NCBI GenBank assembly: GCA_900659855.1
Contig: CAACVI010000023.1
Coordinates: 186,001 to 250,000 of the forward strand
From: Candidatus Desulfarcum epimagneticum
GTDB lineage: Bacteria; Desulfobacterota; Desulfobacteria; Desulfobacterales; CR-1
Length of the DNA stretch: 64,000 bases
Direction: 5' to 3'
Shown: positions 1-64,000 of the stretch, piece by piece
Position numbering within the stretch: position 1 is the first letter of the stretch
Layout of the letters: every line of letters begins with the position of its first letter
Program-made: the position numbers and the translations under genes
Notes under the pieces: generated by a model
Database searches by the model: none
What the model was told of the DNA's origin: nothing
The model's input: the letters and a program-made list of their open reading frames with translations, nothing else

Positions 1-384
1 GTTCATCCGGGGGTTCAAAGACAGCATGGGGTCCTGGAAGATCATCTGCATTTTTCGTTTCAGACGCCTGATTTCAGGTCGGGGTCTGGGGACGCTGATT
101 TCCGTGTTTAAAAAACGGACGCGGCCGGACCGGGGTTTTTCAAGGCCCAGGACGGCCCTTCCCAGGGTGGTTTTGCCGCAGCCCGATTCCCCCACCAGCC
201 CGAGCGTCTCCCCCCGGCGGATGTCGAATGAGACCCCGTCCACGGCCCGGACATACCCGGCGGTTTTGGAAAACAGCCCTTTTTTGACCGGGAACCAGAC
301 GCGAAGGTCCCGGACCTCCAAGATGGGGTCGGAAAGGGCGGGGTCGGGAAGGGCGGGATCGTTTTTTTTCCGGGACGGTTTCAT
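1..384 (-). CDS. Peptide ABC transporter ATPase, second subunit (partial)
   Basis: This is the N-terminal 128 residues of a cytoplasmic ATPase that powers a peptide importer; the gene runs off the left edge. Visible motifs are a Walker A (GESGCGKTT) near residue 64 and a Q-loop (MIFQDP) near residue 118. The ATG at 384 overlaps the stop of the upstream ATPase gene in an ATGA junction, so the two are translationally coupled. The N-terminus carries about 20 charged and proline-rich residues before the ABC domain. In enteric Yej systems the two ATPase domains form one protein, YejF; here they are separate, as in OppD/OppF. The family assignment is firm. The substrate is inferred from the permeases only, since no binding protein is in the window. 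Confidence 0.88.
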
Positions 385-1337
385 TTTTCCACCCGAAAAC
401 ACGCCGCCCGTCTTCCGTTTCCCAGGTCGAAAAGGGGGGGCGCTGTCTGCTCGCATTTTTGAAAGGCATGGGGGCACCGGTCGTGAAAACGGCATCCCGG
501 GACATCATCCAGGGGGGAGGGAACCCTGCCGGGGATGGCGCGCAGACGCCCCGTCCCCGGGGAAAGGGGCGGGATGGAGCGGATGAGCCCCCGGGTGTAG
601 GGATGGGCCGGCCGGGAAAAGATGTCTTCGGCGCTTCTGATCTCCACGATTCGGGACGCGTACATCACCGCCGCGCGGCGGCACATCTCCCGGATCACCC
701 CCATGTCGTGGCTGATGAGCAGCATGGAGGCGTCGCGCTTGAGCATTCGCTCCATGAGATCGAATATCTGCGCCTGGGTGGTCACATCCAGGGCCGTGGT
801 GGGCTCGTCGGCGATGATGAGACTCGGGTCCATCATCAGGGCCATGGCGATCATGACCCTCTGGCGCATGCCCCCGGACAGCTCATGGGGGTAGGCGAAC
901 ATCCTTTCTTTGGGGCCCGGGACCCCCACCTTTTCCAGCCACTCTTCGGCCATGGCCCGGGCCCGGCGTCTGGAGATGTCTTTGTGGATACGAAGGGCCT
1001 CCACCAGCTGGCGGCCGATCCGGTGAAGGGGGGACAGCGCGGTCCCGGGGTCCTGGAATATCATGGCGATTTCGTTTCCCCGGATTTTTTGAAGCGCCGA
1101 AAGGTCCATGGACAAAAGATCGGCGCCCCGGAAACGGATGGCGCCGCCCCGGATTTCCCCCGGGGGGGAGGGGATCAGGCGAAGGACGCTTAAGGCCGTG
1201 GCGGACTTCCCGCAGCCCGACTCCCCGGCGAGCCCCATGATCTCTCCCTTTCCGATGGACAGACAGACGTCGTCCACCGCTTTGAAAGACTTGCGGCCGG
1301 TTTTAAATGAGACGGTCAAATTTTCGATTTCAAGCAT
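381..1337 (-). CDS. Peptide ABC transporter ATPase, OppD/DppD type
   Basis: This 318-residue ATPase has all the expected motifs in order: Walker [10 protein letters not shown] near residue 38, Q-loop IFQDP, signature LSGGMRQRV near residue 152, Walker B LIIADEP followed by the D-loop TTALD, and the switch His in LLISHDMG. The C-terminal tail has the oligopeptide-transporter extension with [11 protein letters not shown], whose cysteines bind an Fe-S cluster in some family members. It follows the yejE-like gene after 18 bases and overlaps the next ATPase by four bases, so all four genes probably form one operon. It corresponds to the first half of YejF. Length is normal for the OppD family. Confidence 0.93.
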
Positions 1338-1355
1338 GGAGCAAAGGTCTCCCCG

Positions 1356-2936
1356 CTATTTAAGCAGCGCGTATGGCTTGGGATCATAGGCGTTTCGGAC
1401 GCCCTCTCCCACGAAAACCGCGCACAGCATGACCACAAAAAGGGCCGCCGACGGATACAGGATCAGCCACCAGGCCCACCGGAACTGGCGGGCCTGGGCC
1501 AGAAGCTCCCCCCAGCTGGGGGTGGGGGGCGGCAGGCCGAAGCCCAGGTAATCCAGGGCCGTGAGCGCCCCGATGGCCCCCACCAGGGAAAAGGGGAAAA
1601 AGGTGATCACCGGCGTCAGGGCGTTGGGCAGGATATGCCTGAAAATGATTTTCCGGGCCGGGATGCCCATGGACCGGGCCGCCTCCACAAAGGGGCGGCG
1701 GCGCAGGCGCAGAAATTCCGCCCGGACGTAGTAGGATATCCCGATCCAGTTGAAAACGCCGTAGCACAAAAGCAAAAGAAAAAAACCCCGGCCGAAAACC
1801 GAGCCTGCCAGTATCATCACATATAAAAAAGGAAGGGCGCTCCAGATTTCGATGAGCCGCTGGGCCGTCATGTCCGTCATCCCTCCGTAATAGCCCTGGA
1901 AGGCGCCGGCCGCCACGCCGATGGACATGGAGAATAAAACCAGCAGAAGGCCGAATGTGACGGAGGTTCTGAGTCCGTAAAGCATCCTTGCGAACACATC
2001 CCTGCCGGCCCCGTCGATTCCCATGGGATGGCCGGGAGCCGGGGGAAAGGGAAACCTCGCCTCCTCTTTTTCAAATGACAGGCGGTGGCGGAATCCGCCG
2101 ATGTCCAGGTGGACGGGCTCCACATAACGGCGGAGCCGGAGGCGGACATGGGCCCGGGTTTTTTCCCGGGCCTTTGGTTCCATCCTGTCCCATATTTTCC
2201 CGGTCTGGGACACGAGCTTAAGTTTCGGGTCAAACACCATTTCTCCCGCGGGCAGGCCTTTTGGAATCTCTTCCCGAAGCGTCAGTCGGACGGTTTGGGG
2301 GGGATTTTCCCTGGGGGAGAAGGTGGACAGGGAGATGACGGCGGTTTTCCCCCCGGGCGTTTTGACGGCGCGGGATATAAAGGGCGCCTTCTGGTTTTTA
2401 AAACGCCTGTCCGCCGCCTCCCTGATTTCCGGGGGAAGGGGGAGGCGCTCCGGTTTTTCATTCGGGCCGGTGAAATATTCCAGGGACCGGGACCGGACCA
2501 CGGCGTGGTCTTTTTGGATATTCGCCGTGGCCATGACCGGCCGGGGCCCGGCTGAGACCGAGATGTTCGGGGCGCTTTGAAGGGAGCGGATTTTCGCGCT
2601 TTCATAGGGGCCGAAACGGAAAGGCGGAAACACCATGACGTTGTTCGGGTTTTGGGTGAAAATGGGGGTTTGGCTGATGGCCTTGTAATCGGGCCGGGTT
2701 CGTTTCCCCGATCCGGTGAACTCGGTCTCCGGGTAAAAGAACAGGGCCGGAAAATAGGACCGGCCGTCGGCCCGGATATAGATGGGGGCGTCGTTGCAGA
2801 TGAACTCGGAAAAAAGGCTGATGAAGTAGAGGATAAAAAGGAGAAAAAAGGAATACCGGGCCCGTTTGGCCTCCATGAAACGCAGATACCGCTTTTTCGC
2901 GAGCGGATTTTTGATGAGTTTTGCCGGCGTCAGCAT
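1356..2936 (-). CDS. yejE: Peptide ABC transporter permease, YejE-like
   Basis: This inner-membrane permease subunit has an N-terminal transmembrane segment near residues 28-46 and the sequence NDAPIYIRADGRSYFP just after it, which closely recalls the start of YejE. The C-terminal 230 residues form the binding-protein-dependent permease domain, with the EAA-type loop (EAARSMGIPARKII) that contacts the ATPase. The protein has 526 residues, where enteric YejE has about 340. The excess is a periplasmic insert of roughly 185 residues between the first membrane segment and the permease core, rich in Pro, Arg and charged residues. The reading frame is intact, so this is an extended variant. It lies between yejB and the ATPase genes with gaps of 6 and 18 bases. 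Confidence 0.85.
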   Translation of the reverse strand: MLTPAKLIKNPLAKKRYLRFMEAKRARYSFFLLFILYFISLFSEFICNDAPIYIRADGRSYFPALFFYPETEFTGSGKRTRPDYKAISQTPIFTQNPNNVMVFPPFRFGPYESAKIRSLQSAPNISVSAGPRPVMATANIQKDHAVVRSRSLEYFTGPNEKPERLPLPPEIREAADRRFKNQKAPFISRAVKTPGGKTAVISLSTFSPRENPPQTVRLTLREEIPKGLPAGEMVFDPKLKLVSQTGKIWDRMEPKAREKTRAHVRLRLRRYVEPVHLDIGGFRHRLSFEKEEARFPFPPAPGHPMGIDGAGRDVFARMLYGLRTSVTFGLLLVLFSMSIGVAAGAFQGYYGGMTDMTAQRLIEIWSALPFLYVMILAGSVFGRGFFLLLLCYGVFNWIGISYYVRAEFLRLRRRPFVEAARSMGIPARKIIFRHILPNALTPVITFFPFSLVGAIGALTALDYLGFGLPPPTPSWGELLAQARQFRWAWWLILYPSAALFVVMLCAVFVGEGVRNAYDPKPYALLK

Positions 2937-2942
2937 GGCGGT

Positions 2943-3986
2943 TTAATTTTCCCGGAAATGGATTCTCGGATCAATGACGACATAGGCGATGTCCGACAAA
3001 ATGTTTCCCGCAAGGCCCAGAAGGGAGGCGAGGGAAAGAATTCCCATAAAGACCGGGTAATCCCGGCCGACGATGGCCTCCAGGCTGAGTCGCCCCATTC
3101 CGGGGATTTCAAACACCTGCTCGATGATCACCGAGCCCGCGAACATCGCCGAGAGTATGGAGCCGAATCCCGTGGCGATGGGAATCAGGGCGTTTCGAAG
3201 GGCGTGGCCCCACACGGCCCTTGAAAAACCCAGGCCCTTTGCCAGGGCCGTTCGGACGTAGTCCCGGCCGATCTGTTCCATGAGAGAGTTCTTCATTAAA
3301 AGGGTCAGCGCCGCGAAGTTCCCCGCCACGTGACACAGGGTGGGCAGACACATATGCATGAAGATGTCTCGGGCCTTTTCCATGGGCGGCAGAGAGTCGA
3401 AATGGTCCGAATGAAACCCTGACGAGGGAAAGAGGTCCCACAGCCCGTCCACGGTTCCGGCCAGCAGCATTTTTAAAACCATCCCAAGCGCCAGGGGCGG
3501 GACGGCGTAGGCCGCGAAGACGATGAGGCTGGAGGCCAGATCGAACGCGCTTTCGTGGCCAAGCGCTTTGAATATCCCCAAAGGCACGCACGCCAGGTAG
3601 GAGAGGATGAAGCCGGTCAGGCCGAATATCAGCGAGACCTTGAGTCTTTCCCGGATGGCCTGCCAGGCCGTTTTGTTGGGGAACCGGTAGGATTCCATCC
3701 GCATTCCCATCCGGTCCCTGACCAGCCATTTGACATAGCGCTGATAAAAAGGTTTGTCGAAGCCGAAGTGGGCCTCAATGGCCTTTCGCTGGGCCGGGGA
3801 AATAGATACGGCCGCCGCCGCGCCGCCGCCCGGGGCTCCCGGGACGGCGCCTTTCATTTTCAGGATGGCCTGCTCCACCGGGCCGCCGGGGATGAGCTGG
3901 ATCAGCCCGAAACAGGCGATGGTGATGCCCGCGAAGGTGGGGATCGCCAGCAGAGTCCTGCGGATGAAATAGTGGGCGCGCTCCAT
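2943..3986 (-). CDS. yejB: Peptide ABC transporter permease, YejB-like
   Basis: This 347-residue inner-membrane permease begins with a membrane segment (residues 8-32) followed by the IPGGPVEQ motif typical of the first transmembrane helix of OppB/YejB proteins. A Gly/Ala-rich linker (near residues 46-58) and GFDKPFYQRY follow, as in YejB. The EAA loop is RTALAKGLGFSRAVWGHALRN. It is the first gene of the minus-strand operon yejB-yejE-ATPase-ATPase. Enteric Yej imports peptides such as microcin C; whether this system does so is unknown. No yejA-type binding protein is found upstream, so one may lie downstream of the window or elsewhere. Confidence 0.88.
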   Translation of the reverse strand: MERAHYFIRRTLLAIPTFAGITIACFGLIQLIPGGPVEQAILKMKGAVPGAPGGGAAAAVSISPAQRKAIEAHFGFDKPFYQRYVKWLVRDRMGMRMESYRFPNKTAWQAIRERLKVSLIFGLTGFILSYLACVPLGIFKALGHESAFDLASSLIVFAAYAVPPLALGMVLKMLLAGTVDGLWDLFPSSGFHSDHFDSLPPMEKARDIFMHMCLPTLCHVAGNFAALTLLMKNSLMEQIGRDYVRTALAKGLGFSRAVWGHALRNALIPIATGFGSILSAMFAGSVIIEQVFEIPGMGRLSLEAIVGRDYPVFMGILSLASLLGLAGNILSDIAYVVIDPRIHFREN

Positions 3987-4140
3987 AATGAGTGTGGCTC
4001 CGTGATGTTTGTCGTTTTTTTAAGCGTCCCTGCTTTGAGGGGGCCGGGTTTGATATTTACCAGCCGGACGCCGGGATTTCAAGTGTTTTATGGCCGGGCG
4101 CGGCGGCGTTTGGAAAAAGATTTTTTTTCAAAATAGCCGG

Positions 4141-4169
4141 TTGACAAAAACAGAAAAATTATGTTATAC
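4141..4169 (+). promoter_or_regulatory. Sigma-70 promoter for the first barrel gene (distal)
   Basis: A consensus -35 TTGACA at 4141-4146 is followed after 17 bases by TTATAC at 4164-4169. Transcription from here would give a leader of about 270 bases before the ATG at 4450. The stretch 3987-4449 holds no gene that I can support; besides the two promoters it contains an A-rich, purine-rich leader with no recognised riboswitch or tRNA fold. Confidence 0.65.
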
Positions 4170-4336
4170 CGGGCAGGGTTTTTTTGCCGCAAAGGTTTTG
4201 GGTGAAAAACAAGCGCGAAGGCGAGAGCCGAAGTTAAGATAAAATTCAGAGCGCGGATCACAAAAGCAAAAAAACGAGGGGTGAGACAAGACTCAGACGG
4301 CGAGTGGGCGCGCGCAAAAAATCAGGTAAAAACAGG

Positions 4337-4366
4337 TTGACAAAAAGCGGTAAGCGGCGCTAATGT
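4337..4366 (+). promoter_or_regulatory. Possible second promoter for the first barrel gene (proximal)
   Basis: TTGACA at 4337-4342 and TAATGT at 4361-4366 are separated by 18 bases. The -10 is a weaker match than the upstream one. Together they suggest tandem promoters, and therefore high or switchable expression. Confidence 0.45.
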
Positions 4367-4449
4367 GGGAAAAGCGCTTTGGGAATAATAGCATTTTGGA
4401 TATGCGAAACAGGAAGGTTTTCAGAAATGAAAGGGGAAAAGGAGGAAAT

Positions 4450-5688
4450 ATGAAATTTTGCAAGGTATTAATTGGTTTTTTGTTTGTGGCTCTGATTATG
4501 ATGGGGGCCCAGTCCGCTTTGGCTAGCACCACGGCGGATTCTTCGGTGGACGCCAGTTCTGACGAGTATACGACCGCCACCGGCCAGACCACCACAGTGA
4601 TCAAGGCGGCCCTTAACGCGAACCCGACCGCCACCGTGGCCCAGCTGGCCAAGATCACGGACAACTCCGGAACCTCCGGAAGCGCGGTGGGCTCGGCTGC
4701 GGCGGCCAATGTGGGCGGATCCGTGGTCAGCAATCTCACGGCCCGGATCGACGACAACCTGTCCACCATGATGGCGGTTTACAAGCAGAGAAAAGAGCGC
4801 ATGGCGGCCCGGTCCATGTCTCAGCCCGCAGGCCCGGCCGGCTCCGGCGCGGCGGTGGGTGTTAACAAGATCCAGAAGGTGTGGGGCCGCTACTCAGCGT
4901 CATTTGGAGAGCAGGATCAGATATCCAGCATGGAAGGGTATGATTTCGTGGCCCACGGCCCCCTGTTCGGCTATGACCGCTTTGTCACCGACCGCCTTCT
5001 CATCGGCGGGACCCTCGGCTACACGAGAACCGATGTGGACGCGGACGGCGGAGGAGAGACCGATGTGAACTCCTACACCTTCGGCGTGTACGGGTCTTAT
5101 ATTTTCACGGATGTGGATTACCTGAACGTGGCCCTGGCCTACACCCTGGGCGACATCAACTCGGACAACACCATCACCGGTTACGGAAGTCTTTCCGGCG
5201 ACACCGACTCCAACACCTGGCTGTTCGCCGGGGAGTATGGTCACAAGTTCCTTTTGAAAAACACCTTCATTCTGACCCCGGTTGTGGGATTCACCGTGAA
5301 TATGGTGGATGTGGACGGATACACGGCCAAGGGAACCAACAATTACGGCGACGAGACATACGCGGATAAAAGAAGCGTCTTTTTCAGCACCAGGATGGGC
5401 GTGAAGGGCGACTGGCTGTTCAGCTCCGCCGGAACACTCAAGGTGAAAGCCATGTGGCTGCATGAGTATTCCGATGATCTGGCGTCCGTCACCGAGGTAA
5501 AATATGAAGGACAGACTTCTTTTGTCGAGGTCAAGGGAATTGATCCCGGACGCGACAAGGGACTTTTCGGACTGGGAGTCAAGTACGCTTTCCAGAATGG
5601 AATGGTTCTGGACATTGACGGCGATTTCACAGTGGGCGAAGAGTACAAAGCCTGGGGAGCCGCCGGCAGACTTGAATACCCGTTCTAA
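4450..5688 (+). CDS. Autotransporter-type outer-membrane beta-barrel protein, copy 1
   Basis: The start at 4450 is chosen because GGAGGAAAT lies directly before it and it opens a clean signal peptide (hydrophobic residues 4-20, cleavage after ALA near residue 25); an in-frame ATG at 4363 would bury that signal. The mature protein has about 385 residues. A short Thr/Ser/Ala-rich region (26-100) and a basic helix (MMAVYKQRKERMAARSM) precede a C-terminal barrel of about 280 residues with alternating aromatic strands, ending in LEYPF with the terminal Phe expected by the BAM complex. This resembles the autotransporter beta-domain, but there is no passenger. It is a paralogue of the next gene. Role unknown; a surface porin or adhesin-like barrel is plausible. 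Confidence 0.8.
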   Translation: MKFCKVLIGFLFVALIMMGAQSALASTTADSSVDASSDEYTTATGQTTTVIKAALNANPTATVAQLAKITDNSGTSGSAVGSAAAANVGGSVVSNLTARIDDNLSTMMAVYKQRKERMAARSMSQPAGPAGSGAAVGVNKIQKVWGRYSASFGEQDQISSMEGYDFVAHGPLFGYDRFVTDRLLIGGTLGYTRTDVDADGGGETDVNSYTFGVYGSYIFTDVDYLNVALAYTLGDINSDNTITGYGSLSGDTDSNTWLFAGEYGHKFLLKNTFILTPVVGFTVNMVDVDGYTAKGTNNYGDETYADKRSVFFSTRMGVKGDWLFSSAGTLKVKAMWLHEYSDDLASVTEVKYEGQTSFVEVKGIDPGRDKGLFGLGVKYAFQNGMVLDIDGDFTVGEEYKAWGAAGRLEYPF

Positions 5689-5727
5689 GGTGAGAGGTTT
5701 TTTTGCCTGAGATGGCTAAGAACTGAG

Positions 5728-5776
5728 AAAAAAAGAGGGGTTTTGTCGGTTTCCTTTGACGAAGCCCCTCTTTTTG
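5728..5776 (+). terminator. Rho-independent terminator after barrel copy 1
   Basis: The arm AAAAAGAGGGG (5730-5740) pairs with GCCCCTCTTTTT (5764-5775) and a T-run ends the right arm. It lies 40 bases after the stop, so copy 1 is probably a monocistronic unit and copy 2 has its own promoter. Confidence 0.85.
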
Positions 5777-5983
5777 GTTTATTGCGCCTATATTTTTCAG
5801 ATTTAGACAAACGTTTTTTTCAAGGCGACCCACATTCGGGACACCATCTGAATTTGAGACACACACGCGATTGAGAACGGGGCGGTGACGACACACGCCC
5901 GTGAGCGATGAGAGAAACATTGATTCGCGTTAAAAATATCCAGCAAACATCAAGCATAACATTAAGGCTCAAAGGGGGAAATC

Positions 5984-7201
5984 ATGAAAATGAGACAGAT
6001 ATGGAAGGGGATATTATTGGCGTCCATTTTTGTCATGGCCGGCGCTCCCGCATTCTGCGTGCAGCCCACCAACAACCTGGGCAACCAGGACACCGAGGTT
6101 CAGAGTTCTCTGACCGCAGGAAATCCCACCGCCACCGCCGCCCAGCAGGACGATATCGCGGTGAACACCTCAAACAACGGCTCATCCGCCGCTGTGAGCG
6201 TCACAGGTGGAACCTCCACAGGCGGAAGCGGGAACAACACCGTCACGACCATCCTGACCCGTCTGGATGACCGGGTGTCCACCATGATGGCGGTTTACCG
6301 GCAAAGAGAGGAGCGCCTGGCGCGGAAGTCCCTGTCCCAGCCCCAGGGCCCGGCCGGATCGGGATTGATCAGGCGATACAACAAAAACAAGGTATGGGGC
6401 CGTTACCTGGGGGTCGCCGGGGACCAGGACTCCATCAACAGCATGGATGGGTATCAATTGATTTCCCATGGCGCCCTGTTCGGGTATGACCGGTTTCTTA
6501 CGGACCGGTTCCTCCTGGGATTCGGCGCGGGATACATGAGAACGGATATTGAGACCGACGTCGGGGGCCAGACCAGCGTCAACGCGTATAACGCGGGGCT
6601 CTACGGCTCCTATATTTTTTCCGATGTGGACTTTTTAAATTTTGCCTTCTTCTACACACGGGGTGAGATTGAGTCCGACAGCACCATCGCCAATTACGGA
6701 ACCCTTTCCGGTGAAACCGATTCCAACACCTACATGCTCGCGGCTGAATACGGGCGGAAATTTTTAGTGATGAACCGGTTTGTGTTGACCCCTGTGGCGG
6801 GCTTTGTGGCCAGCCTCGTGGATGTGCCGGGGTACACGGCCACAGGAACCGGCCAGTATGGGGCCGAGGAGTACGCCGACGCCAAGAGCAAATTTTTCAC
6901 CACCCGGATCGGGATAAAGGGAGACTGGGCCTTTGCGCCGTCCGCTCTTTTGAAAGTGAGGGCCCTTTGGACCCACGAGCACTCCAATGACCTGGAATCG
7001 GTGACGGAAGTGAGGTATGAAAACACCACCAGTTTTGTGAAGGTCAAAGGCCTTGATCCGGGACGGGACAAGGGAATATTCGGACTGGGTTTAAGGTTCG
7101 CCTTTCAAAACGGCCTTTCCTTTGATATTGACAGCGATTTGACGGTGGGAGAGAAATACAAATCGTGGTCCGGATCCGGAAAACTTGAATACGCCTTTTA
7201 A
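5984..7201 (+). CDS. Autotransporter-type outer-membrane beta-barrel protein, copy 2
   Basis: This 405-residue paralogue of the preceding gene shares the same architecture: signal peptide (residues 1-25, ending PAFC or just after), a Thr/Asn/Gly-rich N-terminal region, the helix MMAVYRQREERLARKSL, the PAGSG turn, and a C-terminal barrel ending LEYAF. AAAGGGGGAAATC precedes the ATG. Conserved blocks such as KVWGRY, ALFGYDRFLTDRFL and YGSYIFSDVDFLN line up with copy 1 throughout the barrel, while the N-terminal regions diverge, which fits an older tandem duplication. If the cysteine at residue 25 survives processing it is the only unusual residue. The 295-base gap before the gene holds the terminator of copy 1 and no clear promoter consensus. 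Confidence 0.8.
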   Translation: MKMRQIWKGILLASIFVMAGAPAFCVQPTNNLGNQDTEVQSSLTAGNPTATAAQQDDIAVNTSNNGSSAAVSVTGGTSTGGSGNNTVTTILTRLDDRVSTMMAVYRQREERLARKSLSQPQGPAGSGLIRRYNKNKVWGRYLGVAGDQDSINSMDGYQLISHGALFGYDRFLTDRFLLGFGAGYMRTDIETDVGGQTSVNAYNAGLYGSYIFSDVDFLNFAFFYTRGEIESDSTIANYGTLSGETDSNTYMLAAEYGRKFLVMNRFVLTPVAGFVASLVDVPGYTATGTGQYGAEEYADAKSKFFTTRIGIKGDWAFAPSALLKVRALWTHEHSNDLESVTEVRYENTTSFVKVKGLDPGRDKGIFGLGLRFAFQNGLSFDIDSDLTVGEKYKSWSGSGKLEYAF

Positions 7202-7232
7202 TTCAATTCCGGTCCTTTTTTGAGTGACTCTG

Positions 7233-7280
7233 AACGGCGTTTTCCCCTTCTTTTATTGAAGGGCGAAAACGCCGTTTCTT
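7233..7280. terminator. Bidirectional terminator between convergent genes
   Basis: AACGGCGTTTTCCCCTTC (7233-7250) pairs almost perfectly with GAAGGGCGAAAACGCCGTT (7258-7276), with A- and T-rich flanks on both sides. It sits between the barrel gene and the convergent DUF2304 gene and can serve both. Confidence 0.8.
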
Positions 7281-7644
7281 ATTGGAGTCGTTTGGGTGTT
7301 TCTTTTTTGCGGGCCCCGGGATCGGAAATATCGTCTTCAAGGATGGCCAGACGCTGGGTCAGCCGGCGAACCCTCCTTTCCAGCCGGGACCGATCCAGGT
7401 CCATTTCAAGCATTTTAACCGCCATGAGCCCCAGGGCCGTCAGAGACAGGGGGCGGGCGATCCCCATCCTGTTTTCCATGAAATCGATGAGCCTGGGGAA
7501 AAAGCTGAACAGGGCGATGGCGCCGGCCGCCAGCAGCCACCATATGGCGTAATGGGGATGGATGAGGTCTCTTCTGATCAAAAAGAGAATGGCAAGGGCC
7601 AGGGCAAGGCCAATGAGAGCGAATACCCATGGATCATACGTCAT
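7279..7644 (-). CDS. DUF2304 small membrane protein
   Basis: This 121-residue protein has three hydrophobic segments (about residues 5-22, 35-52 and 66-82) followed by a charged, probably coiled-coil tail (LDRSRLERRVRRLTQRLAILEDDI). It matches the DUF2304 pattern, whose genes often sit beside GT2 glycosyltransferases; a lipid-linked sugar role is assumed but unproven. The ATG at 7644 overlaps the stop of the glycosyltransferase in a TGATG junction and has AAGGAAG upstream, so I reject a longer start at 7728. Confidence 0.75.
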   Translation of the reverse strand: MTYDPWVFALIGLALALAILFLIRRDLIHPHYAIWWLLAAGAIALFSFFPRLIDFMENRMGIARPLSLTALGLMAVKMLEMDLDRSRLERRVRRLTQRLAILEDDISDPGARKKETPKRLQ

Positions 7645-8387
7645 CACGGCTTCCTTTGATAAAAAACAGGGGTTTGGGAGATCGAGAGCAAAACGGAATA
7701 AACGACATATTTCAAAACCGCCGGCCATGAATGAAAAATTTTTGATCTTCCAGACGCCCGGGGCGCCATGGGGGCGCTCACTTCGCAGATTTTGAGTCGG
7801 TTTTTTTTCAGAGCCAGGATGACCCCGATGTCCTGGTAATCAAGAAGACTCGCCTCCCCGGAGGACAACAGGGCGATGGCTTTTTGGCTGTACGCGCGAA
7901 ATCCGGAAGTCATGTCCCTCAGGCTCAGGCCGGTGACGGCCCTGAAAAACACCCATGCCGTCTTCCTTCCCACGCTTCCTCTTTCCGGGAAGGCGCCGAT
8001 AGCCACCTCCGCGTTTTTTTGGCGCAGCGCGTCCACCAGCCGGGGAATGTGGCGGGCCATGTGCTGGCCGTCCCCATCCATGGTGACCACAGGATGAAGG
8101 CCGTTTTTTTGAGCATAGCGAAGTCCGGTCTGGGCCGCCGCCCACGGGCCTGAATGGATGGCCAGGGACAAAACGCGGGCCCCCGCTTTCCGAGCCTTTC
8201 GGGCGGTCTGGTCCGAGCTGGCGTCATCAATGACCAATATGGGGCAATGGGCCGCCTCGCGGACGTTTTGAATCACCCGCTCAATGGAGGACTCTTCGTC
8301 CCGGGCGGGGATAATCAGCAGGGCCGGCGCCCCGGAAGAGACGTCTGCCTGACCGGCCTTGAAACTTTCAATGTCGTCGTTTGTCAT
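7644..8387 (-). CDS. Family 2 glycosyltransferase, dolichyl-phosphate mannosyltransferase-like
   Basis: This enzyme probably transfers a sugar from a nucleotide donor to a lipid carrier at the cytoplasmic membrane face. The GT-A fold motifs are visible: LLIIPARDEESSI near residue 22, VIDDASSDQT near residue 52, and the metal-binding VVTMDGDGQH near residue 97. After the catalytic domain (to about residue 190) there is no long membrane region, which agrees with the separate DUF2304 membrane protein translated from the overlapping downstream gene. The ATG at 8387 starts just ahead of the domain but has a weak ribosome site, so the N-terminus is uncertain; longer in-frame starts overlap the divergent promoter. 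Confidence 0.82.
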   Translation of the reverse strand: MTNDDIESFKAGQADVSSGAPALLIIPARDEESSIERVIQNVREAAHCPILVIDDASSDQTARKARKAGARVLSLAIHSGPWAAAQTGLRYAQKNGLHPVVTMDGDGQHMARHIPRLVDALRQKNAEVAIGAFPERGSVGRKTAWVFFRAVTGLSLRDMTSGFRAYSQKAIALLSSGEASLLDYQDIGVILALKKNRLKICEVSAPMAPRASGRSKIFHSWPAVLKYVVYSVLLSISQTPVFYQRKP

Positions 8388-8445
8388 TTTGAAACCATTC
8401 CCAAAATTCGGAAAAGCCTTCCGGACGTCTTTGATGGAATTTGTC

Positions 8446-8475
8446 TTGAATTTTCGGCCCCGGCGCCTGTATAAT
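8446..8475 (+). promoter_or_regulatory. Sigma-70 promoter for the polytopic TPR membrane protein
   Basis: TTGAAT at 8446-8451 and a perfect TATAAT at 8470-8475 are 18 bases apart. Transcription would start near 8482, upstream of both candidate start codons of the next gene (8507 and 8573). Confidence 0.7.
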
Positions 8476-8572
8476 CCGAAGAATTCAGCGGACCGCCCGG
8501 GCCCCAATGGCCGAGCCTGATGAACCTATACCCGATAATCGGATTGTTTTCAAACAGTTTGTGAAACCTGAC

Positions 8573-10069
8573 ATGGATAATCTGAAAAAACACATGACTC
8601 GATTCCCCTTGATCTCTCAGGCCCTTTTGTTTGTTACGATCGTCATGGGGGTCTGGGGGGTTTACGCCGGGGCGCTGGGAGGTGGATTTGTTCTGGATGA
8701 CTGGTCGCTTATTCTGCACAATCCGACCCTTCGAATTCAAGACCTTTCCTGGAGCGAAATCCAAAGGATCGTCGTCGGTTTAAGGCCGGTGTCCACCCTG
8801 ACATTCGCCCTCAACCACCTGTTTTTCCCTGAAAGCCTCGCCGCCTATCACGCGGTGAACATCGTCATTCATATCGCCGCCGGGATTTTTTTGTTTTTTT
8901 TCGTCCAAATCACTTTGGGCCTTTCATCGGCCAAGGCCCCGTCCGGGATAAACGCCCGCTTTTCGGCTTACGCCGTTTCCATTCTCTGGCTTTTCCACCC
9001 GGTGAACACACAGTCGGTCTCCTATATCGTCCAGAGGCAAAACGCCATGGCGGGGATGTTTTTCATCGCCTCCATGCTTTTTTACGCCAAAGCCCGCTTG
9101 GCCCCAAAACCACCAAACGCTCGCCTCTGGGCGGCCGGATGCGCGCTGGCGGGGGTTCTGGCCGTGGGCTCCAAGGAAAACGCCGCCGCCCTGCCGGTTT
9201 TTATATTTTTGTATGAGTGGTTTTTTTTTCAGGACCTCAACGCCAAATGGGCCGCCATCCGGGGCCTTTCCATTTTGGGCGCCCTGGCGGTGGCGCTGGC
9301 GTCGGTGTGGATTTTTTTCCCGCAGATTCTCCCCATGGGAATTTTAAGCCGGGGATATGACATCTACGCCTTTACAATGGAGCAAAGGCTTTTGACGGAG
9401 CTTCGGGTTCTTGTCTATTATATCACGCTGATTTTTTTCCCCCATCCTTCCCGGCTGAGCCTGGACCGGGATTTTCCCTATTCCCATTCCATGCTGGATC
9501 CCCCGACGACCCTGGCGTCCCTTCTGATTCTCCTGGCCCTTCTGGGGCTGGCCGCCGCGAGGGCTCGAAAAGAGCCGCTTTTTTCGTTTTGCGTGATCTG
9601 GTTTTTCGGAAATCTGGTCATGGAGTCTTCCTTTATTCCGCTGGATATCATTTTTGAGCACAGGCTCTACCTGCCGTCCATATCGATCATCGGGATGGCG
9701 GCCTGGGCGCTTTGGAAATATCTTCCATCAAAAAAAGCGGTCGCGGCCCTTTTCTGCCTGGCCCTGTCCGCTTTTTCCATATGGACCTGGCAGCGGAACC
9801 AGGTTTGGGGAAAAAGCCCCATGGCCATATACCTGGACAGCGCCGCCAAATCGCCGGAGAAAGCCAGGCCCTTTTACAATGTGGCGTGCGAATACGCCAA
9901 ACGCGGTCGGGCGCGGGAGGCCGTCAGATGGCTGGAGCTGGCAAAAGACAAGAAAAAAGAGCTGAAATGGAGCCTTGAGCGGAACCTGAGCCTGGACCCG
10001 GATTTCAAGGCCATTCGCCGCTCCAGGGCCTTCAAAGAATTTGCCGAAAAGATAAGCCGGGAGAAATAA
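8573..10069 (+). CDS. Polytopic membrane protein with C-terminal repeat region, TMTC/GT-C-like
   Basis: This integral membrane protein has about ten hydrophobic segments and the acidic luminal-loop motif FVLDDWSLI near residue 40, followed by RPVSTLTFALNHLFF and HAVNIVIHIAAG. This pattern is shared by bacterial relatives of the TMTC/GT-C glycosyltransferases, which use polyprenyl-phosphate sugars. The last 90 residues (FYNVACEYAKRGRAREAVRWLELAK) look like one degenerate TPR unit. An in-frame ATG at 8507 would add 22 polar residues; I chose 8573 because it gives a short basic N-terminus before the first membrane segment, but neither start has a good ribosome site. The neighbouring GT2 gene, read divergently, could supply a lipid-linked sugar. 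Confidence 0.7.
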   Translation: MDNLKKHMTRFPLISQALLFVTIVMGVWGVYAGALGGGFVLDDWSLILHNPTLRIQDLSWSEIQRIVVGLRPVSTLTFALNHLFFPESLAAYHAVNIVIHIAAGIFLFFFVQITLGLSSAKAPSGINARFSAYAVSILWLFHPVNTQSVSYIVQRQNAMAGMFFIASMLFYAKARLAPKPPNARLWAAGCALAGVLAVGSKENAAALPVFIFLYEWFFFQDLNAKWAAIRGLSILGALAVALASVWIFFPQILPMGILSRGYDIYAFTMEQRLLTELRVLVYYITLIFFPHPSRLSLDRDFPYSHSMLDPPTTLASLLILLALLGLAAARARKEPLFSFCVIWFFGNLVMESSFIPLDIIFEHRLYLPSISIIGMAAWALWKYLPSKKAVAALFCLALSAFSIWTWQRNQVWGKSPMAIYLDSAAKSPEKARPFYNVACEYAKRGRAREAVRWLELAKDKKKELKWSLERNLSLDPDFKAIRRSRAFKEFAEKISREK

Positions 10070-10117
10070 AGCGCCCTTCCCCCAGGGGGGCGTCATCGTT
10101 GGAAAATAAAAAAACGC

Positions 10118-10146
10118 TTGAATTTTTGGGAAAAATATCATAGATA
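10118..10146 (+). promoter_or_regulatory. Probable promoter for bactofilin
   Basis: TTGAAT (10118-10123) and TAGATA (10141-10146) are spaced by 17 bases in an A/T-rich intergenic stretch 60 bases before the bactofilin start. Confidence 0.45.
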
Positions 10147-10204
10147 ATCAGTGTTTTTAAAACCATTTTATTCATTTTAACCGCAAGAATCGAGGGCTCG
10201 CTCT

Positions 10205-10594
10205 ATGGAAAAAAAAGAAAATTTGGATGCCTTTCTGGGGGCCGGAGCGGAATTTTTCGGCGATTTGAAGTTTCATGGGGCGGTTCAGATAAACGGTGTT
10301 TACCAGGGGGACATCACCGCCATCGGGGATCTGATCGTGGGCAGCGGAGGCGTGGCGAAATCCAATGCCCGAGTCACGTCCATCTCCATCAGCGGGGAAT
10401 TCCACGGCAATATTTCAGCTGATAAAAAAATCGAGATCATGGCGGCCGGAAAAGTATTTGGAAACATCCACGCGCCCACAGTCATTATACACGAGGGGGC
10501 GGTTTTAGAGGGAAACTGCAAGACCGGCCTTCCCGAAGAACCCGATGAGACCCGGGCGGCGGGGGTGAGGAAAATCAAAACCGTCAAAGGGTAA
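10205..10594 (+). CDS. Bactofilin
   Basis: This polymer-forming cytoskeletal protein of 129 residues has the bactofilin core (residues 10-105): repeating short beta turns such as FHGAVQINGVYQGDI, GLAxSN-like AKSNARV and FHGNISADKKIEIMAAGKVFGNI, which build a right-handed beta-helix. Bactofilins assemble without nucleotide and scaffold cell-wall or polysaccharide machines at the membrane. The position ahead of polysaccharide genes fits that role. N- and C-terminal tails are short and polar. Length is normal for the family. Confidence 0.9.
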   Translation: MEKKENLDAFLGAGAEFFGDLKFHGAVQINGVYQGDITAIGDLIVGSGGVAKSNARVTSISISGEFHGNISADKKIEIMAAGKVFGNIHAPTVIIHEGAVLEGNCKTGLPEEPDETRAAGVRKIKTVKG

Positions 10595-10637
10595 ACCCGG
10601 CTGAGGGTCCGTTGAGCGGCGGGAAGGAAAGACGAAT

Positions 10638-11774
10638 TTGAATATACTGGTCACCGGGGGAGCGGGGTTCATTGGATCCCACACGACGGACGCCCTGATC
10701 AAAAAGGGACATCGGGTCAGGATACTTGACAGCCTGGAAAAGACGGTTCATCCTTTCGGGATTCCCCGGGACTTAAATTCCGGGGCGGAATTCATCCAGG
10801 GAGACGTCCGGGACAAAAAGACGCTGGAAACGGCCCTGGAGGGGATGGACGCGGTTTATCACTTCGCCGCTTACCAGGATTATCTGACGGATTTCTCGAC
10901 TTTTTTTCATGTGAACGCGGTTTCCACCGCCCTTTTGTATGAAATTTTCGTTGAAAAAAAAGATTTAAAGATCAAAAAGGCCATCGTGGCCTCCAGCCAG
11001 GCCGTCATGGGAGAAGGGCGGCATAAATGCCCGGAATGTTTCCCGAAAACCGGCGAATGGGAGTTTCCGGCCATACGCCTTGAAAGCCAGATGGCGTCAG
11101 GCGCCTGGGACCACTCATGCTCTTTGTGCGGCGGGGTTCTGGAATGGGCGCCTTCGGATGAGTCCGTCATTCATCCCTGCAACCAGTACGCCTTGTCCAA
11201 GCGCTCCCAGGAGCAGATCGCCATCAACCTGGGAAAGCGGTACGGGATTCCCTCCGTGGCGCTGAGATATTCCATCGTCCAGGGTCCCAGGCAGTCTTTT
11301 TACAACGCCTATTCCGGGGCTATGCGGATATTCGCCCTGTCGCTTTTTTTGGACCAAAGTCCCCTGATATTCGAGGATGGCCGGCAGATCAGGGATTTTA
11401 TTAACATCAAGGACGTGGTGGCCGCCAATCTCCTGGCCCTGGAGGACGACCGGGCCGACGGCCGGGTTTTCAATGTCGGGGGCGGGCGCCCCTATGCCGT
11501 GATGGAATTTTATCGGGCCATGGAAGAGATCACGGGCGTCCGAAAGACTCCCGTCATGTCCGGACTCTATCGGTATGGAGACACGCGGCATATTTTTTCC
11601 GACACCGCCGCCCTTGAGTCCCTGGGATGGAAACCCTCCCGGGGCATAGAAAAGAGCATTGAGGACTACTGGGAGTATCTGAGCCGGGCGGAAAAGCTTG
11701 ACGATGTCCTTCAATATTCTCAGGACCATATGGAACGGCTCCAGGTCATCCGGAAAACAAAGAAAACGCCATGA
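10638..11774 (+). CDS. NAD-dependent sugar epimerase with zinc-knuckle insert
   Basis: This 378-residue extended short-chain dehydrogenase converts a nucleotide sugar. The NAD-binding TGGAGFIGSH motif opens the protein and the catalytic YALSKRSQEQ (YxxxK) lies near residue 183. Between them an insert near residues 133-170 carries two CxxC pairs (CPEC and CSLC), as expected for a structural zinc site; this insert recalls dTDP-L-rhamnose 4-epimerase-like enzymes. The start is TTG at 10638, with GGAAGGAAAG upstream and no better codon nearby. It overlaps the nucleotidyltransferase gene by four bases. The exact substrate cannot be read from the sequence. Confidence 0.82.
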   Translation: MNILVTGGAGFIGSHTTDALIKKGHRVRILDSLEKTVHPFGIPRDLNSGAEFIQGDVRDKKTLETALEGMDAVYHFAAYQDYLTDFSTFFHVNAVSTALLYEIFVEKKDLKIKKAIVASSQAVMGEGRHKCPECFPKTGEWEFPAIRLESQMASGAWDHSCSLCGGVLEWAPSDESVIHPCNQYALSKRSQEQIAINLGKRYGIPSVALRYSIVQGPRQSFYNAYSGAMRIFALSLFLDQSPLIFEDGRQIRDFINIKDVVAANLLALEDDRADGRVFNVGGGRPYAVMEFYRAMEEITGVRKTPVMSGLYRYGDTRHIFSDTAALESLGWKPSRGIEKSIEDYWEYLSRAEKLDDVLQYSQDHMERLQVIRKTKKTP

Positions 11775-12514
11775 AAGCCTTTCTCCTAGCGGCGGGGAAG
11801 GGAACCCGGCTGGCCCCGCTCACAGACAGGGTCCCCAAGTGCCTCATGCCCATACACGGGAAACCCCTTCTGGAAATCTGGATCGATTTGTTTCAAAAAC
11901 ACGGGATCCACGATATCCTCATCAACACCCATCACCACGCCGGGCAGGTGGAGGCGTTTGTGTCCGGGCTCGGAAAACGCCGAAATGCGGGAATTCGTCT
12001 TTTTCATGAGCCGGCGCTTTTGGGAAGCGGGGGAACCGTTTTGGCCAACCGGGCCTTTGTGGCGGGCGAGGAACATTTTTTCATCGCCTACGCCGACAAC
12101 CTTACGGATCTGAACTTGGGCCGGATGGCGGATTTTCATGCCCGGACATGCGGCGCCGGCGGCTGCCTGACCATGGGCGTCAGACGCGTCCCGGATACCT
12201 CAGGATGCGGCGTCGCCGTTCTGGACGAGACCGGAAAAATTTTGAGTTTTTTAGAAAAGCCGAAAAATCCCCCCAGGGACGCCATGGTCAATTGCGGGGT
12301 TTACGTGGCGTCCATGGATATTTTTGACCGTCTTCCCGAAAGGATGGGAGAAGACGCCGGTGAAAGGCGCGGGGTCATTGATTTCGGGCGCCATATTTTC
12401 CCCTTTCTGGCCGGGAGCATGCACGGGTATCCCGTCCGGGAGCGCCTGATAGACATCGGGACCCCGGAGTCATATCGGCGGGCCCTGGCCCAATGGGGGC
12501 CCGAAGCGGTTTAA
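11771..12514 (+). CDS. Sugar-1-phosphate nucleotidyltransferase, HddC/mannose-1-P type
   Basis: This 247-residue enzyme activates a sugar phosphate to an NDP-sugar. The N-terminal signature LLAAGKGTRLAPLTDRVPK is the nucleotide-binding loop; YADNLTD near residue 108 carries the metal-binding Asp. Length and lack of a C-terminal beta-helix place it with short mannose/heptose-1-phosphate guanylyltransferase-like proteins. It overlaps the upstream epimerase (ATGA) and precedes a GmhA-like isomerase, so a heptose- or mannose-derived nucleotide sugar is plausible. Substrate is inferred from context only. Confidence 0.82.
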   Translation: MKAFLLAAGKGTRLAPLTDRVPKCLMPIHGKPLLEIWIDLFQKHGIHDILINTHHHAGQVEAFVSGLGKRRNAGIRLFHEPALLGSGGTVLANRAFVAGEEHFFIAYADNLTDLNLGRMADFHARTCGAGGCLTMGVRRVPDTSGCGVAVLDETGKILSFLEKPKNPPRDAMVNCGVYVASMDIFDRLPERMGEDAGERRGVIDFGRHIFPFLAGSMHGYPVRERLIDIGTPESYRRALAQWGPEAV

Positions 12515-12567
12515 AAAAACCATTTAACAAGCCGGCCTGAAGAGGTCGGCTTTATGGAGATGGAGTC

Positions 12568-13155
12568 ATGATGGACATCAGACAATTCGCGTCAGGCTAT
12601 ATCAGCGAGCTGGTCTCGCTGCTGGGCGCTTTTCCGAAAGATCGTTTTGAGGATATCGTAAAAACCCTTCTGGACGCGCATGAAAAACAGAACAATATAC
12701 TGATCATGGGAAACGGGGGAAGCGCGTCCACAGCGTCTCATTTTGCGTGCGACATCAACAAGGGCTGCTCCATGGATCTGGACAAAAAATTCAAGGTCTA
12801 TTGCCTGAACGACAATGTGGCCACCATGCTCGCCCTTGCCAACGATGTGTCCTATGAATCGGTGTTTGCGGAGCAGATGAAGAGCTTTTATTCCCCCGGG
12901 GATGTGGTGATCGGCATTTCAGGAAGCGGAAATTCCCAAAACGTGCTCAACGCCATCGCCTATGCCAATGAGAACCAGGGAATCACCATCGGCCTTTCCG
13001 GCTTCTCAGGGGGAAAGCTGGCCTCTCTTGCCCGGATTTCTCTTGTGGCCGAGATAGACGACATGCAGAAAGTCGAGGACGTCCACATGATTGTGGTTCA
13101 CATGCTTATGCAGGCCCTTTACGCCGCGCTCCATGATGGAGGGCGTCCATGCTGA
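12568..13155 (+). CDS. SIS-domain isomerase, phosphoheptose isomerase (GmhA)-like
   Basis: This 195-residue single-SIS protein has the sugar-phosphate motif MGNGGSASTASHFACDI near residue 49 and ISGSGNSQNVLNA near residue 115. It fits the GmhA family, which converts sedoheptulose 7-phosphate to heptose 7-phosphate. Conserved Glu and His residues of GmhA could be supplied by YESVFAEQ and by VVHMLMQAL. GGAGATGGAGTC precedes two adjacent ATG codons. It sits directly after the nucleotidyltransferase; a GHMP kinase of HddA type is found at 43252, so a GDP- or ADP-heptose route could be completed from genes in this window. Confidence 0.82.
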   Translation: MMDIRQFASGYISELVSLLGAFPKDRFEDIVKTLLDAHEKQNNILIMGNGGSASTASHFACDINKGCSMDLDKKFKVYCLNDNVATMLALANDVSYESVFAEQMKSFYSPGDVVIGISGSGNSQNVLNAIAYANENQGITIGLSGFSGGKLASLARISLVAEIDDMQKVEDVHMIVVHMLMQALYAALHDGGRPC

Positions 13156-13200
13156 CGGCCGCCGAAAAACCCCGGCGCTTGTTGTGGAGAAAAGACGGCC

Positions 13201-13728
13201 ATGGGTAAGACCGGGCTTTCCAGGTCCTGGCATGTGATTTACACCAGGAGCAGGTTTGAAAACGTGGTTCTGGAGGGACTTCGCGGGAAATCCATGGAAG
13301 CGTTCCTTCCCCGGATCACCGTCAGCCGAAGGCGCCGGGACAGGCGGGTGGCGCTCCAGGTTCCCATGTTCCCCGGGTATTTGTTTGTCAAAACCGACAT
13401 GGCCCCGTCCGAGCATCTGGAAATCAAAAAAACAGTGGGCGTCGTGACCCTGGTGGGAAACGCCGGCGGCCCCATTCCCGTGCCGGACCATGCCGTGGAA
13501 TCCCTTCAAATCATGGCGCGGGCCGATTCCGGGGTGGCCACCGGCCGCGCCGTCAGGGCCGGGTCCCGGGTCATGGTCGTGGGAGGTCCCTTCGCGGGCG
13601 TTGAAGGGGCGCTTGTCCGCCGCAAAGGAAAGGGGCGGGTCATCGTGAATATTGATCCCCTGGATCGGTTTGCGGGGGTGGAGATCGATATGGATGACAT
13701 TGAAGTTCTGCCGGACATGGGGCGTTGA
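13201..13728 (+). CDS. NusG-family specialised transcription antiterminator (RfaH/UpxY-like)
   Basis: This 175-residue protein has the NusG N-terminal domain (SRSWHVIYTRSRFENVV at residues 8-24 and VPMFPGYLFVKTD near residue 57) and a C-terminal KOW domain (GSRVMVVGGPFAGVEGALV near residue 121). It lacks the longer insert of RfaH and is a paralogue type frequently encoded within capsule or O-antigen clusters, where it lets RNA polymerase read long operons. Its place at the end of the polysaccharide genes supports that. Whether it also recruits Rho or ribosomes is unknown. Confidence 0.85.
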   Translation: MGKTGLSRSWHVIYTRSRFENVVLEGLRGKSMEAFLPRITVSRRRRDRRVALQVPMFPGYLFVKTDMAPSEHLEIKKTVGVVTLVGNAGGPIPVPDHAVESLQIMARADSGVATGRAVRAGSRVMVVGGPFAGVEGALVRRKGKGRVIVNIDPLDRFAGVEIDMDDIEVLPDMGR

Positions 13729-13737
13729 CCGAACCCC

Positions 13738-13767
13738 TTGACTTTTTATTGATTTTGATTCATATAT
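13738..13767 (+). promoter_or_regulatory. Probable promoter for the IHF/HU gene
   Basis: TTGACT (13738-13743) and ATATAT (13762-13767) are 18 bases apart in a short A/T-rich gap 40 bases before the start at 13807. Confidence 0.5.
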
Positions 13768-13806
13768 CATAAAAAAATGAAATCCCTTTTTAAACAAGGA
13801 GGATGA

Positions 13807-14082
13807 ATGAATAAGTTAGAGCTTGTTTCCGCTCTGAAGGAAGAGGCGGGCATTCCCAAAGCGGCCGCCGCGAGAGTGGTTGAAATTTTTTTTGAATCCA
13901 TGTCCACAGCCCTGGCCCAGGGAGAAAGGGTTGAAATACGGGGGCTTTGCAGTTTCTTTATCAAAAAATACAAGAGCTATACCGGCAGGAATCCCAAATC
14001 CGGGGAAAAGGTGCTGATCCGGGAAAAAAAGCTTCCGTTCTTCAAATGCGGCAAGGAAATGCGGGAGCGGGTTGATTATTGA
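13807..14082 (+). CDS. IHF/HU-family DNA-binding protein
   Basis: This 91-residue protein bends DNA as a dimer. The N-terminal helices (residues 1-40) are followed by VEIRGLCSFFIKKY and the arm GRNPKSGEKVLI, where the conserved Pro of the RNPxxG element intercalates into the minor groove. The pattern GRNPKSGE is closest to IHF-type proteins. A strong AAGGAGG lies before the ATG. The gene precedes holB with no spacing. Confidence 0.92.
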   Translation: MNKLELVSALKEEAGIPKAAAARVVEIFFESMSTALAQGERVEIRGLCSFFIKKYKSYTGRNPKSGEKVLIREKKLPFFKCGKEMRERVDY

Positions 14083-15066
14083 TTGGCGCCCGGATTTAAG
14101 ACCATACTGGATCAAGAAAGGCCCATCGCGTTTTTAAAGGCTTTCCTGGCCCGGGGAACGTTGCCCCACGCCCTTCTTTTCACGGGAATGGACGGGGTGG
14201 GGAAACGGACATGCGCCCAGGCGCTGGCCATGTCCCAAAACTGTCTCAAAGACCCCGGCGAAAGGGAGGCGTTTGAGCCATGCGGCGAATGCCCATCCTG
14301 CCACAAAATTCTGTCCGGCGTCCATCCGGATGTGATCCTTGTCAAACGAGACGGCCGGTTTATCAAAGTCGGTCGGATTCGAGTCCTGGGAAGATCCCTT
14401 TCCTTTAAACCCCTTGAGGCAAAGAGGCGCTTTGTCCTCATTCCCCGGGCCCCGGACATGAACCCGGAAGCCGGGGCCGCTTTGCTCAAGACGCTTGAAG
14501 AGCCTTCGGAAAAGGATGTCTTTATATTGACCGCTCAAAGTCCGTCGCAACTGCCGCCCACTCTCACATCCCGATGCCGCCATGTCCGGTTCAATCCGGT
14601 GGGCCTGGGAGCGATCGCGGGGCTTTTGACCCAAAAAAAGGGAGCCTCCCCGGAAAAAGCGGAAAAAATCGCCCTGATGGCGGAGGGAAGCGTGGGGAAG
14701 GCCTTTCATTTATCCGAGACCGACTGGATCAAAAGGCGCGATTGGCTCATCCATGAGGCTTTTTCCCGGGATGACCGGCCCCTTGAAATTTCCATGGCCC
14801 TGGCGGAAAGGCTTTCCCGACGCCCCGACGCCGTTGAAGAATGCCTGGGGATACTCATGTCCATCTCCCGGGATATGATGGTGGCGGCGCATGATCCGGA
14901 CAAAATCGTCAACCGGGACATGGCGGACCTCATTTTAAAGAGAGCTGAAACCGTCCGGGAGGATGAGGCGCTTCTAAATATCGAAAAAATCGGCGAAGCC
15001 CGGAAAAAGATAAACCAAAACGTCAACTTGAGACTGGCTTTGGAAGAATTCTGGATGGATTTTTGA
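14083..15066 (+). CDS. holB: DNA polymerase III delta-prime subunit
   Basis: This clamp-loader subunit of 327 residues has the AAA+ Walker A-like loop FTGMDGVGKRT near residue 31, a zinc module with Cys residues (CGECPSC plus an upstream Cys), LKTLEEP near residue 137 and the SRC sensor (TSRCRHVRF) near residue 163. The start is a TTG that follows the stop codon of the IHF/HU gene directly; the next in-frame ATG would remove the first conserved helix. It overlaps the next gene by one base in a TGATG junction. Confidence 0.9.
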   Translation: MAPGFKTILDQERPIAFLKAFLARGTLPHALLFTGMDGVGKRTCAQALAMSQNCLKDPGEREAFEPCGECPSCHKILSGVHPDVILVKRDGRFIKVGRIRVLGRSLSFKPLEAKRRFVLIPRAPDMNPEAGAALLKTLEEPSEKDVFILTAQSPSQLPPTLTSRCRHVRFNPVGLGAIAGLLTQKKGASPEKAEKIALMAEGSVGKAFHLSETDWIKRRDWLIHEAFSRDDRPLEISMALAERLSRRPDAVEECLGILMSISRDMMVAAHDPDKIVNRDMADLILKRAETVREDEALLNIEKIGEARKKINQNVNLRLALEEFWMDF

Positions 15067-15989
15067 TGACGCCTGGAAAGAAAATATTTAAAAAAATGAA
15101 AAAAATTGTCGGAATATGTTTTAAAAATCAGGGCAAGGTCTACGATTTTGATTCCGGGGCGTTTGTGTTAAGAAAAGGGGACCCGGTGATTGTGGAGACC
15201 AAGCAGGGGCTGGGATTTGGAACCGTCGTGGTCCCGCCCGCCCCCTATGATGAGAAAAAATCCTCCCGGCCTTTGAAAAAGGTCTTTCGGCTGGCCAACG
15301 AATCGGATTTCACTCAGCAGAAAAGGGATGAGAATATCCAGGAGCGCGCCCACAAGTTTTGCCAGAAATGCATCGACGAGCTGGGGCTTAAAATGAATCT
15401 TTTTTCCGTTGAAAAGTCCTTTAACATGAATAAGCTCACCTTTTACTTCACGTCCGAGGGGCGCGTGGATTTCCGGCAGCTGGTCAAAAAACTCGTGAGG
15501 GAATTGAACTCCCGGGTGGAGATGCGCCAGATGGGAATCCGAAACCAGGCCAAGATGTGCGGAGGAGTCGGAAGATGCGGCCGCGAGATCTGCTGCTCGG
15601 CCTTTATGGAAAAATTTGACCCTGTCTCCATCCGAATGGCCAAGGAACAATGCCTGTCCTTAAATCCCACCAAAATTTCCGGCCAATGCGGCAGGCTCAT
15701 GTGCTGTCTGACATTTGAGTACGACACCTACAAGGAATACAAAAAAGGCTTCCCGAAAAAAGGGAAATTTGTGACGGCGCCCGGGGGAAGGGGCAAGGTG
15801 GTGCGGCACAATATCATAGGCCGGAAGGTCGCCGTGAGATATGAGAACGGAAATGAAGCCGAAGTGGGCCTGGGCGATATCAAGTATGAAAAAAAAGAGC
15901 CCGCGAGAAAAAAAGAGCCTGCGAGAAGAAAAGAGCCCATGAGAAAAAAGGACACGAAGAAAAAAAGACACAGAGGAAAAAATGCCTGA
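15066..15989 (+). CDS. PSP1-domain protein (RicT/YaaT-like)
   Basis: This 307-residue cytoplasmic protein carries the PSP1 domain with the Cys signature CGGVGRCGREICCSAF near residue 165 and GQCGRLMCCLTFEYDTY near residue 205; in Bacillus the related RicT binds an Fe-S cluster with RicA and RicF and affects RNA processing. The ATG at 15066 overlaps the holB stop; ATG at 15096 is an alternative. The C-terminus is a highly basic low-complexity tail of about 28 residues made of KKEP-type repeats. The holB-PSP1-metG order is commonly seen in bacteria. Confidence 0.88.
   Translation: MTPGKKIFKKMKKIVGICFKNQGKVYDFDSGAFVLRKGDPVIVETKQGLGFGTVVVPPAPYDEKKSSRPLKKVFRLANESDFTQQKRDENIQERAHKFCQKCIDELGLKMNLFSVEKSFNMNKLTFYFTSEGRVDFRQLVKKLVRELNSRVEMRQMGIRNQAKMCGGVGRCGREICCSAFMEKFDPVSIRMAKEQCLSLNPTKISGQCGRLMCCLTFEYDTYKEYKKGFPKKGKFVTAPGGRGKVVRHNIIGRKVAVRYENGNEAEVGLGDIKYEKKEPARKKEPARRKEPMRKKDTKKKRHRGKNA
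15890..15975 (+). repeat. Short tandem repeat coding for KKEP units
   Basis: About five copies of a 15-18-base unit of the type AAAAAAGAGCCCGCGAGA are found at the 3' end of the PSP1 gene and encode its basic tail. Replication slippage could change their number without breaking the frame. Confidence 0.7.
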
Positions 15990-17898
15990 GCCCTTTTATA
16001 TCACCACCCCGATTTATTATGTGAACGCCCGGCCCCACCTGGGACACGCGTACACGACCATCGCCGCGGACGCGGTTTGCCGTTTCAATCGCATGGAGAA
16101 AAGAGAGACGTTTTTTTTGACCGGAACCGACGAGCATGGAGACAAAATCGCGACCTCCGCCGAAAAGATGGATTTGACTCCCCAGGCGTACGCGGACCGG
16201 ATCAGCGCCATGTTCAGAGACCTCTGGCCCCGTCTCGGGATTGAATTCGATTTTTTTGTCCGCACCACCGATGACTTTCACATTCGGGTGGTTCAGGACA
16301 TTCTGGACCGACTGCATAAGTCCGGGGACATTTATTTCAGCGATTATTCGGGGAGCTACTGTTACGGGTGCGAGCGTTTTTTGACTTCCAGGGAAATCGT
16401 GGACGGCAAATGCCCGGACCACGGGACACAGCCCGCCACCCTCAAGGAGTCCAACTATTTTTTCAAGATGAGCCGATACCAGGACTGGCTCATCGATCAT
16501 ATCAAAAAAAATCCGGATTTCATCACCCCGAAACATTACCGGAATGAGGCGCTGGGATTTCTCAAGGAGCCGTTGGAGGACCTGTGCGTCTCAAGACCCC
16601 GGAAACGCCTCACGTGGGGAATCCCCCTGCCTTTTGACGGGGATTATGTGACCTACGTGTGGTTTGACGCCCTGTGCAATTATATCTCGGCCCTGGGATA
16701 TCCGGACGACGCCCGTTTCAAAAAGTTCTGGCCCCAGGCCCGGCATATCGTGGCGAAAGACATCTTAAAACCCCACGGCATATACTGGCCCATCATGCTC
16801 AAAGCGGCCGGGATTCCTTTGTTTCAAAATCTTCATGTGCACGGATTCTGGAATATCGACCGGGCCAAAATGTCCAAGAGCGTGGGAAATGTGGTGAATC
16901 CCGAAAAGATGGCCGGACGCTATGGAGCCGACGCGTTCCGTTTTTATCTGATGCGGGACATGTCGTTCGGCCTGGATTCCTCCTTTTCCGAGAAGGCGCT
17001 GGTCATGCGGGTGAACACGGATCTGGCCAACGACCTGGGCAACCTTTTCTCAAGGGTTCTGGCCATGACGCGCAAATATTTCGGGGGCAAGGTTCCCGGC
17101 GGCGCCCATGAGGCGGAGCCGGACCTGAGCCTTGAGGCGGACGCTTTGAAGGCCGCGGATGATTTTGCCGCCGCCATGAGGGGCCTGGAGTTTCACAAAG
17201 GCCTGATGGCCATATGGGCCTTTATCGGAAAAATGAACAAATATGTGGACGCCCAGGCGCCCTGGGTTCTGGCGAAAAACGAATCGGACCGGGAAAAACT
17301 GGAGACGGTCATCGGCAACCTCCTGGAGGGCCTTCGGGTCATATCCGGACTCATTTACCCGGTGATGCCGGAAACGGCCGGACGCATGCAAAGGGGCCTG
17401 GGCATTGACAAAGGGGGCTCATTCTATCATTTTGATGTGATTCGAAAATGGGGAGCCCTTTCTCCGGGGGCATCCCTGGGAGAGACGCCCGCCCTGTTTC
17501 CCAGGATTGAGGGGGATAAAAAAAAGAAGAAATCCCCCGGGAAACCGGCGGCGAAAAAAGCGTCGAATGACCCGCCCGGGGAGGTCACCCTGGACGATTT
17601 TTTAAAAATCGATTTGAGAACCGCCGTGGTGACCCATGCGGAAAAGATTCCCAAGGCCAAAAAATTATTGAAACTCACGGTGGACTGCGGAGAAGAGCGG
17701 ACCATCGTGGCCGGGATCGCCGAGAGCGTTTCGCCGGAGGAGATCAAGGGAAAGCGAATTGTCATCGCGGCGAACCTCAAGCCCGCCAAACTGATGGGGG
17801 TGATGTCCCAGGGAATGCTTCTGGCGGCCCATGACGAGGCGGGATTGAGCGTCGCCACCTTTGAAAAAAACGTGAAACCGGGAGTCCGGGTAAAATAA
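15982..17898 (+). CDS. metG: Methionyl-tRNA synthetase
   Basis: This enzyme charges tRNA-Met. The HIGH-type motif is PHLGHAYTT near residue 14 and the KMSKS motif is AKMSKSVGN near residue 294. A zinc knuckle YCYGCER...KCPDHG lies near residues 128-150. A basic Lys/Ala/Pro linker near 515-530 joins a C-terminal tRNA-binding OB-fold domain (FLKIDLRTAVVTHAEKIP to the end) that dimerises the enzyme. The 638-residue length agrees with single-chain bacterial enzymes. It overlaps the PSP1 gene by eight bases. Confidence 0.95.
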   Translation: MPEPFYITTPIYYVNARPHLGHAYTTIAADAVCRFNRMEKRETFFLTGTDEHGDKIATSAEKMDLTPQAYADRISAMFRDLWPRLGIEFDFFVRTTDDFHIRVVQDILDRLHKSGDIYFSDYSGSYCYGCERFLTSREIVDGKCPDHGTQPATLKESNYFFKMSRYQDWLIDHIKKNPDFITPKHYRNEALGFLKEPLEDLCVSRPRKRLTWGIPLPFDGDYVTYVWFDALCNYISALGYPDDARFKKFWPQARHIVAKDILKPHGIYWPIMLKAAGIPLFQNLHVHGFWNIDRAKMSKSVGNVVNPEKMAGRYGADAFRFYLMRDMSFGLDSSFSEKALVMRVNTDLANDLGNLFSRVLAMTRKYFGGKVPGGAHEAEPDLSLEADALKAADDFAAAMRGLEFHKGLMAIWAFIGKMNKYVDAQAPWVLAKNESDREKLETVIGNLLEGLRVISGLIYPVMPETAGRMQRGLGIDKGGSFYHFDVIRKWGALSPGASLGETPALFPRIEGDKKKKKSPGKPAAKKASNDPPGEVTLDDFLKIDLRTAVVTHAEKIPKAKKLLKLTVDCGEERTIVAGIAESVSPEEIKGKRIVIAANLKPAKLMGVMSQGMLLAAHDEAGLSVATFEKNVKPGVRVK

Positions 17899-17912
17899 AA
17901 GGAGAAAAAACG

Positions 17913-19127
17913 ATGCCGGGTTTTGAATGGTTTGGAGATGAGGAGCGGAAGGAGGTCGGGGATGTTCTGAACACCGGGGTTTTGTTCAGATACGGCTTTG
18001 ACCAGGCCCGCAAAGGCCATTGGAAGGCCAGGACATTTGAAGAGAAACTGGGGCGGCGTCTCCAGGGGGCGGGGGAGAGCGGGGTTTACTGCCATCTATG
18101 CGCCAGCGGCACGGCCGCGGTGAGCGTCGCGCTGGCCGCGTGCGGCGTCGGCGCCGGGGACGAGGTCATTTTGCCCCCCTTCACCTTTGTGGCCAGCATG
18201 GAGGCCCTTCTGGCGGCGGGGGTGATTCCGGTGTTCGCGGAGATTGACGAAACGCTGTGCTTAAATCCCGACGCGGTCCAAAAGGCCATCACCCGGCGGA
18301 CCAAGGCGGTCATGCCGGTGCACATGTGCGGCTCCATGGCCCGGATCGACCGGTTGAAGGAGGTCTGCGACCAACATGGCCTGCTCCTGATCGAAGACGC
18401 GTGCCAGGCCCTGGGCGCCACGTTTAATGGAAAGGCGGCGGGGACCTTCGGAGATATGGGGTGTTTTTCATTCGACCCCGTCAAAACCATCACCTGCGGG
18501 GAGGGGGGCGCCGTGGTCACCGAAAAAAAAGACCTGTATATTCGGGCGGACGCCTACGCGGACCACGGGCATGACCACATCGGGGATGACCGGGGGCTTG
18601 AAAATCATCTTTCCATCGGCATGAATTTTCGAATCAGCGAGCTGAACGCCGCCGTGGGGGTGGCCCAGCTGGGAAAGCTCGACGCCATTCTTCAAAAACA
18701 GCGCGCAAACAAAAAAGCCCTGAAGGGCGCCCTGAAAGACATTGACGGGGTGGCCTTTCGCCATATTCCGGATGAAGAGGGGGATTCCGCCACATTTCTT
18801 TCCTTTTTTCTCCCGGACCGGGCCATGACCCAAAAGGCCGTCGCGGCCCTGGCCCAGGCCGGCGTGGACGGATGCTTTGACTGGTATGGAAACAAATGGC
18901 ATTACATTCGCAACTGGGGGCATCTCAAAGAGCTGCGCTCCCCGGCCCCTCTGATGATCCACCGGATGGAAGACAGACCGGATTACAGTCGCGTTTCCCT
19001 GCCCGAATCGGACCGGATCATGGAGCGGCTCATCTCCATGCAGATCAAACTTTCATGGACCGAAGAAGAGTTGGAGAGGCGGATGGAAAACATGAGAAAA
19101 GCGCTCAGGGGCGTGTTGAGGGGATAG
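17913..19127 (+). CDS. kdnA: PLP aminotransferase, 8-amino-3,8-dideoxy-Kdo transaminase
   Basis: This DegT/DnrJ/EryC1-fold aminotransferase of 404 residues uses the lysine in FDPVKTITCGEGG (residue 191) to hold PLP; VHMCGSMARI and IEDACQALGA supply the cofactor-binding Asp. In Shewanella, KdnA with KdnB converts Kdo to 8-amino-3,8-dideoxy-Kdo, which replaces Kdo in lipid A and gives polymyxin tolerance. The adjacent kdnB-type dehydrogenase four bases downstream is the main reason for assigning kdnA rather than a generic sugar aminotransferase. AAAGGAG precedes the ATG. Confidence 0.82.
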   Translation: MPGFEWFGDEERKEVGDVLNTGVLFRYGFDQARKGHWKARTFEEKLGRRLQGAGESGVYCHLCASGTAAVSVALAACGVGAGDEVILPPFTFVASMEALLAAGVIPVFAEIDETLCLNPDAVQKAITRRTKAVMPVHMCGSMARIDRLKEVCDQHGLLLIEDACQALGATFNGKAAGTFGDMGCFSFDPVKTITCGEGGAVVTEKKDLYIRADAYADHGHDHIGDDRGLENHLSIGMNFRISELNAAVGVAQLGKLDAILQKQRANKKALKGALKDIDGVAFRHIPDEEGDSATFLSFFLPDRAMTQKAVAALAQAGVDGCFDWYGNKWHYIRNWGHLKELRSPAPLMIHRMEDRPDYSRVSLPESDRIMERLISMQIKLSWTEEELERRMENMRKALRGVLRG

Positions 19128-19131
19128 GGGA

Positions 19132-20208
19132 ATGTTTCGGAATTTTAAGAATGTGTCGCGGTTTATTTTCGGCCGGGGATGTTTCGATCAGATGGACGAC
19201 ATCTTAAATGAAGCCCCCTTGCCTGAGGCCCCCCGGGCGTTTCTGGTGGACGATGTGTTTGAGGGGACCGATCTGGAAAAAAGGATTCCGGCGCGTCCCG
19301 GCGACCTCCTTCGTTTTGTCAATGTGGACGACGAGCCCAAGACCGGGCGGGTGGACGCGATCAGGGACGAGATTTTGGAGTTCGTCGCCTCCCGGGGCGG
19401 GGATCTGCCCGGGAGTGTGTCGGGAATCGGCGGCGGAAGCGTCATGGACATCGCCAAGGCCGTTTCTTTGATGCTCACCAATCCCGGGTCTTCGGCGGAC
19501 TACCAGGGATGGGATCTGATTCAAAATCCCGGCGTGTATCATGTGGGGGTCCCCACCCTGTCGGGCACCGGCGCCGAGGTGTCGAGAACCACGGTTTTGA
19601 CCGGCCCGGACAAGAAACTGGGCATTAACTCGGATCACACGGTTTTTGATCAGGTGGCTCTGGACCCGGATCTGATCGGAGGCGCGCCCAAAGAACAGCG
19701 TTTTTACACCGGGATGGACTGCTTCATCCACTGCGTGGAGTCTCTGGAAGGGTCTTTTCTAAACAGCTTCAGCCGGGCGTATGGCGAAAAGGCCATGGAT
19801 CTGTGCCGCCGGGTGTTTGCCGAAAGCGACGCGCGCCATGACGACGATTTGATGATGGCCTCCTATTTCGGGGGAATGAGCATCGCCTATTCCCAGGTGG
19901 GGGTGTGTCACGCCCTTTCATACGGCCTTTCCTACGTGCTGGGCCTTCATCATGGAATCGGAAACTGCGTGGCCTTTGACTGCCTGGAAGATTATTACCC
20001 GGAAGGGGTGGATGAATTTCGCCTGATGATGGACCGGCAGGGAATCTCCCTTCCCCGGGGCCTTGTCCAGGGCATGGAGGAAGACCGGATGGAAAAAATG
20101 ATCGATGTGGCGCTTTTTTTGGAGCCTTTATGGGAAAACGCCCTGGGGCCGGACTGGAAAAAGAAGATGACCCGGGAAACCGTCAGACGTTTATACGAAA
20201 GAATGTGA
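19132..20208 (+). CDS. kdnB: Fe-dependent alcohol dehydrogenase, Kdo 8-oxidase
   Basis: This 358-residue group III alcohol dehydrogenase matches KdnB over its whole length as far as I can recall the family: FRNFKNVSRFIFGRG at the start, GIGGGSVMDIAKA (NAD-binding) near residue 99, PTLSGTGAEVSRT near residue 141, and metal ligands in DCFIHCVESLEG, SQVGVCHALSYG and GLHHGIGNC. It would oxidise the C8 hydroxyl of Kdo so that KdnA can aminate it. The close operon with kdnA strengthens both calls. A generic iron alcohol dehydrogenase is the alternative. Confidence 0.85.
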   Translation: MFRNFKNVSRFIFGRGCFDQMDDILNEAPLPEAPRAFLVDDVFEGTDLEKRIPARPGDLLRFVNVDDEPKTGRVDAIRDEILEFVASRGGDLPGSVSGIGGGSVMDIAKAVSLMLTNPGSSADYQGWDLIQNPGVYHVGVPTLSGTGAEVSRTTVLTGPDKKLGINSDHTVFDQVALDPDLIGGAPKEQRFYTGMDCFIHCVESLEGSFLNSFSRAYGEKAMDLCRRVFAESDARHDDDLMMASYFGGMSIAYSQVGVCHALSYGLSYVLGLHHGIGNCVAFDCLEDYYPEGVDEFRLMMDRQGISLPRGLVQGMEEDRMEKMIDVALFLEPLWENALGPDWKKKMTRETVRRLYERM

Positions 20209-20211
20209 GGC

Positions 20212-23200
20212 ATGGGATTTTTGTCAAGACTCGGACATTTTTTGGGCCGCGTCCATGGGCGGATCAGGAAAAGGATTTTTTTCGGGGGAAACCCGGACAA
20301 CGCCCCGGCCGGGGCCATTGTTCTGTTTCCCCGGCTTGACCATGTTTTTTTCTGCGGTCTGACCGGAATCGTGGCCATCCAAAAAGCCTCCCCGGACGAC
20401 GCCGATGACATCGGGTCTTTGATGGATGAAATCGAGGCGGGCCTGGGCGGAATCGAAAACCAGGGCTTTGACTCTTTCCCGGGAAACGGGGAGGGGTTTG
20501 ACGATTTTTACCTGGGAGGGGCCGATGGAATCGAGGCTGTGGCCGACGCGGCCCGGCGTTTGAAAAATGAGCGTCCTTTTTTTGAGATTTACCGGACCCC
20601 CGCCATTTTAGAGAAGATATCGGCCTTGCATGGCCGTCTTTCAGACCGGGTTGGCCGCGAGGAGAAGGCGCTGTCGGACCGGATGGGCAATCTGGGGTCC
20701 GAAATGGTCCGGGTCATGTCCCGGCGGATCGATTCCGCAAAAGACATCGCCTGGTCTTTAAAGTCCGAGACAGCGAACAACATCCTGAAGGCTCAAAATC
20801 TCGCCGGGAAATCCGCCCGCTCATTGTCCATGCGGGGGCTGTCGGTTTTTAAAGCCGTCAACAGCGTGTTAAACGGCATTGACCGCCTGGAGGTGAGGGG
20901 CCGGGATTCAGCGGGAATATCGGTCATGTTCACGCTCAAAGCGTCCGATTTTGAGGCGCTTCAGGCAAGGCTCAAAGAAAAAAAACGTCCGGATCATTTT
21001 AAAAGCCGCGTCAACCTGGAGGTTTTGAGGGACATGGGCGTTGAGGTCCGCCATTTTCGGCGCCCGGGCGGCCAAAAGGCCGTGTCCGTCACATTCGTTT
21101 ACAAGACCGCCGCGGAAATCGGGCGCCTGGGGGACAATGTGGCCGCGATCCGCCGCCGGATCAGGGACGACGATTTCCTTCACGCTCTGATATCCGCGAA
21201 CTGGCTGGACAAAACCATCCTGGCCCACACCCGGTGGGCCTCGGTGGGCGCCATCACCGGGGCCAACTGTCACCCGGTGGACCACCGGACGCGGGTGGGA
21301 AAGAACGGCGCCCCGGGCGGCGACGGCGATGCCCCAGGCCCGGGCGTCATTCATGTCTGCCTCAACGGGGATATTGACAACTACGAGAAATTAAAAAGAG
21401 AAAGCGAAGAGGCCGGGCGCCTGATCCACCCCGACATCACCACCGACACCAAGATCATTCCCCTCCGGATTCGCGGCCACCTGGAAAAGGGTCTGGATAT
21501 CGAAGAGGCCTTCCGAATGGCCGTAAACGATTTCACCGGGTCCCACGCCATCGCCATGCACACGGACCTTGCCCCGGGCCGCCTTTTCCTGGCCCAGAGG
21601 GGAAGCGGCCAGTCCATATTCGTGGGAATCGCCGACGAGCATTACATGCCCGCCTCTGAAATATACGGATTTGTCGAAGAGACGCCCGTTTATGTCAAAA
21701 TGAACGATGACGCGTCCCCGGACCCGGAAGAGGGGGGCCGGATTTTCATCCTGGATCAAAATTCCAAAGGCGGCCTGGACGGCATCAAAGCCATGCGCTA
21801 TGACCAGACCCCTGTTTCCCTTGAGGAAAAACATGTCAAACGGACCCATCTGACCTCCCGGGACATCGACCGCCAGGGATTTGACCATTATTTTCTCAAA
21901 GAGATTTCCCAGTCCCCCGCCTCTGTGGAGAAAACCCTCCAGAATCGCTGGAAAATCACATCCGGAAAGACCCGGCGCTACGCGCTGAATCTGGATGAAA
22001 GCGAATTTCCCTCAAAAATCGCCCAATCCATTCAAAACGGCGTCACGCGACGGGTTTTTTTCATGGGCCAGGGAACGGCGGGGGTGGCGGCCAAAGCGTG
22101 CGCGGGCATCTTGAGCGCCTACGCGCGGGATCCCCTGTTTCATGTGTCCGCCCTCAAGGCGTCGGAATTAAGCGGATTCAACCTTGATCGCGGGGAAAAG
22201 GGCCCGGACGGCATGGCGGACTCCCTGGTGATCGCCATCAGCCAGTCGGGCACCACCACCGACACCAACCTGACGGTGGACATGGTCCGGGAAAGGGGCG
22301 CCGGGGCCATCGCCATTGTCAACAGGCGGGATTCGGACCTCACGTTTAAGGTGGACGGCGTGATGCACACCAGCAGCGGCCGGGACATTGAAATGTCGGT
22401 GGCGTCCACCAAGGCCTTTTACTCCCAGATTGTGGCCGGCGCCCTGCTGGGCCTTAAAATCGCCGAGTTGAAAGGGTGGAAAGACGCCCGGTTCATATCC
22501 GAAGAGATCAAAAACCTGCTGGCCCTTCCCGGCCACATGGAAAGCGTTTTTGCGCTTAAAGACAAGATCGAAAGCTCGGCGCGGGAAAACGCCGTAAAAA
22601 AAGCCTTTTGGGCCGTGGTGGGAAGCGGCCCCAACAAGGCGTCGGCCGACGAAATCAGGATCAAACTCAGCGAGCTTTGCTACAAGACCATTTCATCGGA
22701 TTTTGTCGAGGACAAAAAACACATCGATTTGTCCGCCGAGCCCTTGATCATCGTGTGCGCCTCGGGGGTCCGGGAGAATGTCATCGGCGACATTGTGAAA
22801 GACACCGCGATATTCCGGGCCCACAAATCGGCCCCCATTGTCATCGCGGACGAAGGCGAGCGCCGGTTCGACGCCTATGCCCACGATGTCTTTAATGTTC
22901 CCCGGGTCAGCGAGCGCCTGGCGCCGGTGACCAGCGCGCTGGCGGGCCATATCTGGGGATACTACGCGGCCCTGGCCATCAATGACTGCTCCCGTTTTTT
23001 TCACGGGCTGAGGAAAAGAATCCAAAAAGCCCTGGATGAGCGTCTCAAAAAGGGGCTGGACATTGTGGAGATTGTCCTGGAAAATGGTTTTAAGGAAGAG
23101 ATGGCGGCCTCCTACTATGAGTTCAGGAAAAAAATAGGCAAAGACCTTCTGCCCGCCATCGGCCAGTCCCACTGTGTTTTGGACCTGGCGCTTCTTTTGA

Positions 23201-23982
23201 AGTATCTTTCGGGAAGGCTCCCGGTCTCGGATTTTGAACTGGATTTCCAAAAAAAAGGAACCGCCTCGAACATGATCGGCATGCTGTTTGAGCGCCTGGG
23301 AGAGCTTGTCAGCCTCACGGCCCGGCCCATCGACGCCATCAAGCACCAGGCGAAAACCGTCACGGTGGGAACCAGCCGGATCACGGAAAAGCTGGACGGG
23401 ATACTGTTTGAGACCTTTGAGGAAAACGGTTTCCATGTGTCCCAGATTATCAACCGGAACGTGCTGGTGCTCAAAAACATACAGGGAATCGTCCAAAGCG
23501 TCGAGGGCTCCATCCTGTACCGGGTAGACGGTCTCAATCTCATGGGGGAGCCCACACAGGACACCACCATCACGGTGCTGAAAAAGGAGGGGTCCCTGGC
23601 GTCCCTTCCTTCCCGGGTGGAGTCCGATCCCGCCCTTAAGGGAACCAAACGGCTCATTGTGGCGGAGCAAAACGTCTATATCGGAAAAGGGCGGAAGGAT
23701 GACCGGAATATTATCGTGGCGCCTTTTATCTCCACATCCGGCCGGGCGCCCAGCCGCATTGAGCATCTCCTCCTTTTAAATGTGGTGTACAAGGAACGCA
23801 TCACCCTTTCTGAAAAAATCAGATGTCTCGGGGGAAAATGCGAAAGGATCAAAAACATCGTCCAGGAAAACAGCGTGGCCTGGCGCGACGATTTTCTGGA
23901 CCTCATTGAGACCAATGAGCTTTTCGGCGTGTCGGCTGAAAAAATAGCGGATCGGATTGTGTCCTGTGAAGATTCGAATTAA
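20212..23982 (+). CDS. Giant GlmS-like glutamine amidotransferase / double-SIS protein
   Basis: This 1256-residue protein has the GlmS parts in order but with additions. The glutaminase nucleophile context FFCGLTGIVAI puts the Cys at residue 48 rather than at position 2. A helical segment of about 155 residues (60-215) then interrupts the domain, which resumes with RLEVRGRDSAGIS (about 222-240), AHTRWASVGAITG (about 335) and CLNGDIDNYEKL (about 382), each a clear GlmS counterpart. KEISQSPASVEKTL is the usual linker, followed by two SIS domains (about 600-760 and 790-915; ISQSGTTTDTN, VASTKAF). A unique C-terminal region of about 330 residues follows. It starts three bases after kdnB. A novel amino-sugar synthase is inferred; the substrate is unknown. 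Confidence 0.75.
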   Translation: MGFLSRLGHFLGRVHGRIRKRIFFGGNPDNAPAGAIVLFPRLDHVFFCGLTGIVAIQKASPDDADDIGSLMDEIEAGLGGIENQGFDSFPGNGEGFDDFYLGGADGIEAVADAARRLKNERPFFEIYRTPAILEKISALHGRLSDRVGREEKALSDRMGNLGSEMVRVMSRRIDSAKDIAWSLKSETANNILKAQNLAGKSARSLSMRGLSVFKAVNSVLNGIDRLEVRGRDSAGISVMFTLKASDFEALQARLKEKKRPDHFKSRVNLEVLRDMGVEVRHFRRPGGQKAVSVTFVYKTAAEIGRLGDNVAAIRRRIRDDDFLHALISANWLDKTILAHTRWASVGAITGANCHPVDHRTRVGKNGAPGGDGDAPGPGVIHVCLNGDIDNYEKLKRESEEAGRLIHPDITTDTKIIPLRIRGHLEKGLDIEEAFRMAVNDFTGSHAIAMHTDLAPGRLFLAQRGSGQSIFVGIADEHYMPASEIYGFVEETPVYVKMNDDASPDPEEGGRIFILDQNSKGGLDGIKAMRYDQTPVSLEEKHVKRTHLTSRDIDRQGFDHYFLKEISQSPASVEKTLQNRWKITSGKTRRYALNLDESEFPSKIAQSIQNGVTRRVFFMGQGTAGVAAKACAGILSAYARDPLFHVSALKASELSGFNLDRGEKGPDGMADSLVIAISQSGTTTDTNLTVDMVRERGAGAIAIVNRRDSDLTFKVDGVMHTSSGRDIEMSVASTKAFYSQIVAGALLGLKIAELKGWKDARFISEEIKNLLALPGHMESVFALKDKIESSARENAVKKAFWAVVGSGPNKASADEIRIKLSELCYKTISSDFVEDKKHIDLSAEPLIIVCASGVRENVIGDIVKDTAIFRAHKSAPIVIADEGERRFDAYAHDVFNVPRVSERLAPVTSALAGHIWGYYAALAINDCSRFFHGLRKRIQKALDERLKKGLDIVEIVLENGFKEEMAASYYEFRKKIGKDLLPAIGQSHCVLDLALLLKYLSGRLPVSDFELDFQKKGTASNMIGMLFERLGELVSLTARPIDAIKHQAKTVTVGTSRITEKLDGILFETFEENGFHVSQIINRNVLVLKNIQGIVQSVEGSILYRVDGLNLMGEPTQDTTITVLKKEGSLASLPSRVESDPALKGTKRLIVAEQNVYIGKGRKDDRNIIVAPFISTSGRAPSRIEHLLLLNVVYKERITLSEKIRCLGGKCERIKNIVQENSVAWRDDFLDLIETNELFGVSAEKIADRIVSCEDSN

Positions 23983-24033
23983 TGAAGGATTTTTGTAAAA
24001 GAATAAGCGCGAGGCTTTAAAAAGGGAGAAACA

Positions 24034-24996
24034 ATGGAGGCTATCTTCGGGTTGGACGTCAAAATCGCCGAAACATTCAGCGAAGATCAGAAAGCTGTGG
24101 TTTTTCACGGAAGCTGCCTTGATTTGCTGAAAGATATCCCGGATCATTCGGTTCAGCTGGTGGTCACTTCTCCTCCTTACAATATTGGAAAAGAGTATGA
24201 GAAAAAACTCGAAATAAAAACCTACCTGGACCAGCAGAAGGAAGTGATCAAAGAGTGCGTTCGCATTCTTTCCCATACGGGGAGCGTCTGCTGGCAGGTC
24301 GGAAATTATGTCAAAGACGGTGCCATTATTCCCCTTGACACTGTTTTGTATCCGATATTTCATGATCTGAATCTTGTCATGAGAAATAGAATTGTCTGGC
24401 ATTTTGAACATGGTTTGCATTGCTCGAGAAGGTTTTCAGGACGCTATGAAACCATTATGTGGTTCACTCGAAAGACAAAGGAGTTCGTTTTTGACCTTGA
24501 TCCGGTGAGAGTGCCCCAGAAGTATCCAGCCAAAAAATATTTTAAAGGCCCCAAGGCGGGTCAATATTCCTGCAACCCCCTTGGCAAAAATCCGGGGGAC
24601 GTTTGGGACGTCCCGAACGTCAAGAGCAATCATGTGGAGAAAACTCAGCACCCGTGTCAATTCCCGGTGGAACTGATTGAGCGCCTGGTTTTGTCGATGA
24701 CCCAAAAAGGGGATTGGGTGTTTGACCCGTTTCTTGGCGCCGGCACATCCATCATCGCCGCCATTCGACGTGGAAGGAAAGGGGTTGGAGCGGAGACGGA
24801 AAAGCGATATGTGGATATTGCCCGAGACAGGATACAAAAGGCCATTGATGGAACATTGCGGACAAGACCAATGAATAAACCCAAATACGATCCGTCATCC
24901 AGTCGAAATCGGTTGGCCATATCCCCCTGGGATAGAAAAGACTTAATCTCTCATCAGCTCACATTGCCTGAAAGTCGGGGCGGGGGGGCTCTGTGA
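24034..24996 (+). CDS. Type II DNA methyltransferase, beta class
   Basis: This 320-residue enzyme methylates an exocyclic amino group in DNA. The catalytic motif IV (VTSPPYNIG) lies near residue 46 and the AdoMet-binding motif I (DPFLGAGTS) near residue 231, so the order is that of beta-class enzymes. SPPY, in place of DPPY, is typical of N4-cytosine methyltransferases, though N6-adenine cannot be excluded. GGGAGAAACA precedes the ATG. The last four bases overlap the nuclease gene, whose family partner methylases are of the same kind. Codon use is more A/T-rich than in the flanking genes, which fits acquisition. Confidence 0.88.
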   Translation: MEAIFGLDVKIAETFSEDQKAVVFHGSCLDLLKDIPDHSVQLVVTSPPYNIGKEYEKKLEIKTYLDQQKEVIKECVRILSHTGSVCWQVGNYVKDGAIIPLDTVLYPIFHDLNLVMRNRIVWHFEHGLHCSRRFSGRYETIMWFTRKTKEFVFDLDPVRVPQKYPAKKYFKGPKAGQYSCNPLGKNPGDVWDVPNVKSNHVEKTQHPCQFPVELIERLVLSMTQKGDWVFDPFLGAGTSIIAAIRRGRKGVGAETEKRYVDIARDRIQKAIDGTLRTRPMNKPKYDPSSSRNRLAISPWDRKDLISHQLTLPESRGGGAL

Positions 24997-25604
24997 AAAT
25001 AGCTGAGACATACTCCCATTTAAACGGTCTTGAATTCCTGCTCGTCCACAAGCCTGAGCTGTGGGAAGAAATACAGACGGTGATTGGTCAGGTGGATGGA
25101 AAAGCCTGCAAGACGAAATTATCAAAGGAAAAAAACATGAAAGGCCGTTTGCTTTACAGCCCCATTGAGATGAACCGGTCTTTTAACGGGCTTCTTAAAG
25201 CAAAGGACTGGATGGAGAGCCGGGTCAGCTATTGGGTGACGAAAGATGAGAAGCTGATCCGAAAAACCCTCTCCATGCCTCCTGAAAAGCAGAAAAAAGA
25301 GATTGAGGCGGCCGGCTGTTTTCCGATTTTCAGCTATAACCAGACGGATTTTGTGAAAGACAGGCTCGCCATTGAGGTTCAATTCGGGAAATACGCTTTT
25401 GTGGCTTACGACTTGTTCGTGAAACATCTCGCTTTTTATATTGGGGATAAGATTGACGTGGGAATTGAGATTTTGCCCATGAAAACGTTGCAGTCGCAGA
25501 TGAGTTCCGGGGTGGCCTATTATGATGGGGAATTGTACAATGTCATTCGGCAGGGGCGCGGAGTCCCCGGGGTTCCTTTGGTAATCATCGGAATAGAAGA
25601 CTGA
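24993..25604 (+). CDS. Type II restriction endonuclease, BglII family
   Basis: This 203-residue nuclease starts with GTG at 24993, overlapping the methyltransferase stop (GTGA). The PD-(D/E)xK centre appears as NQTDFVKDRLAIEVQFGKY near residues 111-130, with Asp, Glu and the EVQ triad that BglII also uses in place of ExK. The family recognises GATC-centred hexamers such as AGATCT or relatives; the actual site cannot be read from sequence. AGATCT occurs in this window (for example near 15587 and 35366), so the site is not fully excluded. Expression after the methylase protects the host. Confidence 0.8.
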   Translation: MKIAETYSHLNGLEFLLVHKPELWEEIQTVIGQVDGKACKTKLSKEKNMKGRLLYSPIEMNRSFNGLLKAKDWMESRVSYWVTKDEKLIRKTLSMPPEKQKKEIEAAGCFPIFSYNQTDFVKDRLAIEVQFGKYAFVAYDLFVKHLAFYIGDKIDVGIEILPMKTLQSQMSSGVAYYDGELYNVIRQGRGVPGVPLVIIGIED

Positions 25605-25625
25605 CCCCCTGGTTGCGGTTTTTTT

Positions 25626-26852
25626 CTAACGCGGCGCTTTCCTTCGCGCGATATCGTTCGGGGCGTGGTTTTTTTCAAACAAAACCCTCACCCTTTCCCC
25701 GGGCTGGGCCAGGGCCGCGCTTTCACCCTTTTCGTTGACGATTTTTTGAATGACATCCGGGACAATCGGCCCTCTCCGGCCCAGGACCTCCACCTCTTCG
25801 TTTAAAAAAAACCGATTCCGGGCCTCCACGAGGGCCATGCCGCCGACGTCCCGGATGATTTTTCCGATGAAAACGCCGTGGTTTTCCACGCTGGACACGT
25901 CGTGCCTCATGGACTCCGGGCCGGGATGTCCGAAGTAAAAACCCGGGCCGCATCCCCGGGCGCTGACGCCTTCAAGCTCTTCGATCCAGCCGGGATCCGG
26001 GGCCCAGCCCTCCGGGTCTTCATAGAATCGGTCAACGGCCTCCCGGTAAACCCGGAGGACGGTGGCCAGGTAGTGGATTCCCTTCATGCGTCCCTCGATC
26101 TTAAGGGAGTTCACGCCCGCTTTGATCATCTCGGGAATATGCGCCGCCATGCAAAGGTCCTTTGAGTTGAAGATATAGGTTCCCCGGGCGTCTTCGGCCA
26201 CCGGCATGTAGCGGCCCGGCCGTTTCTCCTCCATCACCGCGTATTTCCATCTGCACGGATGGGAGCAGGACCCCCGGTTGGCGTCGCGTCCGGACATGAG
26301 CGCGCTTAGCAGGCATCTTCCGGAGTAGGACACGCACATGGCGCCGTGGACGAAGGATTCGATTTCAAGGGACGTCCGGGAGGCTATTTCGGACACTTCT
26401 CCAAGGGAAAGCTCCCGGGCCGTGTTGATCCGGGTCGCGCCCATTTTTTCCCAGAAAAGCGCCGCGCCCGCGTTGACGGTGTTGGCCTGGACGCTGATGT
26501 GGACGGGAATGCCCGGGGCCTTTTCTTTCGCCAGAAGAAAAACCCCCGGGTCCGCGATGATCACGGCGTCGGGTCCGATTTCGTTGACAGAGGCCAGGAA
26601 ATCCGATATGGCGCCGAATTCATGGGTTCGGGGGAAAATATTGCAGGCCACATAGACCTTGACGCCCTTGTCATGGGCCAGTTCCACCCCTTGTCTCATT
26701 TCCTTTGGGGTGAAGTTTCCGGAAAAATTTCTGAGACTGAAATCCTTTCCCCCAAGGTAAACGGCGTCCGCCCCGTAATGGATGGCGATTTCAAGCTTTT
26801 CAGGGTTTCCGGCCGGGGCCAGCAGCTCGATTTTACTGTTTTCGGTTTTCAT
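25626..26852 (-). CDS. U32 family peptidase-like tRNA/rRNA hydroxylation protein
   Basis: This 408-residue protein belongs to the U32 family; Escherichia members TrhP and RlhA hydroxylate tRNA U34 or rRNA and need prephenate and Fe-S assembly. The start LLAPAGNPEKLEIAIHYGADAVYLG and the Cys block HGAMCVSYSGRC...SCSHPCRW near residues 170-205 are diagnostic. Length and the C-terminal small beta-domain (VEARNRFFLNEEVEVLG) agree with the TrhP/YegQ branch, but the subfamily is not certain. It overlaps rfbD by four bases, although the functions look unrelated. Confidence 0.82.
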   Translation of the reverse strand: MKTENSKIELLAPAGNPEKLEIAIHYGADAVYLGGKDFSLRNFSGNFTPKEMRQGVELAHDKGVKVYVACNIFPRTHEFGAISDFLASVNEIGPDAVIIADPGVFLLAKEKAPGIPVHISVQANTVNAGAALFWEKMGATRINTARELSLGEVSEIASRTSLEIESFVHGAMCVSYSGRCLLSALMSGRDANRGSCSHPCRWKYAVMEEKRPGRYMPVAEDARGTYIFNSKDLCMAAHIPEMIKAGVNSLKIEGRMKGIHYLATVLRVYREAVDRFYEDPEGWAPDPGWIEELEGVSARGCGPGFYFGHPGPESMRHDVSSVENHGVFIGKIIRDVGGMALVEARNRFFLNEEVEVLGRRGPIVPDVIQKIVNEKGESAALAQPGERVRVLFEKNHAPNDIARRKAPR

Positions 26853-27742
26853 GGCCGGTCCCGGCCCTTGAGGGATTCCAGGGTTTCTTTGAGACTTTCA
26901 CGCCAGGGTCGGGGGATGATTTGGAAGCGCTCCCGGATTTTGGAGCAGTCCAGGACGGAAAAATACGGTCGGCGCGCCGCCGCAGGGTACTCGTCTGAGG
27001 AGATCGGCCTGACCACAGGGGCCTTTGGGAGAATCCCCAGCTCTTCGGCGATTTCGAATATGGCCCGGGCAAACGTGTCCCACGTGGCTTCTCCCTGCCC
27101 GCAGAAGTGAAACAGGCCCCGGGGCGCCCGGGGGGATCGCATGACCATGGAGGCGATGGACAAAAGGGCCTCGGCCAAATCCCCGGCGCAGGTGGGGGAG
27201 CCGCGCTGGTCCGACACCACCGCGATTTCGTTTTTGTCCTTTGCCAGTTTGAGCATGGTTTTCATGAAGTTGGCGCCATGAGCCCCGTAGAGCCATGAGG
27301 TTCGGACAATGATGTGAGAGTGAAGCCGCCGCCTGATTTCGTTTTCTCCCAGAAGTTTTCCGGCCCCGTAAACGTTCAGGGGCCGGGTCGGGTCGGATTC
27401 CAGGTACGGGGTTTTTTTTTCGCCGTCAAAGACAAAATCCGTTGAGACATGAATGAGGGCCGCGTTTTTTTCCCGGCATTGATCGGCCAGAACGGCCGGT
27501 CCCCGGCTGTTGGCCAAAAACGCCGCGTCCGCGTCTTTTTCGGCGTGATCCACGTGGGTGTAGGCCGCCGCGTTGATCACGGCCCGGGGCCTGTGGACGC
27601 CAAACGCTTTTTTTACCCCGGCTTCATCGGCGATGTCCAGATCGGGAAGGTCCAGGCCCGCGATGTCCATTCCCCGGTCTTTTCCCCGGCGCGTCAGCTC
27701 CCGGCCCAACTGCCCCTTTGATCCTGTCACAAGGAGTGTCAT
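26849..27742 (-). CDS. rfbD: dTDP-4-dehydrorhamnose reductase
   Basis: This 297-residue NAD(P)H enzyme makes dTDP-L-rhamnose. The N-terminal VTGSKGQLGRELTRR binds the cofactor; DLDIAD, NAAAYTHVDHAE and STDFVFDG are family blocks; the YxxxK motif is YGAGKLLGE near residue 130. It is separated from rfbA and rfbC (36454-37866) by about 9 kb, and rfbB is not in the window. Overlaps at both ends (four bases each) put it in an operon with the lipoprotein and the U32 gene. Confidence 0.93.
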   Translation of the reverse strand: MTLLVTGSKGQLGRELTRRGKDRGMDIAGLDLPDLDIADEAGVKKAFGVHRPRAVINAAAYTHVDHAEKDADAAFLANSRGPAVLADQCREKNAALIHVSTDFVFDGEKKTPYLESDPTRPLNVYGAGKLLGENEIRRRLHSHIIVRTSWLYGAHGANFMKTMLKLAKDKNEIAVVSDQRGSPTCAGDLAEALLSIASMVMRSPRAPRGLFHFCGQGEATWDTFARAIFEIAEELGILPKAPVVRPISSDEYPAAARRPYFSVLDCSKIRERFQIIPRPWRESLKETLESLKGRDRP

Positions 27743-28287
27743 TTCTTAAACAGGCCGGAGTCGAAATCCTCGGGGGCGGGCTCCCCCTTCCGCTTTCGCG
27801 CTTCGCCGGGCAGGGCGCCGGGATTGTTTTTTTTCAGGATGTTTTCCATGGTGGGCGCCAGCCATATCTCCACTTTTGAGTCGCCGGTGGAGATATTGAT
27901 CACGCACCACCGGTTCTCTTTGTTGTAGATTAAAAGGGTGCGGGGAGATTTGAAGGAGCTGACCAGACGCCAGTTGTCCTCGCCCATGTTTTCGTTAAAA
28001 AACCGGATCAGCGGGCTGAGCCTGATTTTTCCCCTGAACACCAGGACCCCGGCCGAAAATCCGGGGGTCTGGAAAACAAAGGTGGATTTTTTGTCCAGCT
28101 TGTACCCGGGGGGAATGAGCACATCGTTAAAGTCGTGGTAGGCCGGCAGTTTTTTCCGGTTTCGCGTCTGTCCGGGAAAGCCGTCTCGGCCGCCGGACAT
28201 TTCGGCGCATCCGGCGATAAAAATAAGAGACGCGGAGGCGATCAAAGCGAAAATCCACATGTTTTTCCGATGATGTGATCTGTTCAT
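27739..28287 (-). CDS. Lipoprotein of unknown function
   Basis: This 182-residue protein begins MNRSHHRKNMWIFALIASAS and has the lipobox FIAGC near residue 25, so it is a lipid-anchored envelope protein. The core IPPGYKLDKKSTFVFQTPGF... and WRLVSSFKSPRTLLIYNKENR look like a small alpha/beta domain also found in other delta-proteobacterial lipoproteins; I cannot name it. AAAGGGG sits seven bases before the chosen ATG at 28287; the ATG at 28293 is too close to it. The tail is rich in Lys, Glu and Pro. It overlaps rfbD by four bases. Confidence 0.72.
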   Translation of the reverse strand: MNRSHHRKNMWIFALIASASLIFIAGCAEMSGGRDGFPGQTRNRKKLPAYHDFNDVLIPPGYKLDKKSTFVFQTPGFSAGVLVFRGKIRLSPLIRFFNENMGEDNWRLVSSFKSPRTLLIYNKENRWCVINISTGDSKVEIWLAPTMENILKKNNPGALPGEARKRKGEPAPEDFDSGLFKK

Positions 28288-28407
28288 GGCCATACCCCTT
28301 TCCTGTGAGTCGATGTCGTTTCGGTTGTTCATGCCAAGCGAATTACGCGACCCATTGTACAACTTTGCGCCGGGAAAAGTCAATCCGTCGCCGCCAAAAA
28401 AAAGGCA

Positions 28408-28452
28408 AAAAAATGACCGGGCTTTAAAAAAAATCAAAGCCCGGTCATTTGG
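28408..28452 (-). terminator. Rho-independent terminator of the etf operon
   Basis: On the minus strand AAATGACCGGGCTTT pairs perfectly with AAAGCCCGGTCATTT around an A/T-rich loop, and a T-run follows. It lies 33 bases after the etfA stop and ends the etfB-etfA transcript. Confidence 0.9.
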
Positions 28453-28484
28453 ATCAAAAGCGCTTCTTTTTTAAAGTCATATCA

Positions 28485-29465
28485 TCAGGCGCCTTCGCTG
28501 ATTTTTTCCGTCAGTTCGGGAATGAAATCCAGGATGTCTTCCACCACGCCCACGTCGGCCACCTGAAAGATGGGGGCCTTGGGATTTTTGTTGATGGCGA
28601 CAATGAACGGCGAGCCCTTGATTCCGCCCATGTGCTGGAAAGACCCGCTGATTCCCAGGGCCAGGTACACCTTGGGTTTGACCGTCTGGCCTGACGTTCC
28701 CACCTGGCGGGATTTTTCAAGCCATTTGGCGTCCACGATGGGCCGGGAGCATGACACCACCGCGCCCATGGCGTCGGCCAGCTCCTGAGCGATCTCGATG
28801 TTGTCCTCGTCTTCGATGCCCCGTCCCACGGAAACCAGGACGTCTTCCTTGGTGATGTCCACATCGCCCACTTCGGCTTCCACGATTTCGAGAAAGCGGC
28901 GTTTCACCGACATATCCCCGACATCGCCGGATTTGTCCGCAACCTGTCCGCCGGCGGACTTGCTTTCATCCGGCTGGAAGGAGCCGGGCCGAACGTTGGC
29001 CACGGCGCCGTTTGAAAGGTCGCAGGTCACATGGGCGCTGACCATGCCGCTGTATTCCTGGCGGACGACTTTTAAAAGGTCTCCGTCGATCCCCTCAAAA
29101 TCCACGACGTCCGGGACAAAGGCCGCGTCCATTTTGATGGAAAGGCCGGGTCCCAGGTCCATGCCGAAGGTGTCGTGGGGCGCGAGAAGGATCACGTCTC
29201 CGCCGTCGGGAAGGACGCTGAGCAGCGCCTTGCGGATGGATTCCGCGTTGGGATAGGCGAAGGCCTCGTTGTCCAGCTTCCAGACTTCTTTGTATGAGGC
29301 GGCCATATCGTCGCACACCTTGTCCAGATCGGCCCCGGATCCCGCCACAATGGCGATGGGCTGGGCGCCGGCGTCTATTTTTTTCGCCGCTGAGATCAGT
29401 TCCAGGGCCGAGTCTTCGGCGACTCCGTCTTTGTGAGTGATGTATGCGAATATTTGTTTGCTCAT
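28485..29465 (-). CDS. etfA: Electron transfer flavoprotein, alpha subunit
   Basis: This 326-residue subunit holds FAD and takes electrons from acyl-CoA dehydrogenases. The C-terminal FAD domain shows VSVGRGIEDEDNIE near residue 210, SRPIVDAKWLEKSRQVGTSGQTVKPK and LALGISGSFQHMGGIKGS, all standard motifs. The ATG overlaps the etfB stop by one base (TAATG). The cytoplasmic EtfAB pair here probably delivers electrons to the membrane oxidoreductase encoded at 30306. Confidence 0.95.
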   Translation of the reverse strand: MSKQIFAYITHKDGVAEDSALELISAAKKIDAGAQPIAIVAGSGADLDKVCDDMAASYKEVWKLDNEAFAYPNAESIRKALLSVLPDGGDVILLAPHDTFGMDLGPGLSIKMDAAFVPDVVDFEGIDGDLLKVVRQEYSGMVSAHVTCDLSNGAVANVRPGSFQPDESKSAGGQVADKSGDVGDMSVKRRFLEIVEAEVGDVDITKEDVLVSVGRGIEDEDNIEIAQELADAMGAVVSCSRPIVDAKWLEKSRQVGTSGQTVKPKVYLALGISGSFQHMGGIKGSPFIVAINKNPKAPIFQVADVGVVEDILDFIPELTEKISEGA

Positions 29466-30256
29466 TATTTGATGCCTCCTTTGGCTTTTAACAGCTCCAT
29501 GAGTTTATCAATAATTTCCTCGGCGCTCCCCTCGAGCATTTCGGCGCCTTCCCCAAGATCGGGAATAAAGTAATCCATGCGTTTGACCCTGGCGCCGGCC
29601 TCTCCGGCTGTGGAATCGTCCAGCCCCAGGTCCGAAGCCGAATGAACCGGGATTTCCATGGAGGCCACTTTCCGGATTCCGCGGATTCCCACGTAACGGG
29701 GCTCGTTGATGCCCGTCTGGATGGACAGAACGCAAGGCATATCGATTTCGCTCATTTCCTGGTTTCCGCCCTCAATTTCCCGTCCGATTTTGATTTTTCC
29801 GTTGTCCAGCGGCTCAATGTAATTGACCAGAGACGCGTAGGGCAGATCCAGCAGCGCCGCCAGCATGCCGCCCACCTGGGCCGCGCCGGCGTCGGCCTGG
29901 GCCCCGGTGAGGATCAGGTCGTAGTTTCCTTTCTCGATGGCCGCCTTCAGTATATGGGCGATCCCTTTTCCGTCGGCCTTTTCAAACATGTCGTCGGAAA
30001 GCAGGATTCCCTGGTCCACGCCCATGGCCATTTCCCGTCGAATCACCTCTTCCGACTCCTCGTCTCCGACGGCCGCCACCGTGACGCTTCCGCCGACTTT
30101 GTCCCGTATCTGAATCGCTTCTTCAACGGCGTAGTTGTCCCATTCGTTCACCGAATACACAAGGTCGTCGCGCTCGATATCCGTGCCGTCGCTGTTGACC
30201 TCTATTTCGTTCTCCGAACTATCCGGCACTCTTTTGACGCACACAAAAATTTCCAT
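29465..30256 (-). CDS. etfB: Electron transfer flavoprotein, beta subunit
   Basis: This 263-residue partner of EtfA carries MEIFVCVKRVPDSSENEIEV at its start, EAIQIRDKVGGSVTVAAVG, and the recognition-loop region DADGAQVGG-like QADAGAAQVGGMLAALLDLP. I start at 30256 because GGGAGG is placed six bases before that ATG, whereas the ATG at 30262 directly abuts it. The ETF beta AMP/FAD-site residues SIQTGINEPRYVGIRGI are present. Confidence 0.94.
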   Translation of the reverse strand: MEIFVCVKRVPDSSENEIEVNSDGTDIERDDLVYSVNEWDNYAVEEAIQIRDKVGGSVTVAAVGDEESEEVIRREMAMGVDQGILLSDDMFEKADGKGIAHILKAAIEKGNYDLILTGAQADAGAAQVGGMLAALLDLPYASLVNYIEPLDNGKIKIGREIEGGNQEMSEIDMPCVLSIQTGINEPRYVGIRGIRKVASMEIPVHSASDLGLDDSTAGEAGARVKRMDYFIPDLGEGAEMLEGSAEEIIDKLMELLKAKGGIK

Positions 30257-30305
30257 GTTCATCCTCCCAGAAAAGTTTTGTTAAAATTCATGGCAAATGG
30301 CTGGT

Positions 30306-32372
30306 TTATATATGCCGTTCGATCAATTCCGTAAAATCCAGGGCCTCCATCTCGCCTTCCAGCCCGGCGACTTTGATGGCGTCCTCGATGTTCACCAGGC
30401 AGAACGGGCAGGCGGTGACGATGACGTCGGCGCCGGCCTCTTTGGCCATTTCCACCCGCATCACGCCCATTCTCTCGTCTTCCTCGGGCTCGTAAAAAAG
30501 CATCAGGCCCCCGCCCCCGCAGCAGAACGAGCGGTCTTTGTGTTTTTTCATCTCCACCCGTTTGAGTCCGCCGATGGCGTCCAGCGCCTCCCGGGGGTCT
30601 GTGTACAGATTGTTGTGCCGCCCCAGGTAGCAGGGATCGTGGTAGGTGTAAACCTTGTCCTTGTCCGTCGTGTCTTTCAGGGCCAGCTTTCCGGAGCGAA
30701 CACTCTCCGCCACCACCTGGCTGATGTGCGCCACCGGCGGCAGGCCCTGGTAATCGTTTTTAAGGGCGTTTAAGGCGTGGGGGTCCGAGGTCACGATTCG
30801 TTTCGCGCCTGTGTTCAGGATGGCGTCGGTGTTGGTCTCTTTCAAAGTGACAAACAGCATTTCCTCGCCGAAGCGCCGGACTTCGTTTCCACTGTCTTTT
30901 TCCGCTTTTCCCAGCACTCCGAAATCCACGCCGGCGGCCGTCAGGATTCGGGCGGTGGAGCGGGCCAGGTCCTGCATCCGGTCGTCATAAGACGAGATGC
31001 TGTCCACAAAGTACAGGGTGTCCACGGTGTCTTTCTTTTTCAAAACCTTCACCGGGACCTCTTCGGAAAAGCCCTCGGCCTTGATCCAGTCCGCCCGTTT
31101 TTTCTCCATCTTGCCCCAGGGATTTCCCCTCTTCTCAAGGGCGCTCAAGGGCTTCTGGAGAGACTGGGGCACCATGCCCTCGTCCACCATGCCCCGCCGC
31201 ATATCCACGATTTTATCGATATATTCGTTGCCCAGCGGGCATTCCTGCTCGCAGGCGCCGCATGTGGTGCAGGACCAGATTTCGTCCTCTTCGTAGATGT
31301 CCCCGATGAGGTCCTTTTCTTTTTGGGCCTCTTTGGGCAGGATGGGATATTTCTCAAAGACATGGTCCCGGCCTTTGATGGTCAAAAACCGGGGGGAAAG
31401 GGGTCTTCCCACCGCGTTGGCCGGGCATTGATCCGAGCAGCGGCCGCAGTCCGCGCATGAGTAGAAATCCAGGATGTGCTTCCAGGTGAAATCCTCGAAT
31501 TTTTTCACACCGAAAGACTCCAGGTCGTCCAGGCCCTCGTCGGTCACGCCGTATTTCACGGGCTTGACGTTCCCCCGGTCAATGCGCATGAAAAGCACGT
31601 TGAAAAAGGAGGTGATCACGTGAAAATGTTTGCCCAAAGGCAGAAAGCACAGGAAAAAGAAGAAGGCGGCGTCATGGACGAAGTAAGACAGAAGGTGAAG
31701 GGTCTGGAGCGATTCCACGGAGACGTTTTTCACCGCCAGGGTCAGCGCCCAGGCCAGGGTGCCGGCGGGGGCCAGGTGGGCCTCCATGCCCTTTTGAAGC
31801 TGGGCGGACACCAGACTGGCCTCGAACAGGCTCTCCGATATCATCAGAAGGGAGATAATGCCCAGAACAAACACCGCCTCGGCCGTGTGGTCGTGGCCGT
31901 ATTTTTCCGGAACCGCGTAGCGCTTGGGTTTGACAATTCCCCTGCGGATGGCGGCGGCGACGCACGCCAGAAACACGAGTGTGGCGGCAAAGTCTTTAAA
32001 GAAGTTGTACACATCTCCCAGCGCGCCGCCGAGTCCGGGCAAAACGAACCCGTCAAAAACGCCGATGATGACCAGGGAGATGGAGCGGACGCTCAACACC
32101 AGAAAACCGGCGAAAATCACGATGTGAATGACCCCGGCCAGCATGTATCGCGGCTGACGCCACTGCAAAAGCCACATTTTGAGCATCTGAACGATCCGTT
32201 CCGGCATGCGGTCGAGGCGGAAGTCGGGCTGGGCGTTTAAGAGGGGAAGAACCCGCCTGTGCATGATCCAGGCGAATATTGCGATTCCCGCAAGCGGGAT
32301 CAGGACGGAAAGAATCGCGGCGGGCGCCCCGAAAAAGACCGCCTTGGCCGGGGAGATTAATGCTGTTTCCAT
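30306..32372 (-). CDS. ETF:menaquinone oxidoreductase-type FeS membrane protein
   Basis: This 688-residue membrane protein has an N-terminal NarI-like cytochrome-b-type domain with six hydrophobic segments (about residues 10-270), then two [4Fe-4S] motifs of ferredoxin type (CADCGRCSDQCP near 306 and CTTCGACEQECP near 368), and two CCG modules of heterodisulfide reductase type (HDPCYLGRHNN...CCGGGG and the final CPFC). This is the domain set of the EMO/Swol_0698 proteins proposed to connect EtfAB with menaquinone in syntrophs and sulfate reducers. It lies 50 bases upstream of etfB, consistent with one electron-transfer chain. The first ATG at 32375 is equally possible. Confidence 0.88.
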   Translation of the reverse strand: METALISPAKAVFFGAPAAILSVLIPLAGIAIFAWIMHRRVLPLLNAQPDFRLDRMPERIVQMLKMWLLQWRQPRYMLAGVIHIVIFAGFLVLSVRSISLVIIGVFDGFVLPGLGGALGDVYNFFKDFAATLVFLACVAAAIRRGIVKPKRYAVPEKYGHDHTAEAVFVLGIISLLMISESLFEASLVSAQLQKGMEAHLAPAGTLAWALTLAVKNVSVESLQTLHLLSYFVHDAAFFFFLCFLPLGKHFHVITSFFNVLFMRIDRGNVKPVKYGVTDEGLDDLESFGVKKFEDFTWKHILDFYSCADCGRCSDQCPANAVGRPLSPRFLTIKGRDHVFEKYPILPKEAQKEKDLIGDIYEEDEIWSCTTCGACEQECPLGNEYIDKIVDMRRGMVDEGMVPQSLQKPLSALEKRGNPWGKMEKKRADWIKAEGFSEEVPVKVLKKKDTVDTLYFVDSISSYDDRMQDLARSTARILTAAGVDFGVLGKAEKDSGNEVRRFGEEMLFVTLKETNTDAILNTGAKRIVTSDPHALNALKNDYQGLPPVAHISQVVAESVRSGKLALKDTTDKDKVYTYHDPCYLGRHNNLYTDPREALDAIGGLKRVEMKKHKDRSFCCGGGGLMLFYEPEEDERMGVMRVEMAKEAGADVIVTACPFCLVNIEDAIKVAGLEGEMEALDFTELIERHI

Positions 32373-32432
32373 CATTTGACAAACCTTTTTTAAGTTTTAA
32401 AAAAAATAACCATCATGTTTGGGTCGGGCGGG

Positions 32433-32534
32433 GCTTTTGCATTGCCCCGGTCCGCCGGCCGACTTGGGCCGGGCGGGAGAGCAATGCAAAAGCGCCGCGA
32501 AACAGCGCGCGGGATATTTCCCTGGCCGCGCTGT
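32433..32534. repeat. Two inverted repeats between the oxidoreductase and acyl-CoA dehydrogenase genes
   Basis: GCTTTTGCATTGC (32433-32445) is perfectly complementary to GCAATGCAAAAGC (32481-32493), enclosing a GC-rich interior that can fold on its own. A second hairpin pairs ACAGCGCG (32502-32509) with CGCGCTGT (32527-32534). Neither is followed by a T-run on the minus strand; they may attenuate or protect the upstream transcript. Confidence 0.6.
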
Positions 32535-32547
32535 CGGATTGACCGAA

Positions 32548-34362
32548 TCAGCCGCCGAATGACGCCTCGCTCATTTCAATGGGCGCGGCGGGCGTGTTGA
32601 GTATGGACTGCATCTTTCCATGGGTGATGGGAAGAACGCAGGAGCAGAAGTACTCGGCCGATTTGACCTGGCCCTCGTAGAAGGCCACGTCTTTCTTTTT
32701 GGCTTTCCCGGCCAGTTTTTCCGCCGCCACGGCGGCCCGCCACAGAAGCATCCATGCCATGACCACATCGCCCGCGGCCTCCATGAACAGGCTGGCCGAG
32801 GCGAATGCCTCCATGACCTTGGGGGACATGGCGGTGGCGCCCATGTGCATGGCCACCTCGCCCAGCTTGTTGAGCGCGGCGTCGAGATCTCCGGCCGGCC
32901 CTTCCAGATTGGCCTGTTTTTTGGCGTTCGCGATGGTTTTCTGGATTTCGGCCATGAGATCCATGATGGGTTTTCCGCCGTTCATGCCGAGTTTTCTTCC
33001 CAGGAGGTCCATGGCCTGAATGCCGTTGGTGCCCTCGTAGAGCATGGTGATCCGGCAGTCTCTTAATATCTGCTCCTGGGGATATTCCTTGATGTATCCG
33101 TATCCGCCGTAAACCTGGATCCCGTGGCTGCACACCTCAAAGGCCCGGTCCGTGACATAGCCCTTGGCGATGGGGATGAGCACGTCCACAATGCCCTGGA
33201 GCCGGGCTTTTTCGTCTTCGTCGTCCAGAACCCGGTTCAAATCCACGGATCGGCCGATGTAGTAAAGGAGGCTTCGGATCCCCTCCACGTAAACTTTCAT
33301 GGTCAGAAGCTGGCGCCGGATGTCGGGGTGATTGATGATCGTGACCGACGGGGCGTTTTTGTCCATCATGTTCAGGAGGTTTTTGCCCTGCACCCGCTCT
33401 TTGGCGTAGTTGACGGCGTTCATGTATGAGGAGGAGGCGCAGGCCAGACCCTGGGCGCCCACCAGGAGGCGGGCCTCGTTCATCATCACAAACATGGCCT
33501 TCATGCCCTTGTTTTCCTCGCCGAGAAGCGTGCCCCGGCATTTTCCTTTTCCGCCAAGGGCCAGGGAGCAGGTGGCGTTTCCGTGGATGCCCATTTTTTC
33601 CTCGATGCCGGTGCACACCACGTCGTTTTCCTCTCCCAGGCTTCCGTCGTCGTTCACCCATATTTTGGGAACGAGGAAAAGGGAGATGCCCTTGGTGCCG
33701 GCGGGCGCGCCCTCGATGCGGGCCAGAACCGGGTGGACGATGTTTTCCACCAGATCATGCTCGCCGGAGGAGATGAAAATTTTGTTTCCGGTGATGGAGT
33801 AGGTGCCGTCGTCGTTTTTTACCGCCGTGGTGGTCAAAGCCCCCACATCGGAGCCGGCTTCGGGCTCGGTGAGCAGCATGGTGCCCGTCCATTTGCCGGT
33901 GTACATGTTTTTCAAAAACAGCTCTTTTTGTTTTTCGGTCCCGAAATGATCCACCAGGGTTCCGGCGCCGTGGGTCAGGGCCGGGTACATCATAAAGGCG
34001 TAGTTGGAGCCGTTGAAGTAATCGCCGGCGGCCAGCGCCAGTAGCATGGGCATGCCCTGGCCGCCCCATTTGGGGTCTTCGGGCATGGCCAGCCATTCGC
34101 CCTCTGTGAAAAGCTTAAAGGCCCGGTGAAAGGACTCGGGCACGTAAACCTTGCCGTTTTCAAACCGGCATCCCTGCTCGTCGCCCTCTTTGAGCGTGGG
34201 AAGAATCTCTTTGACGGCCAGATTCCGGGCTTCGGACACGATGAGATCCACCGTTTTTTTATTGAACTCCTCAAACCTTTCGTGTTTGCTGAGCTGTTCG
34301 ACCTCCATCTGCTCATGGAGAACAAAATCAATGTCTCTCCTGTCGGATATTACCTGCGCCAT
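32548..34362 (-). CDS. Acyl-CoA dehydrogenase, ~600-residue type
   Basis: This 604-residue FAD enzyme makes trans-2-enoyl-CoA in fatty-acid oxidation and passes electrons to EtfAB. MLLTEPEAGSDVGALTT near residue 155 is the FAD/substrate motif. GGYGYIKEYPQEQILRD and the catalytic Glu in TMLYEGTNGIQAMDLLGRK near residue 430 follow. The C-terminal extension after residue 460 is the extra helical domain of this branch. GGAGAAAAAAA precedes the ATG. The next gene upstream encodes a FadR-like TetR protein, which probably regulates it. Confidence 0.93.
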   Translation of the reverse strand: MAQVISDRRDIDFVLHEQMEVEQLSKHERFEEFNKKTVDLIVSEARNLAVKEILPTLKEGDEQGCRFENGKVYVPESFHRAFKLFTEGEWLAMPEDPKWGGQGMPMLLALAAGDYFNGSNYAFMMYPALTHGAGTLVDHFGTEKQKELFLKNMYTGKWTGTMLLTEPEAGSDVGALTTTAVKNDDGTYSITGNKIFISSGEHDLVENIVHPVLARIEGAPAGTKGISLFLVPKIWVNDDGSLGEENDVVCTGIEEKMGIHGNATCSLALGGKGKCRGTLLGEENKGMKAMFVMMNEARLLVGAQGLACASSSYMNAVNYAKERVQGKNLLNMMDKNAPSVTIINHPDIRRQLLTMKVYVEGIRSLLYYIGRSVDLNRVLDDEDEKARLQGIVDVLIPIAKGYVTDRAFEVCSHGIQVYGGYGYIKEYPQEQILRDCRITMLYEGTNGIQAMDLLGRKLGMNGGKPIMDLMAEIQKTIANAKKQANLEGPAGDLDAALNKLGEVAMHMGATAMSPKVMEAFASASLFMEAAGDVVMAWMLLWRAAVAAEKLAGKAKKKDVAFYEGQVKSAEYFCSCVLPITHGKMQSILNTPAAPIEMSEASFGG

Positions 34363-34380
34363 TTTTTTTCTCCTTTATCA

Positions 34381-34409
34381 ATACAGTAAAATATTGGGAT
34401 ACAGTAAAA
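34381..34409. repeat. Direct repeat upstream of the acyl-CoA dehydrogenase
   Basis: ATACAGTAAAA occurs twice, at 34381-34391 and 34399-34409, 18 bases apart start to start, just ahead of the dehydrogenase start codon. It could be a binding site or chance. Confidence 0.4.
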
Positions 34410-34436
34410 AAAGTTATGTGAAAAAACGCCCCGGTC

Positions 34437-35075
34437 TCACATGGGCCGCTCTGTTTTTCCGGATTCCGTCCGGGCCCCGATGCCGTTGATGAAAAGCTCC
34501 ACCAGGGGGTCGGCCATGGAGGTCAGGTCGTATTCTTTTTTGGAATGCAGCCAGGTGTTGATCACCTCGTCCACCCCTCCCAGGATGAAGCGTTTGACCA
34601 GGCTCACATACAGGTCCCGGCGGATGACCCCCTCCTGCTGCCCCTGCTCCACAATTTCAGAGACGATGTCCATGTACATCTCGGACATTTTTTTGATATG
34701 GGGCTCGAAAAGGCGGCTCTGGCGCCGCGTCTCCACCTGGTAGAGAACCGCCATGTCCCGGTCCCGCTGAAACTCCTCCAGATGGCGTCTCACCAGGTTT
34801 TTGAGTTTGTCCAGACTGCTTCCGGCCTGGTCCACCTCTTTCTGGAATTTTTCAAACACCTGGGCGGTTTTGAAATTAAATATCTGGATCAGAATGTCTT
34901 CTTTGTTCTTGAAATAAAGATAGATGGTGCCGTCCGCCACCCCGGCGTCCCGGGCGATCTGGGAGATGGTGGACTGGAAAAATCCCTGGCGGGCGAACAC
35001 ACGGATGGCCGACTCCAGAATGCTCCGGTGTTTCCCGTTTCCTTTGCTGTTCGGCATATTGACCTTAGACGCCAT
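34437..35075 (-). CDS. TetR-family fatty-acid regulator, FadR (Gram-positive type)-like
   Basis: This 212-residue repressor has a TetR DNA-binding domain (residues 17-63; HRSILESAIRVFARQGFF, ISQIARDAGVADGTIYLYF) followed by a ligand domain with a TetR_C pattern similar to Bacillus FadR, which releases DNA on binding long-chain acyl-CoA. It sits 74 bases upstream of the acyl-CoA dehydrogenase and its own upstream region contains a near-perfect FadR-type palindrome (35139-35160). An ATG at 35057 would remove six residues and is possible. Confidence 0.85.
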   Translation of the reverse strand: MASKVNMPNSKGNGKHRSILESAIRVFARQGFFQSTISQIARDAGVADGTIYLYFKNKEDILIQIFNFKTAQVFEKFQKEVDQAGSSLDKLKNLVRRHLEEFQRDRDMAVLYQVETRRQSRLFEPHIKKMSEMYMDIVSEIVEQGQQEGVIRRDLYVSLVKRFILGGVDEVINTWLHSKKEYDLTSMADPLVELFINGIGARTESGKTERPM

Positions 35076-35105
35076 GTTCTTTTGTTCTTTGCCTTTTTGA
35101 TATGA

Positions 35106-35119
35106 ATATCCGCGGATAT
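35106..35119. promoter_or_regulatory. Perfect 14-base palindrome upstream of the TetR gene
   Basis: ATATCCGCGGATAT is fully self-complementary and lies between the operator and the TetR start codon. It may be a second regulatory site. Confidence 0.4.
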
Positions 35120-35138
35120 CCGGTTGGGTTTTTGGGCC

Positions 35139-35160
35139 ACTGAATGAATGTTCATTCAGT
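35139..35160. promoter_or_regulatory. FadR-like operator
   Basis: Arms ACTGAATGAA and TTCATTCAGT flank a two-base centre. The core TGAATGAATGTTCATTCA closely matches the known Bacillus FadR box of the form TGAATGANTANTCATTCA. Position upstream of the TetR gene suggests autoregulation; control of the etf/acyl-CoA dehydrogenase block is inferred. Confidence 0.75.
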
Positions 35161-35330
35161 ATCAGATGAAAAACCGGAATGTCAAGAAAAAATTAAAACG
35201 AAATGGCTTTTTTGTCATTTTCCTTGGATATTAAATGGTTAGAATAAAGAGAAGAGGGGAGGAGAAAGAAAAAAAGCGTTTGGGGGGAGAGAAAACAAAA
35301 TGAAGAGACATTCATTGAGAAAATAAGGCT

Positions 35331-35705
35331 TTAAAGCGCCGAGCGCAGGACCTCGCAGGAGCGGCAGATCTCCATCTTATCGCGCCATTTTTCCTTGATT
35401 TCGCCGCCGCACACGGTTCCGTTGACGAACCAGCACAGGTGGCACAGGGAAAACTCCCAGGCCGGGCATATCTGTTTCCACTGGTCGGGACAGTTTTTGA
35501 TCTCCCAGCAGGGCGTGGATTTCGGGCCGCCGTTTTTGTGGTGAATGGCCAGAAAAAACATGTGGCGCTCGACGTGGGGGGGAATGGTCCGCCATCCCTG
35601 CTCATAGCTGTGAATCGCCTTGATGGAAATCCCGAGAAGCTGGGCCGTCTGCTTCTGGGTTTTGCCCAGAAGCGCCCTGAAATGTTTGAAGTCGTCCGGT
35701 CGCAT
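35331..35705 (-). CDS. HTH protein with Cys/Trp-rich C-terminal domain (two-CW type)
   Basis: This 124-residue protein has an XRE-type helix-turn-helix (residues 5-45; KTQKQTAQLLGISIKAIHSYEQG) joined to a Cys/Trp-rich module: CWEIKNCPDQWKQICP, CHLCWF, C in GTVCGG, and CRSC at the end. Nine Cys residues suggest a zinc or Fe-S redox sensor. The CW-x-K-x-C start resembles the two-CW domain found in many sulfate reducers. AAAGGAG is six bases before the ATG. Targets are unknown; the divergent thioesterase promoter starts about 100 bases away. Confidence 0.72.
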   Translation of the reverse strand: MRPDDFKHFRALLGKTQKQTAQLLGISIKAIHSYEQGWRTIPPHVERHMFFLAIHHKNGGPKSTPCWEIKNCPDQWKQICPAWEFSLCHLCWFVNGTVCGGEIKEKWRDKMEICRSCEVLRSAL

Positions 35706-35801
35706 GCGCGCTCCTTTTATTTTCGGGAATGAATAGCGCCACTATGTGATATTTGTCAACACAAGATTCGCTTTCCGGAAGGCGGGAAAAAATTCCGCCG
35801 C

Positions 35802-35831
35802 TTGACAGCGCGACTCATGCGCGGGTATAAT
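35802..35831 (+). promoter_or_regulatory. Consensus sigma-70 promoter for the thioesterase
   Basis: TTGACA (35802-35807), an 18-base spacer and TATAAT (35826-35831) match the consensus fully. The start codon is 31 bases downstream of the -10 element. Confidence 0.85.
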
Positions 35832-35861
35832 GGCGCGACAATTAAAAGGGAGGCAAAACCT

Positions 35862-36347
35862 ATGGAAAAAACCGTCAAAGACTCCAGGATCGTCATGGCC
35901 CATGTCATGCAGCCCCATGAGGCCAACCCGGCCGGCAATGTCCACGGCGGGGTGATTATGAAATACATGGATGACGCGGCCGGGGTGGTGGCCATCCGCC
36001 ACGCCGGGACGGTGTGCGTCACCGCCTCCATCGACCGGCTGGATTTTCACACCCCTGTTTTCATCGGCGATCTTCTGATTTTACAGGCCAGCCTCAACAT
36101 GGTGGGAAGGGCCTCCATGGAGATCGGGGTCCGGGCCGAGGCCGAAAACACCGCCACCGGAGAGAAAAGGCACACGGGATCGGCCTATCTCACCTATGTG
36201 GCCCTGGGGGGCAAGGATTTGAAACCGGTGAAAGTCCCGGGGCTCAAGCTGGAGACGGACGAAGAACTTCGTCGGAACCGGTCGGCCAAGGACCGCCGGG
36301 CCATCCGGCTGGCGGAAAAAACGATCATGGAAAAAAAGAGCGGTTAA
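35862..36347 (+). CDS. Acyl-CoA thioesterase, hotdog fold
   Basis: This 161-residue enzyme of the YciA/BACH type hydrolyses acyl-CoA. Motifs MQPHEANPAGNVHGGVIMKYMDDAAGVVA near residues 16-45 include the catalytic Asn/Asp pattern, and VTASIDRLDFHTPVFIGD follows. AAAAGGGAGG precedes the ATG at 35862, which is downstream of the promoter; an in-frame codon at 35802 coincides with the -35 box and is rejected. A role in fatty-acid turnover next to the etf block is plausible. Confidence 0.88.
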   Translation: MEKTVKDSRIVMAHVMQPHEANPAGNVHGGVIMKYMDDAAGVVAIRHAGTVCVTASIDRLDFHTPVFIGDLLILQASLNMVGRASMEIGVRAEAENTATGEKRHTGSAYLTYVALGGKDLKPVKVPGLKLETDEELRRNRSAKDRRAIRLAEKTIMEKKSG

Positions 36348-36453
36348 AAGAGCCGTTTTCGCCCCGGCCCTTGATCGCTTTTTCAAGCGTGTCCGGGGCC
36401 GGGAGGCGGCACACGCTGTTTTCGCAGAAATACGCCGAAAAGGCGGGACCCGA

Positions 36454-36996
36454 TCATCTCCACAGGTCCTTTTGTTGAAAAAGCCCGGGAAGACGGCGGT
36501 CTTTTTCTGAAACCACGGGGTTTTCCACCGGCCAGTCGATTCCGATGTCCGGGTCCGACCACAGGATTCCCCCCTCGTCTTCGGGGTCGTAAAAATCCGA
36601 GCATTTGTAGGCGAACAGGGCCGTTTCGCTTATCACGCAAAAACCGTGGGCGAATCCTTCGGGCACAAAAAACTGCCGTTTGTTTTTGTCCGAAAGAAGC
36701 GTCCCCTCCCATTTTCCAAAGGTCTCAGAGCCCGGCCGGATATCCACGGCCACGTCGAACACCTCTCCCGCAAGCGCCTGGACCAGCTTGGCCTGGGGCC
36801 GGGTTTTCTGGAAATGGAGCCCCCGAAGGACGCCTTTGGCTGAAAAGGACAGGTTGTCCTGGACGAACACGTGGGGAATTCCCGCCTTTTCGTAGCGTTT
36901 CCGGTGGTAGGTCTCCATAAAAAAGCCCCGGGGGTCGCCAAAGACGTCAGGCTCGATGATCAGGGGGCCGGGGACGGCGCAGGTTTGAATATTCAT
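36454..36996 (-). CDS. rfbC: dTDP-4-dehydrorhamnose 3,5-epimerase
   Basis: This 180-residue cupin-fold epimerase has GDPRGFFMETYHRKRYEKAG, the catalytic His region GVLRGLHFQKTRPQAKLVQ near residue 55, and FVPEGFAHGFCVISETALFAYKCSDFY near residue 112. It follows rfbA with a three-base gap. Length agrees with the family. Confidence 0.94.
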   Translation of the reverse strand: MNIQTCAVPGPLIIEPDVFGDPRGFFMETYHRKRYEKAGIPHVFVQDNLSFSAKGVLRGLHFQKTRPQAKLVQALAGEVFDVAVDIRPGSETFGKWEGTLLSDKNKRQFFVPEGFAHGFCVISETALFAYKCSDFYDPEDEGGILWSDPDIGIDWPVENPVVSEKDRRLPGLFQQKDLWR

Positions 36997-36999
36997 GGC

Positions 37000-37866
37000 T
37001 TATTTCTTCAAAAGATTCATTAAATATTGGCCGTAGCTGTTTTTTAAAAGCGGGGCCGCGAGTGTTTCAAGCCCGGCGTCGTCAATGTAGCCCAGGCTGT
37101 GAACGATCTCCTCGACGCAGGCGATTTTGAGTCCCTGTCTTTTTTCAATGACCTCAATAAAGGCCGAGGCCTCCATGAGTGTTTCGTGGGTCCCGGTGTC
37201 CAGCCAGGCGGTCCCCCTTCCCAAGCGCTCCACCGACAGGTCCCCGGCCTTTAAGTAGGCCATGTTCACATCCGTGATCTCCAGCTCCCCCCGGGCCGAG
37301 GGCTTTAAATCGGCGGCGATGTCCACCACCCGGTTGTCGTAAAAGTAAAGGCCGGTGACCGCGTAGCTGGACGGGGGGTTTTCGGGTTTTTCCTCAATGG
37401 AAAGGACCCGGCCCTTCGCGTCGAATGACACCACGCCGTAGCGCTGGGGGCGCCGGACCCGGTACCCGAAGACCGTGGCGCCTTTTTTTTTGGCCTTGGC
37501 CCGCGCCATCTGTCTGGGCAGACCGTGGCCGTAGAAAATATTGTCCCCCAGAATCATGCACACGTGGCCGTTTCCGATGAATTCCCGGCCGATGACAAAT
37601 GCCTGGGCCAGCCCTTCGGGCTTTGGCTGGGGCTCATAGTGAAAGGACACGCCCCACTGGGAGCCGTCGCCCAGAAGCTTTTCAAAAAGGGGCAGGTCAT
37701 GGGGGGTGGAGATGATGAGAATGTCCCGGATTCCGGCCAGAAGAAGGGTGGACAGGGGGTGATAGATCATGGGTTTGTCGTAAATGGGCAGAAGCTGTTT
37801 GCTGACCACCCGGGTGATGGGGTAAAGCCGGGTTCCCGATCCCCCGGCGAGTATGATTCCTTTCAT
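37000..37866 (-). CDS. rfbA: Glucose-1-phosphate thymidylyltransferase
   Basis: This 288-residue enzyme makes dTDP-glucose from glucose 1-phosphate and dTTP. The start [16 protein letters not shown] is the nucleotide-binding signature; [31 protein letters not shown] and [13 protein letters not shown] are family blocks. The ATG at 37866 is chosen because AAAGGA precedes it and it starts the motif directly; a codon at 37914 would add 16 residues absent from the family and overlaps the promoter of the divergent gene. Confidence 0.94.
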
Positions 37867-37907
37867 GGGATGTCCTTTGCCGGTCAAATGGATATGGGCG
37901 GCGGGAA

Positions 37908-37936
37908 TTGACAAAAATTCCCAGGGCCGCTAATAA
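37908..37936 (+). promoter_or_regulatory. Promoter for the queuosine glycosyltransferase-like gene
   Basis: TTGACA (37908-37913) and TAATAA (37931-37936) are separated by 17 bases. Confidence 0.65.
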
Positions 37937-37951
37937 TAAACTCGTAAAAAA
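37936..37951. repeat. Short intergenic repeat, copy A
   Basis: ATAAACTCGTAAAAAA occurs here and again at 39935 and 48621, each time in an intergenic gap. Confidence 0.6.
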
Positions 37952-38027
37952 CCACGATGAATTCATATATAAGATTCAAGCGCGTTTATCAAACCTTAAT
38001 TTTTAACGGAACCGAAAGAGGACCCCT

Positions 38028-39119
38028 TTGAGATTTCTTTTCTTAAACCCGTTCGCCGGCGGCTCCCACCGGGACTTCGCCCGGGGACTCATCGAGCATT
38101 CCCGGCACGACATTGACGAGATGGCCCTTCCCGGGCGTTTCTGGAAATGGAGAATGCGCGGCGCGGCCCTTTATTTCATCCAAAAAATCGACTCCCTGTC
38201 CCGTTATGACGGAATCATCGCCACCGACATGATGGGCGTGGCCGATTTCAAGGCCCTGGCCGGCGAAAAATGCCCGCCCATCCTGCTTTATTTTCACGAA
38301 AACCAGATCACCTATCCCCTGGCGCCGGGGGAGGCCCGGGATTTTCAGTTCGGCTTCACCAATATCATCGGCGCATGCGCCGCCGACCGGATCCTGTTCA
38401 ACTCAAAAACCCACTTCGATGATTTTTTCACCCATCTGCCGGGATTTTTAAAAATGATGCCTGAGTTCAGTCCCATGTGGGTGGCGGACGCCATCCGGGA
38501 AAAATCCGGGGTTCTTTATCCCGGGGTCCGTTTTCCGGCCAGACCGGACCACGACTTTTCCCGAAACGACTCCCCGCCTTTGATCATCTGGAACCACCGA
38601 TGGGAATTTGACAAAAACCCGGGGGATTTTTTCGAGGTCCTTGAAAAGGTTCAGGAAAAGGGGCATGACTTCCGGCTGGCCCTTTTGGGGGAAAATTTTC
38701 AGAAGGTCCCCAAAGACTTTATTCGGGCCAGGGAGGTCTTTGGGGACAGGATTGTCTGCGATGGATACGCGAAATCCCGCCGGGCGTACATCGACTGGCT
38801 GCGCCGGGGATCTGTGGCGGCGGGCTCGGCCCGTCAGGAGAATTTCGGGATATCCGTGGTCGAGGCCGCCCGGCGGGGGTGCCTGCCCCTGGTTCCGAGC
38901 CGGCTGTCCTATCCCGAAATCATTCCCGAAAAATTTCACACCTGCGCGTTGTGGGCGGACAAGGCCGATTTTGAGCGAAAGCTCATCGCCTTTCTCAAAG
39001 ATCCGGCGGCCTTTTTGGGAATCCGGGAAGAGATCGCCGGGGCCATGGGCGTTTTTTCATGGGAGAATCTCATCGGCTCCTACGACCGGGCCCTGGAGGA
39101 TCTGGCCTCATCTTCATGA
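38028..39119 (+). CDS. GT4-type glycosyltransferase, tRNA-queuosine mannosyltransferase (QTMAN/GTDC1)-like
   Basis: This 363-residue protein matches DUF3524/GTDC1: an N-terminal FLNPFAGGSHRDFARGL, YFHENQITYPLAPGEARDFQFGFTNI-type middle region, and a GT-B C-terminal donor site with WNHRWEFDKNP and ARQENFGISVVEAARRGCLPLVP (E-x7-E motif). The eukaryotic member mannosylates queuosine in tRNA-Asp, and bacterial homologues are proposed to do similar work. The start is TTG at 38028, with AGAGG upstream. It is a single gene with its own promoter. RNA substrate is inferred from the family. Confidence 0.8.
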   Translation: MRFLFLNPFAGGSHRDFARGLIEHSRHDIDEMALPGRFWKWRMRGAALYFIQKIDSLSRYDGIIATDMMGVADFKALAGEKCPPILLYFHENQITYPLAPGEARDFQFGFTNIIGACAADRILFNSKTHFDDFFTHLPGFLKMMPEFSPMWVADAIREKSGVLYPGVRFPARPDHDFSRNDSPPLIIWNHRWEFDKNPGDFFEVLEKVQEKGHDFRLALLGENFQKVPKDFIRAREVFGDRIVCDGYAKSRRAYIDWLRRGSVAAGSARQENFGISVVEAARRGCLPLVPSRLSYPEIIPEKFHTCALWADKADFERKLIAFLKDPAAFLGIREEIAGAMGVFSWENLIGSYDRALEDLASSS

Positions 39120-39149
39120 CGGCGCCGCGCCCGCTGTTTCAAGGGCTTG

Positions 39150-39887
39150 CTATTTTAAAGGAAAACGCAGGGAATATTTTTCCCCGGTATCGATTTCCAC
39201 AATCTGGAGCATCAGGATTTCGGCGGATTTGGCCTCGCCGGGGAAAAAGATGATCCCGTGGGCCAGGGTTCCCGGGGCCACGGATTTATTTTTCAGGGAT
39301 TTTGAGTCCAGATCGTCCATGATTTCCATCCGGGCGTCCCCCGCCTCGCCATAGCCGCCGGCCCCGCCCATGACGGCCCCGGCGGCGGCCCCCACGGCGG
39401 CCCCTTTGCCCGCCGACTCCAGAACGTTTTCATTGGACACGATGCCGATGGCCGCGCCGATGATGGAGCCGGCCGCGGCGCCCAGCATGCCGTGATAGGC
39501 GCCTTTTTTGACGATTTTTTTCGTCTGGGAATATTGGGTGGTCCGGTCATAGGCCTCTTTGTCGCTTAAAACAGGCCAGATGTTTCCCTCGACGTCCTGG
39601 AGAAAAGTCTGGGTCGGGTTGATCTCAATGGGGCTTTTCCCCTGGTGATCGAACACCACCTGAACCGGCAGCATTCCGGCGTTCCGGATGTCGAACCCGA
39701 AGATTTTTTGGGCCTCGGCGCGGTCGTCGAAGGCCCGGGCCGCCACCTCGGCCCCGGCCGCCGACCGGGCGTTTCCGTAAGCGGCCGGCGACTTAAAGGG
39801 CAAAGGCGTGGCCTTGTAGGCGGTGGAGCATCCAAAAAGAAACAAAAGGGCGATGAGGGCCGGCCAGGCGGCCAGGATTTTTTTCAT
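39150..39887 (-). CDS. Glycine-zipper outer-membrane lipoprotein
   Basis: This 245-residue lipoprotein has a lipobox LLFLFGCS (Cys about residue 20). The middle domain (VAARAFDDRAEAQKIFG, LPVQVVFDHQG) looks like a small beta-rich envelope domain. A glycine-zipper membrane segment spans about residues 132-185 (GMLGAAAGSIIGAAIGIV and GKGAAVGAAAGAVMGGAGG). GGAG six bases before the ATG at 39887 favours that start. The C-terminal domain (ILMLQIVEIDTGEKYSLRFPLK) is beta-rich. Function unknown; integrity or stress roles are common for such proteins. Confidence 0.72.
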   Translation of the reverse strand: MKKILAAWPALIALLFLFGCSTAYKATPLPFKSPAAYGNARSAAGAEVAARAFDDRAEAQKIFGFDIRNAGMLPVQVVFDHQGKSPIEINPTQTFLQDVEGNIWPVLSDKEAYDRTTQYSQTKKIVKKGAYHGMLGAAAGSIIGAAIGIVSNENVLESAGKGAAVGAAAGAVMGGAGGYGEAGDARMEIMDDLDSKSLKNKSVAPGTLAHGIIFFPGEAKSAEILMLQIVEIDTGEKYSLRFPLK

Positions 39888-39933
39888 GACAATCTCCTTC
39901 ACATCCTGAAATCATTCATAAAATCATTAATAT

Positions 39934-39952
39934 GATAAACTCGTAAAAAAGC
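39934..39952. repeat. Short intergenic repeat, copy B
   Basis: GATAAACTCGTAAAAAAGC is shared almost exactly with 48620-48638 and in part with 37936. It lies at the left side of the large palindrome at 39958. Confidence 0.6.
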
Positions 39953-39957
39953 ACGGG

Positions 39958-40080
39958 ACAGCGTCGTAAAAATTCGATATACAAGGCGTAGTGGTTATTT
40001 TTAATTGAGGCAATACATGTAGTATGCCTCAATTAAAAATAAACGCTGCAACACAGTAGATCGGATTTTTACGATGCTGT
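39958..40080. repeat. 123-base nested palindromic element
   Basis: Outer arms 39958-39978 and 40060-40080 match with two differences, beginning ACAGC(G/A)TCGTAAAAAT. An inner perfect 18-base arm TTATTTTTAATTGAGGCA at 39995-40012 pairs with 40025-40042 around a 12-base loop. It fills the gap between a lipoprotein and the kptA-like gene and overlaps the stop codon of the latter. A REP/MITE-type element or strong terminator are the likely readings. Confidence 0.75.
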
Positions 40081-40832
40081 CAGATATCAAAATCGTTTTT
40101 TTTCCGGCGAATTTTCCGAATTCCTTTTTTCCAGGCCACGTCTTTGCTTTTGCGGGGTTTCGTTTTTCTTCCCCGCGCTTTTGGAGACGACAGGTCCGGA
40201 AAGAAACTTCCCGGGCGCTTGGGCTCTTGTTTTTTCGTCGGCTCTTCCGCCGCCTGTTTTTGGGAGGGCGGCCCCAGCCTTTTGAGATGTTTGGCCAGGC
40301 TCGGCCCGTCCAGGCAAGAAGCCGGGAGAAACCGGCAAAGAAACAGATTTTCCCCGGCCTGTGTGAAAACCACGCCCGCCTCCAGGGCCTTTTCCACATG
40401 CGCGGACAGTAGAACGGGCGAGGCGTCCCGCCGTTTCCCGATTCTTTCGGCCATGCCGGTGTCCGACGATAAAACCAGGGGTCGGCCCCCCCCGGCCCGG
40501 ACCCCGTTTTCCCGGGCCGCGGCGTAGCCTTTCCGCCTCACGCAGATCCGCAAAAGTTTCGGAAGATTCTCGGCCGGTCTGTGGACGGGCGCCCCGCTTC
40601 GGTCCGAGGCCCGGATGAGCCCGTCCCGGGTCTCAATGGGCGCCTTTCCGGGGGCCATGAGCAGCTCGTTAATGTGGGACGCGCGGACAAATCTCCACCC
40701 TTCCCGCTCGTGGACGGCTTTTAAAACCTCCTTGACGGGCGCGAACCCCTCGCGGTCAAGGGCCAGGCCGAACTCATCGGGACGGCGCCCCAGGACGTAT
40801 GCCAGAAACTTTCCCAGTTTCCGGGAGGACAT
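40080..40832 (-). CDS. KptA/Tpt1-like RNA 2'-phosphotransferase, divergent
   Basis: This 250-residue protein aligns with KptA over its first 180 residues: KLGKFLAYVLGRRPDEFGLALDREGF, then RFVRASHINELL, IRASDRS, and GKRRDASPVLLSAHVEKALEAG. KptA removes a 2'-phosphate from RNA using NAD. The usual IRANQGHS is here IRASDRSG and the HGT motif is CVRRK, so two key His residues are missing, which suggests altered or lost activity. The last 70 residues are a basic Lys/Pro/Arg tail. The ATG at 40832 starts the domain; longer starts (40898) reach into the lptD promoter. The stop falls in the palindromic repeat. Confidence 0.68.
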   Translation of the reverse strand: MSSRKLGKFLAYVLGRRPDEFGLALDREGFAPVKEVLKAVHEREGWRFVRASHINELLMAPGKAPIETRDGLIRASDRSGAPVHRPAENLPKLLRICVRRKGYAAARENGVRAGGGRPLVLSSDTGMAERIGKRRDASPVLLSAHVEKALEAGVVFTQAGENLFLCRFLPASCLDGPSLAKHLKRLGPPSQKQAAEEPTKKQEPKRPGSFFPDLSSPKARGRKTKPRKSKDVAWKKGIRKIRRKKNDFDI

Positions 40833-40882
40833 TTTGGTTTTCACATAAAGCCTCGCGGCGTTTAAAATAAAAAAACTACATC

Positions 40883-40912
40883 TTGACATTGGCCCCAAGC
40901 GTTGCTTTTATA
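40883..40912 (+). promoter_or_regulatory. Probable lptD promoter
   Basis: TTGACA (40883-40888) and TTTATA (40907-40912) are spaced by 18 bases between the divergent kptA-like and lptD genes. Confidence 0.55.
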
Positions 40913-40986
40913 CCTTATTAAACGTTTATGTTCAAGATGTTAATTCCATGATGAATGTTTTTTTTAAAGGAGAATCGGTCATTTCA

Positions 40987-43224
40987 ATGACATATTTCAT
41001 TCGCTTGCTCGCCGCCTTCCTTGCGGCGACGCTTTTGTCGGCGTCCGCGGCCGCCGGGGAGGGGCTTTTTTCCGGTTTTAAGACAGGAGGAGACAGTTCC
41101 CCCTGGCATATTTCCGCCGACTCGCTGACCTATCATGAGGGCCAGGGGTGTTACAGCGCCTCGGGCGACGTGGAGATTCAAGGCCACGGCAAACGCCTTT
41201 TGGCGGATTTTGTCCGCTTCTGCCCCGAAACCATGGAGGCCTCGGCAAAAGGCGGGGCCTTTCTCGAATCGGGACAGGATGTTTTGTCAGCGGATTCCAT
41301 TGATCTCAACCTGGCCGGGCGGACCGGGACGGCCCGGCGGGGCGAGGTGTTTTTTCATGAGAGCCACTTTCACATCGCGGCCGATCAGATTGTGAAAACC
41401 GGGGAGAACTCCTATTTAATGGAAAACGCCGGTCTGTCCACATGCGACGGGGAAAACCCGGCCTGGAAAATCACCTGCCGGAGCCTGGACGTGACCATCG
41501 AGGGCTACGGATTTGTGAAGGGAGCCGCCTTCAGGATCAAGGGGGTCCCGGTTTTGTACGTTCCCTTTTTCGTGTTCCCGGCCAAAACCAAACGGGCCAC
41601 CGGTCTTCTGCCCCCGGCGGTCGGCCATTCGGACCGGATGGGGTTTGAGCACACCCAGCCCTTTTTCTGGGTTCTGGGCGAAAACCGCGACGCCACTTTT
41701 CACATCCGCCACACCGGGGAGCGGGGGGAGATGTTCGGGGCCGAATACCGGCATGTCTTTGACGGACGCTCCAAATTCGCCGCGCGGCTGGACGTTCTTT
41801 CCGACCGGAAGGCCGACACGGGCTCGGCGGAATCCGCTGAAAACTGGGGATACGACGACGACGATTTTGACCGGCCCAACCAGGACCGCTACTGGCTCAG
41901 GGCCAAGCATGACCAGGCGCTGCCCGGGGGCGTTTTCATGAAGCTGGATGTGGACGTGGTCAGCGACCAGGATTACCTTCACGAATTCAAAACCGGGTAT
42001 CACGGGCATGGGGACACCCAGGCGTATTTTTCCGAGCGTTTCGGCCGTCACATCGACGATTACAACGACTCCGAAAGAATCAGCCGGATCGCCTTTGACC
42101 GGGTGTGGCCCCGGTTCGGCCTGAGCGCCGAGGCGCGGGCCTACGACGATGTCATCCAAAGACGCCGCTCGGGCCTGGACGAAACCCTTTTCAAACTCCC
42201 GGGCATTCGGTTTTTCGCCGTCCGGCGGCCCTTGTGGAATTTGCCGGTTTATGGGGAGACGGACGCCGAGTTCGCCCATTTTTACCGCTCCGAAGGCATG
42301 TCCGGGACAAGGGCCGACGCTTCGGCCCGGCTTTCGCTTCCCGCAAGGTTTTGGGACATCCTCAACGTGGAGGCGTCCCTCGGGCTCCGCCAGACCGTCT
42401 GGAATATGGAAAATCACACCCGGGAAGGCGTGGACCGGGGGGAGGGGGAGTTTTACCGGACCGTGGCCGACGCGGCCCTCCACGTCTCTTCGGAGCTTTT
42501 CGCGGACTGGGCCCTGGGCCCGGAAGGCGCCTCGCGTCTGACCCACAGGATGGCGCCGGATGTGTCCTGGGAATATGCCCCGGAATTGAGCCAGGACCGC
42601 TATCCTTTTTTTGACTCCTCAGACCGGGTGGACGCGAAAAACGGCCTGTCCTACTCCCTGACCCACCTGTTTATGCTGGGCGCTGAAAAAAAGCCCCGGG
42701 ACCCGGGCGCGGCGCCTGAGTGGGAGACCCGTCAGATCGGGCGCGTGAAGATGTCCCAGACCTGGCGGGCCGATGACGCCGTGTGTTTTTCCACGGACGC
42801 CGAATCCGGCTATGAGGAATGCGGGGAAAGAGGTTTTTCGCCCATTTCCCTAGAGATGAGCGCCGGGCCGTTTCAAAATTTTTCAGCCACCGCTGATTTG
42901 ACCTGGTCCATGGACGGCCATTTTTTCACCCAGAATTTCGGCGTGTCCTACACAAGGCCGGGGTGGCTGGAAATATCGGCGGAGCGCCGATATTCGCGGA
43001 ATTGGAGCGAGACGATTTTCTCAAAAGCCCGGTTTCAGCTCACGGACCGGATATCGGTTTTCGCCCGGTATGAGCGCAACCTGCATACGGATGAAAACAT
43101 CGACTCCGGCGCGGGCTTTGGCTACAAGGCCCAGTGCTGGTCCGTGGATTTGGGCTATCGGAAGCAGGGGGACGACCGGCGCTTTGATTTTAAGGTTGAT
43201 CTCGCAGGATTTTCGGATTTTTAG
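40987..43224 (+). CDS. lptD: LPS-assembly outer-membrane protein LptD
   Basis: This barrel inserts lipopolysaccharide into the outer leaflet. A signal peptide (residues 1-23, FLAATLLSASAAAGE) is followed by an OstA/LptA-like jellyroll (about 40-190; CYSASGDVEIQGHGKRLLAD, VFFHESHFHIAADQIVK, GLSTCDGENPAWKI) and a large C-terminal barrel. Disulfide Cys residues near positions 77 and 144 are present, while the C-terminal pair of enteric LptD is only partly recognisable. Total length (745) is normal. AAAGGAG is 14 bases upstream of the ATG at 40987; ATG at 40948 is possible but would precede the signal with polar residues. Confidence 0.88.
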   Translation: MTYFIRLLAAFLAATLLSASAAAGEGLFSGFKTGGDSSPWHISADSLTYHEGQGCYSASGDVEIQGHGKRLLADFVRFCPETMEASAKGGAFLESGQDVLSADSIDLNLAGRTGTARRGEVFFHESHFHIAADQIVKTGENSYLMENAGLSTCDGENPAWKITCRSLDVTIEGYGFVKGAAFRIKGVPVLYVPFFVFPAKTKRATGLLPPAVGHSDRMGFEHTQPFFWVLGENRDATFHIRHTGERGEMFGAEYRHVFDGRSKFAARLDVLSDRKADTGSAESAENWGYDDDDFDRPNQDRYWLRAKHDQALPGGVFMKLDVDVVSDQDYLHEFKTGYHGHGDTQAYFSERFGRHIDDYNDSERISRIAFDRVWPRFGLSAEARAYDDVIQRRRSGLDETLFKLPGIRFFAVRRPLWNLPVYGETDAEFAHFYRSEGMSGTRADASARLSLPARFWDILNVEASLGLRQTVWNMENHTREGVDRGEGEFYRTVADAALHVSSELFADWALGPEGASRLTHRMAPDVSWEYAPELSQDRYPFFDSSDRVDAKNGLSYSLTHLFMLGAEKKPRDPGAAPEWETRQIGRVKMSQTWRADDAVCFSTDAESGYEECGERGFSPISLEMSAGPFQNFSATADLTWSMDGHFFTQNFGVSYTRPGWLEISAERRYSRNWSETIFSKARFQLTDRISVFARYERNLHTDENIDSGAGFGYKAQCWSVDLGYRKQGDDRRFDFKVDLAGFSDF

Positions 43225-43251
43225 TCCGTTCACGAAATTGAGGGAAAAAAC

Positions 43252-44247
43252 ATGGTGATTGTCAAAACCCCCCTTCGCGTCAGCTTCGCGGGAGGGGGAT
43301 CGGATATGGCCGATTTTTATTTAAAAGAGCCCGGCAAGGTGGTGAGCGCCGCCATAGATAAATTTGTTTACGCCATCGTCAAAGAGCGTTTTGACGACGA
43401 TATCTACATCAACTATTCCAGAAAGGAATGCGTGTCCGCCGTGTCGGACATCCGGCACGACCTGGTCCGGGAGGCCATGAAGAGCGCCGGGGTGGAAAAA
43501 GGAATCGAGCTGACCACCCTGGCGGACATCCCTTCCTCGGGCTCGGGCCTGGGCAGTTCCAGCGCCGTGACCGTGGCGCTGCTCCATGTCCTTTACGCCT
43601 ACCGGAACATCCTGGTCACGGCCGAGCGTCTCGCCGAAGAGGCCTGCCGGATCGAGATCGACATACTGGGAAAGCCCATCGGAAAACAGGACCAGTTCGC
43701 CGCCGCCTACGGCGGGGTCAACCGTTTCGTCTTTTTGCCCGACGGATCGGTGGACCGCCTTCCTTTGGCCATGTCCGGGAAAGAAAAAAGGGATTTCGCC
43801 TCTCTTCTTTTTCTGTATTACACCGGCATCTCCCGAAAGGCCGACGCCATCTTGTCGGTCCAGAAAACCAACCTGGCGTCCTCGGACAAAAGAGCGGCCA
43901 TGAGAAAAATGGTCGCTTTGGCCGATGAGTTCGCCGACGCCATGGAAGCCGGGGACATCGGGTCCTGCGGCCGGATACTGGATGAAAACTGGCGGCTCAA
44001 GCAGACCATGGCCTCTTCCATCAGCAACGACGAGATCCGGGGCATGTATGACGCCGCGAAAAAAGCCGGGGCGCTGGGGGGCAAGATCGCGGGCGCCGGC
44101 GGGGGCGGTTTCATGCTTTTGATGGCCGGGCGTCAAAATCAGGCGGCGGTTTTTGAGTCCATGAAAGGCCGCCGGGAGCTGCCTTTCATGTTTGAAAACA
44201 GCGGAAGCAAGGTGATCTTTGACGACCGGTCTTATTCGAGCAAGTGA
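43252..44247 (+). CDS. GHMP kinase, D-glycero-D-manno-heptose 7-phosphate kinase (HddA)-like
   Basis: This 331-residue sugar kinase begins MVIVKTPLRVSFAGGGSDMADFY, has the GHMP ATP loop IPSSGSGLGSSSAVTVALL near residue 95, GKPIGKQDQFAAAYGG near residue 140 and the C-terminal KIAGAGGGGFMLL. These features agree with HddA, which phosphorylates heptose 7-phosphate at C1. With the GmhA-like isomerase (12568) and nucleotidyltransferase (11771) it could supply GDP-heptose. It follows lptD after 27 bases. Confidence 0.85.
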   Translation: MVIVKTPLRVSFAGGGSDMADFYLKEPGKVVSAAIDKFVYAIVKERFDDDIYINYSRKECVSAVSDIRHDLVREAMKSAGVEKGIELTTLADIPSSGSGLGSSSAVTVALLHVLYAYRNILVTAERLAEEACRIEIDILGKPIGKQDQFAAAYGGVNRFVFLPDGSVDRLPLAMSGKEKRDFASLLFLYYTGISRKADAILSVQKTNLASSDKRAAMRKMVALADEFADAMEAGDIGSCGRILDENWRLKQTMASSISNDEIRGMYDAAKKAGALGGKIAGAGGGGFMLLMAGRQNQAAVFESMKGRRELPFMFENSGSKVIFDDRSYSSK

Positions 44248-44307
44248 CGGGGGCGTCGATTTTATCCTGGGCCTTTGCGTTCAGGGCGAAGCATGGGAGA
44301 GCATTGC

Positions 44308-46035
44308 ATGGATATCAACCTGAGCATTATTGATCAGCGTGTCGGGAAAATCGCGGAAGATTTTCGGGCGGGTCTGGAAGATCAGGTCGGGTCAAGGCTT
44401 GACGATGAGCGGGCGTTTTCCGCCGCTTTCACGCTGCTTTGCGTCAAAGCGGTTTTGGATATTGAATTTGACGAAGCCCTTGAATATATAACGGAAGGCG
44501 GAGACGACGGCGGGGTGGACGCCCTGCATGTCGGGGATATTCAGGATGGCGAATTCACTGTGTCTTTGTTTCAGTCCAAATACCGCCGAAAGCTGGACGG
44601 CGAATCCAACTTTCAGGAGAGCGCCGTCATCAAAATGCTTCATGCCATCGGGTCCATTTTCGACCCGGACAAGGAGATTTCTCTGAGGAAAAATCTGCTG
44701 GCAAGGGTCGAAGAGATTCGTTCCCTGGTTCGGGATGGCAATATTCCGACGGTTCGGGTATTTCTTTGCAACAATGGAAAAAAATGGACCGGGAAAACCC
44801 GGGAAAAAATGGACGCCGCAGGCTTCGGCGCCCAGGTGGTCTGGCGGCATTTGAATCATGCCGGGCTGGTGAATCTCTTTCAGGCGCAAAAACCGGTGAA
44901 TGAAACGATCAGCCTGCATGGAAAGGCGGTTGTGGAGGAGTTTAATTTTCGGCGGGTGTTGATCGGGAAGATGTCGGTTCAAGGAATCAGGGATTTGTTT
45001 GAAAATCATGGGGAGCGCCTTTTGGAGCGCAATGTTCGCCGGTACCTGGGTTTGCATAAAAACCGGGTCAACAAGGGAATCAAACACACTTTGCTGGACG
45101 CGGACCAGCGGCAGAATTTTTATTTCTACAACAACGGCGTCACCATGATCTGCGCGAAGTTTCGGCACAGCGCGTTGCAGGAACAGAATTTTTCCGTGCG
45201 GATTGAGGATTTGCAGATCATTAACGGCGCTCAGACCTGCATGACGATCCAGGAAACCCTGACCCAAAATCCCGGCGCTTATGACGAGGCGTTTGCGCTG
45301 GTCAGACTCTATGAACTCGGGGACGAAGATGAGAGACTGGCCCATCAGATCACATACGCCACCAACAGTCAGAACCCGGTGGATTTGCGGGACTTGCGCT
45401 CCAATGATCCATTGCAGGCCAAACTTGAGGAAGCGGTGGCGGGGCTGGGCTACCAGTACAAACGCAAACGCGACTCATCGCCCGGCTCTTCCCGGACCAT
45501 CCCGGTCAATGTGGCCGCCAGCGCCGTTTTGACGGTCTGGCGCCGAAAACCCCATGTGGCGAAATTTCGAGCCAAAGAGCTTTTCGGCAAATATTACGAC
45601 ACTATTTTTAATGACGGCCTTAACGCCGCTCAGCTGATCATGGCGACGCTGATTTATCGGCATGTGGACAGCGAGAGGAAAAAACGCTCCGCAAGCGGCG
45701 ACGCGCCAAGGTTTTTGCCCTATGCCAACCATTTTCTTTCCATGATTCTCGGGGAGCGCCTGTTGATCGACAATGGCATTGGCTGCGAGGACCTGGACCA
45801 TCGAAATTTTATATCCGTCAAAGATTATTTTGAGACTCACAAATCCGAACTTTACACCCGGTCTGTGTCGCGCCTGAAAAAGGCGCTGGGCAAAATTGGA
45901 CTGGGCGATGAAAATGTGTCCCTTCAGCGTCTGGCCGCGGCGTTTCGCAGGGGCGATCTGCTTGAGATTCTTGCTCTGGAGACTGTCCAGAGCCTCCTGC
46001 GCCGATTGGAGAATAATCCGGGGGGCAATCTATGA
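44308..46035 (+). CDS. AIPR-family phage-defence protein
   Basis: This 575-residue protein belongs to the AIPR (abortive phage infection) family. The N-terminal domain holds a PD-(D/E)xK-like nuclease site: GGDDGGVDALHVGD (Asp71) and VSLFQSKYRRK (Gln89-Ser-Lys91). The AIPR core follows with FYFYNNGVTMICAKF, LQIINGAQTCMTIQETL and ITYATNSQNPVDLRDLRSND (about 270-370). The ATG at 44308 has GGGAGAG upstream; earlier in-frame codons at 44275 or 44293 lie too close to the GHMP stop. It stands alone among housekeeping genes, followed by a repeat-like sequence (46033-46050), suggesting a separate insertion. Confidence 0.8.
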   Translation: MDINLSIIDQRVGKIAEDFRAGLEDQVGSRLDDERAFSAAFTLLCVKAVLDIEFDEALEYITEGGDDGGVDALHVGDIQDGEFTVSLFQSKYRRKLDGESNFQESAVIKMLHAIGSIFDPDKEISLRKNLLARVEEIRSLVRDGNIPTVRVFLCNNGKKWTGKTREKMDAAGFGAQVVWRHLNHAGLVNLFQAQKPVNETISLHGKAVVEEFNFRRVLIGKMSVQGIRDLFENHGERLLERNVRRYLGLHKNRVNKGIKHTLLDADQRQNFYFYNNGVTMICAKFRHSALQEQNFSVRIEDLQIINGAQTCMTIQETLTQNPGAYDEAFALVRLYELGDEDERLAHQITYATNSQNPVDLRDLRSNDPLQAKLEEAVAGLGYQYKRKRDSSPGSSRTIPVNVAASAVLTVWRRKPHVAKFRAKELFGKYYDTIFNDGLNAAQLIMATLIYRHVDSERKKRSASGDAPRFLPYANHFLSMILGERLLIDNGIGCEDLDHRNFISVKDYFETHKSELYTRSVSRLKKALGKIGLGDENVSLQRLAAAFRRGDLLEILALETVQSLLRRLENNPGGNL

Positions 46036-46050
46036 CGGCATCGTAAAAAG
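46033..46050. repeat. Copy of the palindrome end sequence
   Basis: ATGACGGCATCGTAAAAA resembles the arms of the 39958-40080 palindrome read on the opposite strand (GACAGCATCGTAAAAA). It overlaps the AIPR stop codon. Confidence 0.45.
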
Positions 46051-46055
46051 CGGGG

Positions 46056-47249
46056 TCAGCGCATCTCGTATTTAACCAGCCTTCCGTCAAGCCCGCCGGC
46101 CTTGATGGGTTTTTTCCAGGATGCCTTCAACCCCATGTTTTTGATAAACTTCCGTTCCCCGAAATAAATAAAAGCCACAGAGCCTTTGCATTTTTGTTTC
46201 AAAAAATCGCCGAATTTTTTATAAAACATTCCAAGGTTCCGGTCTTTGCCCATCCGAATGCCATAAGGCGGGTTGGTGGTGATGACATGATTTTTGAGGG
46301 GGGACAGCGTTAAGAAGTCCGCCCGCTCAACGCCGACCTTATTTCCGTGATGGAGCCCCATCAGGTTTGTCCGGGCCGCGCGGACAGCCTCCGAAGACAC
46401 ATCGCTGCCGGCGATGAGCCCCGCGGGCGCTTCCCGGATTTGTCCGTCGGCCTCTTTTTTCACCTGTTTCCAGACGTCGCGGTTAAAGTCCGGCAGACAT
46501 TCAAAACCGAACCGGCTCCTGAAAATGCCGGGGGGAATATGGGCCTGCCGCATGAGGGCTTCGCATAAAAGCGTTCCCGATCCGCACAAAGGATCATACA
46601 GCGGAACAGAGCCGTCCCACCCGCTGTATCGGATAATCGCGGCGGCCACGGTCTCCCGCATGGGCGCGGACACGGTCTCCTCTCTGTATCCTCTTTTGTG
46701 AAGCGCGGCGCCGGAAGTGTCGAGGCTGAGCACGGCCCTGTCTTTTCGGATATGGATGTTGAGCTGGATATTGGGATTTTTGGGAGACACATCCGGGCGC
46801 TGGCCGGTTTTTTCCCTGAAGTAGTCGGCCACCGCGTCTTTAACGCGAAGGGAGGCGTACTTTGAATGCGAAATCCCGCTGTCGGACACATTCCCCGACA
46901 CGGCAAAGGTTCTGCCTCTTGAAAAAAAATCTTCCCACTGGATTTTTTTGACTTCCTGATACAAGATATCGTCATCGGGGCAATCGAACGATTTCAACGG
47001 CGCCAGGCACCGTGAAAGAAGCCGGGACAGATAATTGATTCGATACAGGGCGGGCGGGTCCGCCTTGAAGTAAATCCCGCTGAATTCCGGGCGGACATCA
47101 TCGGCGCCAAGCTCAGACAGCTCGTCCGCGGCGGCTTCTTTTAAACCGTCGGCCACCTGGGCGAAATAACGGCGATTCTCCTGATACGGATAGGTTTTGG
47201 GGGGCGGTTTTTTTCTGAGTCGATGATTGCCCCGGGGATTTGATAACAT
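46056..47249 (-). CDS. THUMP-domain rRNA/RNA methyltransferase, RlmL N-half-like
   Basis: This 397-residue protein has a THUMP RNA-binding domain (about 25-180) and a Rossmann methyltransferase domain with LYDPLCGSGTLLCEALM near residue 220 and the catalytic VITTNPPYGIRMGKD near residue 320. This is the N-terminal part of RlmL (23S rRNA m2G2445), without the RlmK half; many bacteria have this short form. The first 20 residues are basic and proline-rich. It reads towards the AIPR gene. The exact RNA target is not certain. Confidence 0.85.
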   Translation of the reverse strand: MLSNPRGNHRLRKKPPPKTYPYQENRRYFAQVADGLKEAAADELSELGADDVRPEFSGIYFKADPPALYRINYLSRLLSRCLAPLKSFDCPDDDILYQEVKKIQWEDFFSRGRTFAVSGNVSDSGISHSKYASLRVKDAVADYFREKTGQRPDVSPKNPNIQLNIHIRKDRAVLSLDTSGAALHKRGYREETVSAPMRETVAAAIIRYSGWDGSVPLYDPLCGSGTLLCEALMRQAHIPPGIFRSRFGFECLPDFNRDVWKQVKKEADGQIREAPAGLIAGSDVSSEAVRAARTNLMGLHHGNKVGVERADFLTLSPLKNHVITTNPPYGIRMGKDRNLGMFYKKFGDFLKQKCKGSVAFIYFGERKFIKNMGLKASWKKPIKAGGLDGRLVKYEMR

Positions 47250-47341
47250 TTTTTTATCGCTTTCGTTTCAGTGGGTCCGGACCCGGCGCTTGAGATATTG
47301 CCGGGTCATTTCAAATCTCTCACAGCGCTTTTCCATGCGCG

Positions 47342-47410
47342 CCTGAACAGGCGTCGGGAAACGGCCCCAAAGCCGGCGTCCGCGCCTTGTTCAGGGGCTC
47401 GGCTTTGGGG
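47342..47410. repeat. Two interleaved inverted repeats downstream of the cupin gene
   Basis: CCTGAACAGGCG (47342-47353) pairs with CGCCTTGTTCAGG (47383-47395), and CCCCAAAGCCG (47365-47375) pairs with CGGCTTTGGGG (47400-47410). The pairs interlock, so RNA from the cupin gene could form either hairpin or a pseudoknot. Role unknown; it may end the transcript. Confidence 0.55.
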
Positions 47411-47414
47411 CGCG

Positions 47415-47759
47415 TCAGGTCTTTTCCGCGTATCGGTCCTGGTCCTCGAACACGTCGATGACCCAGGTTTTTTTGTGAAACACGGCGGAGTGGACCGCGT
47501 TTCCAGGGATAAAATAATGATCGCCTTTTTGGCATGCCCGCGATTCTCCCTCGATGGTCAGCTCCATCTCGCCTTCCACCACCACGCCCCACTGGGCCCC
47601 GTGGCTGTGCGCCGGGATCTCGCCGATGGCCTCGATTTCAAAGAACACGGTCTGGACCCGGGGGCCCTGGGATATCCAGCCCCGGACCCCCTCGAAGGGA
47701 ATGTCCGCCTCCGGAAGACCGGTGATCAATTCTGAAAAAACGCCGGGCTCTTTTAACAT
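47415..47759 (-). CDS. Small cupin-domain protein
   Basis: This 114-residue single cupin has metal-ligand motifs GEIPAHSHGAQWGVVVEGE near residue 46 and IPGNAVHSAVFHKK near residue 84. Such proteins bind a metal and serve as isomerases, dioxygenases or sensors; the reaction is unknown here. GGAG eight bases before the ATG at 47759 supports this start. It is 19 bases downstream of rubrerythrin. Confidence 0.82.
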   Translation of the reverse strand: MLKEPGVFSELITGLPEADIPFEGVRGWISQGPRVQTVFFEIEAIGEIPAHSHGAQWGVVVEGEMELTIEGESRACQKGDHYFIPGNAVHSAVFHKKTWVIDVFEDQDRYAEKT

Positions 47760-47778
47760 GGCATGATCTCCTGTTTCT

Positions 47779-48354
47779 TTAAACGGGGTCGCATAAAACC
47801 TCAAAATGGCCCTGCGGGCGCAGACAGGCCGGGCACTGTTTCGGCGCGTCCGGCCCTTCATGGAGATACCCGCAGTTCCCGCATCGCCAGACCGCCCCTT
47901 CGTCTTTTCTGAATATTTTTCCGGACCGGACGCGCCTCGCCAGGGCCGCAAAGAGCGTTTCATGATGCCTTTCCGCCACAATAATGGCGTCCCAGGTCTC
48001 GGCGGCGCGCTCGTAATTCTCCTCCCGGGCCACCGCCGCGAAACCGGGATACAGCCGGCTGTGCACATGGTTTTCAAGATCGGCCGAGGCGATGAGGTTG
48101 TCGTATGTGCCCTTTATGACGCCGGTGAGAAAGGTGGCGGTGACTTCAAGCTCGCCCCCGTTGAAAAATTTAAAAAACCGAAGGGCGTGCTCAAATTCCT
48201 GTCTCGCCGTTTCAGCGAAAATTTTGGATATTTGCATGTATCCGTCTTTTTTCGCCTGATCGGCGAAAAAAAGATACCGGTTGTTGGCCTGGGACTCAAA
48301 GGCAAACGAAACCAGCAGGTTCTTCGCGGTCCGGCTTTCTTTGAACTGGGTCAT
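47779..48354 (-). CDS. Rubrerythrin
   Basis: This 191-residue protein reduces hydrogen peroxide in anaerobes. The diiron domain (residues 1-140) has FAFESQANNRYLFFAD, ETARQEFEHALRFFKFF and WDAIIVAERHHETLF, giving the ExxH ligands. The C-terminal rubredoxin module has CGNCGYLHEG and CPACLRPQGHF for one iron. An NADH-linked partner is not adjacent, but a ferredoxin is 42 bases upstream. Confidence 0.93.
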   Translation of the reverse strand: MTQFKESRTAKNLLVSFAFESQANNRYLFFADQAKKDGYMQISKIFAETARQEFEHALRFFKFFNGGELEVTATFLTGVIKGTYDNLIASADLENHVHSRLYPGFAAVAREENYERAAETWDAIIVAERHHETLFAALARRVRSGKIFRKDEGAVWRCGNCGYLHEGPDAPKQCPACLRPQGHFEVLCDPV

Positions 48355-48396
48355 GTCGCCGCCTCCCTTTCATTTTCATTGCGCGCGATGGGGCTC

Positions 48397-48588
48397 TTAT
48401 TCCTCGATTTCGATGGCGTCCGCGCCGCACTCGTCGGCGGCCCGCCTTGCCACGTCCTGGTATTGTTCCGGGATATCATCGAATTTGACGATGGATTTCA
48501 ATTCGTTTTCGTCATACTCGAACACCTCCGGGCAAAGATTGTTGCAGTTTCGGTCTCCCATACAGTTTTTGGTGATGGTCACTTTCAT
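48397..48588 (-). CDS. Small single-cluster ferredoxin with Asp ligand
   Basis: This 63-residue ferredoxin carries the motif CMGDRNCNNLCPEVFEY at residues 9-25 and a remote Cys at 54. The spacing C-x2-D-x2-C-x3-CP with a distal Cys equals that of Pyrococcus furiosus ferredoxin, in which Asp takes the place of one Cys ligand of a [4Fe-4S] cluster that can convert to [3Fe-4S]. The ATG at 48588 has GGAGG upstream. It is the first gene before rubrerythrin and probably feeds it electrons. Confidence 0.85.
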   Translation of the reverse strand: MKVTITKNCMGDRNCNNLCPEVFEYDENELKSIVKFDDIPEQYQDVARRAADECGADAIEIEE

Positions 48589-48619
48589 AATCGCTTCCTC
48601 CGTTTCCAGGTTTAAGTTT

Positions 48620-48638
48620 GATAAACTCGTAAAAAAGC
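48620..48638. repeat. Short intergenic repeat, copy C
   Basis: GATAAACTCGTAAAAAAGC repeats the sequence at 39934-39952. Confidence 0.6.
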
Positions 48639-48661
48639 TTGGGATGGCTAAGGGCGCGCGG

Positions 48662-49318
48662 TCATTCGCCCCAGTCTTCGGGTGACAACGTGTTAAAGCG
48701 GGAGATGGTTTTCCCGGCATCGCCTTTCAGTTGATAATAGTGGTCTTCATATATGTTCCATCTGCAAAGATCGATGGGGGTCACCTCCGAGGCGTTCACG
48801 CTTTTGACGGCGCCCGCCATTTCCAGGCCGGCCGCCACCAGCTCGGAACAAAAAAAACGGCTGAAATCTTCCCTGTTGTAAGCGGAGCCATGACGGTCGA
48901 ATGGGAGTTCGTCAAGGGCGTCGATGGCGGATTTTACGGCCTGGGAAAAATCATAGGGCTTTTTTTCCCGGGCCTGGTTGAATAAAAAATCAAAAAAGGC
49001 TTTTGGGTCAAACGCGTTTTTTCGAATCCCTTCGGACAAAGGAAGCCACCACAGCTCGCCGTCATATTCATGGAGCCGGTCGCTGAATCGGGAGATATGC
49101 ACGCCGTTGGACGATGTGGACTCGATGATCTGGTTGAAAAACCGGTCGCCTTCATCGCCAAGCGCCCGGGTCTGGATAATCGTCCCGATATGAGAGATGT
49201 TTGAAAACGTGGCGAATTTGACGATTTCGGAAAAATAGCCCTTGCCGCCGAACGCGATGACATCTCCCGGCCTCATTAATTTCCTGGCTTCATCGTATGA
49301 GATGGGTTTGACGGACAT
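48662..49318 (-). CDS. YiiX/YebB-like permuted papain-fold hydrolase
   Basis: This 218-residue protein has the pattern of permuted NlpC/P60-type enzymes: MRPGDVIAFGG near residue 16, the His in FSNISHIGTII near residue 42, and the Cys in RFFCSELVAAGLE near residue 165. The order His before Cys is what defines the permuted group. Family members cleave lipids or peptide-type amides at the envelope, but no signal peptide is seen here. GGGAGGAAAAG precedes the ATG at 49318. Confidence 0.75.
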   Translation of the reverse strand: MSVKPISYDEARKLMRPGDVIAFGGKGYFSEIVKFATFSNISHIGTIIQTRALGDEGDRFFNQIIESTSSNGVHISRFSDRLHEYDGELWWLPLSEGIRKNAFDPKAFFDFLFNQAREKKPYDFSQAVKSAIDALDELPFDRHGSAYNREDFSRFFCSELVAAGLEMAGAVKSVNASEVTPIDLCRWNIYEDHYYQLKGDAGKTISRFNTLSPEDWGE

Positions 49319-49662
49319 CTTTTCCTCCCTGGTTTTTCTCATCCCGCAAAAGGCAGGGCCCGCGACGCGACTTCGGGCGGGCCGCCGAAAACAGCCCATA
49401 CATCTTTTAAAAAAAACAATTACTTGACAAACCGGACAATGTCAAACATAAAAAAATGTCAAAGACCTCGCCGGGCGCTCCGGCGCGATTTTTTTTGAAT
49501 TTTTTTTCAATGCCTTCTCTTTTGAGGCCCGGCATGGTATATCCGTCCGGGGTCCGGAAAGGGGCAAACGAAAGAAAAACCGCCGGGATATGCCGGGATA
49601 TGACAGAACATGAAGGTTCAACCCATTGAATTCAAAGGATTTAAAATAAACCACGCGGAGGC
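49319..49662. other. Intergenic region between divergent genes
   Basis: No gene supported. It contains three TTTGACA/TTGTCAA-type boxes around 49424-49465, one on the minus strand giving TTGACA-17-TAATTG in front of the YiiX-like gene, and a direct repeat GCCGGGATAT near 49582-49602. Promoters for both flanking genes are expected here. Confidence 0.4.
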
Positions 49663-51666
49663 ATGATGAAAGATCCCCTGTTTACCCCGATCACCATCAA
49701 TCACCTGGAGATTGAAAACCGAATCTGTCTGCCGGCCATGCATCTGGGCATGGCCCGGGAATTCGAAGTCACCGACCAGATCGTCGATTTTTACGCGCAA
49801 AGGGCCAAGGGCCGTCCCGGCCTGATTTGCGCGGGATATGCAACGGTGGATGAGCTGTCCGGAAACACGCAGAACATCGGCGCCCATGACGACCGCTTTA
49901 TCCCCGGGCTGGCGAGGCTCGCCTCGGCCATCAAAGACAACGGCTCCCTGGCCGCGCTTCAGATCAACCATGCGGGCCGGTATAATTTTTCGTTTTTCCT
50001 CGACGGCAAGCAGCCCGTGGCGCCGTCCGCCGTGGCGTCAAGGATGACCGGTGAAACCCCGAAAGAGATGACGGTCGAAGAAATCAGACAGACGGCGGCC
50101 TCATTCGCCGAAGCCGCCGGCCGCGTTCAAAAAGCGGGCTTTGACGCCGTGGAGATCCTCAGCGGCACCGGATATCTCATCAGCGAGTTTTTGTCCCCGC
50201 TCACCAACCTGCGGACCGATGAGTATGGCGGGAGCATGGAAAACCGCATGCGGTTCGGGATAGAGATTGTCCGCGCGGTCCGGGAATCCGTGGGGCCTGA
50301 TTTCCCCCTGATGGTTCGGATGAACGGAAATGACTTCATGCCCGGCGGAAATACCCGCCGGGAGCTGATCGAATACGCAAAAGCCCTGTCGGACGGGCCT
50401 GTGGACGCCCTTTGCGTCAATGTCGGGTGGCATGAGGCCCGGGTGCCCCAAATCGTGGCCCGGGTGCCGAGAGGGGCCTTTGTCTATCTCGCCCGGGGGA
50501 TCAAAGAGGCGGTGGATGTTCCCGTGATCGCCAGCCACAGGATCAATGACCCGGACACGGCCCGGAATGTCATCCGGGAAGGCTTTTGCGACATGGCGGC
50601 CATGGGCCGCTCCCTGATCGCGGATCCCATGCTTCCCGAAAAAGCGCGCCGGGGAAAGGAAAACGAAATCGTTCACTGCGTGGCGTGCGCCCAGGGCTGC
50701 TTTGACAACCTGTTCAAACTCAAGCATGTGGAGTGCCTGTGCAATCCCATGGCGGGTTATGAGACAAAGGAAAACGCCGCGCCCGCCCCGTCCCCGAAAA
50801 GAGTCATGGTCATCGGGGGCGGTCCCGCCGGCATGAGCGCGGCGTTGACCGCGAGCCGAAAGGGACATCGGGTCACTTTGCATGAAAGCTCGGACAGACT
50901 GGGGGGCCAGCTTCACCTGGCCGCCGCGCCCCCGGGAAGAGAGGAGTTTTCGCAGTTTGCCCGGGACCTTGAGGAACAGCTGAAAGCGAGCCGAATCCCC
51001 GTGTTTTTGAGCCGGGACGTGGACGAAGCGCTCTTTAAAGAGGAAAAGCCCGATTTCGTCCTGCTGGCCACAGGCGCGAAACCCGTGGCGCCGCCCATTC
51101 CCGGTCTGGATTTGCCCCATGTGGCGGACGCCTGGGACGTTTTGGAGGACAAAGTCGAGACCGGCGAGCGCGTGGTCGTGATCGGGGGCGGCGCCGCAGG
51201 GGTGGAGACGGCCCTGTTTCTGGCTGAAAAAGGAACCATTCCGGCCCACGCGCTGAAGTTTCTTTGGGTCCACCAGGCGGAGACGCCCGAAACCCTTTTT
51301 GAACTGGCCACCCGGGGAACCAAAAAAGTCCGCCTCATTGAAATGACCGGGGATTTGGGAAAGGATATCGGGAAATCAACCCGGTGGGGCATGATGGGGG
51401 ACATGCGGCGGTTCGGCGTGAAAACCGTCACATCGGGAACCGTGGTGAAAATCACCGGGACCGGCGTGGAATACGAGAAAAACGGCGAGATCAATCAGGT
51501 TCCGGCGGACACCGTGGTGGTGGCGGCGGGCTCCGCGCCCCACAATCCTTTGGAGCCGCTTCTGGATCGGTTAAACATCCCTTGCCGGGTCGTCGGGGAC
51601 GCCCGGAAAATCGCCACCGCGTTTGACGCGGTTCATGACGGGCACAGGGCCGCCATGGAGATTTGA
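49663..51666 (+). CDS. OYE-family NADH:flavin oxidoreductase, 2,4-dienoyl-CoA reductase-like
   Basis: This 667-residue flavo-iron-sulfur enzyme has an N-terminal FMN barrel (1-330; LQINHAGRYN, EYGGSMENRMRF), a [4Fe-4S] motif HCVACAQGCFDN plus ECLCNP near 340-362, then FAD (VMVIGGGPAGMSAAL near 382) and NAD (VVVIGGGAAGVETAL near 505) domains. This is the layout of FadH, bile-acid and enoate reductases. Substrates could be unsaturated acyl-CoA or similar enones. GGAGG lies before two adjacent ATG codons, the second (49666) having the better distance. It is flanked by the tRNA-binding CsaA gene read in the opposite direction. Confidence 0.88.
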   Translation: MMKDPLFTPITINHLEIENRICLPAMHLGMAREFEVTDQIVDFYAQRAKGRPGLICAGYATVDELSGNTQNIGAHDDRFIPGLARLASAIKDNGSLAALQINHAGRYNFSFFLDGKQPVAPSAVASRMTGETPKEMTVEEIRQTAASFAEAAGRVQKAGFDAVEILSGTGYLISEFLSPLTNLRTDEYGGSMENRMRFGIEIVRAVRESVGPDFPLMVRMNGNDFMPGGNTRRELIEYAKALSDGPVDALCVNVGWHEARVPQIVARVPRGAFVYLARGIKEAVDVPVIASHRINDPDTARNVIREGFCDMAAMGRSLIADPMLPEKARRGKENEIVHCVACAQGCFDNLFKLKHVECLCNPMAGYETKENAAPAPSPKRVMVIGGGPAGMSAALTASRKGHRVTLHESSDRLGGQLHLAAAPPGREEFSQFARDLEEQLKASRIPVFLSRDVDEALFKEEKPDFVLLATGAKPVAPPIPGLDLPHVADAWDVLEDKVETGERVVVIGGGAAGVETALFLAEKGTIPAHALKFLWVHQAETPETLFELATRGTKKVRLIEMTGDLGKDIGKSTRWGMMGDMRRFGVKTVTSGTVVKITGTGVEYEKNGEINQVPADTVVVAAGSAPHNPLEPLLDRLNIPCRVVGDARKIATAFDAVHDGHRAAMEI

Positions 51667-51673
51667 CCGCGCG

Positions 51674-52012
51674 TCAGACCAGCCGCGCCCCGTTGGGAAC
51701 CTCGCCGTCCGGCGCGGCCAGCACAACGGCCCCATCCTCCCGGTGAAAGCCTGTCACAAGGCATTCCGACATGATGGGGCCGATCTGTTTGGGGGGAAAG
51801 TTGACCACGGCGATGACCTGTTTGCCCACAAGACTCTTTTTGGAATAAAGGTCCGTGATCCGGGCGCTGGATTTTTTAACGCCGGTTTTTCCGCCGAAAT
51901 CCACTTTCAGAATATAGGCGGGTTTTTTCGCCTCCGGAAAGTCCCGGACGTCCACGATGGTCCCGACTTCAAGCGCCACTTTTTCAAAATCGCTCCACTG
52001 GATATGGCCCAT
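51674..52012 (-). CDS. csaA: CsaA-like tRNA-binding domain protein
   Basis: This 112-residue OB-fold protein has DFEKVALEVGTIVDVRDFPEAKKPAYILKVDFG and QVIAVVNFPPKQIGPIMSECLVTGF, as in CsaA, a chaperone-like tRNA-binding dimer. It is the same fold as the C-terminal domain of the MetRS at 15982, but free-standing. Confidence 0.9.
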   Translation of the reverse strand: MGHIQWSDFEKVALEVGTIVDVRDFPEAKKPAYILKVDFGGKTGVKKSSARITDLYSKKSLVGKQVIAVVNFPPKQIGPIMSECLVTGFHREDGAVVLAAPDGEVPNGARLV

Positions 52013-52054
52013 GTTTCCCCTCTCATTGTCACAGTGTTTATTTTGGGTTGTTGA

Positions 52055-52089
52055 GCCTCCGGCCGGGAGGAAATCCGTCCGGCGGAGGC
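52055..52089 (-). terminator. Possible terminator hairpin after the small barrel gene
   Basis: GCCTCCGGCCGG (52055-52066) pairs with CCGGCGGAGGC (52079-52089) with one bulge. The T-run downstream on the minus strand is poor, so a terminator role is tentative. Confidence 0.35.
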
Positions 52090-52111
52090 GGACACGTCAT
52101 TGAAGACGTTA

Positions 52112-52756
52112 TCAGAAATTGACTCTTGCGCCAACCATGAAATTATGGCTGCCGATGGAAACCCGGGTGCCGTCGAAATCAACGTCAGATGTTCCAAAAT
52201 ATCGATAGTTTGCGTATAGGGTCACGGTCTCATTGATCTCATAGCCCAGGCCGCCCCCTATCTGAAAGGCCTGGACGGTGTCATCCGCGCTTCCGCTGCC
52301 GATGCCTATGCCGGGCACAAAAAAATCATTTCCCTCAACCTTTGCCAGGCCTACTCCGACGCTGAGAAACGGCGTGATGGGGGTATTGTTGATGATATCC
52401 AGATAACCGTTTGCCAGTAAAGAAACAATCGACATATCTCCGGACATGTCCAAAGACCCTCCGGAGAAGCTTACTCCGGTGACATTGTTTTTTTGATGGG
52501 ACAATTCCATCTCAACCCTGAGCACGTCAAGCTGATAGCCGATGGCCGCCCCCAATGCCATGCCGGCGTCATAGGAAAGATTTAGTGTCACGCCAGTGGA
52601 CGCCGGAGAGTTCCAGTCTGAATCGCTGAGGCTCGCGGAACCGATATATCCGGTGAAATAACTCCCCGAAACCTCTTCGGACTCGGAGCTGTATGAGACG
52701 GCGGAGACAGACAGCAGGATGGCGCAAAGAGTGATCATCAAAAAGTTTTTCTTCAT
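52112..52756 (-). CDS. Small outer-membrane beta-barrel protein
   Basis: This 214-residue protein has a signal peptide (residues 1-22, LCAILLSVSAVSYS) and an eight-stranded-barrel pattern with GTVTLYANYRYFGTSDVDFDG and the C-terminal FMVGARVNF ending in Phe. It resembles OmpA-N/OmpW-like outer-membrane proteins. GAGGAGGGAAAA precedes the ATG. Function unknown. It is divergent from the CueP-like gene. Confidence 0.8.
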   Translation of the reverse strand: MKKNFLMITLCAILLSVSAVSYSSESEEVSGSYFTGYIGSASLSDSDWNSPASTGVTLNLSYDAGMALGAAIGYQLDVLRVEMELSHQKNNVTGVSFSGGSLDMSGDMSIVSLLANGYLDIINNTPITPFLSVGVGLAKVEGNDFFVPGIGIGSGSADDTVQAFQIGGGLGYEINETVTLYANYRYFGTSDVDFDGTRVSIGSHNFMVGARVNF

Positions 52757-52987
52757 TTTTCCCTCCTCATTATTTGGTTTTGAATTCGCGGTCGTGTCAA
52801 AATATAAATTTGAGGTCTAAAATGAACTGTTTTTTGACGTTTATCAATTTCTTTGAGAGTAAAAATAAGGAAAAATAGAAAAAAATAGGAAAAAACAAGA
52901 AAGGCATATTTTTGACGCGCATGTCACAATGGACCGGAACGTCTCTCCAGTCGATTTTCGCCGACCTCCATCCCTTCGCCTTTTGTC

Positions 52988-53017
52988 TTGACAATGGGCC
53001 GCGTTTTCCCTTACTCT
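52988..53017 (+). promoter_or_regulatory. Possible promoter for the CueP-like gene
   Basis: TTGACA (52988-52993) and TACTCT (53012-53017) are 18 bases apart; the -10 is weak. The 358-base gap 52757-53114 otherwise holds A/T-rich sequence and nothing I can name. No copper operator of the CueR type (ACCTTCC...GGAAGGT-like dyad) was recognised. Confidence 0.4.
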
Positions 53018-53114
53018 AAACACACGAACGCGCTGAATTTTTCCTGTCTTCGCCCGGACGCCGCGCATGCCGTTGGAAGCGTCGCGGGGCCGGGCCTCTT
53101 CAAAGGAGCGAAAA

Positions 53115-53663
53115 ATGAAAATGAGAAAACGGAGCGTGCTTTTGATCGCGATTTGCCTGTGCTGGGCGTTTTTTGCCTCGGCCGGGGAGGTCAAGCATTC
53201 ACAGCCTGAGGCGGCGGTGGAGGGAATCGGCGCCGGAGAGGCGATTGATCTTGCCAACCAGTGGCGCTGGACGCACAAGGACATCACCAGTTATGTCACC
53301 TCCCATGAGCTGTTTTTTGAGTTTCCATCCGGGGAGATGGCCATGATAACGCTTCCGAAAAACGAGATGTTTGTCTCCATCGCGCCGTACATCACTTACA
53401 CGCACCGCTGAACTACCCATTATTTCTCCTCCTGTCAGGGGGAGCTGGCCGAAAAAACATTTCAGGTGAAGGCGGTGGGCGCTGACGGAAAAACCGTCAT
53501 GGACGAAACGGTCCAAACTTTAAAAAACGGCTTTTTGGATATCTGGCTTCCGAGAGATCAGCGTTTTATGGTGACGATTTCGGGAATGGACCGCGAGGCC
53601 CGGGGCGTCATCGAAACATTCAGCGAAAGCAAGACGTGCGTGACGACGTTTCGGCTGGAGTAA
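53115..53663 (+). CDS. CueP-like periplasmic copper-binding protein, predicted selenoprotein (TGA at 53409)
   Basis: The frame from ATG 53115 (AAAGGAG upstream) to TAA 53663 has one internal TGA at 53409-53411, codon 99. Residues 1-23 form a signal peptide (SVLLIAICLCWAFFASAGE). FVSIAPYITYTHR, then TGA, then TTHYFSSCQGEL, then GFLDIWLPRDQRFMVTI and CVTTFRLE, align with the CueP family, in which THDC-FYHSLTTC-QGEL has Cys at precisely the TGA position. The other conserved Cys residues (107 and 176) are present. CueP binds Cu(I)/Cu(II) with three Cys in the periplasm and supports copper resistance. A SECIS-like hairpin follows (53426). Selenocysteine is inferred; a decayed gene or sequencing error is the alternative. 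Confidence 0.72.
53409..53411 (+). other. In-frame TGA, probable selenocysteine codon
   Basis: TGA replaces the codon of a conserved copper-ligand Cys; the 84 codons after it remain open and family-like. Confidence 0.68.
53426..53444 (+). promoter_or_regulatory. Bacterial SECIS-like stem-loop
   Basis: CTCCTCCTGTCAGGGGGAG folds into an eight-pair stem (one G-U pair) with a three-base loop GTC at 53434-53436. The loop starts 22 bases after the TGA, inside the 16-37-base range of bacterial SECIS elements, and has a GU pair of bases at the loop start, as in the fdhF element. Computation of free energy was not done. Confidence 0.65.
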
Positions 53664-53721
53664 GGGGGGGGGCCGTCAAATGGGGCATAATGGGTCGTGA
53701 GTTTGAAACGTCCAAACCTTA

Positions 53722-53878
53722 GGGCTCGCTCAAAAACAACTTTACATTTTGGAAGCCAATTCATCCTGTCTGACCGCGTTATGAAAACTCGGCATATCCC
53801 GATATGCCTGAAGTTTTCACGCCTTGTCAGACAGGCGACTTAACTCCCAAAATTGGAAACTAATTTTTGAGCGAACCC
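53722..53878. mobile_element. MITE-like palindromic element, complete copy
   Basis: The 157-base element has terminal inverted repeats GGGCTCGCTCAAAAA (53722-53736) and TTTTTGAGCGAACCC (53864-53878), with TA at or next to the ends. The interior folds into nested perfect stems: CCTGTCTGAC with GTCAGACAGG, TGAAAACT with AGTTTTCA, and GGCATATC with GATATGCC. No transposase is encoded. A second, truncated copy is at 63271. Confidence 0.78.
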
Positions 53879-53886
53879 CTACCGTT

Positions 53887-54276
53887 TCATTCGATGCCGT
53901 ACAAAAAACGTTCAACCGGAACGCCGAAAAGCCGGCTTAATTTTTTTCCAATGTCTTTGCTGATCGGCCGGCGATTATGCTCCAGATCAGAAATTTTTTG
54001 CCGGCTCCATGTCTCGCCAAGACGGCGGCCCAATTCCGCCTGGCTCATGCCGCGATTTTCCCGGTAGATTTTCAGAATTTCTCCAGGAGTCGTCTGAGAC
54101 CGCGTCTCCTGATACCACGCCGTGCTGAAGATATCGACCCATTCCTCATCCGGTTCGAGGGCCTCAACATCCTGACCAAAGGTCTGCGTCAGGTATTGCA
54201 GAAGTTCAGAAGGAATATCGCCTTTAACCTCAAATAAGGTATGATCAGTATGGGGCTTTTTCACGACTACCAACAT
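53887..54276 (-). CDS. XRE-family HTH regulator, HigA-like
   Basis: This 129-residue protein has an N-terminal domain with FEVKGDIPSELLQYLTQTFG and a C-terminal helix-turn-helix RENRGMSQAELGRRLGETWSRQKISDLEHNRRPI (about 70-105). The type is common as an orphan antitoxin-like regulator. A toxin partner is not seen; only a basic 47-codon frame precedes it. GAGGTG before the ATG at 54276 supports the start. It lies within ten bases of the MITE. Confidence 0.72.
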   Translation of the reverse strand: MLVVVKKPHTDHTLFEVKGDIPSELLQYLTQTFGQDVEALEPDEEWVDIFSTAWYQETRSQTTPGEILKIYRENRGMSQAELGRRLGETWSRQKISDLEHNRRPISKDIGKKLSRLFGVPVERFLYGIE

Positions 54277-54440
54277 AATACACCTCAATTGCAACGCTTT
54301 TTTTCTCGTGCCGCCAACAGGCGACCCATGATCCGCCTAAATGTCTGATTCCCATTGGTTTTAAAAATTTTGCCGGCGATATTTCGTCGGGGTGCGCCGG
54401 GGAGGAATCTCCCATTGCGTTTTCTCATCAGGCGTCTGAA

Positions 54441-57400
54441 TTAACCGGCCTCAATCATTTTTATTTCGCCATCGCTCAGGTCATACAATTTATAAATCGC
54501 AGAATTGATTTTTTTCTCGTTCATTTCGATAGTCGCTTCCAGGTTCCGGAGGTCTTCTGCCAGCGCCACGGTCTGCTTTTTTAGACCGGAACGCTCCGTT
54601 TTCCGTAAAACAAGAAGATGATTGAGCAATTTTCCGGCGGTAAATTTTGCGGTTATATGAGTGGTCCTGGCCGTATGGCTCCATTGGGCGTGAATCCATT
54701 TCGCGTCTTTTTCATCCTCAAATATTCCCTCGATGATGGGGACTCCGCCAACAAGAAAGGAAAGCTCCCCATCTTCTTCCTTCGCTTCCAGAGCGACTCC
54801 GGCAGACAAATAAGACTGGACATCTTCAAGTTTTTCCGAGGCGATCTCTTTGTTTTTTGCTTCCGCCCATATCCATGTTATTTTTCGTTTGTCCGGTTCG
54901 GTCTGGGAACTTTTTAATCGACGCTCCACCCGCAGAATTTTATCCCGGCGGGATGTGTGAAGCTCCTGAAGTTTTTTTGCCAGCGTTCCGACTTTTTGCT
55001 TTTGTTCTTCCGAAGCGTCGGGGATAGGGAGAGGGGCGATGAATTGTTTGTTGGCCTCATAAAATCCGCCCTCTTTGGATTTTGCGATCCTTTTAAAAAC
55101 AAAATCAATGACGGGAGCGTTTAGCAGACCAAGCAGGTACCATGAGTCCTCAACATTTTGGGGCAAAATTCCGTTTACTCTGACATTGTTGAAGTAAAAC
55201 TCTGCTTTTGAGTCGTTGAAAACTCTCATTCCCTGAACTGTCTGGGCCACGCCCAATTTTGTCATTTCTTGTTTATCAATATTTTGGTTTCTCCCAAAAC
55301 GGTGCCATTCGATGTCATTAAATTTGCTTTTTTCCCTCCCCCTGAGCTTTTTTTCATGGGCTTTCAAAAATTCCCATCCCCTGGGATATCTTGTCTTCAT
55401 TTCCCTTTCCGTCCATAAGCGGGGTTTTTTTCCGGAAAGATCGTAAGGGAAAAGCAGATGAATTTCAGTTTCAGGGACAAGATAGCGTTTTGCGTCCGTT
55501 CCGGACACAAGCGGCTTCATGAGTTCGTCCTCAATCTCCACCTCAACGCCCTTAAGGGGATTTTTGACATGCTCGTATTGATTCGGGGCGGTTTTTTTCA
55601 GGTGGTAAATATAATCGGCGCTCGTCTGTATTCCAACGGTGATCCCTTTGCTGAATTTTTCCAGCGTTTTGTTATTGTTTTTCAATCGGTTGACCAAAGC
55701 CCATTCATCGGCCGGCATCAGGGTCCACGCTTTTGACATGGGGAGTTCATCAAATTTAAACTGATCGGTTTTTTCATTTTCCCAATCGATTTGAGAGACA
55801 TCGCCGTCAGCCGATGGAAAATATCGAACTCCGCTGTTTTCCGATCCGGAAAAAAACTGAATGGCGGTATAAGTGGAGGCCTCTTCAAAAACCTGATGGC
55901 TTTTGAAGTCCACCCACCGGTCAAATTTTCGGTTTTTCAGCAGCCATTGCCTCAATCCCTGCCCGTACTCATTCACCAGCCATACATTGGGGGCGATGTA
56001 GCCCATTTTTCCTTTTGAATGAAGAAGACCGACCCCTTTCTCAATAAAAGGAAGATACAAATCAAAATTGCCTGTCTGAGCGCTGTGGTAGAGGGGGCGG
56101 TTTTGATCTGTTTTCGCGCTGACTAAAAATTCGGCGACCGGCCCTTGGATTTTTCTGAAATTTTGCAGTTTCACATAAGGCGGATTCCCGATGACAATAT
56201 CAAAGCCCCCGTTTTGAAAAACTTCAGGGAAAGCCTTTTTCCAGTCAAACGCGTTGATTCTTTCTTTTTCCTCTTTTGAAAGCGGATTGTTTTCTCTGAG
56301 CTGGTAAAAGCGACTGTCAACCAGACTGTTGCCGCATCGAATACGCGCGTCAAGCGAACAAAGGGGACTGCGAGGTGAAGCGGTGCGCAGCCAGAGGGCC
56401 AGGCGGGTTATTTCCACAGATTCGGGGTTGAGGTCGACTCCATACAGATTTTTTGAAAGTGTTTCATTTGTAAGGATTTCGATATCAGACATGGAGCCCT
56501 GTTCATTGATTCTCAGACGTTCATCCACGATCCATCTCCGTTCCCGGACCACTCTGTCAAACGCCTGAATTAAAAAAGCTCCGGACCCGCAGGCAGGATC
56601 CAAAATTTTCAGATTATTCACTTTTTTTTCGTATTGTTCAAGAAAAGAAAGATAGTCTTTGACATGCCGCCTGTTTTTTTTCCGCTTTCCCGGAATTCTT
56701 CCATACTTCATGGCGATATCTTCTTCCGTCACAGGAGGCATCGTGTCATAACCGAGTTCTTTTTTGATCTCATCAAGACGAGCCCCAATGGTTTCATCCA
56801 CAATATATTTTGTGACCCACTCGGGTGTGTAATAAACCCCGTTGGTTTTCCTTTTGGAAAGCCTCATGAGGGAATCGCGCCCATCGGCGTCCGCCTCCAT
56901 GATCTCCAGCTCAGTGATGGACTGCTCAAATATCCGGCCAAGTGTGTAAAGGCCGATGTTGGGTCTTAAGCTGTCTTCCCTTATCCCGAAATTGTATTTC
57001 GACGAAAGGAAAAGGAGTGTTCCCGGGTTTGACAAAACGCTTTTTGGGTTCATGCCCTGATTTTTGGCGCAAAAAACACCGGTCGGAATTTTCAGGTTTT
57101 CAAGCTCAGCGTCTTCCTCAAATATTCCGCCGTTAAAACGATTCATTTTGTGTTCCCGAAAACACGTTCCGTCCCGCATGGAGACAAATAATTTTTTCAC
57201 CCTTGTCCAAACGATATCGTCATCCTCATCATAATCCTCGTCATTGCTTTCCTTAATCAGCAGGTCGCGCAGCAGATTGCGGGGAAAATTTAAGGCGCTC
57301 CCCATGTCTTCGCAGAACATGATAAAGATGAATCTGTCCAGTAACCGTTGCGCCAGGCGAACCAGCTTTCCACGCCCGCCTTTGAAATTCGAGTTGCTCC

Positions 57401-58208
57401 CGATCAGAGTCTCGTATAGTTTTTTTCTGTAATCAGCGTATTCTGAGTAAAATTCTTTCTCCAGGCTTTTTTCATGAACCCCCTGATCCACGATTTTTTT
57501 TTCCAGGGGACTTCTTCCGGACTTTGTCAGAAGCTGATCGGAATGGAACAGTTTCCAGAAAAAGAAACGCTGCCACGCGCCTTCCTCCGAGTCATCAGTC
57601 AGCGCGATATCCTGATAGGCGCCTCGTTTTTTTTGGATGATAAATCTTTGATATTGAAAAGGAATTGTTTTTCGATAGTATAAACGAAACTCGTTCATAT
57701 CGGTCACAATGCCCCATGTGGGTTTCACAGGCTCGTTTCCGAAAAGTCTCTCGAAAGACATTTTCAGATAGTCGGCGCATTGTTTTACCGGGCTTCTGTT
57801 ATTTCCCTTTCGATTTTGTTTGTGATCCAGCCCGGATGAAATGTCTTTAAATTCGCACAGGACTTGGGGTATGCGGGAGACGGGGCTGGTTTCTCCAAAA
57901 AAACCCAAGGCCAAATCCGCTTTGCCGGTCCCGCCTTTTTGGCCGGCCCCTTTTATGGAAAACTGGGGATGGAGGCTGTAGCCCTTGTCTTTGCATATTT
58001 CCCCCGAGGCGCTGTATCCCCAAATTTTTTTAAAAAAAATATCGACAAAGGCGCTTTCAGCCACGGTCTCTTTCTGAAAGTCTTTGTCAGCCCAGGCTTC
58101 CAGTCGTTTTTTAATGTCCGGGTCCACATTTTCCCGGTAGTCCTTGAATTCAAGAGTCCAGCAGGACATTAAATACCCTTTGCTGAACAGAGGCTGGTGA
58201 TCAGACAT
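54441..58208 (-). CDS. Type IIG (Eco57I-like) restriction-modification enzyme
   Basis: This 1255-residue protein combines nuclease, methylase and specificity. An N-terminal PD-(D/E)xK site has KADLALGFF (Asp98) and VLCEFKD (Glu119, Lys121). Motif I (ILDPACGSGAFLIQAF) is near residue 536 and motif IV (IVIGNPPYVKLQNF) near 674, which gives N6-adenine methylation. A TaqI-like specificity domain (about 860-1040) and a long helical C-terminus (LAKKLQELHTSRRDK) follow. The start could be 58208 or, with AAAGGG upstream, 58169. It restricts foreign DNA in one polypeptide. Codon use is more A/T-rich than the left part of the window. Confidence 0.88.
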   Translation of the reverse strand: MSDHQPLFSKGYLMSCWTLEFKDYRENVDPDIKKRLEAWADKDFQKETVAESAFVDIFFKKIWGYSASGEICKDKGYSLHPQFSIKGAGQKGGTGKADLALGFFGETSPVSRIPQVLCEFKDISSGLDHKQNRKGNNRSPVKQCADYLKMSFERLFGNEPVKPTWGIVTDMNEFRLYYRKTIPFQYQRFIIQKKRGAYQDIALTDDSEEGAWQRFFFWKLFHSDQLLTKSGRSPLEKKIVDQGVHEKSLEKEFYSEYADYRKKLYETLIGSNSNFKGGRGKLVRLAQRLLDRFIFIMFCEDMGSALNFPRNLLRDLLIKESNDEDYDEDDDIVWTRVKKLFVSMRDGTCFREHKMNRFNGGIFEEDAELENLKIPTGVFCAKNQGMNPKSVLSNPGTLLFLSSKYNFGIREDSLRPNIGLYTLGRIFEQSITELEIMEADADGRDSLMRLSKRKTNGVYYTPEWVTKYIVDETIGARLDEIKKELGYDTMPPVTEEDIAMKYGRIPGKRKKNRRHVKDYLSFLEQYEKKVNNLKILDPACGSGAFLIQAFDRVVRERRWIVDERLRINEQGSMSDIEILTNETLSKNLYGVDLNPESVEITRLALWLRTASPRSPLCSLDARIRCGNSLVDSRFYQLRENNPLSKEEKERINAFDWKKAFPEVFQNGGFDIVIGNPPYVKLQNFRKIQGPVAEFLVSAKTDQNRPLYHSAQTGNFDLYLPFIEKGVGLLHSKGKMGYIAPNVWLVNEYGQGLRQWLLKNRKFDRWVDFKSHQVFEEASTYTAIQFFSGSENSGVRYFPSADGDVSQIDWENEKTDQFKFDELPMSKAWTLMPADEWALVNRLKNNNKTLEKFSKGITVGIQTSADYIYHLKKTAPNQYEHVKNPLKGVEVEIEDELMKPLVSGTDAKRYLVPETEIHLLFPYDLSGKKPRLWTEREMKTRYPRGWEFLKAHEKKLRGREKSKFNDIEWHRFGRNQNIDKQEMTKLGVAQTVQGMRVFNDSKAEFYFNNVRVNGILPQNVEDSWYLLGLLNAPVIDFVFKRIAKSKEGGFYEANKQFIAPLPIPDASEEQKQKVGTLAKKLQELHTSRRDKILRVERRLKSSQTEPDKRKITWIWAEAKNKEIASEKLEDVQSYLSAGVALEAKEEDGELSFLVGGVPIIEGIFEDEKDAKWIHAQWSHTARTTHITAKFTAGKLLNHLLVLRKTERSGLKKQTVALAEDLRNLEATIEMNEKKINSAIYKLYDLSDGEIKMIEAG

Positions 58209-58332
58209 ATTTTTTATCCGTATTTCAATCGTCGCTGTTTAATCTCAGCGCTCCGGAAAATCCATTGCGAATCCGGGGAAGATTCATTTATACTGGAGAT
58301 GGTTTAAAGACGCCCTTTTGGATGGGAATTTT

Positions 58333-59364
58333 TCATGAATCCGAACTCGCGATCGCCCATATCCGTTTGAACGGCAATTCCGCTTTTATCTCGTCGTCCA
58401 GCTTTTCATAGCTTTCAAGCAGCTCTTCAATCAGCGCGTCCTGGTCCCACAGGCGGACACGAAAAAACTGGGATGGAAGCTCCCTGTCCACGCTGCGTTT
58501 GAAGCCCGACCAGGAGACCAGCAGGCCTGATTCAGCGCCGAAATTCTGCATCGCCCCAATGAGTTGATCCAAAGTCGGCCGGTCAACAGGCGTGTCGCCG
58601 GTTTTAACCTGCACACAAATTTTAGGGCTTTCAAATCCCAATGCCCCGGGACCCGCCAAAAGGTCGACGCCTTTGTCCGGGCCTTCCGGGCTTCGATAAG
58701 TCATGAAGCCTTTTGACTTCAGAATGGCTTCCACCAGCCGGGCCATTCCATGCCCGGAGTATCTGGCCGTTAAAAATTTGGCGATCTGGTCCTTGGCGAA
58801 ACGCTCAATATCTAAATTCCCGGAATCTTCCACAGCGTCCAGCGCGTCCACTCCTGTTTGCGGGGCTGTGAAAGTGGATTTCCAATCATTTTTGGACATT
58901 TTTTTAATTCGATTCTCCGCGTCATTCCGGGAGATTCGGCAGATGGTCATAAACGCCCCGAAAGAATAAAGAATATCCTGGTCAAAGTTTGAGCGGGGAA
59001 TATCCTGGGCGAACCAGTCCATTGACCGCGCATGATAATAGGGGTTCGGGCCTTCCGGGAGAAATTCGTAATCTCCTTTTATTTTTCCGAAATGGATGGA
59101 CGCTTTTTTTCTGCTTGGAAGCGCGACCCAGTCTCCCACTTTCATTTTATGCCCAAATGCCCAAATCTGGCTCGCCCAGTTTATCACGGCGCCGTCTTTT
59201 GCGTCGGGACGTTCGGTCCCGAGGGCTTCTCTCAAGGCTTCAGGCGATTTGAGCTTGATCACATTTTTTTTGAAGCCCTTCCAAGTTAAATAAATACGGT
59301 TATCGTCTAAGAATTTGGATTCATACTCCCCTGAGCTGCCTGCCCGGACAAGCCAAATACTCAT
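58333..59364 (-). CDS. Mrr-type restriction endonuclease with N-terminal EVE-like domain
   Basis: This 343-residue protein starts MSIWLVRAGSSGEYESKFL, resembling an EVE/PUA-type reader domain (residues 1-150; VGDWVALPSRKK), and ends with an Mrr catalytic domain in which RSPEGPDKGVDLLAG (Asp) and CVQVKTG (Gln-x-Lys) form the nuclease site near 235-265. Such fusions act as modification-dependent (type IV) restriction. It is 124 bases upstream of the type IIG gene, so the two form a small defence island. Modified-base preference is unknown. Confidence 0.8.
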   Translation of the reverse strand: MSIWLVRAGSSGEYESKFLDDNRIYLTWKGFKKNVIKLKSPEALREALGTERPDAKDGAVINWASQIWAFGHKMKVGDWVALPSRKKASIHFGKIKGDYEFLPEGPNPYYHARSMDWFAQDIPRSNFDQDILYSFGAFMTICRISRNDAENRIKKMSKNDWKSTFTAPQTGVDALDAVEDSGNLDIERFAKDQIAKFLTARYSGHGMARLVEAILKSKGFMTYRSPEGPDKGVDLLAGPGALGFESPKICVQVKTGDTPVDRPTLDQLIGAMQNFGAESGLLVSWSGFKRSVDRELPSQFFRVRLWDQDALIEELLESYEKLDDEIKAELPFKRIWAIASSDS

Positions 59365-59420
59365 TGTTGAAATCTCCTTGGAAAAAGCGTGCTCGATTTT
59401 CTGTATTTATAATATAAAAA

Positions 59421-59612
59421 TCAATTATTTATAATCATTATAATCCCAACGGGGATGGCAAGGATCAGACACAGCAAAACCCCGGCGGCGACTTTCATAT
59501 GGGTGGGCGCCGGCTTTTGAGCGGAAAATTTTTTCCCGTAGAGCGTTCTTCCGGTCAAGCGGTATGCGGCTTCCAGGAAAACTTCGATAGCGTCGCTGAT
59601 CCAGTGATACAA
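59421..59612 (-). CDS. Small single-pass membrane protein
   Basis: This protein of 63 residues starts at TTG 59612, chosen because AAAGGAG is eight bases upstream; a longer frame exists from 59687 but lacks a ribosome site. The soluble part (YHWISDAIEVFLEAAYRLTG) is amphipathic and a C-terminal hydrophobic helix (AAGVLLCLILAIPVGIIMII) anchors it. Unknown function. Confidence 0.45.
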   Translation of the reverse strand: MYHWISDAIEVFLEAAYRLTGRTLYGKKFSAQKPAPTHMKVAAGVLLCLILAIPVGIIMIINN

Positions 59613-59717
59613 TTTGATTTCTCCTTTTTTGGATTTATTAAAGCGGCGGTTTCTTCGGCCGATGAAGAATCCACTCATTGAGAACACAAGGGATTTAACC
59701 CTTCGCTGTTCGCGCGT

Positions 59718-60434
59718 TCAGTTTTTTTTAATGGTTTCGCCAAATAATTTTTTATACCATTTCTGTTTTCTGAACTTATCAAAAGAGACATCTCTTTTGA
59801 AAAATGTGTCATCCACGCCAGGCATTCCCAGGGCCTGAAGGATATATTTTTCTGTGTTTGGGGCATCCCCTTTATGGGCAAAATAGCATGCCATATTCAT
59901 AATGTAATTGATATATCGGGGCGAATCGGGCGTGGGACTTTCAACCTCTTTCAGAAGAATATCGGCTTTTTGGGTGTCTCCAGTCTGTTCAAGAATCGCC
60001 GCTCTGATCATTTTTGAATACCATTCCCCCGGTCCCCGGGATTCGATGGCCTTGTCAAGCGCCTGTGAGGATTTTTCATAAGATCCGATTTTGAAATAGC
60101 AAACCGACAAATTAATATAGGCCCAGTATTTGCTCACACGCTCGTCTTTTAAAAGCTCTGAAACAAGGGCGATTCCCTTTTCGTACATCCTTGCCTCAAA
60201 ATAAACTGAAAAAAGTTGAATCGCGTAAATAGTTTTCATTTTTTTTGGATATCGGTTTAATCTTTCTTCTAAATACCGGGCCGTTGTCTCATATTTATAA
60301 TCGTCAATCAGTCTGATCTTAGATGTTTCTTTTCCCTTGAAATTCAGCGCGCATGCATGAAATAAAAGGCCGCTTGCCAAAAAGAAAACCAAAAAGAAGA
60401 TAGAGGTGAGTTTGGCGGACATTGATTTTTTCAT
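59718..60434 (-). CDS. TPR-containing lipoprotein
   Basis: This 238-residue protein has a signal sequence (FFLVFFLASGLLFHACA) with a possible lipobox Cys at residue 28, followed by five or six degenerate TPR-like helices (YEKGIALVSELLKDERV, SYEKSSQALDKAIES, TQKADILLKEVES). It is likely a periplasmic or outer-membrane scaffold. Base composition is A/T-rich compared with the left half of the window. No partner is recognised. Confidence 0.65.
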   Translation of the reverse strand: MKKSMSAKLTSIFFLVFFLASGLLFHACALNFKGKETSKIRLIDDYKYETTARYLEERLNRYPKKMKTIYAIQLFSVYFEARMYEKGIALVSELLKDERVSKYWAYINLSVCYFKIGSYEKSSQALDKAIESRGPGEWYSKMIRAAILEQTGDTQKADILLKEVESPTPDSPRYINYIMNMACYFAHKGDAPNTEKYILQALGMPGVDDTFFKRDVSFDKFRKQKWYKKLFGETIKKN

Positions 60435-60631
60435 TTGTTTTCCTTAATCCTTTTGAGATTTTTTGAGTGTTTCCCGCGCCGGGTTTTCGGTTTACCCGCG
60501 ACCTATGCAATGCTACGGCTATTCGCCCTCTTTGTCAAGGCCGGGAAACGATCCTGCCGGACGCCGGGTTTGTGTGTTCAGGCGAGCGTTTCATCTTTTA
60601 TATCTCCTTGCATCGTTTTTTTAAATGAAAG

Positions 60632-60660
60632 TTGACAAAAGGCAGACGATGACTTATATT
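60632..60660 (+). promoter_or_regulatory. Promoter for the toxin-antitoxin pair
   Basis: TTGACA (60632-60637), 17 bases, TATATT (60655-60660). The expected start site (near 60667) coincides with the ATG chosen for the toxin. Confidence 0.6.
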
Positions 60661-60666
60661 TTTGAC

Positions 60667-60936
60667 ATGAGATACTTGAACTGGAATCCTGAAAAAAACG
60701 AAAAGATCAAACGTGAGCGCGGGATTTCCTTTGAAGAGATCGCGTATCTCATTGCGTCAGGGCGGATTGTCGGAATAGAGGAAAATCCAAGTCGGCCGAA
60801 CCAAAAGATTTATATTCTGGAGATGGACGGCTATGCCGTTATTGTTCCTTTTGTGGAAGACGATTATGGAATTTTTCTTAAAACCGCCTTTCGAAGCCGC
60901 AAATACACCCAAAAATATGGTTTAAGAGGGAAATGA
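60667..60936 (+). CDS. BrnT-like toxin
   Basis: This 89-residue protein begins MRYLNWNPEKNEKIKRERGISFEEIAYLI, which is the BrnT/DUF4258-like pattern, and ends with RSRKYTQKYG. BrnT toxins are RNases of RelE fold. Starting at 60667 matches the family N-terminus and coincides with the predicted transcription start, so the message may be leaderless; ATG at 60649 lies within the promoter. It overlaps the next gene by one base. Confidence 0.68.
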   Translation: MRYLNWNPEKNEKIKRERGISFEEIAYLIASGRIVGIEENPSRPNQKIYILEMDGYAVIVPFVEDDYGIFLKTAFRSRKYTQKYGLRGK

Positions 60937-61238
60937 TGAAAAAAACAAATCCGAATGAGCTTAAACCCATGGACCGGGAAGAGGCAGACCTGATGGAATC
61001 CATTGAAAGTGTCGAATGGCGGCCGGTTCAAGATATCGTCCGGGAGAAAGAAAAGGCCATGACGGCGGCCCGGAACACATTGAAAAAGGATAAGCGAATT
61101 AATTTACGTTTGACGCAAAAGGATTATCATCAAATTCAGATTAAGGCCATTGAAGAGGGCATCCCTTACCAGACGCTTATTTCCAGCATCGTGCATAAAT
61201 ATCTCAACGGCTCCCTGGCTCCAAAGGCGTCTGCCTGA
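60936..61238 (+). CDS. BrnA/CopG-like ribbon-helix-helix antitoxin
   Basis: This 100-residue protein has a disordered acidic N-terminus (ELKPMDREEADLMESIESVEW) and a C-terminal ribbon-helix-helix (INLRLTQKDYHQIQIKAIEEG and YQTLISSIVHKYLNG). It should bind and neutralise the upstream toxin and repress the promoter at 60632. GAGGG is placed better for the second of two ATG codons. Confidence 0.72.
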   Translation: MKKTNPNELKPMDREEADLMESIESVEWRPVQDIVREKEKAMTAARNTLKKDKRINLRLTQKDYHQIQIKAIEEGIPYQTLISSIVHKYLNGSLAPKASA

Positions 61239-61291
61239 CATGTCTGTTTTTGATTCTCCCCACCCCTCATTTTGGAATAAATAGTTGCCCC

Positions 61292-61597
61292 ATGGCCGAT
61301 AAAACAATCAGGAAAAGCGAATTGGACAAACCGGAGCGTTCGATGAGAAAGGTGGTGGACGCCTGCGCCGATTGCGATTGCTGCCGCCACATCATGGACA
61401 CGAGCTGCTTTTTTTTCCCCGAGATGTACCGGCTGTGGGACCGGGAGAGGGAGACCGGGGAGAAAATCGCCCCCGCGGAGCTTCGGCGTCTGGCGGACCT
61501 GTGCCATGACCGCGCGCTGTGCCCGCGATCCAATATCCGCGAAGACATTATCCCGGGCAAAACCGCCGGGGCCCTTTCCCATCAGACGCTTGGCTGA
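61292..61597 (+). pseudogene. Decayed, truncated copy of the FeS protein encoded at 63464
   Basis: The 101-codon frame shares its first about 85 codons nearly identically with the gene at 63464 (MADKTIR..., CADCDCCRHIMDTSC, FFFPEMYRLWDRERETGEK). At the second Cys cluster the intact copy reads CHYCALCPCPNIRED, while this copy reads CHDRALCPRSNIRED: three key residues are changed and two Cys are lost. It then diverges (IIPGKTAGALSHQTLG) and stops. Homology also covers about 18 bases before the start codon. A remnant of a duplication is the best explanation. Confidence 0.72.
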
Positions 61598-61705
61598 AAC
61601 GATTTCTTGACATTTTTTTATCTGCGCTTTAATCTAAACGAGGTGTCCATAGAAGCCATGAATGGGGGCGTTAGGGTTCATGTTTCGAATGAGGAACCCA
61701 TTCAA

Positions 61706-61759
61706 ATGAAAGCCATTGACACAAATGTCTTATTTTTAATCGTGGAGATAAACGCTTAA
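61706..61759 (+). pseudogene. Possible PIN-domain (VapC) start remnant
   Basis: The short frame MKAIDTNVLFLIVEINA resembles the first strand of a VapC toxin (metal-binding Asp in the D-T-N motif) and then stops. Only 17 codons, so low weight. Confidence 0.3.
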
Positions 61760-61773
61760 AAACCGTTAAGACG

Positions 61774-63258
61774 GTGTCGCGGGAGATAGACAAGGCGTGG
61801 CGCTTGTCGGAGAATGAGGCCATACATATAATGAGTTCAAACGATGAATATCAATGGTGTTCGTGGTGCCACAAAAAAACAACCCATAGATTGGTTAAGA
61901 AAAATTATTTAACAAGGAATGAATATCAGTGTTCCTCTTGTGGAAATTATACTGTCCAGTGCAGATACTGCGAAAACATGGCGACATTCAAGCCGTCAAA
62001 TCAACACAAAGACGGTTTTGTAAGTTCCATTAAAGAAAACTGGGCAAGCGAGCTGTGCGCGGAGCATGATGGGACAATATCAGATTTCAAAAAGCTGAAT
62101 CACAAACTCAGTGATTTAGAGGAATATGAGGTCATTTTTGATAAGGCCAAATGGAATTTGGCAAAAGGCGGTAAAATTGCCGGCGGGATGCTTGCCGGGG
62201 TTTCTGTTTTTTGTCCTGTGACATACCTGGCCGCGCCTGGCCTTGTGTCCGCATTGGGAGCGACTGGTTTTTTGGGCGCGGGCGGCGCAATGGGCGCGGG
62301 GGGCGCCATGGGGGCCATGGGAGCGGGCGGCGCGATGGGCGCTTTAAGCGGCGCGGCTCTGACAAGCGCGTCTTTGGTCGCTTTGGGGCATGGCGGCGTC
62401 GCCGGCGGGGTTTCTTTTATTTCGGCGGCGGGATCCGCTTTAGGCGGAGCGCAAGGCGCTGTGGTGAGCAACAATTATTTCGGGGCGATTAAAGATTTCA
62501 AAATAGCTAAAATTAAAAATGGAACAGGCCCGGCGCTAATTTTTTTTAATGGTTTTTTATCCCAAAAGCGTCAAGACTCACGCGATTGGGTCAAGGCTGT
62601 TTCAGATCAATATCCATCTAATCCATATTATTACGTGACCTGGGAATCCAAGTCGCTATACAAAATGGGCGGTTTGATTGGAAGAAAAGTGGGGGGGGAA
62701 GCTTTTAAGAAGTTGATTTTTGAGTTGATGAAAAGAGGAAGCAAATCATTCGCTAAAAAATTAAATCCATTGAGCTGGGCGCAAACAGTCGCCGAGTTGA
62801 TGGGAAATCCATGGCATACCTCAATGGTCAAGGCCTCAATGACAGGAATATTATTGGCTGATTTGATTGCAAGAACCCACAATCCCAACGGTTACATTCT
62901 AATGGGCCATTCACTTGGCTCAAGAGTGATTTATTATCTCCTTTGCGCATTATCCACCCAAAAAGCGTCACAAATAAATGACGTGTACCTGTTGGGAGGG
63001 GCGGTTGACCGAAAAGACGCTGAAGGGTGGACAAATGCGATTAAAGCGGTCAAGGGAAAGATAATCAATTGTTATTCAAATCATGACAGCACGCTAAAGT
63101 TTCTATATCGGGGCGCAAACGCTCTTTCAAGCTCGCCGATCGGACTTGGAGATATAGAGGTTTCGGACAGCAAAATCATCAATAAAGATGTGACTTCGAT
63201 TATTGGGGGACATATGGAATATAAAGAAAAATTCAATAAAATTCTTGATAATCTTTGA
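61774..63258 (+). CDS. DUF726/TMCO4-like alpha/beta hydrolase with zinc ribbons and glycine zipper
   Basis: This 494-residue protein has three CxxC pairs near the N-terminus (CSWC at 29, CSSC at 53, CRYC at 63). A long Gly/Ala/Met-rich hydrophobic stretch (about 133-232; repeats of GGAMGA) could insert in membranes. The C-terminal half is a hydrolase with GHSLGS (Ser380), NHDST (Asp438) and GGHMEY (His480) as a complete catalytic triad. GTG at 61774 has no clear ribosome site; ATG at 61831 is the alternative. The gene lies between two copies of another gene and next to a MITE. A membrane-acting lipase-type effector is plausible but unproven. Confidence 0.65.
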   Translation: MSREIDKAWRLSENEAIHIMSSNDEYQWCSWCHKKTTHRLVKKNYLTRNEYQCSSCGNYTVQCRYCENMATFKPSNQHKDGFVSSIKENWASELCAEHDGTISDFKKLNHKLSDLEEYEVIFDKAKWNLAKGGKIAGGMLAGVSVFCPVTYLAAPGLVSALGATGFLGAGGAMGAGGAMGAMGAGGAMGALSGAALTSASLVALGHGGVAGGVSFISAAGSALGGAQGAVVSNNYFGAIKDFKIAKIKNGTGPALIFFNGFLSQKRQDSRDWVKAVSDQYPSNPYYYVTWESKSLYKMGGLIGRKVGGEAFKKLIFELMKRGSKSFAKKLNPLSWAQTVAELMGNPWHTSMVKASMTGILLADLIARTHNPNGYILMGHSLGSRVIYYLLCALSTQKASQINDVYLLGGAVDRKDAEGWTNAIKAVKGKIINCYSNHDSTLKFLYRGANALSSSPIGLGDIEVSDSKIINKDVTSIIGGHMEYKEKFNKILDNL

Positions 63259-63270
63259 TGGTTTTACTTA

Positions 63271-63410
63271 GGGCTCGCTCAAAAATAACCTTACATTTTG
63301 GAAACCCATTCATCGAAGCCTGACCACGTTATGAAAACTCGGCATATCCCGATATGCCTCAAGTTTTCACGCCTTGTCAGACAGGCGACTTAACTCCCAA
63401 AATTGTAAAC
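63271..63410. mobile_element. MITE-like element, truncated second copy
   Basis: The sequence matches 53722-53861 with few differences, including the left terminal repeat GGGCTCGCTCAAAAA and the internal palindromes, but the right terminal repeat is missing. It begins 13 bases after the DUF726-like gene. Confidence 0.75.
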
Positions 63411-63463
63411 CCATTTCCGCCCTCAATTTCCAGCCAATCCATTCCGCCATAAATATTTGACCC

Positions 63464-64000
63464 ATGGCCGATAAAACAATCAGGAGAAGCAAATTGGACA
63501 AACCGGAGCGTTCGATGAGAAAGGTGGTGGACGCCTGCGCCGATTGCGATTGCTGCCGCCACATCATGGACACGAGCTGCTTTTTCTTCCCCGAGATGTA
63601 CCGGCTGTGGGACCGGGAGCGGGAGACCGGGGAGAAAATCGCCCCCGCGGAGCTTCGGCGTCTGGCGGACCTGTGCCATTACTGCGCGCTGTGCCCGTGC
63701 CCCAATATCCGCGAAGACATCATCATGGCCAAAACCCTTTTTATACAAAGGGATGGCCTTGACCCGCGCATTCGAATCCTTGAGGATGTCGAGCGGGTGG
63801 GCAAAGTATGCGGGGCTTTTCCCCGTATTTCCAACTTTTTGCTCCAGAGCCGAACCGCCGGAAACGGGCTGAAAAAGGCCGCGGGCATCCATCCGAAACG
63901 AAAAATCCCGGTTTTCCCCAAAGAAAATTTTCCGGAATGGGCCAGACAGCGGGGCCTTCATGAGAAATCCCCCGGGGAAAACAAAAACAAAGTGGCCTAT
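63464..64000 (+). CDS. Fe-S cluster protein, GlpC/heterodisulfide-reductase-type N-terminus (partial)
   Basis: The open frame from ATG 63464 continues past the right edge (179 codons shown). It has two Cys clusters, CADCDCCRHIMDTSC near residue 25 and CHYCALCPCPNIRED near residue 75, followed by MAKTLFIQRDGLDPRIRILEDVERVGK. This layout is found at the start of large FeS oxidoreductases of the GlpC/HdrD type in Desulfobacterota. The decayed copy at 61292 is nearly identical up to residue 85. The rest of the gene is outside the window, so the complete function is open. Confidence 0.62.
   Translation, partial: MADKTIRRSKLDKPERSMRKVVDACADCDCCRHIMDTSCFFFPEMYRLWDRERETGEKIAPAELRRLADLCHYCALCPCPNIREDIIMAKTLFIQRDGLDPRIRILEDVERVGKVCGAFPRISNFLLQSRTAGNGLKKAAGIHPKRKIPVFPKENFPEWARQRGLHEKSPGENKNKVAY

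Follow-up and report, generated by a model that had tools for sequence, protein, structure and literature searches.

An in-frame TGA triplet in a gene for a CueP-like protein raises the question of whether translation stops at this codon or continues with the insertion of selenocysteine (Sec) and, if Sec is inserted, what it might do in a protein known for handling copper. The gene lies in a 64,000-nucleotide stretch of DNA, referred to here as the window, from Candidatus Desulfarcum epimagneticum, a bacterium of the sulfate-reducer type.

The cueP reading frame and its family

The coding sequence occupies positions 53115–53663 of the plus strand, from the ATG at 53115 to the TAA at 53661–53663, and encodes 182 residues with Sec at position 99. 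A ribosome-binding site, AAGGAG, can be read directly from the sequence at 53103–53108 of the same strand, 6 nt before the ATG. The frame contains a single in-frame TGA (53409–53411) followed by 83 sense codons before the TAA; the initial annotation had counted 84 open codons, a claim that nearly held. The first residues, MKMRKRSVLLIAICLCWAFFASA (53115–53183, plus strand), are predicted to be an N-terminal export signal, an inference made by eye from the translation. Some of the homologous genes, L026 and L038, have a lipobox-like start (LPAC, LAGC), and species may conceivably differ in whether the Sec-containing CueP is a lipoprotein or a soluble protein.

The window protein is a member of the CueP family, as shown by curated cut-offs and by its predicted fold; copper binding is not among this evidence. 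It scored 119.5 bits against Pfam PF21172 (CueP; cut-off 27) and 144.4 bits against NCBIfam NF038094 (CueP_fam; cut-off 60). The 104.7 bits obtained against NF038095, the Salmonella-type CueP, stayed below the cut-off of 195, and this criterion was not met. A phmmer search of the Protein Data Bank gave the Salmonella CueP structure (4gqz) as the sole sequence match (E 3.5e-20), with the TGA opposite the Cys of the THPC motif. The AlphaFold2 model had a pLDDT of 90.5, with values above 90 from about residue 31 and low confidence for the N-terminal export segment, and Foldseek with this model found 4gqz (E 1.3e-15) as the only PDB entry below 0.001.

The UGA codon aligns with what we take to be Cys96 of Salmonella CueP, counted along the 4gqz alignment by the literature numbering. 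Around it, also on the plus strand, are His97 (53403–53405), His102 (53418–53420), Cys107 (53433–53435; Salmonella Cys104), whose codon doubles as part of the apical loop of the putative SECIS element described below, and Cys175 (53637–53639; Salmonella Cys172). All five positions, including Sec/Cys99, are invariant in an alignment of 28 CueP sequences if U is counted as C, and the three cysteine positions of the family are thereby occupied by two Cys and one Sec. The claims that the TGA stands opposite a conserved CueP cysteine and that the two other cysteines are kept have therefore held. The further claim that a copper-ligand cysteine is replaced held only in part: the residue of Salmonella CueP shown by mutation to be needed for copper resistance is C104 (PMC13201067), the equivalent of which is kept in the window protein as Cys107. 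Residue 99 as a copper ligand is plausible and remains a possibility, without binding or mutational data.

The TGA codon and the downstream hairpin among homologues

We found CueP in 6 of 395 genomes of the phylum sample, with exactly one TGA in five of the six, and in 12 of 389 genomes of the class sample, where all 13 genes had exactly one TGA. A scan of GTDB contigs with an alignment-based query gave 30 cueP loci, unlike a contig scan with a single protein as the query, which found none. Once duplicates had been removed, the homologue set comprised 26 distinct TGA genes, plus 14 in which TGC or TGT stands at the site; these codons share a single alignment column, where no other stop codon occurred. 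Homologues with random stop codons had been named in advance as a refutation of the Sec reading, which passed this check. Nearly all of the 26 TGA forms belong to Desulfobacterota (deltaproteobacterial) lineages, namely Desulfobacterales, Desulfobulbaceae, Syntrophaceae, Desulfohalobiaceae and deltaproteobacterial MAGs whose placing is uncertain. Relatives with Cys, about 34–49% identical, are found in Smithella-type bacteria, in Deinococcota and in a small number of MAGs from other phyla. Because the same codon recurs in 26 distinct genes, a TGA by chance is excluded. A sequencing error at 53409–53411 was also considered, and is excluded by the relatives sharing the TGA, although no raw reads were used.

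Three of the homologous loci deserve separate mention. Genome G728 has two distinct cueP genes, L060 and L067, and the shared TGA codon is present in each. The gene L051 (CP070697.1, Desulfobacterales bin589) has an extra in-frame TAG about 57 codons before the Sec TGA; this TAG (CAC TAG GCG) corresponds to Gln in its closest relative, L067, and might reflect sequencing error, decay or another recoding.

Downstream of the UGA, with a spacing of 22 nt, lies a hairpin at 53426–53444 of the plus strand (UCCUCCU-GUC-AGGGGGA). Its stem consists of seven conserved pairs (53427–53433 with 53437–53443) plus an outer C-G pair (53426/53444), and its loop is GUC (53434–53436). With a predicted energy of about −11 kcal/mol (−11.4 for 53426–53444; −10.9 in the bSECIS check), an 8-bp stem, the GUC loop and the 22-nt spacing, it satisfies the published limits for bacterial SECIS elements, which are a loop of 3–9 nt with G first, a spacing of 16–37 nt and an MFE of at most −7.5 (PMC13188914). 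The compact stem-loop with suitable spacing in the initial annotation was thus confirmed. Its support comes from conservation and not from the fold of one sequence: folded alone, the window stem-loop did not outperform shuffled versions of that stretch (z 0.04), and the hairpin is significant because it is conserved across homologues.

At least six of the seven pairs are present at the exact place in all 26 Sec forms, with the loop GUC in 25 and GUA in one, whereas the 14 Cys forms have only two to five of the seven pairs there and none has the hairpin. Across the TGA forms there is hardly any variation in codons +6 to +11, counted from the TGA (TCC TCC TGT CAG GGG GAA). When pairs of genes encode the same residue, the codon is identical in 86.5% of cases within the hairpin codons versus 45.3% elsewhere for the Sec forms, and in 45.0% versus 42.4% for the Cys forms. 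Standard pairing is found in 98.4% of the stem pair cells of the Sec forms; one stem pair is broken in each of L031, L058 and L060. Two compensatory changes were identified: C-G became U-A in L038 and L040, without altering either encoded residue, and U-G became G-C in L026 and L050, where a Ser and a Gly were together replaced by Ala. L058 appears to be an intermediate of the latter change, with Gly to Ala (GCG) completed, Ser to Ala (GCC) not, and one U-C mismatch. Compared with synonymous recodings of the same peptide, stem stability had a mean z of −1.90 in the Sec forms and −0.24 in the Cys forms. The generic bSECIS filter was passed by 24 of the 26 Sec forms and by 7 of the 14 Cys forms; its constraints are permissive and separate the two poorly, whereas the position-specific hairpin does separate them. 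An Rfam search with the window locus and five homologues gave no RNA family above the gathering score. We consider it very likely that the hairpin at 53426–53444 is a Sec-specific, covarying SECIS element, as inferred from sequence comparison without read-through data.

The protein constraint appears to be alike on both sides of the TGA. Among 300 pairs of TGA forms, the median dN/dS was 0.17 upstream of the TGA and 0.23 downstream of the hairpin; both are rough values, because saturation affects a large part of the synonymous sites (143 of the 300 pairs after the hairpin). Purifying selection continues downstream of the TGA. The CueP tree requires two changes between Sec and Cys, and a single Sec origin was not rejected (AU p 0.119), with most branches being weak. 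One origin of the Sec form is likely, as inferred from the hairpin sequence common to the Sec forms.

Selenocysteine machinery and the decoding of UGA

The absence of the sel genes from the genome had been set beforehand as a refutation, and the Sec reading passed this check as well. The 99.7% complete genome of the organism encodes selB (373 bits), selA (573 bits), selD (368 bits, with its own TGA) and tRNA-Sec (76.1 bits, against a gathering score of 47). Counting this genome, selA or selB exceeded the cut-off in 17 of 18 genomes with a Sec-CueP; the exception, L027, is a MAG with neither selA nor a full selB. Both genes are lacking in 8 of the 14 genomes with a Cys-CueP. The Sec form goes with the machinery, and the Cys form also persists in some genomes having it.

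Could the UGA be a plain stop, in a pseudogene or through an assembly error inherited by the relatives? Standard annotation would indeed end the gene at 53411, and the extra upstream TAG in L051 suggests that some copies may be decaying. Against this stand the 26 divergent copies with the same codon, the purifying selection after the TGA, the frozen hairpin and the full Sec machinery, which leave this explanation all but excluded. The UGA might alternatively encode another amino acid, or serve as a regulated stop with the short form as the main product. Some short product is to be expected, since UGA recoding by SelB generally competes with termination. The short form would, however, be without Cys107 and Cys175, and homologues with a sense codon at this site have only Cys. 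Further evidence against it comes from selA and selB of the same genome, the frames of which contain no internal UGA, and from selD, which has UGA only at its known Sec site. We regard this second alternative as very unlikely.

The TGA in 26 homologues, the selection after it, the hairpin restricted to Sec forms and the machinery in the genome together indicate, with high probability, that cueP is a true selenoprotein gene with a SECIS element. SelB, guided by the hairpin at 53426–53444, would decode UGA codon 99 as Sec, giving an exported 182-residue CueP with Sec at the Cys96 equivalent. This conclusion is inferred from sequence; no peptide has been seen. It also corrects the gene, which in ordinary annotation falls apart into two short frames.

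Possible function and comparison with known systems

Salmonella CueP binds copper, which it receives from ScsB/ScsC, and is a proposed loader of SodC (PMC13201067). In Salmonella CueP, the reduction of Cu(II) is also accompanied by disulfide formation. SodC was absent from the genome of the organism and, in all, from 17 of the 18 Sec-CueP genomes; a SodC-loading role is therefore unlikely for Sec-CueP in these genomes, which opens the question of what CueP does where its known client is missing.

The neighbouring genes offer some hints, despite neighbourhoods that vary. In L074 (G385), the neighbours of cueP encode a TlpA-type redoxin and a membrane protein of the CcdA/DsbD type, and genes for a DUF302 protein and for a YHS copper ATPase come next. 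In L078, a TlpA-like redoxin starts where cueP ends, and in L025 a Cu-ATPase lies close to cueP. The link to CcdA/TlpA rests on two loci. By eye, genes resembling a thiol peroxidase and a cytochrome c peroxidase lie near L031 and L033, respectively. The window cueP is solitary, without adjoining copper or redox genes. Nearby on the minus strand are a small helix-turn-helix gene (53887–54294), next to cueP, and a gene for a 1255-residue protein (54441–58208) that looks like a restriction-modification enzyme of the Eco57I type (NPPY motif). Upstream of cueP, neither operator-like inverted repeats of at least 12 bases nor an informative match in a promoter search was found. Copper ATPases occur in all 13 genomes tested and DsbD-type proteins in all eight tested, which is weak support because both are common.

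These observations might be combined into a working model, which is the reading of the function that we favour. In the periplasm, the selenolate would form the CueP copper site together with Cys107, Cys175 and His97/His102, holding Cu(I). Sec-CueP would give an electron to Cu(II) or to oxidants, thereby forming a selenenylsulfide bond, which a membrane thiol-reducing relay of the CcdA/TlpA type would reopen. The outcome would be protection of the anaerobe from copper without loading of SodC. The function as a whole, copper binding combined with selenol/thiol redox chemistry and reset by CcdA/TlpA, is an inference as apt to prove wrong as right, without data on copper binding, reduction or the role of residue 99. 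The claim in the initial annotation that a selenol changes redox behaviour and copper affinity likewise stays an inference. We lean slightly against the bolder reading, in which Cu(I) binding and Cu(II) reduction by a Sec-Cys cycle are coupled to the CcdA/TlpA relay, with a selenolate in the copper site, as a copper defence of anaerobes most of which lack SodC. If this is true, Sec-CueP would be a naturally occurring copper-selenolate protein with a fold other than that of thioredoxin.

The main rival on function is a purely redox-catalytic Sec, in a selenol-thiol oxidoreductase or peroxidase for which copper is not the main substrate. An oxidoreductase role is presumed for the majority of known selenoproteins (PMC13188914), and the TlpA-type redoxin and CcdA neighbours, the peroxidase-like genes and the missing SodC would fit this view. 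Against it, every Cys and His of the putative copper site is kept, and Cu-ATPases are close to cueP in L025 and L074. The redox-only alternative remains possible.

The 119 prokaryotic selenoprotein families listed in a 2026 review (PMC13188914) include neither CueP nor PF21172 nor NF038094, and the literature searched, with RefSeq outside the scope, gave no relevant link between CueP and selenocysteine. The claim that no Sec-containing CueP has been described held within this literature. Sec-CueP is thus likely to be an unlisted selenoprotein variant of a known family, made by a known recoding mechanism, and the comparative evidence for this additional selenoprotein family is strong.

Salmonella enterica CueP (4gqz) shares with the window protein the fold (TM 0.75–0.87), the aligned Cys104 and Cys172 and the THxC/U motif, but the Cys96 position is Sec in the window protein, which falls outside the NF038095 group and comes from a genome without the SodC client. 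The Cys-containing CuePs of Deinococcota, Smithella-type bacteria, Corynebacterium and a Bacteroidota MAG belong to the same family by curated cut-offs (PF21172/NF038094), yet they have TGC or TGT at the site and neither the hairpin nor the frozen codons. Nature thus supplies both a Sec and a Cys version of one defined site in a copper protein of solved fold, which makes the role of selenium in periplasmic copper handling by anaerobes directly testable. The selD gene of the same genome (L054, C12:51993–52922) also has an in-frame TGA, with a 7-bp hairpin and a GGA loop 20 nt after the UGA. In both genes the UGA precedes a 7-bp hairpin whose 3-nt loop starts with G, whereas SelD is another protein, with another hairpin sequence, and a known selenoprotein. 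Finally, several metal-related selenoproteins, including the mercuric transport protein, SaoL, MbdU, the SO_0444 Cu/Zn efflux protein and a CopZ-like 2Fe-2S protein (PMC13188914, Table 1), resemble Sec-CueP in having Sec at a metal-handling Cys, although they belong to other protein families.
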